Virus record (IMG/VR): IMGVR_UViG_3300042324_001856
Coordinates: 1 to 24,152 of that record
Reading direction: 5' to 3' (one strand)
DNA length: 24,152 bases
Source of the DNA: a virus
This document shows, piece after piece, positions 1 to 24,152 of this stretch (positions are counted from its first letter, which is position 1; every line of letters begins with the position of its first letter). A program made the position numbers and the translations under genes. The notes beneath the pieces were generated by a model that was not told where the DNA came from, did no database searches, and was given only the letters and a program-made list of their open reading frames with translations.

Positions 1-142
1 TACGCAGAGTATTTACCTCAGTTAAAGCACCGCGAAGCTCTCTGCTCCTCTGTTCCTCGAAGATATGTTGTCTATACGAAGCTGTGTCTGTGTTGATCAC
101 CGCTTGCGTATATGGATGTCTCTTTAACTTTGTCGTGTCCAT
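1..142 (-). CDS. 5' end of an unidentified late gene, cut by the left edge
   Basis: An open frame of 47 complete codons starts at an ATG (142-140) that shares one base with the TAA stop of the upstream 754-aa gene (TAATG), and it runs off the window without a stop. The product begins MDTTKLKRHPYTQAVINTDT. It continues with a charged stretch around residues 27-45 (IFEEQRSRELRGALTEVNTL) that looks helical and possibly coiled-coil. The frame is coupled to the structural gene before it, and its tight junction matches the rest of the operon, so I take it as real. I do not recognise the family. Its position suggests a small tail or baseplate-associated protein, which is inference only. Overlapping frames on the same strand are less plausible because they lie inside both genes. 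Confidence 0.6.
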   Translation of the reverse strand, partial: MDTTKLKRHPYTQAVINTDTASYRQHIFEEQRSRELRGALTEVNTLR

Positions 143-2406
143 TATGCAGATACCGCAATTGCTCTGTACTCTTCAACTCTTGGAACCAAGTAGCTTGCAG
201 ATGATAACAATACAATCTTAATTGCAAATACTTTAAATCCATCATACTTAGCAAGTGAAGTATTGAAGTATCTTACAATGTTGTAATTTTGATTATTCAA
301 GAAGCCTGAGTTCTTGTCCGTAATCACATCAATATTCAAACCAGATCCTCTCAAGCTTGAATTTGACACAGCGCTTGATACCGTTATTGTTGTTGTGTTA
401 GAAGCGGTTACCGTATCAACGAAGAATGAATCAGGGAATGTTGGGTTGTAAACTTTAACAACAGATCCAGCAGTAATGTCTGTATTGACTGTACTATAGC
501 TTCCCGTAATTACATTTGTAGCTGTCGGAATGCTGAACGTTCCACTAGTCACCTTAGCACCAGCTTGTGCTGAAGGAATTACATACTTCAAATTAATAAA
601 GTCGTTTGGATTCGAATCCAAGCTGTTAATTGAAGATCCTGTTGGGATATCCAATGCTAACTTTGTCCAATTCTTTTGATTTAAGTTTTGACCATCTTCT
701 TCACTCAACAGCTTAGCGTAAACTTCAATATCAGTACCGGATGGTTTGAAAGCTGTCATGAAAACAATTAAGTCTTCTGCTACTTGATCAGTACCAAGAA
801 TAACTGGCTTCGAAACATACTTAGAATATGCAGCACCGTTGGAATATGCTTCGTTTGTTGATGTGTTATTAATAATGAATTGTTGAATGCCAAAGTCCAA
901 GTTTTCTTCCAAGACGTATGGGGAAACAAAAGGATTTTCTGAACTAAACTCTAACTTTGCATTGAAGCTCTTGGAGTTTGCAAAGAGGTTTGTTGAATTG
1001 TTGACTTCGTTCGATCTTGAAGCAATCATTGCTGGATAAGAAAGAAGCGCATTCTTGCCGAGATCAACTTCAGTCAAGTTACCTGTAGTCTTAGCATAAG
1101 TTGTGTTTGCAAAGTTAACATAATACTTTGCCTTTGCTCCACTAGGAACCTTGACGTTAAAGTATGGAGCAAATCTAGAAATGTTGACATTCTCAATTGA
1201 GGAAACCGTAGCATTAGCTAATGAGTCAACACCTTTGATAATAGTACTGCCTGCAAAATATGCAGTTGTGTTTGCTGAAGAATCATACAATGTGAGGAAG
1301 TCGCCATATGCTTTGAAGCTGTCTACCTTTGCAACAGGGGATACGAAATAACCAGCAGTTGTATTTGTAAAAGATGGTACTACATCTAGCACCAATGTCT
1401 GGTTACCAGAATCAACACTGACAACTTTTCTAACTTCAGTGTTTCCATCAGTTCCATCTGAAATTACAATAAATGTGTTTGAGGAAATTGAAGCAAAGTT
1501 TGTGTTAGTTCCAGAAATGGTGTTGCTTGACGAGTCGATTGAAATTGTACCTGTATTGAACTTTCTAATATTTACAGCAGACGCTGTAGTAGAGAAAGTA
1601 CTCGTAACATTCATAAACGTTGTATTAGTTACAATGTTAACTTTTCTTACTTGAGAAACAGTGGAGTTGGCAACAATAACTAAGTCATTATTAGCAACAT
1701 CAGATGTAAAGGTTGTTGTTGTGCCATCAATGTTAGCACCACCTGAAGAAACTGCAACAGTACCAGTCAAGTTAGCTTGTTGTTGATAAACGTATTCACC
1801 ACCAATAAACGTACCATTCACGGCACCTGATGTCAATTTTAAGAAATCATATGCCTCATTACTAACTGTAAAAGTATTACTTCTTGCGCCAGTAAATTTA
1901 GCAACATTAATTTTAAACTTGTAATCTACATCAGAAAGAGGAGTTACGTCAAATCCATTTGTGATGTCGTAAGCATTTCCATCAACTTTACCAGAAGACA
2001 ACTTTGCAGCTACTCCTGTGTTAATATCAACTTCGTCTACTCGGTTTTTCCACAAAGAAAAAGACTCATCAGAATCAAACTTAATTAAGAATGCATATTG
2101 TTTGTTCGTTTGAAGAGGAACTGGGGTATCGAAAGTAAACTTAGTAGATGTATCAGCCGTTGCGCTAGTATTGATATTGTCATAATCAACCCGCGCTAGA
2201 GTTTTAATATCAGCAGTGTTCCAGTTTGGAACGTTATCCTTAACTTCACATATGTTTAAAGAAACACTAGGCTTGGAAGATCCAGACTGCGTTTTGTTTG
2301 CAGTGGGTTTGTCTTTAAAGTATAGTTCTATACTCGTGACGAATACGACTGAAGCTCCTTGAGCTGACGATGAGTCTAAAAAGAATGATTGAGCTTTATT
2401 GAACAT
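142..2406 (-). CDS. Peripheral baseplate/tail-fibre-type structural protein, 754 aa
   Basis: A large Thr/Ser/Asn/Val-rich protein of the kind that follows gp8 and the DUF4815-type protein in marine T4-like phages. Residues about 1-150 form a jelly-roll-like module with a VTSIELYFKDKP strand, a TKFTFDTPVPLQTNKQYAFL stretch and a terminal W, a pattern I have seen in other phage baseplate proteins. Residues about 195-360 hold an F-x-x-G-E-x-V module followed by two diverged copies of a beta module (G-T-x-T-T/N-F ... V-R-K-V). A third relative lies at about 615-690. The C-terminal part contains an IVFMTAFKPSGTDIEVYAKL strand pair and ends in an LVPRVEEYRAIAVSA segment. The ATG follows the stop of the 122-aa gene by one base with no clear Shine-Dalgarno, so translation is probably coupled. 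Role as an outer baseplate or fibre-anchoring protein is inferred from position and composition. Confidence 0.8.
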   Translation of the reverse strand: MFNKAQSFFLDSSSAQGASVVFVTSIELYFKDKPTANKTQSGSSKPSVSLNICEVKDNVPNWNTADIKTLARVDYDNINTSATADTSTKFTFDTPVPLQTNKQYAFLIKFDSDESFSLWKNRVDEVDINTGVAAKLSSGKVDGNAYDITNGFDVTPLSDVDYKFKINVAKFTGARSNTFTVSNEAYDFLKLTSGAVNGTFIGGEYVYQQQANLTGTVAVSSGGANIDGTTTTFTSDVANNDLVIVANSTVSQVRKVNIVTNTTFMNVTSTFSTTASAVNIRKFNTGTISIDSSSNTISGTNTNFASISSNTFIVISDGTDGNTEVRKVVSVDSGNQTLVLDVVPSFTNTTAGYFVSPVAKVDSFKAYGDFLTLYDSSANTTAYFAGSTIIKGVDSLANATVSSIENVNISRFAPYFNVKVPSGAKAKYYVNFANTTYAKTTGNLTEVDLGKNALLSYPAMIASRSNEVNNSTNLFANSKSFNAKLEFSSENPFVSPYVLEENLDFGIQQFIINNTSTNEAYSNGAAYSKYVSKPVILGTDQVAEDLIVFMTAFKPSGTDIEVYAKLLSEEDGQNLNQKNWTKLALDIPTGSSINSLDSNPNDFINLKYVIPSAQAGAKVTSGTFSIPTATNVITGSYSTVNTDITAGSVVKVYNPTFPDSFFVDTVTASNTTTITVSSAVSNSSLRGSGLNIDVITDKNSGFLNNQNYNIVRYFNTSLAKYDGFKVFAIKIVLLSSASYLVPRVEEYRAIAVSA

Positions 2407-2407
2407 A

Positions 2408-2776
2408 TTACACTGTTTTGTCTAATCCTAAAACTACAGCACCAAAAGATGTCGATGCGTTGTAGTAATTGTCAGGCAATGTTGTTTGATTGATTGTCGT
2501 AACAACAATCTCTTTTCTTCCAGATTCAAGATTGCTAACTTTAACCGGAATACTTTCATACGAATTTGAAGATATTCCTGATGACAAATAAAAAATCACT
2601 TTTAAATTACCGTTCTCATCAGAGATTAAAGCCCCACCTAGTTTCTTACCAAATTGTTTAACCATACTCGTTACCTTGACCTTATCAAAGTAAAAGTAAT
2701 GAGTGGTGTGAGGTCTTAAGCCATAAAACTCTAGAATTATGTCTCTCTCTTTGAATCGAAGTTTTCTTTGTCCCAT
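2408..2776 (-). CDS. Small structural protein, 122 aa
   Basis: A short protein with the pattern L-R-P-H-T-T-H-Y-F-Y-F-D (about residues 20-31), followed by GGALISDENGNLKVIFYL at about 46-64. This beta-sandwich-like motif (a display strand, a GG-x-L-x-[ST]-D turn and an x-G/K-x-F-Y-x strand) recurs inside large tail proteins of marine T4-like phages. Here it is a stand-alone gene. It lies between the DUF4815-type protein (32-base gap) and the 754-aa protein (1-base gap). No Shine-Dalgarno precedes the ATG; instead a perfect TATAAATA late-promoter box ends 6 bases upstream. It is probably a minor component of the peripheral baseplate or fibre attachment. Exact function unknown. Confidence 0.75.
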   Translation of the reverse strand: MGQRKLRFKERDIILEFYGLRPHTTHYFYFDKVKVTSMVKQFGKKLGGALISDENGNLKVIFYLSSGISSNSYESIPVKVSNLESGRKEIVVTTINQTTLPDNYYNASTSFGAVVLGLDKTV

Positions 2777-2782
2777 AACTTT

Positions 2783-2790
2783 TATTTATA
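2783..2790 (-). promoter_or_regulatory. T4-type late promoter box TATAAATA
   Basis: TATAAATA on the minus strand is identical to the T4 late -10 consensus. It lies in the 32-base gap before the 122-aa gene, with AAAGTT separating it from the ATG. T4-like late transcription starts about 6 bases downstream of this box, which would place the start at or next to the ATG. It would drive the 122-aa gene, the 754-aa gene and the gene leaving the left edge. Confidence 0.65.
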
Positions 2791-2808
2791 GATGTTTCTA
2801 AAGAGTTT

Positions 2809-5800
2809 TTAATATTGCATGTTTGAGAAATCTTCAACATACTTACCACCACCAGTGTCTCTTGTCATTGATGCCTCCTCAGCGTTAGCATCTGTTATCT
2901 GAATATATGGCTCAGATGTTGTTTGTGTCTGTGGGGGGTCAATTGTCGTGGTAACAACAATAACTTCTGCAGGTGTAGATTGTACCTCAGGTATTGAAAC
3001 TTTTGAAGTAAGAACGACATCAAACACTGCCGTCTCATCACCAGCTCTGAATCCGCTGAATTCAGGTACGCCATATCTTGATTCAACCCACTCTCTATTG
3101 TTTTGATAAAACTCAGCCACAAAGTCGGCTTCATAGTATTCAACTGCACCATCTGTAATTACTCTAACCATAGCAGGTTTTTGTACAACAGGAGGCTGTA
3201 CAATAGGAACAACAGCTACAGTAGGCGTTGTGGTTACAATAGGATCTGGCGGTGTGTAAACATAGTCATCAACAGGATAGTATGTAACAGCAGCAGTCTC
3301 TATTGCAGCTGGCACCGATCTAACAACTCTTGGTTCTGAAGCGCTCAATTGACTAACAATTGTATACTCTTCGTATGGAAGCAATAAAGTTTTATTTTGA
3401 TGGATATTATTTGCAGTAGCAGCATCAGATCTATCAAAAATACTTTCAACATTGAAGATAGTTGTCAGTGGCAACAATTCACTATTCTGACTGTCAATAT
3501 AAGCCGTACTCTCAAGACTTGTTCTATCAACAACAAAGGCATCATCAAAATTATCTACCAAGAACGCATTCTTAAATCTATCTTTACCGGAATCGTTAGA
3601 GCTAGGAATAACCAGCTCCGTTATCTGCTTTTCCAATGTGTTTAAAGCAACTTGCTTTTCTAGGCTATCAATTCTTTTCTCGAGTTTGTTAATCTGAGAC
3701 ATTGAATAACGCTTTGGCTGAGATCTAGTATCAGCAGAGGAATTTAAGTTGTTAATAGTGTATGCTTGCTGTCTCCCATTAACAATAGAAGACTCATTAC
3801 CAACTCTCTTATCCAAAATTTGGAAGGTTGTATTTGAAAGAGCAGAAGGCAAAGAAGGATATGGTGGAACAAACAGTCTGTTGACTGTAATGGAATCAGC
3901 AGGAGCTCCTGGATCCTTCAAGTTAGCAACGTCTGGTGCACCTTGGATAACAGAAATTAATGTATTTTTATTAACAACAACTCTATCAATTCTGCTTCCG
4001 TAAAACTCAATGTCAAACGTAACTTGCGAATCGGGTACAGGGAAGTACTTTTCATCGCTATTCAATGTCTGAGTGTTAGCGGGGTTGACAGTAGCACCAC
4101 CGACTGTTGTGGAGTAGGCAGCTGTATTGCTGGTAAATGGACGGAAGTCAAAAGTATCGATACCATCGTAATATCTACCATCAGATGTTAATACTTCAGG
4201 GACTTCTAAACGGTTGATGAATGTGTTATTGCTATAACCTGTAGCGTCATTTATAATGTCGTTGTATGAGTTAATTGTAATAAAACCTTCGGATGTATTA
4301 ACATCAAAAGCATCAAACTTTGCTAATAGCCACTGAGTATTGGAAATGGCTAAATCAGATCCTGGAACAAGTCTCAGTTCTGCATTTTTTACAACGTCAC
4401 CGTCATTATATGAATTCACAAAGAAGTGCTTTGTTACATCTGTGCTCGAAGCTGTATTACCAAAGTATACAGCCTTCAATCTAAATGTATCTGGAACACC
4501 CAAGCTCCATGGTCCTGTTGTATTATTACCAGAAGCTGAAACAGTTGCATTATTTCCTGTGTATACTTTTACATACAAATCTCTGTTTAAATCTTTATTA
4601 ATTTGAACAGCAGAAGGAATTCTAATATTGTAAAATGCAACAACGTTTGCAGAAGCAGCCAAGGTCTCACTCAAATCCACAGTTGCAACCGCAGCATTGG
4701 CTGATGTAGTAATGGTTCTTGTAGATCTGCTCAAATCTAACGGATAAAAAGCCGGCAGGAACAACGCGGTATTTGTTGAGCTGTTTGCAGCAGTCAAAGC
4801 TGAGTTAAGAATAATTAACGTGTTATTAACAACATTCTCAACTCTCTTAACATCGTATGATACAGCGTTTGTGTACACACTGATATAATCACCAGCAGCA
4901 TAGTCTGTTGCAAACGTGGTTGAGGTTCCTACTAGATTTGCAGATGTTGTGTTACCAGAGCTTGTTCCTGTTGTATTAGATGTGTTTGTATTAGAAACAG
5001 GAGCAATAATAAAGTCAGCTTTTTGCGCTGCTGAGAGACTCAAAGATCCAGAATAAGGAAATGTATAAGTTGTTGGTGCAGTGATCTCAATTGTGCCATT
5101 AGCATTGAGAGTTAAGTTTTCCGTCGATGTTCTGTATGTGTAGCTGATATCTGAAATAGACTTAACAGCCTTAACACCAGTCTTGAAAATAATATCTGGG
5201 TTGTTTGTATCTTTCAATATGGCAACATTAACACTGGATGTGCCGTCAGCCTCAAGAACAGCATCGCAAATACCATCATAAGTGCTGTCAAAGTAGAAAC
5301 TCTTAACATCACTAAAAGACTTGCCAGCATTCATCGTGACATCAAACAGATACAATCTGTAAGTTGCATTTGGAGTACCAATAGTACCTGACTGATACAC
5401 AATTGATCTCATTCTTGCAGAACCAATTAAAGTACCGGCCGGAGTAATGGCACCTGTACTAACACTTGTCAATAACGTCTTTGCTGTATCATATAGGTTA
5501 ACAGTCGTTCCTGACTTAAAGTCAAAGAATCCAGCAAGCTCTTTAACTACAACATAATTACCATAATTAGCAGTAATTGTTTGATTTGCTTTTGAAAAGA
5601 CGGTGTTAGACTTTTGAACATCTTTTGACAGATTGCCACTAGTCTCCACTCTCTTACCACTGATGTAAGCAGTGCCTGGATCAACAACAACGGAAACATG
5701 CGTCGTGTTGGATACCTTTTCCTTGGTAGAACTTCTGAAAGGATCAATTACAAAGTTGCCAGAAGATTCAAAAGTTCTTGTTTCAAACTCTTTAGCTAAC

Positions 5801-7155
5801 TGGTTATAAACTGTGTTTCTGTTTTCTTTAGAGGCAACACCATCACTAAATTCAACAAGCGATAGGAATTCAGAGTTGGCTGAACCAATGTCGGTATTAA
5901 CAACAAACAGTGTTGGTCTTATTCTTAGGCGATCAGCACCAGGGGCTGTCTCATTGTATGTGTTTGCAGCATTGTCATAAAGTGAGGAATCAGTCGTATA
6001 CTTAACAATCGATTCGTCTGATGTGAATCCAACTGATATGTTGTCAGGTAACGTGGAATATTTTGATACAATAACGCTTTGAGGAATAACACGAGAGAAT
6101 GTTCCCTTTTGGTAAATTACACCCTCCGTAACACCAAAAGAATAACCGTATCCCACAGGTGCAGCAAACGTGCCTGGAGCTACGCGCACCTTTGCCTTGT
6201 AAGACCTTGCTGCTAAATCTAAAGTGGATACAGAAGCAGATGCTGAAGCTGGTTTAATAACAACTTGTGGCAATGTTGTGTAATCTTTACCGGCATTCGA
6301 CAAAACTAAGTTTTGAACTACGCCAAGTGAGTCAGTAATAATAGAACCAGTAGCTCCACTACCAATTTGAGAGATAACATTAGCAACGGCACTGGAAGTA
6401 TTGCCAGTGATGTTGTAACCTGTAGAAACGGTCCATGTATTGGAATTGGCCGATGTATTTGCTAGCTGCTCTGAGTTGATTGGTTTGATTGAAAGGATCT
6501 TAGTGTTTGAAGTCAATCCACTTGCAATACCAACAATCTGCTGTCTAGCACCTGAAGTAGCTTGAGTAAAGATTTCACCATTAGTAAAAGCACCGCTAGA
6601 TACTTGCACAGTGACAGCACTAATTACATGCAACGTATCTGAGTTAGCAAATCCAAGACCACCATTGTTAACATCAACGTCAAAAAGATTGTTTTCTTTG
6701 CTGAAAATCTCCAACACATCATCATTAGAGAACGCACTCAGGTTATAAGTATTTCCTGAGTTAGTGTATTGTAAGAACAGGGTGTTTAGATCTGGGCTCT
6801 TTGACTCAAAACCAGTGGCGTAGTTGACGACAATAGCTTGAAGATTAGCAGAGTTCTTAACAAAGAAGCCAACGTAATCTTGGGGATTGACTGGCTGTCC
6901 ATCCTCTTGTAAATCTTTGATCTTTGCGTAAGCTAGAAGAGGATTATAAATGAAGTTTACACCACTAACAATTGTACCACTTTTAAAAACATGATCTCCA
7001 AATCTCTCTACTTGTTTTTGTAGGATTGTCTGGAGTTGGTTTAATTCGCGAGTTTGTAAGGCAACACCAGGCTTGAAGAGGATTTTATAAAAATCCTTGT
7101 CTTCATTGAAGTCATCCCAATAGGGAGTGGTGTTGAAATTGGTTTCTAATGACAT
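2809..7155 (-). CDS. DUF4815-type giant structural protein, 1448 aa
   Basis: The N-terminus (TTPYWDDFNEDKDFYKILFK, then PGVALQTRELNQLQTILQKQ and a GTIVSG motif) is the hallmark start of the DUF4815 phage structural family, which follows gp8 in marine T4-like phages. The body is beta-rich with several small modules: an F-T-N-G-E-x-F-x-Q element near residue 190, a GKDYTTLPQVVI element near 290, and a G-T-S-T-T-F-A-T-D module near 740-800. A short coiled coil (INKLEKRIDSLEKQVALNTL) lies at about 1153-1175. The last 200 residues are Pro/Thr-rich around a small domain. Position relative to gp8 suggests it takes the place of T4 gp9/gp10-type outer baseplate proteins, possibly anchoring fibres; this is inferred. 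The start is supported by an AGAGG Shine-Dalgarno spaced well from the ATG, in the 9-base gap after gp8. Confidence 0.85.
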   Translation of the reverse strand: MSLETNFNTTPYWDDFNEDKDFYKILFKPGVALQTRELNQLQTILQKQVERFGDHVFKSGTIVSGVNFIYNPLLAYAKIKDLQEDGQPVNPQDYVGFFVKNSANLQAIVVNYATGFESKSPDLNTLFLQYTNSGNTYNLSAFSNDDVLEIFSKENNLFDVDVNNGGLGFANSDTLHVISAVTVQVSSGAFTNGEIFTQATSGARQQIVGIASGLTSNTKILSIKPINSEQLANTSANSNTWTVSTGYNITGNTSSAVANVISQIGSGATGSIITDSLGVVQNLVLSNAGKDYTTLPQVVIKPASASASVSTLDLAARSYKAKVRVAPGTFAAPVGYGYSFGVTEGVIYQKGTFSRVIPQSVIVSKYSTLPDNISVGFTSDESIVKYTTDSSLYDNAANTYNETAPGADRLRIRPTLFVVNTDIGSANSEFLSLVEFSDGVASKENRNTVYNQLAKEFETRTFESSGNFVIDPFRSSTKEKVSNTTHVSVVVDPGTAYISGKRVETSGNLSKDVQKSNTVFSKANQTITANYGNYVVVKELAGFFDFKSGTTVNLYDTAKTLLTSVSTGAITPAGTLIGSARMRSIVYQSGTIGTPNATYRLYLFDVTMNAGKSFSDVKSFYFDSTYDGICDAVLEADGTSSVNVAILKDTNNPDIIFKTGVKAVKSISDISYTYRTSTENLTLNANGTIEITAPTTYTFPYSGSLSLSAAQKADFIIAPVSNTNTSNTTGTSSGNTTSANLVGTSTTFATDYAAGDYISVYTNAVSYDVKRVENVVNNTLIILNSALTAANSSTNTALFLPAFYPLDLSRSTRTITTSANAAVATVDLSETLAASANVVAFYNIRIPSAVQINKDLNRDLYVKVYTGNNATVSASGNNTTGPWSLGVPDTFRLKAVYFGNTASSTDVTKHFFVNSYNDGDVVKNAELRLVPGSDLAISNTQWLLAKFDAFDVNTSEGFITINSYNDIINDATGYSNNTFINRLEVPEVLTSDGRYYDGIDTFDFRPFTSNTAAYSTTVGGATVNPANTQTLNSDEKYFPVPDSQVTFDIEFYGSRIDRVVVNKNTLISVIQGAPDVANLKDPGAPADSITVNRLFVPPYPSLPSALSNTTFQILDKRVGNESSIVNGRQQAYTINNLNSSADTRSQPKRYSMSQINKLEKRIDSLEKQVALNTLEKQITELVIPSSNDSGKDRFKNAFLVDNFDDAFVVDRTSLESTAYIDSQNSELLPLTTIFNVESIFDRSDAATANNIHQNKTLLLPYEEYTIVSQLSASEPRVVRSVPAAIETAAVTYYPVDDYVYTPPDPIVTTTPTVAVVPIVQPPVVQKPAMVRVITDGAVEYYEADFVAEFYQNNREWVESRYGVPEFSGFRAGDETAVFDVVLTSKVSIPEVQSTPAEVIVVTTTIDPPQTQTTSEPYIQITDANAEEASMTRDTGGGKYVEDFSNMQY

Positions 7156-7164
7156 CTAGTCCTC

Positions 7165-8925
7165 TTAAAACTTCAAAATTAGTTTTATAGATTCTGATTG
7201 GCTGGCATTTCTCTCAATCGGATCTACGTTTTCTATGTATAACACCTCTCCACTGCCCTGAACAATGTCAGATGGCAAGCGGCTGTTTAATGTAACTGAG
7301 GCTCCTGAATTGACACCAATCATTGTGTTTCCTGTATTAAGCACACCTCTTAAGTCAGACAAATAATAATAATTAGCATCATTTGAATGATAGTATGCAT
7401 TTGCAGTAGCTACATCAATCTGAAACACCTTTTCATCTTCTAAGAAAGTGCCGGAACCAGCTGTGTACGTGTATCGTTCTCTGTTATCGAATGTGTTAAA
7501 GTCTTTTGCTTGATCATTGATAACATAACTGATAGCGTTAGCAGTAGCACCAGAAGTACCACCTGTAATGATCTTGTTTGTTACAAAAATACCTGTAACA
7601 TTTGATACAGCAACCGTCGTAGTCGTACTTCCTTTTACAATACCAGTCGCATTGGAATCTGTTTGGGTAACGACTTCGTTATCGGTAAACACACCAGTAG
7701 GAGTTGCAATTGTCAAGGTTACATTTGCAAACAAAGGATCCTTTAATAATCCAATTGTTCTATAATCATTGGAGACTGGGATCGTACCTGATTCGTTATT
7801 AGCAAAAGTCACACTGATGCCCAGGTACTTACCACCCAGTTCAAATTCAGGATCCTTACCGTGGCCACCCTTGGGTCCTAGAACAACGTAAACAGAGGCT
7901 GCATTTGAAACACCTCCTGTATTACCAAGTACAGTAGTAGTAGCGTAAGTGTATCCTGCACCTCTTTCAATAATTTCAATTCCGGAAATTGAATTAGAAG
8001 AGTTTGTATTAACTAAAGCTCTAGCAACAGCACCAGTTCCATCACCTTCAACCAATACAGAAGGAGTAATTTCATAAACTGATGTAATATCCGGAGTTAT
8101 GCTAAATCCACTATCAACAGTAATCTTTTTCTGAGTACCAATAACTGTATAATCAACAATCTTTCTTATTTGTCCTAAACCAGTTCCACCTTTAATGTAG
8201 ATATAGCTGTTATCATAGAAATTATTAGATGCAACAGCATTGTTTGCAATCGTAAATATTGTTGGGTCTCCACCGATAGTTAAATCAGATGAAATGAACG
8301 TATTGGAAAGATATGTGTTATAATTTGATCCAGCATAACTAACTAAAACAACATCAATTGATCCAGAAACTGCGTTACCAGAAACATTGGCATTTGGAAT
8401 AACAGGTACATATTCATCTGTAGCAAACTTAGTAAAGTTTGAGCTATCAATTGTGTACATATACTTCCAGACATAACCGTCCGAAGTACTGTAAAATTCA
8501 TCATCGGCACCAGTGTCGTTGAAGTTTGGTGATATAGTTGATGGCGCCCCATTATTATTTCCAAGCACCTTAAACACGTGGAAAGAGGATACAGCATTGA
8601 CTACAGCATAGTAATTATTTACAGTAATATCCGTGTTACCACTGTAAGCTGTATAAACAGTATTCGATACCCAATCATACCTTGGAATCATTACCGTTAC
8701 ATCATTGTTGGAAACCTTTTTTCCAAATACCATCAATTTGTAAGGATCAATATTGACCGTGTCGTTGGTGTTTGTTAAATTAGGAATGGTTTCATCACCA
8801 CCAGCATAAGGTGTATGACGACCAGCAAACACATAGTAAATGCTATTAGCAGTTTCGGAGATAGACTCTCTGAACTGCTTAGCGTTATGCAAGTTTAGAT
8901 AATTGGTAACTAGTTTTGTAGACAT
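7165..8925 (-). CDS. 8: Baseplate wedge protein gp8
   Basis: A homologue of T4 gp8, which joins gp7 and gp10 in the baseplate wedge. Shared landmarks are the N-terminal block ending YYVFAGRHTPY (T4 has IFITFGRSEPW), an IPRYDW motif (T4 IPRRDW), SDGYVWKYMYTI at about residues 146-157 (T4 GDGYVWEYLFEI), and the C-terminal run GEVLYIENVDPIERNASQSE ending in KLILKF (T4 GEMIYMENRPP ... NILFTF). At 586 aa it is far longer than T4 gp8 (334 aa). The surplus is an internal beta-rich region at about 200-540, including a GAGYTY element and an F-T-D-N-E-V-V-T-Q module near 411-460. No Shine-Dalgarno is visible, but a CATAAATA late-promoter box sits 6 bases before the ATG. The gap to the upstream gp7-like gene is 14 bases. 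Confidence 0.9.
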   Translation of the reverse strand: MSTKLVTNYLNLHNAKQFRESISETANSIYYVFAGRHTPYAGGDETIPNLTNTNDTVNIDPYKLMVFGKKVSNNDVTVMIPRYDWVSNTVYTAYSGNTDITVNNYYAVVNAVSSFHVFKVLGNNNGAPSTISPNFNDTGADDEFYSTSDGYVWKYMYTIDSSNFTKFATDEYVPVIPNANVSGNAVSGSIDVVLVSYAGSNYNTYLSNTFISSDLTIGGDPTIFTIANNAVASNNFYDNSYIYIKGGTGLGQIRKIVDYTVIGTQKKITVDSGFSITPDITSVYEITPSVLVEGDGTGAVARALVNTNSSNSISGIEIIERGAGYTYATTTVLGNTGGVSNAASVYVVLGPKGGHGKDPEFELGGKYLGISVTFANNESGTIPVSNDYRTIGLLKDPLFANVTLTIATPTGVFTDNEVVTQTDSNATGIVKGSTTTTVAVSNVTGIFVTNKIITGGTSGATANAISYVINDQAKDFNTFDNRERYTYTAGSGTFLEDEKVFQIDVATANAYYHSNDANYYYLSDLRGVLNTGNTMIGVNSGASVTLNSRLPSDIVQGSGEVLYIENVDPIERNASQSESIKLILKF

Positions 8926-8931
8926 ATAACT

Positions 8932-8939
8932 TATTTATG
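8932..8939 (-). promoter_or_regulatory. Late promoter-like box CATAAATA before gp8
   Basis: CATAAATA on the minus strand differs at one base from the T4 late consensus. It lies in the 14-base gap between the gp7-like stop and the gp8 ATG, with AGTTAT in between. The 6-base spacing is identical to the boxes before the 122-aa gene and gp4, and gp8 has no Shine-Dalgarno. It would give gp8 and the downstream genes a late promoter of their own. Confidence 0.6.
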
Positions 8940-11750
8940 CTAGGAAATAACAATTTTCGAAGACACATTAGCACTTACATCCAGATCGGAAGAAAGAATC
9001 ACCTTACCAAACATTCTTGTGCCAGCTACGTGAATAATCTTTTTAAGGACCTCAGAGTATTTTGTAAAAGGAACTTTGGATTGAATCTCGTAACTATATT
9101 CTTGGTAGTAGTCACTATCCAAAATTTTCTTATCACTAGAAGCAAAACCTCTAGTGGTAGAGAAGTACCCCTCACCTACACCCTGTTTATTAAGAGTTGT
9201 TTGTGCAGTAACAATGTAAGGAGATCCTTCTTTTTCTAAAAGAACGTTCTCACCATCGATATAACCAAATCCTGAATCAAGAACGGTAACACCACTTACG
9301 ACAGCATTAGCAACTTGCACGTTAGCACTGATATCTGCATTCTCACCAATTGGCAAAGAATCAGCCTCTTCTGTTACACTTGCAATAGTAGCTTGTGCAC
9401 CAGTTGTAGTACCAATAATAGTGTTGGCTGGATAAAAAGTATTTTCGAAACTCAGTCTCTTAACTACAAGTACAGTGTTGTTAGATCCCTCTTTAACTTG
9501 ACCAACTGCTGTTGTTGCTATTGTTACTGCTGTGTTTACAAGAACAATATTAGCAGTAGCATTAGTAGTTAATGTTTGGAGCTGGTATCCATTGGTATTT
9601 GTATTTTGGAATGATCCGGAAGTTGAATAAAGTTTAACTGATCCACTACCACCCGTGATGCCTGAAGAGTAAACAAAGCCTGTAGCTATGTTTGAAGTGC
9701 CGTTGCTTTGATAAACATACTCACTAGCTTCAAAAGTGCTTGTGGATGAACCATTAGCAGCAGTACCAGAGAAGTTTGTAACATTTAACTGAACAGCAGC
9801 TGAGTTAGATGTTTGTTTGACAATTTCACCGATAGCAAACAACTTAGTTGGACTACTAATTGTGATGGAAAAATCTTTACGTTTATAACCAGCAACGTCA
9901 GGCTCGTAAACTAAAACAAATGGATCTATGTTGTAATCTGTTCCAGGATTGATAGATGTAAGTGAAGCTACAGTGCCGATAACCGTGCTGTTATATCTCA
10001 GAGCATTAAGCAAAGTAGTATTAATGTCAGCACCAGGATACTTAACAAAGCCGTATCCTACTGCATTAGCATTGTTAGGACTCAAATCAAGATTGATATC
10101 GAGAAAAGGAATGCTACCAGTATTGTTTGCTGAAAGTAAGTCAGGTGTAATAAGCACTGTTTCTTCATTATCTAAAGAACCTACTTCAAAATCAGCATCT
10201 GAACCAGAGCTTACAAAATCAATGTTTGCGTAGCTGTTAGATGTTGAACCAACAACATAGGAAAATATAGATGATGGATAAAAAGTATTTAAAACAGAAT
10301 CCAAGCCAACGTGGGTAGCATTGGAACCAATCAATGTCCCCCTTGCTGTAATGTCTGCGTTGTTAGCAACTACAGCAGTAAAAGAAAGATTGGAAGTATA
10401 AGTGTTTACTGTAGCTATTGTCGCGTTATTAGTAACAAGTCTAAAAGAGGTATTAGTTGCAAAAACGTTACCACTGATTGGTCTTAATAATAAAGATCCT
10501 CTTGTAGTGTTAGCAGTAGTAGCAGATAAAATTAAAGCATTTGCTGATGAAGTAGCATTGACTGTTTCAATTACTGAATTAGCTGTAAAGAGGGATATAT
10601 TAGAAGATGTGTCGTAAACTAAATCCACTAAGCTAGCTTTGAATACCAAGTTTGATGCAACAATATTACCAGATATATTATTAACTCTTACTGTACCTAC
10701 AGTATTTGATACCAAAGTAACAGAAACAATTCCAGCAGTTGCGTTAGCCACTGATGAGTTACCTTGAGCAAAAAGGATAGTATTGGCTGCAAAATACTGA
10801 GCATTCACAGCACTTGTGAACCCAACTCTCATTACCTGCTGAGATACATTTTCAAATCTACCAAACGTTGTGATCTGAGTGTTACTATTAGTCAATGAGT
10901 TATATCTCAAAACCTTGTCTGAGATATAAACACTTGCAGTATTAGAGAATCCAAAACCACCATCCTCAATTTTAAAATTAACTCTACCTGTAGCACTTGA
11001 AATAGATGTTACGATTGCTTTGGCGTTTTTACCATTATCAGAAACAACGTTAAATTCATCTCCAATAGCAAAATCTTGGCCGCCATTAAGTACGTCAAGT
11101 GTTGTTAAAGAACCAGTAATAGATGGAGCATTAAAAGTGTTTGTGTTTGAAGTTTCAACAACCTGCTCACCATAAATAAAATCACCCCTGACGTTAGACA
11201 AGAAGAGTACATCGATAAATTTACCATTAACCCTCTTCTTTACAACACTCTCACAAAAAGCTTTTGCTCCTGTAGAAACGCCAACAACCTCTTTATTAAC
11301 AAAAGAAGCGTTTCTTGAGGAGATAGTAACCTCCAAATATTTTGGCTTAACCCAAGTACCATCAGAGGATTTTAACAGATCTTGCCCAGGAAGATATACT
11401 GCAGAGTCTTGATTAAAAAGAGCTCTCATCGCAAGCTTGACGCTTTGCTCATTTCCCTTGTTTTGATATAAATCCAGAATGTTTCTAATAAACAATCTTT
11501 CATCTGATTGAACAGACAAAGGAAGATCTTTAAGGAAAGTTTCTTTGAAGTGAACTATGAATTCATCTACAGTTTTATCAACATCTCTGTATTCAATCAA
11601 GTTCCTCGCATAGTATGCTTGCTGCCCAGTAGTTTCCAACCACTTATAATAAGACTTAACAAATTCAATAAACAATGGTCCCTCTTCATTGTAGAAGGCA
11701 GGAAATTGTGATTGAATTAAAGGGGAAACTAAGTCTTCAATATTCTTCAT
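8940..11750 (-). CDS. 7: Baseplate wedge protein, gp7-like, 936 aa
   Basis: Lies between gp6 and gp8, where T4 encodes gp7 (1032 aa), the wedge core protein. Residues 1-140 carry the conserved block seen in marine T4-like counterparts: SQFPAFYNEEGPLFIEFVKS, then a YYKWLE motif, RNLIEYRDVD and a helix ending in a GNEQSVKLAMRALF-type segment. The C-terminal 75 residues include ILDSDYYQEYSYEIQS and a HVAGTRMFGKV motif, also typical. Between them lies about 700 residues of Asn/Thr/Ser/Val-rich beta sequence with repeated small elements (GGQDFAIGDEF, GTDYNIDPFVLVYEP, FAIGEIVKQTSN, GFGYIDGENV). Assignment to gp7 rests on position, size and the terminal domains. The start overlaps the gp6 stop as ATGA, so translation is coupled. 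Confidence 0.75.
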   Translation of the reverse strand: MKNIEDLVSPLIQSQFPAFYNEEGPLFIEFVKSYYKWLETTGQQAYYARNLIEYRDVDKTVDEFIVHFKETFLKDLPLSVQSDERLFIRNILDLYQNKGNEQSVKLAMRALFNQDSAVYLPGQDLLKSSDGTWVKPKYLEVTISSRNASFVNKEVVGVSTGAKAFCESVVKKRVNGKFIDVLFLSNVRGDFIYGEQVVETSNTNTFNAPSITGSLTTLDVLNGGQDFAIGDEFNVVSDNGKNAKAIVTSISSATGRVNFKIEDGGFGFSNTASVYISDKVLRYNSLTNSNTQITTFGRFENVSQQVMRVGFTSAVNAQYFAANTILFAQGNSSVANATAGIVSVTLVSNTVGTVRVNNISGNIVASNLVFKASLVDLVYDTSSNISLFTANSVIETVNATSSANALILSATTANTTRGSLLLRPISGNVFATNTSFRLVTNNATIATVNTYTSNLSFTAVVANNADITARGTLIGSNATHVGLDSVLNTFYPSSIFSYVVGSTSNSYANIDFVSSGSDADFEVGSLDNEETVLITPDLLSANNTGSIPFLDINLDLSPNNANAVGYGFVKYPGADINTTLLNALRYNSTVIGTVASLTSINPGTDYNIDPFVLVYEPDVAGYKRKDFSITISSPTKLFAIGEIVKQTSNSAAVQLNVTNFSGTAANGSSTSTFEASEYVYQSNGTSNIATGFVYSSGITGGSGSVKLYSTSGSFQNTNTNGYQLQTLTTNATANIVLVNTAVTIATTAVGQVKEGSNNTVLVVKRLSFENTFYPANTIIGTTTGAQATIASVTEEADSLPIGENADISANVQVANAVVSGVTVLDSGFGYIDGENVLLEKEGSPYIVTAQTTLNKQGVGEGYFSTTRGFASSDKKILDSDYYQEYSYEIQSKVPFTKYSEVLKKIIHVAGTRMFGKVILSSDLDVSANVSSKIVIS

Positions 11751-13534
11751 AGCTTGACTGGTGTCACTGTAACTGTTACATCTTCATCTTTAATAGCAAG
11801 GATAACATTCTTTGAGCTTGAGAAATCTTTAGCATTACTTCTTGCGTATATTTTAATACCGGTACCCTCGTAGTCAGAAACATTGAGGTTTTGAATAGTA
11901 ACAATACCGTTTGTATAATCTACTAAACCAATATTCTTTTTAACCTCCACAATACCACCAGTCAATTTGGCAACATAAACGATACCTCTAGTATCATCAA
12001 CTAAAATTGATCTGTTGCCATCATATGTAAAAGGAGATGATTGAATTGTGTGACCATAGTGATATTCGGCAGTGTTTAAAGTTACACCTGTTTCCGCTTG
12101 GAATGGAAAGCCAAAATTAACATCAAAACTTTGATCGGTATTTGTTAACGGAGTAATGATCTTAATAGCACGAATTTCAGTATCATTGCTGATAATGCTA
12201 TCATCCGCTGAATCAATATCCTTTGTCAGCTTAGTGTAATAAACCGTCTTCTTGAACCCTTCAAGATTCGTTGTGTTGTGCGCACTAATCTTAGATAGCA
12301 CTGCTGTTCTAATATCGCTAGACAATTTTGTAGTTGCGTTTACATTATACTTAATATCAGATATTACTCTGACGTACATAAACTGGGGATCAACAAACAC
12401 AACATCAACAGTTAATGGAGTTTTGTCTTTGATAAAGTCACTGAACGTTTTAATTCTATTTGCTGGCGTACCATCCGCATTCTGAACATCAACAGAAATG
12501 AATACCTTACCAAATTGAGGAGGAACCAAGTCCTCACCACCATAAGCTGAAATGCTTTGGATATCACCAAAGTTAGCTTTTAGGATTGTTTCGTAATCCG
12601 TTGCTGTGACTGCTCTTCCTTGAACCTGGAAGTTTCTTGGAGCATTGTATCTAATAGATTCAATTGTTTCATTGATCGCTCCGCCAGTAGCACTTGAAAT
12701 GGTGCTAATAGACACGTTAGCGTGCGTATCGATATTTCCATCATTGAGGAATGTTGAAGCACCATTTGGCAACTCACCACTGGAAGTTCTATATTCAACA
12801 ACAATTACTGAACCATCTCTTGGTTTTCTACCAAAAACATTATCACCAAATCTTACTTCATATTGTTGGTTTTCTGCTGCTTCAACAAAATAAGCTCTCG
12901 TCAACGAAGTTAGACCAATTAGTGTTTCAGTTTTTGTGTAAGCAAGAGTAGTGGATCCACCATCTTCAATTACGGTTACAGAAACACTACCAGTATCAAT
13001 AGTTGGATTGGACAGAACAAATCTTTGGGATGTATTGCTATAATTCATCGTAAAACTATCAGCAATGTATGTTCCCTCATACAACATGATGTTAGCCGTG
13101 AATACACCGTTATTGGACGTGTTAATTACTTCATTTGAGGATGTTGAGAACGTGTATGTGTTTGAACCAACTCTAGAAGTGAAAGTTGTTCCTTTTGGAA
13201 TAACAATATTAGTCGTTGGTGATGAAGGGGTAACAGTTAGACCAATTTCTGCTGTTGCTGAAACGAAAGATCTTGGGGTGTAGTTTAAAGACTTTGCATG
13301 AGAGATAACACTATCTCGCAACTGTGCGGTGTCGATGAACATCTCACTAGCAACCATGTTAGTGTAGAAGGAATTCAAATACGTGTTGTATGACAGAAGG
13401 TCAACCAACGTGTTAATGTTAGACCCTTCAAAGTCTACATCTTTAAATGCTGTGTTATTCTTAAGGTATGTCTTAAGATTTGTTTTGATTGTTTGGAAAT
13501 CTAGTCCAACCAGATCGATGCTGGTGTTAGCCAT
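11747..13534 (-). CDS. 6: Baseplate wedge protein gp6 (baseplate J-like)
   Basis: A homologue of T4 gp6, whose dimers form the inner ring linking the six wedges around the hub. The N-terminus has the family pattern VDFEGSNINTLVDLLSYNTY followed by a FYTNMVASEMF segment and DSVISHAKSLNYTPRS. This is the membership signature of gp6/baseplate-J proteins: a helix recruiting the neighbouring subunit, then a conserved SLNYTP turn. The middle holds the baseplate-J core motif GRAVTATDYETILKANFGDI at about 303-323, followed by a GKVFISV strand. Length is 595 aa versus 660 in T4. The ATG directly follows the gp25 stop (TAAATG), with a TAGGAT stretch upstream acting as a plausible ribosome site. The gp25-gp6 order is usual for contractile injection systems. 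Confidence 0.93.
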   Translation of the reverse strand: MANTSIDLVGLDFQTIKTNLKTYLKNNTAFKDVDFEGSNINTLVDLLSYNTYLNSFYTNMVASEMFIDTAQLRDSVISHAKSLNYTPRSFVSATAEIGLTVTPSSPTTNIVIPKGTTFTSRVGSNTYTFSTSSNEVINTSNNGVFTANIMLYEGTYIADSFTMNYSNTSQRFVLSNPTIDTGSVSVTVIEDGGSTTLAYTKTETLIGLTSLTRAYFVEAAENQQYEVRFGDNVFGRKPRDGSVIVVEYRTSSGELPNGASTFLNDGNIDTHANVSISTISSATGGAINETIESIRYNAPRNFQVQGRAVTATDYETILKANFGDIQSISAYGGEDLVPPQFGKVFISVDVQNADGTPANRIKTFSDFIKDKTPLTVDVVFVDPQFMYVRVISDIKYNVNATTKLSSDIRTAVLSKISAHNTTNLEGFKKTVYYTKLTKDIDSADDSIISNDTEIRAIKIITPLTNTDQSFDVNFGFPFQAETGVTLNTAEYHYGHTIQSSPFTYDGNRSILVDDTRGIVYVAKLTGGIVEVKKNIGLVDYTNGIVTIQNLNVSDYEGTGIKIYARSNAKDFSSSKNVILAIKDEDVTVTVTPVKL

Positions 13535-13963
13535 TTATCGGATCCTATTTAAAATGAGTTCTAAAGTGACAGGTTCAGCTTTATTTATTACGCTGAAAAC
13601 AATATTAATGTACATGGAATTCTGATCTGGGTTGCCAGAGACATTAACATCGATTACATTAGCTCTTGGCTCGTGATTTCCAATTGCGGTTTTAATTAAG
13701 TCTGCAACAACTTGCTCTGTAGATGGTGAGAAGTTTTCAAACAACATCTTTCTAATGTCGCTACCAAATGTAGGATTGAAGAATCTTTCACCCTTGTCAG
13801 TCAATAGAATGTTTCTAATTGACCTTTTAACTGAGTCTTCGTTCTTATAAGATAGCAGATCTTTCTTAACCAGCTCCAAATCAAAATTAGAGTAAAAGTC
13901 AGAATAGACTAGCGGTTTGGCAGTCTGCGGGGTTGTTTTTGTTTTTCTTACTACGATTGCCAT
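13535..13963 (-). CDS. 25: Baseplate wedge protein gp25 (GPW/gp25 family)
   Basis: A short lysozyme-like-fold protein that binds gp6 and contacts the sheath initiator region of the baseplate. Family features visible here are SVKRSIRNILLTDKGERFFN, a PTFGSDIRKMLFEN block and the RANVIDVNV strand near the C-terminus. It has 142 residues, close to T4 gp25 (132). An AGGCGG Shine-Dalgarno lies about 6 bases before the ATG and overlaps the end of gp5, one base separating the gp5 stop from this start. The C-terminus ends in NRIR, abutting gp6. Confidence 0.93.
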   Translation of the reverse strand: MAIVVRKTKTTPQTAKPLVYSDFYSNFDLELVKKDLLSYKNEDSVKRSIRNILLTDKGERFFNPTFGSDIRKMLFENFSPSTEQVVADLIKTAIGNHEPRANVIDVNVSGNPDQNSMYINIVFSVINKAEPVTLELILNRIR

Positions 13964-13964
13964 A

Positions 13965-14798
13965 TTAGCCGCCTATGAATACTGTGCTTGATCCAGACTC
14001 AATCTTGTTGGTACCAACAGCATTGCCAGGATCCTGGGTGTCAGCTGTATCACCAACTCGAGCAGCTCCATTTGAGCCCTGATTGAGGTTGATCGTTTTA
14101 CCGTTAATCTTTATGTCCCCAGAAACATTTAAATTGTAGTTCCCGTCTACCTTGACGTTAACATTTCCTTTAACCTCAACATTAGCATTACCTTGGATGT
14201 AAACGGTCTTATCCTTAAGGACAACTTCTATATCATCCCCAACAATCTTATTAACTCGTCTACCTTCTTGGTTGATCTCAGTGTAAGTTCCTGTTCTGTG
14301 GAAAACATGGATTCTTTCCTTATTAGGAGTATCATCCAATTCTACAATGTGACCACTTTCGGATTGATATACTCTATTAAAAGGATAAGTTGCAGAATAA
14401 GCAGAAGAAGGTTCAGGACCAACAGTATTTTTATTTAGAGGGTTAACTTCTCTTGCAAGCAAAGTAACATCGTGTTTAGCTGGATCCCTATCTTCAATAC
14501 CAGGCAATGATCCTAAAATCATTGGCATTTGACCTTCACCACCATCAGCAAAGAATCCAACAACCGTAGATCCAACCATTAATCCTGTTGGTGATAGGCC
14601 AGTCTTCTGGTAACTAGCACTTGTTGGTTGCATAATAATAAAAGCCCACTGCAAGTCAGTAGTTGGAGTTTTAACTTTATCACCATGAAAGTTGTGAACT
14701 CTGACTTTAACACGACCAAGCTTTTGAGGATCATCTCTATCCTCAACAACACCAAACCACCAAAAGAAACCTTCAGTTCCAAAATTCTTTGTTGTCAT
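13965..14798 (-). CDS. 5: Central spike gp5-like protein without lysozyme domain, PAAR-like end
   Basis: Residues 13-100 form the OB-fold of gp5/VgrG spikes: WWFGVVEDRDDPQKLGRVKV matches T4 gp5 WFVGVVEDRMDPLKLGRVRV closely. Residues about 141-195 are a linker domain (GHIVELDDTPNKERIHVFH is typical of VgrG-type proteins). Residues about 198-241 form a beta-helix with roughly octad periodicity around repeated G-N/V-x-V units. The last residues, AARVGDTADTQ (245-255) and GSSTVFIGG (269-277), resemble a PAAR tip motif. At 277 aa it lacks the lysozyme domain that makes T4 gp5 575 aa. A murein-cutting domain is present instead on the 493-aa protein of the plus operon. The start overlaps the gp27-like stop (ATGA), pairing the two hub proteins. 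Confidence 0.9.
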   Translation of the reverse strand: MTTKNFGTEGFFWWFGVVEDRDDPQKLGRVKVRVHNFHGDKVKTPTTDLQWAFIIMQPTSASYQKTGLSPTGLMVGSTVVGFFADGGEGQMPMILGSLPGIEDRDPAKHDVTLLAREVNPLNKNTVGPEPSSAYSATYPFNRVYQSESGHIVELDDTPNKERIHVFHRTGTYTEINQEGRRVNKIVGDDIEVVLKDKTVYIQGNANVEVKGNVNVKVDGNYNLNVSGDIKINGKTINLNQGSNGAARVGDTADTQDPGNAVGTNKIESGSSTVFIGG

Positions 14799-16036
14799 CC
14801 TAAACCAACCTTATTGCAATCCATAGAGATGTAATGCTTTGTTTTACCTACAGTTGTAATATTGTGTCTCAATCTCGATATAATAAAGTTGCCACCAGTT
14901 ATATCATCAGTACCTTTAGATTCTGTTGTGCCACTGGCTTTGGGAAGATTGAGTTCAATTACATCACCGACTTTCAATGAGGAATCTCCAGGGACATACA
15001 ATCTAACAAAATTAGAATTGAACAATTTAGAATAAGCCAACCTTGCTCCCATCATATTCTCCAAAAAATTTTCTTTTCGGTTTGAGTCTTTTGGAATGTA
15101 AAAGTTGAAAGTTGCCTCGCTAGCAAATTCATCAATGGTTGATTCTGTTATATTAAGAGAGTTATTTTTGTTTGATCCGACCATTGCAGGAAACTGCTTC
15201 GTCATATCAAACGTAATATCATTAACTTTCTTTGTAAAGATATCGAAATATCTAACTTTATTTCTTACACCACCACTCTGAATAGTGTCAGCTATATCTG
15301 TTTTGCCAATATTTTCATACTCTATAATGTTTCTAAACATTAGAGCTTCTGTATTTTTATCCTTCTGGCCATTATTAAAATAGTAGAATTTTTTTGAACC
15401 AATTTTTTGTTTACCATCTTCCATCATTTGCTCTATACACTTAAAATTGAATCCATCTTGGTTTTCAAAGAACACAAATGAAGAGGATAGGTATTTTGGA
15501 TGAACAGCTCTCTTTCTCATGATATCTATAGCTACAAAAGGCGTTACTTTAGGAAACACTATAGTCTCGTTACCTTTGCAAGTATCAATATCTACAATTT
15601 TATTGGTTTTAAGGTATCTTGTAAAAATATTATTAACAATATCGTTGATAGTTTCATTATAGCTGTGAACAATATTAATATTGCCTTGAGCCAGCTGCTC
15701 TTCACTAACACATTTCAGTGTGTAATTGTACCCTTTGCCATTGATTTGCTGCTGTAAGTTGGTTATTGCATATGTTCTAAATTTGTACGTGGCTGGATAT
15801 GAAAGCCCTGGGGTTTGAAAGGTTATTTCAAAAATCTCTTCGCCGATGATGGGAAAATCATACAGCATACCAACCTTATCATCAAAAGTTATCTCAGCAT
15901 ACAATGTAGGTGAGTTAAAGTCTTCAAAGATATCAATCGAATATATTTGATCTGAAGGATTGATATTGGCTTTAGTGTTTTTATTACTAAGCGTGATACT
16001 TTTAATGATTACATCACCAACTTCATAATTATTCAT
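14795..16036 (-). CDS. 27: Baseplate hub protein, gp27-like
   Basis: A 413-aa protein (T4 gp27 is 391) located immediately before gp5 and translationally coupled to it. It has the layout of the gp27/VgrG-N/late-control-D hub family. An N-terminal beta barrel contains IYSIDIFEDFNSPTLYAEIT and an ITFQTPG strand. Next comes a second domain with the phrase YTLKCVSEEQLAQGNINIVH and a helix ETINDIVNNIFTRYL. A C-terminal barrel carries LYVPGDSSLKVGDVIELNLP, the typical GD-x-I-x-L-x-x-P strand of hub proteins, followed by NFIISRLRHNI. It forms the trimeric adaptor between the spike and the tail tube. Its own start overlaps the gp53 stop by four bases and an AGAGAG Shine-Dalgarno lies upstream. Identity by fold pattern and position rather than by strong residue identity to T4 gp27. 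Confidence 0.8.
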   Translation of the reverse strand: MNNYEVGDVIIKSITLSNKNTKANINPSDQIYSIDIFEDFNSPTLYAEITFDDKVGMLYDFPIIGEEIFEITFQTPGLSYPATYKFRTYAITNLQQQINGKGYNYTLKCVSEEQLAQGNINIVHSYNETINDIVNNIFTRYLKTNKIVDIDTCKGNETIVFPKVTPFVAIDIMRKRAVHPKYLSSSFVFFENQDGFNFKCIEQMMEDGKQKIGSKKFYYFNNGQKDKNTEALMFRNIIEYENIGKTDIADTIQSGGVRNKVRYFDIFTKKVNDITFDMTKQFPAMVGSNKNNSLNITESTIDEFASEATFNFYIPKDSNRKENFLENMMGARLAYSKLFNSNFVRLYVPGDSSLKVGDVIELNLPKASGTTESKGTDDITGGNFIISRLRHNITTVGKTKHYISMDCNKVGLG

Positions 16037-16845
16037 CTAAAAAGCTCTCTCATGTCTTTTTCTATCTTGCCAACGTAAGACTTGTCTAGAATTCTAATAT
16101 GGAGTTTGCTATCATTAAGTTCTTCCTCGTATGTGTATGCAGTAACTGGTTCCCAATAAGAAGCCTCCACATTGGAGATTGGTTGACTGACAGTATTTGC
16201 TGCGGTAATTGTAGCTCCTGTTGCTGCGCCAGTAGTGAACGAACCTGTAATCTTATCAATTACAACATGAGATGTATTTGCAAAAGTTACAAAACCTGAG
16301 GAAGTATTTTGTGTCAAACGATCACCTACACTAAATGTACCTGATGAGATTGTTAGATCAATTACTTTATTAGTTTCAAGTGCCTGGTCCATCTCCTTAC
16401 GTTCATAAGAAACAATACTACCACTGATACCTAAAACTGGTTTGAAATACTTCTTTAAAGAAGATACAAGAGCATTATAACTGGATATGGTCAATACCGT
16501 ATCATCTGATGCATAATTGTTTCTATAAAATAATATTTTTAAATGTGCGTTTGTGGTGGAGCCATATTTTGCGGTCACGTATTCGTAAAATTGTCTTTGG
16601 CTCAGCGGCCAATCATAATAAGGATCCATAATATCATTTGAAAGATATATCACCCAATCTAGTTCTGGGTTGTCATAATATCTTGCTGCAATCTGATCTG
16701 GTCTCTCACCTTGCTCAACAGTATATGGATAAAATACTGCAAGATTTTTTTGCACACTCTGATCAAATTTGACTTTTGATATTAGGTTGGTGACTATAGT
16801 ATTTGCATACTCAGTCGAAGGAAAAAAGTTAAAATATCCTGCCAT
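16033..16845 (-). CDS. 53: Baseplate wedge protein gp53 with an internal insertion
   Basis: Residues about 45-90 match T4 gp53 clearly: GERPDQIAARYYDNPELDWV (T4 SPRPEELANAIYGNPQLYWV), then LSNDIMDPYYDWPLSQRQFY (T4 MCNDNYDPYYGWITSQEAAY). The C-terminal ELNDSKLHIRILDKSYVGKI corresponds to the T4 ENEKLRQIKIIAKSDINSF segment. gp53 clamps the inner baseplate wedge and helps join wedges. At 270 aa it exceeds T4 gp53 (196 aa). The extra sequence at about residues 160-222 (nt 16180-16370) is a small beta module, F-S-V-G-D-R-L-T-Q followed by a Gly/Ala/Thr-rich strand series, that resembles modules in gp7-, gp8- and DUF4815-type neighbours. The ATG shares one base with the gp48 stop (TAATG) after a GGAG ribosome site. 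Confidence 0.93.
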   Translation of the reverse strand: MAGYFNFFPSTEYANTIVTNLISKVKFDQSVQKNLAVFYPYTVEQGERPDQIAARYYDNPELDWVIYLSNDIMDPYYDWPLSQRQFYEYVTAKYGSTTNAHLKILFYRNNYASDDTVLTISSYNALVSSLKKYFKPVLGISGSIVSYERKEMDQALETNKVIDLTISSGTFSVGDRLTQNTSSGFVTFANTSHVVIDKITGSFTTGAATGATITAANTVSQPISNVEASYWEPVTAYTYEEELNDSKLHIRILDKSYVGKIEKDMRELFR

Positions 16846-17933
16846 TATGCTCCACTCCCTGGCATAACATTACCCAATGAAGGTGATACTGTTCTATCAT
16901 ATCTTTCATCTTCATAGTCATTTCTCGTAACAACTCTGATCTCTTTGAAGTTTAAACCAATTTCAATATCCGTGGGTGAACCATCCTTAAAGAAAGCAGG
17001 CGTTCCATTAGGTGCATAATTGACCGTCATTGATTCTAAAACGGATTTTTGGATTTTGTAGGGTTCAATATCCTTAGGACCAAAAGATATATTAACAACA
17101 TCAGGGAAAGAAAACAATGGACCAGTTGAAGCTTCAGCACTTAGACCAGTTCCTGGAAGCATTCTTCTTTTGATTGTTTTAATAATCTTTTTAAGCAAAT
17201 CAGACTCTTGCTGATTCTTAGGAGAAAATCTAAATGTAAAACTATGAGTTCTTAATGTTAAATCTTGAAATATGGCCGCTAGATGGGGATTTGGTACTAA
17301 TCCAGTAGCCTTGTCTACATTAGCTTTTAATGTTTCATTTGTAATTAGATTGTCTCGAGCTAGAACGTAAGCTGATTCTGTCAAACTATTTCCCACAGCT
17401 CCAAATGCACCCGTTATTGCACCACCAACTTGACCTCCCAATCCAATTGTACCCTCCATACCTTTAGTAGCGCCTGCAAAAGCTGTTCCTATTACAGGAC
17501 CAAGTTTAGCATCATTGTATGTAACAGAAAAATTCTCATTTAAGCTGGAAGGTATTGGAAATACCACGACTACTGTTGGTTCATCCGTGGCAACTTTCAA
17601 TGCTGCTTCTTTGTGATACGATACAAAACTAAATTTAATAAAGTACTTACCTATGTCTTGTGGATAAGTTAAAACCTGTAGTTCATCTTTCCTATTCAAA
17701 GCATCTTTTGACACTTGAGCAGCTAAAGCACTTGGTGAATTACCAAAATCATTGTTTTTGAATTTGGTTATGGGTTTGTAACCCGCAGCAGAGGCAGCAC
17801 CTGCAACATCACCGAATTGGGTTTTGTTGTAAGATTGCTGTGTTTGTGATACAATACTACCTACTTTGTTTGCGAGTGCCGCTCCGGCCGCAAACCCAGC
17901 TACCGTGGCCGCGGCTTTAGAGAAAAACGCCAT
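16845..17933 (-). CDS. 48: Baseplate tail-tube cap gp48-like
   Basis: A 362-aa protein, essentially the length of T4 gp48 (364). The C-terminal third shows the family pattern: a VVNISFGPKDIEPYKIQKSV strand region followed by TVNYAPNGTPAFFKDGSPTD and EIGLNFKEIRVVTRNDY. T4 gp48 has FGPCQIQSIRFDKTPNG ... PSTFTLEITMREIITLNRASLY at the same place. The N-terminal 40 residues are Ala/Gly-rich and hydrophobic (AAATVAGFAAGAALANKVGS), and another Gly-rich stretch lies at about 150-185. gp48 sits on top of the hub and, with gp54, starts tube polymerisation. It is the first gene of the leftward operon. AGGAA about 8 bases before the ATG is the likely ribosome site. T4 encodes gp48 next to gp54; here gp54 is on the opposite strand about 1 kb away. 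Confidence 0.85.
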   Translation of the reverse strand: MAFFSKAAATVAGFAAGAALANKVGSIVSQTQQSYNKTQFGDVAGAASAAGYKPITKFKNNDFGNSPSALAAQVSKDALNRKDELQVLTYPQDIGKYFIKFSFVSYHKEAALKVATDEPTVVVVFPIPSSLNENFSVTYNDAKLGPVIGTAFAGATKGMEGTIGLGGQVGGAITGAFGAVGNSLTESAYVLARDNLITNETLKANVDKATGLVPNPHLAAIFQDLTLRTHSFTFRFSPKNQQESDLLKKIIKTIKRRMLPGTGLSAEASTGPLFSFPDVVNISFGPKDIEPYKIQKSVLESMTVNYAPNGTPAFFKDGSPTDIEIGLNFKEIRVVTRNDYEDERYDRTVSPSLGNVMPGSGA

Positions 17934-17938
17934 AAATA
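17931..17938 (+). promoter_or_regulatory. Late promoter-like box CATAAATA before gp4
   Basis: CATAAATA on the plus strand is one base off the T4 late consensus and lies 6 bases (TTTCCT) before the gp4 ATG. This is the same spacing as the boxes upstream of gp8 and the 122-aa gene. Its first three bases are the complement of the gp48 start codon, so the rightward promoter overlaps the start of the leftward operon. gp4 has no Shine-Dalgarno. No equally good box is seen for gp48 on the other strand. Confidence 0.55.
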
Positions 17939-17944
17939 TTTCCT

Positions 17945-18385
17945 ATGAGCTATAAAGGTTATTTTAAACCAAGGAATCCATCCAAATATATGGGAGACCC
18001 TACAACTATTATTTATCGTAGTAGTTGGGAGCTAAAATTAATGAGGTATCTGGATTCTCACTCTGATGTGATTAAATGGGCTAGTGAAGAGTTCAGTATA
18101 CCTTACGTTTCCCCGATTGACGGTAAAGTACATAGATACTTTCCCGACTTCCTGGTTAAAAAACGAAACCTAAACAAGTCTATTGAAACGGTCGTTATCG
18201 AAGTCAAACCCCACATACAAACAACGGCCCCCACAGTACAGAAAAAAGCTAACAAAAGATATTTAAGAGAAGTTTATACATGGGGTGTTAACAGTGCAAA
18301 GTGGGCTGCAGCAAAAAAATACTGTGACCACAGAGAGTGGAAATTTGTTATAATGACAGAACACGAACTAGGAATCAAATTTTAA
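17945..18385 (+). CDS. 4: Head completion protein gp4 (T4 gp4/gp50-65)
   Basis: Very similar to the T4 gp4 family throughout its 146 residues (T4 150). Recognisable blocks are GYFKPRNPSKYMGDP, IIYRSSWELKLMRYLDSH, WASEEFSIPYVSPIDGKVHR and YFPDFLV, then TVVIEVKPH and a C-terminal AKWAAAKKYC helix. The protein acts on the filled head before tail joining. The family has a TnsA-like restriction-endonuclease fold, and the expected acidic/lysine set is intact here: E29 in SSWEL, D68 in FPDF and E86-V-K88. It is the first gene of the rightward operon, starting 11 bases from the divergent gp48. Its TAA shares a base with the next ATG. Confidence 0.95.
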   Translation: MSYKGYFKPRNPSKYMGDPTTIIYRSSWELKLMRYLDSHSDVIKWASEEFSIPYVSPIDGKVHRYFPDFLVKKRNLNKSIETVVIEVKPHIQTTAPTVQKKANKRYLREVYTWGVNSAKWAAAKKYCDHREWKFVIMTEHELGIKF

Positions 18386-18969
18386 TGGCAACAATATTTC
18401 AAAACGTAATTCAAAAAGCTGGTGCAGGTGCTCAGAATTCTTTAGAAGCACGCAACTGGCTTAGGCAAAAAGCGGCTGAAGTGCGTACGGTTAATCCAAG
18501 GTCAACTATACAACAAGGGGGACCTTTTTTAACAAACAGGATTATTACAGGTAATATGTATTTGTTTGCTTATGATCCTAAAACAAAAGAGGATCTACCT
18601 TATTATGATAGATTTCCATTGGTGTTTCCTTTTAGAAAAGTTCAAGATGGATTCTACGGTATCAACATGCATTATCTTCCACCCTTGCTTAGGGCTAAGT
18701 TGATGGATGCACTTTATGATACAATTAATAATGATAATATGGATGAGACTACAAGATTGAGAATCAATTACAGGATTCTTCAAAGTGCTGCTAAGTTTAA
18801 GTACTTTGAACCATGTGTAAAGCACTACCTAAATAATCATGTTAAGACCCGTTTCCTTAGGGTTGACCCCACGCAATGGGATGTTGCATTGTTTCTTCCT
18901 CTTGAAAGATTTGCTAAAGCTAACAAGTTGAAGGTTTACGCCGATTCTAAGAAAAAGATCTATCAATAA
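18385..18969 (+). CDS. Virion-type protein of 194 aa, possible gp2 (DNA end protector)
   Basis: The frame is open from 18337, but the natural start is the ATG at 18385, which overlaps the gp4 stop (TAATG) and gives MATIFQNVIQKAGAGAQNSL. The longer start would sit deep in gp4. The core contains a strand/turn motif MYLFAYDPKTKEDLPYYDRF, PLVFPF and GFYGINMHYLPP, followed by helices. This LPYYDxFP ... G-x-N-x-H-Y-L-P pattern occurs in virion proteins of many large myophages, some of which are labelled DNA end protector. T4 also places gene 2 beside gene 4, which makes gp2 a candidate, but I cannot confirm it by sequence. The C-terminus is basic (KVYADSKKKIYQ), which would suit DNA contact. The stop shares a base with gp54. 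Confidence 0.8.
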   Translation: MATIFQNVIQKAGAGAQNSLEARNWLRQKAAEVRTVNPRSTIQQGGPFLTNRIITGNMYLFAYDPKTKEDLPYYDRFPLVFPFRKVQDGFYGINMHYLPPLLRAKLMDALYDTINNDNMDETTRLRINYRILQSAAKFKYFEPCVKHYLNNHVKTRFLRVDPTQWDVALFLPLERFAKANKLKVYADSKKKIYQ

Positions 18970-19790
18970 TGGCCGCTAAGTTTCTAGGAACAGCTCTATC
19001 TGCTGTTGGGTTATATTCAGCACTGACTGGTAGTTCCTCTTCCGGGGCGTACGGCCGGTATAACAATTTCCTATCTGAATTTAGAGAAAAATCTTTTGCC
19101 AGAACCAATCTTTTTGAAGTTGTAATTCAACCACCTCTGATTATGAGAGGTGAGAAGATGTTTGATAATTTACACTTATATGCTGAATCAGCAAACATCC
19201 CAGGTTTAATGTTTGCAACATCGGAAACAAGACGTTACGGTACTGGTCCAATTGAGAAGAAGCCGTACGCTCCTATTTTTAATGATATCTCCGTCTCATT
19301 TCTGGTTGATGGCCAGGGAGATTTGTACAAGTTCTTCTACACGTGGATGAATAGAATTGTATCCTCTGACCAATTTGTAAACGGTAACGCTGCTCATCCA
19401 AATGGTTTAGCACCTTTTGAGGTCGAGTACAAAGATAATTACAAATGCCAGATGATGATCTCAACGTTTGATGAAGCTGGTAATGGTGTGCTCAGTAGCC
19501 AGCTTGTTGATGCAATTCCCATATCTATTTCTGATACTTCTTTCAGCTGGGGTGATACTGATCAAGTAATGAAGCTTCAAGTTACATTCACATACTTCCA
19601 GCATATCCTTAACACTGACAAAGGCCTGCCAGTGTCAGGCTATAGAAGTCCCCTTTCCGGATTCCAGCAAATCGTAAAAGCTGGAACGGCAATTCAAACA
19701 ATATCATCGCTCAGAAAACCTCAGAGTGTTGGTGATGTTATCAACGTTATTAATAATGCCAAAATTATCTCAAGGGGATACTTCGGCTAA
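18969..19790 (+). CDS. 54: Baseplate tail-tube initiator gp54
   Basis: A 273-aa protein (T4 gp54 is 320) with the tail-tube fold of the gp19/gp54 class. NLFEVVIQPPLIMRG is the first strand, YAESANIPGLMFATSETRRY is the typical S-A-x-I-P-G segment, and FNDISVSFLVDGQGDLYKFF with WMNRIV is the strand-helix. A SISDTSFSWGDTDQVMKLQV and TFTYFQHI pair closes the barrel. gp54 binds the gp48-capped hub and nucleates the tube. The start overlaps the stop of the 194-aa gene by one base. It precedes gp26 with a 14-base gap that contains the gp26 ribosome site. Confidence 0.85.
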   Translation: MAAKFLGTALSAVGLYSALTGSSSSGAYGRYNNFLSEFREKSFARTNLFEVVIQPPLIMRGEKMFDNLHLYAESANIPGLMFATSETRRYGTGPIEKKPYAPIFNDISVSFLVDGQGDLYKFFYTWMNRIVSSDQFVNGNAAHPNGLAPFEVEYKDNYKCQMMISTFDEAGNGVLSSQLVDAIPISISDTSFSWGDTDQVMKLQVTFTYFQHILNTDKGLPVSGYRSPLSGFQQIVKAGTAIQTISSLRKPQSVGDVINVINNAKIISRGYFG

Positions 19791-19804
19791 TTGGAGAAAA
19801 TATT

Positions 19805-20509
19805 ATGGCTTTACCTAAGTTATCGCACCCGACTTTTGAACTTGAACTTCCAAGCACCAAACAAAAAATTAGATACAGACCTTTTCTTGTAAAAGAAGAA
19901 AAGATTCTTTTGATTGCTCAGCAGAGCAACGATCCTCAAGATATGATATTTGCTATCAAGCAAGTACTTCAAAATTGTAGTATTGATCAAGTCGATGTTG
20001 ATTCCCTTACTACATTTGATATTGAATACTTCTTTATTAAGTTAAGATCCAAATCGATTAACAACGTTGTCACTCTTCGCTACAGAGATCTAGAAGATGA
20101 TAATGTGTATGATTTTGATGTGGACTTAGAGGAGCTTGAAGTAGAATACAACCCCGATCATGATATGAATGTTCAGGTAAGTGATAATACATTACTCGTT
20201 CTTAAGTATCCACGTGTTAGTATGCTTAGTGCAGTTAAGAGCGAAAACGATACTGATTTTGTGTTTGCTGTGCTGAGACAGTGTTTGGATAAACTAATTA
20301 AAGGTAAAGAAGAGTTTAGCTTCGAAGGTGAAACTGCTGAAGAGATCGACGACTTCATTCTATCTCTTGATGTAAAGTCTTTCAACAAAATTCAAACATT
20401 TCTTGATACTATGCCTAAAATCAGACACACTATTGAATACACAAACTCTCTTGGTAATGTTAGAAAGATCGTGCTAGAGAATTTAGAAGATTTTTTTACA
20501 TTGGGCTGA
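19805..20509 (+). CDS. 26: Baseplate hub assembly protein gp26 (T4 baseplate family)
   Basis: The N-terminus PKLSHPTFELELPSTKQKIR and YRPFLVKEEKILLIAQQS is characteristic of the T4 gp26 baseplate family. The rest is mixed helix with an acidic middle (DLEDDNVYDFDVDLEELEVE). It has 234 aa (T4 gp26 is 208) and ends ENLEDFFTLG. GGAG lies 8 bases upstream of the ATG, in a 14-base gap after gp54. gp26 takes part in assembly of the central hub. The last codons, GAT TTT TTT ACA, contain a T TTT TTT slippery heptamer followed by a stable stem-loop that embraces the TGA stop. A -1 shift there would extend the protein by 59 residues into the next frame, to 290 aa (see the separate entry). Confidence 0.92.
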   Translation: MALPKLSHPTFELELPSTKQKIRYRPFLVKEEKILLIAQQSNDPQDMIFAIKQVLQNCSIDQVDVDSLTTFDIEYFFIKLRSKSINNVVTLRYRDLEDDNVYDFDVDLEELEVEYNPDHDMNVQVSDNTLLVLKYPRVSMLSAVKSENDTDFVFAVLRQCLDKLIKGKEEFSFEGETAEEIDDFILSLDVKSFNKIQTFLDTMPKIRHTIEYTNSLGNVRKIVLENLEDFFTLG

Positions 20510-20560
20510 GTCATAACAGCATATCAAACTATTACACTCTTTTGTTTGGTATGGCTCAGC
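20491..20560 (+). promoter_or_regulatory. Programmed -1 ribosomal frameshift signal at the end of gp26
   Basis: The gp26 reading frame has a perfect X XXY YYZ heptamer, T TTT TTT (20491-20497). After a 7-base spacer (20498-20504), GCTGAGTCATA (20505-20515) pairs with TATGGCTCAGC (20550-20560) over 11 bp with one G-T wobble. Inside the loop, TCAAAC (20524-20529) pairs with GTTTGG (20544-20549), stacking on the 3' side and leaving an 8-base bulge and a 14-base loop. The gp26 TGA (20507-20509) lies in the stem, and so does the only ATG of the downstream frame (20551-20553). The -1 frame is open from the slip site to the TGA at 20674-20676. This matches the standard architecture of -1 frameshift sites. 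Use in vivo is inferred. Confidence 0.8.
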
Positions 20561-20676
20561 ATCATAAATATTCAATTAACGAACTTGAAAACCTGTATCC
20601 TTTTGAACGTGACATCTATGTTGACATGCTGAAAGATTATCTCGAAAGGGAAAAACAACGACTAGAAAGCAGATGA
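20497..20676 (+). CDS. gp51-position frame, expressed as -1 frameshift extension of gp26
   Basis: In the -1 frame after the slip site, 59 codons are open, beginning YIGLSHNSISNYYTLLFG and continuing MAQHHKYSINELENLYPFER, DIYVDMLKDYLE, then a basic end. Read as a separate gene it would start at the ATG at 20551 and encode 41 aa (20551-20676). However, no Shine-Dalgarno precedes that ATG and it is buried in the stem of the frameshift hairpin. The segment is helical, with a P-F-E-R-D-I-Y motif that recalls the C-terminal part of tail-assembly chaperones. It sits where T4 encodes gene 51 (hub assembly catalyst), but it is much shorter than T4 gp51 and I do not claim homology. Its TGA overlaps the ATG of the 471-aa gene (ATGA), so ribosomes finishing the fusion could re-initiate there. 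Confidence 0.7.
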   Translation, partial: YIGLSHNSISNYYTLLFGMAQHHKYSINELENLYPFERDIYVDMLKDYLEREKQRLESR

Positions 20677-22088
20677 TGCCATTAGAACAAACTACACAAC
20701 AGAGAAAAGATAATATCAAAGAGTCAGCAATGGCTTCTCTTATCAAAGTGCCTCTGGTCGGTAGTTTAATTAACAAGCTTTCCGAATATGTTGTTGAAAA
20801 GCAAAACTTTGATGCTGCAACTAGTGATAATCAAGTTGCCTTAATTGAAAAGCAAAATGTTATTCTGCAATCTGTATCCAAGGACACATCTGCATTATTA
20901 CGTGGTATGATGATGCAAATTGGGGTTCTTAAAGACATTAAGAAGACCAACAAAGAACAAAGCAGACAAGGCTTTTTTGATAAACAGAGGCAAGCTGCAC
21001 TAGAAGAAGAATCCTTATTGGAAACAAAAAAGGATGCTGTAAATGTAGCTACCAAAGAGGTAGTCGATCAGAAGCAAGATAAGGATACATCTATATTTGG
21101 GATGTTGGGAACACTTTTCAAGTCTATTACAAGTCTTGCTGCAGCCTTGCTTGCTTTGCCAAGCAAAATTGCTAGTGCTTTTAAAGCTCTGTTATCCCTC
21201 AAAAACGCAATAAGTAAATTACCTCTAATAGCAAGATTCTTTACCATGAATCCTATCGGCATTGGTTTGCTTGCTGGTGCCACCCTAATTACTTTGCTTG
21301 CCCGAGATAAAAATCCAGAAGAAACGACAAAGAGTATTTTGAACGCTGGAACACCGGATACAGCAATGGCCGAAGCTATAATGAAAACAGCTGAGGCACC
21401 GGATGCTGAAAAACAAGCTAAAAAACAAAACTTATTGGCAAATAGACCAAAAGAGAAGAAGTCGCTGTTGTACTGGAAAGATATAAAATTACAGCAAAAC
21501 TATTTGGATGAAATTGGGTGGGATGAAAAAACTGGCACGACTTCCGAGGAAAGAAACCGTGCTGGAAGAGTAGATGTGCGTAGAATGGATAATCAAGCTG
21601 AAGCAGCACAGGCACAAGCTAGTCCAGCTCCTCAAGAAAAAGCTAGTACAACTTCAACACAAGCTAGTCCAGCTCCTCAAGAAAAAGCTAGTACAACTTC
21701 AACACAAGCTAGTCCAGCTCTTGGAGAAAACAACAGCACAACTCCAACACCGAAACCTGAGTCAGCTGACGCACAGGCTATACCAGTGCAACCAACAATG
21801 AATCAAGCTGAACCAGTTGCCTCAAAAATGTTAACACTACCGCCTAAAGTAAACACAGAACCAGATGTTGTTCCTTCACAACAAACTCCCTTAAGCGGAC
21901 AAATTATTTCACAAGCTTCGACTGATGTGGAATCAATGTACACAGCTCCAACTTCCAGTAAGTCAGGTGGATTAATTGTAAACACGAATAATAGCTCAGC
22001 AGCTTCAACACCAAGACATAGATCCCCAATTCCTTCTCCCATTGCAAACCGTGGCAGCATCGATAATTTTGCATTTAGTGCCATATGA
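20673..22088 (+). CDS. Tape-measure/hub-like protein, 471 aa
   Basis: Not assigned to a T4 gene with certainty. Residues about 30-135 are charged and helical (coiled-coil-like). Residues 141-210 are a long hydrophobic region (IFGMLGTLFKSITSLAAALL ... IGIGLLAGATLITLLA) of the type found in tape-measure proteins. Residues about 220-310 are charged. Residues 310-440 form a low-complexity Ala/Pro/Gln/Ser/Thr linker with a 15-residue tandem repeat (315-359). The C-terminus, SSAASTPRHRSPIPSPIANR, is a tail I associate with hub or tape-measure proteins of marine T4-likes. Its place after gp26, where T4 has 27-28-29, and its composition suggest a tape measure (gp29 role, T4 590 aa) or an inner hub protein. 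The start overlaps the gp51-position stop (ATGA); an internal Met at residue 20 is an alternative. The stop overlaps the next gene (ATGA). Confidence 0.75.
   Translation: MMPLEQTTQQRKDNIKESAMASLIKVPLVGSLINKLSEYVVEKQNFDAATSDNQVALIEKQNVILQSVSKDTSALLRGMMMQIGVLKDIKKTNKEQSRQGFFDKQRQAALEEESLLETKKDAVNVATKEVVDQKQDKDTSIFGMLGTLFKSITSLAAALLALPSKIASAFKALLSLKNAISKLPLIARFFTMNPIGIGLLAGATLITLLARDKNPEETTKSILNAGTPDTAMAEAIMKTAEAPDAEKQAKKQNLLANRPKEKKSLLYWKDIKLQQNYLDEIGWDEKTGTTSEERNRAGRVDVRRMDNQAEAAQAQASPAPQEKASTTSTQASPAPQEKASTTSTQASPALGENNSTTPTPKPESADAQAIPVQPTMNQAEPVASKMLTLPPKVNTEPDVVPSQQTPLSGQIISQASTDVESMYTAPTSSKSGGLIVNTNNSSAASTPRHRSPIPSPIANRGSIDNFAFSAI
21615..21749 (+). repeat. 45-bp tandem repeat in the 471-aa gene (2 exact copies plus 1 diverged)
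   Basis: Two identical 45-base units (21615-21659 and 21660-21704) are followed by a diverged third (21705-21749). Each encodes 15 residues, QASPAPQEKASTTST in the exact copies and QASPALGENNSTTPT in the third. They keep the frame and lengthen a flexible linker. Identity at DNA level indicates a recent duplication, so copy number may vary between relatives. Confidence 0.95.
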
Positions 22089-23566
22089 TCGAAACAAAAA
22101 AACAGGCTATAACTGATTTGCTTAAAGATTCCATGAGGAAAGTGACATCTCTAAATGCTCTCATTGAAAAAGATAAGCAAGGTTATGCAAAAAGTGGGTT
22201 ACGTAAAAACCACATCTTGTTAATGCAAATATCCAACAACATGCATGCACTTGCAGATCATGTTGAATCGATATCACCACTGTTACGTGAAGTGGTGAAG
22301 CCTGAGCCTGTAAAACAAGCTGCTCTCACCGTAAAGCCAAAAGCAGACAGCAATGGATCGCAAAAAGATTCTACATTTAAAAAATCCAAACGAGAATTAT
22401 CACCAAGAACTAAAAACGTTCTAAAAAACGTCGCCGGTTTGTTTGGCACGTTAATTGCAGGATCTATTCTCAAAAAAACTTCTGATGCAAATCAAAAAGT
22501 TTATGAAGCCACACAAAAAATTGAAAATATAGAAGAACCTCTTCTAAAGGATATAAGTGAGGATTTTGATATACCTGAAGAAGAAACAAAGCCTAAACCT
22601 GAAAATTTAGAACTTGAAACTCCTAGTGAAATTGTAAAAGGGATGAAGGAAATGGTTGCTAGAGATAAGCAACCAGTCACGACTGCTGAAGGAGCAGTAC
22701 TCCAAACAGAAACAGGTGGCCCTGTTGTAACTGAAGCAGTACCAGCACCAGCACCGGTACCAGCACCGGTACCAGCACCAGCACCGGTACAGAAACCAAT
22801 ACCGGTAGAAAAACCAATCATTACTAAGCCGGCAGCAATCAAGGTACCTGAACAAACAGTTGGCGATGCAATTAAAGAAGCATCCAACAAAGTGGGTGTA
22901 GATGAATCCATAATGCTGGCCATGGCTAAGCAAGAAAGTGGATTTAATCCTAGTGCAAAAGCTGGTACATCTTCCGCTAAAGGATTATTTCAATTTATTG
23001 ATTCTACCTGGAACTCAATGGTTTCAAGGTTTGGCAAATCATTTCCAGAACTGCTGAGGGGACCTTATGATGCACTAGCTAGTTCTGTTGCGGGAGCTCT
23101 TTATATAAAAGAAAATGCCACCTTCCTCAAAAAGAATAACATACCAGTGACCGGTACCAACATCTATGCATCACACTTTTTAGGAGCTGGTGGTGCAAGA
23201 ACTTTATTAACAGCACCTCCAAATCAAATAGCAGCCGAAGTTCCTGGATTACAGGCACCTGCCGCTGCCAATAAGAATATTTTCTACGTCAAAGGTAAAA
23301 CTGAAAACCCTAGAACTGTTGAACAAGTTATTGAAGTGTTATACAACAAGGTCGGTAAAACAGCTGAGCAATACAAATTATCATTGAGTCAACCCACAAC
23401 AGGAGTTCAAGTTGCAACTGCAAGTGCTGACGTTAATGCATCTAAAAGAACTCAGCAAACATCCCCATCAACAACCATCGTCAATAATAACAACATGACT
23501 GTATTAGCAGGTAACGCCCCACGAGGAGGCGTTACTGTTATTGCTAGACCAGCAGGTGCTGCTTAG
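22085..23566 (+). CDS. Hub protein with lytic transglycosylase domain, 493 aa
   Basis: Residues about 258-385 form a goose-type (SLT) lytic transglycosylase domain. VGVDESIMLAMAKQESGFNP carries the catalytic Glu (E284), followed by the GTSSAKGLFQFIDSTWNSMV block (G-L-F-Q-F signature) and, near 360, IYASHFLGAGGARTLL. It would cleave peptidoglycan glycan strands during tail penetration. The N-terminal part (1-200) is charged and helical with a short hydrophobic stretch at about 112-130, resembling tape-measure/hub proteins. A Pro-Ala linker (220-237) separates it from the enzyme domain. The C-terminus is Ser/Thr/Asn-rich. The start overlaps the 471-aa gene by four bases (ATGA). It presumably supplies the activity missing from the lysozyme-free gp5. 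Cell lysis seems less likely, since it lies in a tail operon and has no signal peptide. Confidence 0.88.
   Translation: MIETKKQAITDLLKDSMRKVTSLNALIEKDKQGYAKSGLRKNHILLMQISNNMHALADHVESISPLLREVVKPEPVKQAALTVKPKADSNGSQKDSTFKKSKRELSPRTKNVLKNVAGLFGTLIAGSILKKTSDANQKVYEATQKIENIEEPLLKDISEDFDIPEEETKPKPENLELETPSEIVKGMKEMVARDKQPVTTAEGAVLQTETGGPVVTEAVPAPAPVPAPVPAPAPVQKPIPVEKPIITKPAAIKVPEQTVGDAIKEASNKVGVDESIMLAMAKQESGFNPSAKAGTSSAKGLFQFIDSTWNSMVSRFGKSFPELLRGPYDALASSVAGALYIKENATFLKKNNIPVTGTNIYASHFLGAGGARTLLTAPPNQIAAEVPGLQAPAAANKNIFYVKGKTENPRTVEQVIEVLYNKVGKTAEQYKLSLSQPTTGVQVATASADVNASKRTQQTSPSTTIVNNNNMTVLAGNAPRGGVTVIARPAGAA
22742..22789 (+). repeat. Pro-Ala linker repeat built on a 6/12-base unit
   Basis: The stretch is made of units ending CCAGCACCGGTA, in an 18-12-18 base arrangement (22742-22759, 22760-22771, 22772-22789), encoding Pro-Ala-Pro-Val repeats. 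ACCGGT and GGTACC palindromes recur in it. It encodes the rigid linker between the helical N-terminal half and the transglycosylase domain of the 493-aa protein. Confidence 0.9.
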
Positions 23567-24152
23567 TCTTCAGCTAGCTTCTGAAAGAAGCTCATTGACT
23601 CATCATCATCTTCTGCCAAGTTTGCAGCCGCTTGACGCGGCGCAGCCTTAGCTTTGGGAACAGGTTCAAAAGTTTCTTCTAACAAATCCACTTCTGTAGC
23701 TTTGACAACTGGCTTTGATGAAGAACCATCCAAGCCCAACACTTTGTAAAGACGAGCCTTCAAAACGTCGTAGTCCTTAAACTCTGCACGATGCAGGAAC
23801 GGCTGCAAAGCATACTCAGACTTCCAGATACTTTCCAACTGATCATCGTCTTGCAACAAAGGACCTGCTTCATCGAACTCTGACTTATCATAGTTCTGGT
23901 AGCCTTCGACCTTACGGATCTTCAACTTGAAGTTAGCACCTTCCCACATATCAAATGGGTTCAATGGATTCTCATCTTCAAACTCAGGGTTCATCGCTGC
24001 GTTCAACTTATCGAAGATCTTCTTGCCGTACTTGTACATGAAGACTTTGCCTTCATTCTCAGGATTGGCAGTATCTTTGACAATGTAAACATTGCTAATG
24101 AAACCGAGCTTACGCTTTTGCTTGCGTACTGTGTCTTGGTTAGACTTCAGAC
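23563..24152 (-). CDS. 32: Single-stranded DNA-binding protein gp32, C-terminal part
   Basis: The frame is open to the right edge, so the gene is 5'-truncated by the window (196 codons plus stop visible). KRKLGFISNVYIVKDTANPE, then GKVFMYKYGKKIFDKLNAAM and PFDMWEGANFKLKIRKVEGY match the OB-fold half of T4 gp32 (YGKKIWDKINA ... CPWEGANFVLKVKQVSGF). The C-terminus is acidic (EDDDESMSFFQKLAED) and separated by an Ala/Pro/Lys linker, as expected for the region that recruits replication and recombination partners. gp32 coats ssDNA in replication, recombination and repair. It converges on the 493-aa gene: its TAA and that gene's TAG overlap by four bases. An internal Met (24039) is not the start, because conserved sequence continues upstream of it. 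Confidence 0.95.
   Translation of the reverse strand, partial: LKSNQDTVRKQKRKLGFISNVYIVKDTANPENEGKVFMYKYGKKIFDKLNAAMNPEFEDENPLNPFDMWEGANFKLKIRKVEGYQNYDKSEFDEAGPLLQDDDQLESIWKSEYALQPFLHRAEFKDYDVLKARLYKVLGLDGSSSKPVVKATEVDLLEETFEPVPKAKAAPRQAAANLAEDDDESMSFFQKLAED
23576..23592 (+). other. Short hairpin just after the rightward operon, inside gp32
   Basis: AGCTTCT (23576-23582) and AGAAGCT (23586-23592) form a perfect 7-bp stem with a GAA loop, beginning 10 bases after the stop of the transglycosylase gene. It lies in the last codons of gp32 on the other strand. No T-run follows, so it is a weak candidate for ending or stabilising the rightward transcript. Confidence 0.3.

Follow-up and report, generated by a model that had tools for sequence, protein, structure and literature searches.

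Locus and putative late-promoter boxes

The window is the full IMG/VR record of 24,152 nt from a T4-like phage, in which baseplate, tail, head-closure and gp32 genes were recognized by profile matches. At T4-type late promoters, a sigma factor of the gp55 type recognizes a -10-like box together with gp33 and the sliding clamp (gp45). Seven copies of the word NATAAATA were found in the window, three of which stand exactly 6 nt before an ATG, namely those of a 122-aa gene, gp8 and gp4; the first base of the box is T, C and C, respectively, which gives the shared motif. The features are as follows:

2783..2790, minus strand: putative late-promoter box TATAAATA of the 122-aa gene (motif, spacing, conservation in orthologues)
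2777..2782, minus strand: 6-nt spacer AAAGTT of the 122-aa gene; predicted mRNA 5' end at the last spacer base or at the A of the ATG (2776)
2408..2776, minus strand: 122-aa gene without Shine-Dalgarno (SD) sequence, ATG at 2776-2774, between the genes for a 1448-aa and a 754-aa protein
8932..8939, minus strand: putative late-promoter box CATAAATA of gp8, starting right after the stop codon of a gp7-like gene
8926..8931, minus strand: 6-nt spacer AGTTAT of gp8, read from the sequence; the ATG ends at 8923
7165..8925, minus strand: gp8, baseplate wedge subunit, 586 aa (phrog_438, E 3e-91, residues 4-586)
17931..17938, plus strand: putative late-promoter box CATAAATA of gp4 (motif, spacing, gp4 relatives)
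17939..17944, plus strand: 6-nt spacer TTTCCT of gp4, ATG to 17947; the minus strand carries the SD of gp48 (AGGA)
17945..18385, plus strand: gp4, 146 aa, head closure / head completion, oriented divergently to gp48 (phrog_218, E 4e-58, residues 1-144)
13582..13589, minus strand: box AATAAATA within gp25 (3' portion), 47 nt upstream of the gp6 ATG; may be a late promoter of the leadered kind, but is coding as well
18010..18017, minus strand: box GATAAATA, antisense in gp4 and 76 nt upstream of the gp48 ATG; may be a late promoter of the leadered kind for gp48

Not every box was taken as a promoter. The copy at 11171 was rejected as it is antisense within the gp7-like gene, and so was the copy at 20563, which encodes part of HHKYSI in a small ORF. 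This latter box (CATAAATA, 20563-20570) lies inside the codons of an unlisted ORF (MAQHHKYSINELENLYPFERDIYVDMLKDYLEREKQRLESR) which, by its position, is possibly a small baseplate-hub assembly gene.

The genes behind the near boxes are gp4, gp8 and one gene in the tail-protein region; thus, NATAAATA stands before late genes. The 122-aa gene has no Pfam match. Between 142 and 7155, the 1448-aa gene, the 754-aa gene and, weakly, the 122-aa gene match parts of phrog_358 (2056 positions), as though a single large gene of other phages had been broken up in this genome and the late box lay within the break.

The initial annotation had placed a box exactly 6 nt before the ATG of all three genes, and this arrangement held against controls: ATAAATA-N6-ATG occurs three times in the window at an expectation of 0.17, and none of 100 dinucleotide shuffles reached three. 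In the 30-nt stretches that precede 17 gene starts, the word is present at spacing 6 alone, three times, and none of 10,000 shuffles of these stretches gave it three times at one spacing. Chance matches in an A+T-rich genome, or wrongly chosen start codons, would agree with the GC content of 0.377 and with TATAAATA by itself not being over-represented in the window (one found, 1.96 expected), but the shuffles, and the permuted-word controls given below, argue against chance, as does the layout being kept among gp4 relatives despite different upstream DNA. Wrong starts are opposed by the lack of any earlier in-frame start codon in the three ORFs, by family profiles aligning from residue 1 (gp4) and residue 4 (gp8), and by near-box sites which coincide with annotated starts in Pelagibacter phage HTVC008M. 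We regard this explanation as very improbable.

At gp4, the same 14 bases (17931-17944; reverse complement AGGAAATATTTATG) form the box and spacer and, on the other strand, the SD and start codon of gp48, the first three bases of the box being the complement of that start codon. This overlap is another cause for part of the conservation of the gp4 box and spacer.

Shine-Dalgarno sequences in the window

SD strength was expressed as anti-SD pairing energy. The values for the 122-aa gene, gp8 and gp4 are +1.6, -1.0 and +1.6 kcal/mol, i.e. none of the three has an SD, and those of the 1448-aa gene, gp26, gp53 and gp25 are -5.8, -6.4, -7.8 and -5.7 kcal/mol, which bears out the division into SD-less and SD-bearing genes made in the initial annotation. 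An SD is also present at gp6 (-4.0 kcal/mol), and gp48 has -4.2 kcal/mol. Further genes of the window without SD are the 754-aa gene, gp7-like, gp2, gp19/54-like, and the 471-aa and 493-aa genes; most SD-less genes without a near box overlap or abut the preceding gene. Since such coupled genes lack an SD as well, its absence alone is not diagnostic of the box genes, and a rule equating a missing SD with a leaderless message was rejected.

These tightly coupled SD-less genes would agree with a reading in which the boxes are late promoters, but productive translation proceeds on read-through transcripts by translational coupling, leaderless RNA being a minor by-product. The start of gp8 comes 14 nt past the gp7-like stop codon, and that of the 122-aa gene 32 nt past the 1448-aa gene; being downstream of same-strand genes, both may also be expressed from longer transcripts. 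For gp4, however, no same-strand gene precedes the box in the window, where one sigma-70-like match at chance level was found. Coupling also leaves unexplained the sharp spacing of 5-6 nt, the exclusive use of ATG and the pyrimidine at -1 reported below, and is therefore considered unlikely as the main route.

Box spacing in relatives

As the record is a fragment, the genome-wide test of spacing was done on relatives. Through gp8 and gp4, 160 IMG/VR loci were collected, the distance was taken from the box to the first ATG, and the 20 remaining permutations of the word's seven letters served as control words. Outside HTVC008M and parts of Mosig, starts were taken from a simple ORF caller. The distances are bimodal: they peak sharply at 5-6 nt and form a second, broad class over 18-38 nt, in which an SD is usually present. 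At 5-6 nt, 29 distinct sites were found (13 at 5, 16 at 6) vs about 2.5 for the permuted words, which give about 1.1-1.4 sites at 5 and at 6 nt and no peak; many sites are orthologous and hence not independent, so that the counts overstate independence. No site has a spacing of 7 nt across the 160 loci and few have 9-16 nt; the latter would leave a short leader that could hardly accommodate an SD, and this range is nearly empty. The enrichment test put forward in the initial annotation thus showed spacings of 5 and 6 nt to be in strong excess, specifically for this word. A spacing of 6 nt applies to the genes of the window, but is not the sole value, since relatives have 5 or 6 and sometimes 8 nt.

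Within the family of the window, 13 distinct sites occur at 5, 6 or 8 nt vs about 0.7 from control words. Orthologues of the 122-aa gene have the box at one of these distances in G002, G003, G006, G007, G010 and L008. The gp8 box is conserved at 6 nt in G001, G002, G003, G006, L007, L008 and L011 and is missing in some close relatives; that of gp4 is at 6 nt in close relatives, once at 5. A wider pooled set including complete genomes has 54 sites at 5-6 nt.

Alternatively, an A+T-rich word near the ATG could act in the mRNA, as a translation enhancer or a RegA-like repressor operator, and be no promoter. In T4-type phages, A+U-rich sites close to start codons are bound by RegA (PMC3014915), which HTVC008M encodes. 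Nevertheless, the 20 permuted words give no peak, a spacing of 7 nt hardly occurs, the target genes mostly encode late virion proteins, and the word is found again at 18-38 nt upstream, accompanied by an SD, as a promoter would be. An element of this kind is scarcely credible as the cause of the pattern.

Two further arrangements were seen upstream of gp4. In L189 the box ends 1 nt before the gp4 ATG (at 10001), which is too close for the T4 start geometry. Boxes in both directions (ATAAATA ... TATTTAT) are present in L188, L199, L214, L226, L242 and T4, which suggests paired divergent late promoters in lineages without the abutting layout.

Named phages and late-transcription machinery

HTVC008M has eight genes (≥ 60 aa) with the box at exactly 5 nt vs 0.1 expected from controls and three more at 7-8 nt, each near-box site being at an annotated start. 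Among them are gp48, gp25, gp2, a putative tape measure, a baseplate protein and CsgF; genes with a predicted leaderless message start at 6280, 7562, 16007, 18916, 19456, 31132 and 49760. Genes of this phage with the box at ≥ 18 nt have an SD, and most of its predicted leaderless sites sit in gaps of 8-32 nt. Mosig has six sites at 5 nt, including gp2, at annotated starts, with gp25 at 8 nt; Melnitz has three at 5 nt. No sites at 4-8 nt were found in T4, KVP40 (first 220 kb), S-PM2, Syn9, OC, phiM12 and Cr30, and a single site, close to the control level, was found in each of P-SSM2 and AG-345-F15. The layout is therefore no general by-product of the box, given its absence from T4, KVP40, S-PM2, Syn9, OC and phiM12.

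A limitation to phages of Alphaproteobacteria was rejected, as the trait is missing from phiM12 and the Ochrobactrum phage OC, and as a close relative, G002, has a permuted tmRNA of betaproteobacterial type (L088 16349-16713, minus strand, and L089; RF01850, 125.9 bits; tag ANDERFALAA). This tmRNA, hinting at a betaproteobacterial host, adjoins a cluster of about 19 tRNA genes.

Genes for gp55 and gp45 are present in HTVC008M, Mosig, Melnitz, G023, G026, G029 and G031. Relatives G002, G003 and G010 encode gp33; gp55 and gp45 were not found in the fragments of the window's family.

Predicted transcription start and leaderless signatures

A pyrimidine followed by a purine is a common transcription start. 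The T4 late box spans -13 to -6 (PMC1524935); hence, +1 would fall on the A of the ATG with a 5-nt spacer and one base earlier with a 6-nt spacer. In the 5-nt class, a pyrimidine is found at -1 in 35/39 sites vs 94/213 (44%) at the same position of leadered promoters (p = 5e-8), which fits a predicted pyrimidine-purine start. At position 6 after the box, leadered promoters have A in 64%, and the 6-nt class has T in 16/16 sites, suggesting a purine start on the A of the ATG in this class also; because the T of gp4 is constrained by the opposite SD too, only gp8, the 122-aa gene and a few others are informative here. All 54 start codons at 5-6 nt are ATG, with no GTG or TTG, vs 162 ATG and 17 others among leadered sites (p = 0.015), which fits the expectation for leaderless translation (PMC3616915). 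Median anti-SD energy in the pooled set is +0.8 for near-box sites vs -5.05 for leadered sites. The three signatures, ATG-only starts, a pyrimidine at -1 and no SD, all fit leaderless mRNAs.

Very probably, then, the three boxes are T4-type late promoters placed such that transcription starts at the A of the ATG or one base before, giving leaderless mRNAs of gp4, gp8 and the 122-aa gene. From the sequence patterns we infer, with strong support, the promoter activity, the exact 5' end and the leaderless translation. The box would be read by a sigma factor of the gp55 type, together with gp33 and the sliding clamp, and the resulting messages would have a leader of 0-1 nt. Ribosomes recognizing a 5'-terminal AUG would translate them without SD pairing. 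Leadered promoters, whose boxes lie about 18-38 nt upstream and are usually followed by an SD, would be used by the same phages as well. The initial annotation had proposed systematic use of leaderless late mRNAs; this stands insofar as the layout appears as one of two standard layouts, but leadered promoters with SD coexist with it.

Evolution and significance

The gp4 box is 5 or 6 nt from the ATG in 32/75 distinct gp4 rows; in T4 the box of this gene lies 26 nt upstream and an SD is present. On a gp4 tree based on few columns and with long branches, the layout label needs ten changes, at least five of them forced, compared to a shuffled mean of 24.6. The layout of gp4 thus appears clustered and yet repeatedly switched, and a single origin is unsupported given these changes on a short tree with long branches. 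In the T4 superfamily, the leaderless late layout has apparently switched several times. With most predicted leaderless sites of HTVC008M in short gaps, genome compaction is a plausible driver. A full late promoter and its start can be contained in 13 nt, short enough to fit where genes are closely packed or divergent.

A wider proposal would make leaderless late mRNAs a switchable, lineage-wide mode of the T4 superfamily, in which orthologous virion genes shift repeatedly between leadered and leaderless and some phages favour leaderless messages late by altering the ribosome (e.g. bS21 of HTVC008M), thereby creating a translation route distinct from that of SD-led host mRNAs. We hold it to be doubtful as a whole, and its ribosomal part is speculation. 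HTVC008M encodes ribosomal protein bS21 at 91228-91431; none was found in the 22 other records searched, many of them fragments. Being confined to HTVC008M among the 23 records, bS21 is not supported as a general partner of the layout.

Late genes of aquatic T4-like phages would need to be read differently, and gene finders would gain a start-codon rule. The findings also raise the question how the virion proteins of SD-less near-box genes are translated. Late-promoter prediction in pelagimyophages has been reported to be unsuccessful (PMC7029224), which the near-box layout may help to explain.

Comparison with known systems

No earlier report of leaderless late mRNAs in T4-like phages was found in a collection of open-access literature, so that priority is not certain. 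The Melnitz paper gives 15 late promoters and, in the passages covered, has the word "leaderless" in a reference title only (PMC9004378).

NATAAATA is known as the late promoter of the cyanophages S-PM2 and Syn9 (PMC2984593). Cyanophage late promoters share the degenerate first base, but S-PM2 and Syn9 are without sites at 4-8 nt. T4 late promoters (TATAAATA at -13 to -6) have the same box word at the same genes (baseplate, head completion), and relatives with complete genomes have homologues of gp55, gp33 and gp45. T4 differs in having no box within 11 nt of an ATG, and 24/24 of its boxes at 15-44 nt have SD-like letters. For Sinorhizobium meliloti, 171 leaderless transcription start sites have been described with the 5' end on the first base of AUG, and AUG only (PMC3616915). 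Our candidates are predicted to have this 5' end, share the AUG start and have no SD, but those of S. meliloti are mapped host transcripts, whereas here a phage late-sigma promoter stands at virion genes and the 5' ends are predicted.
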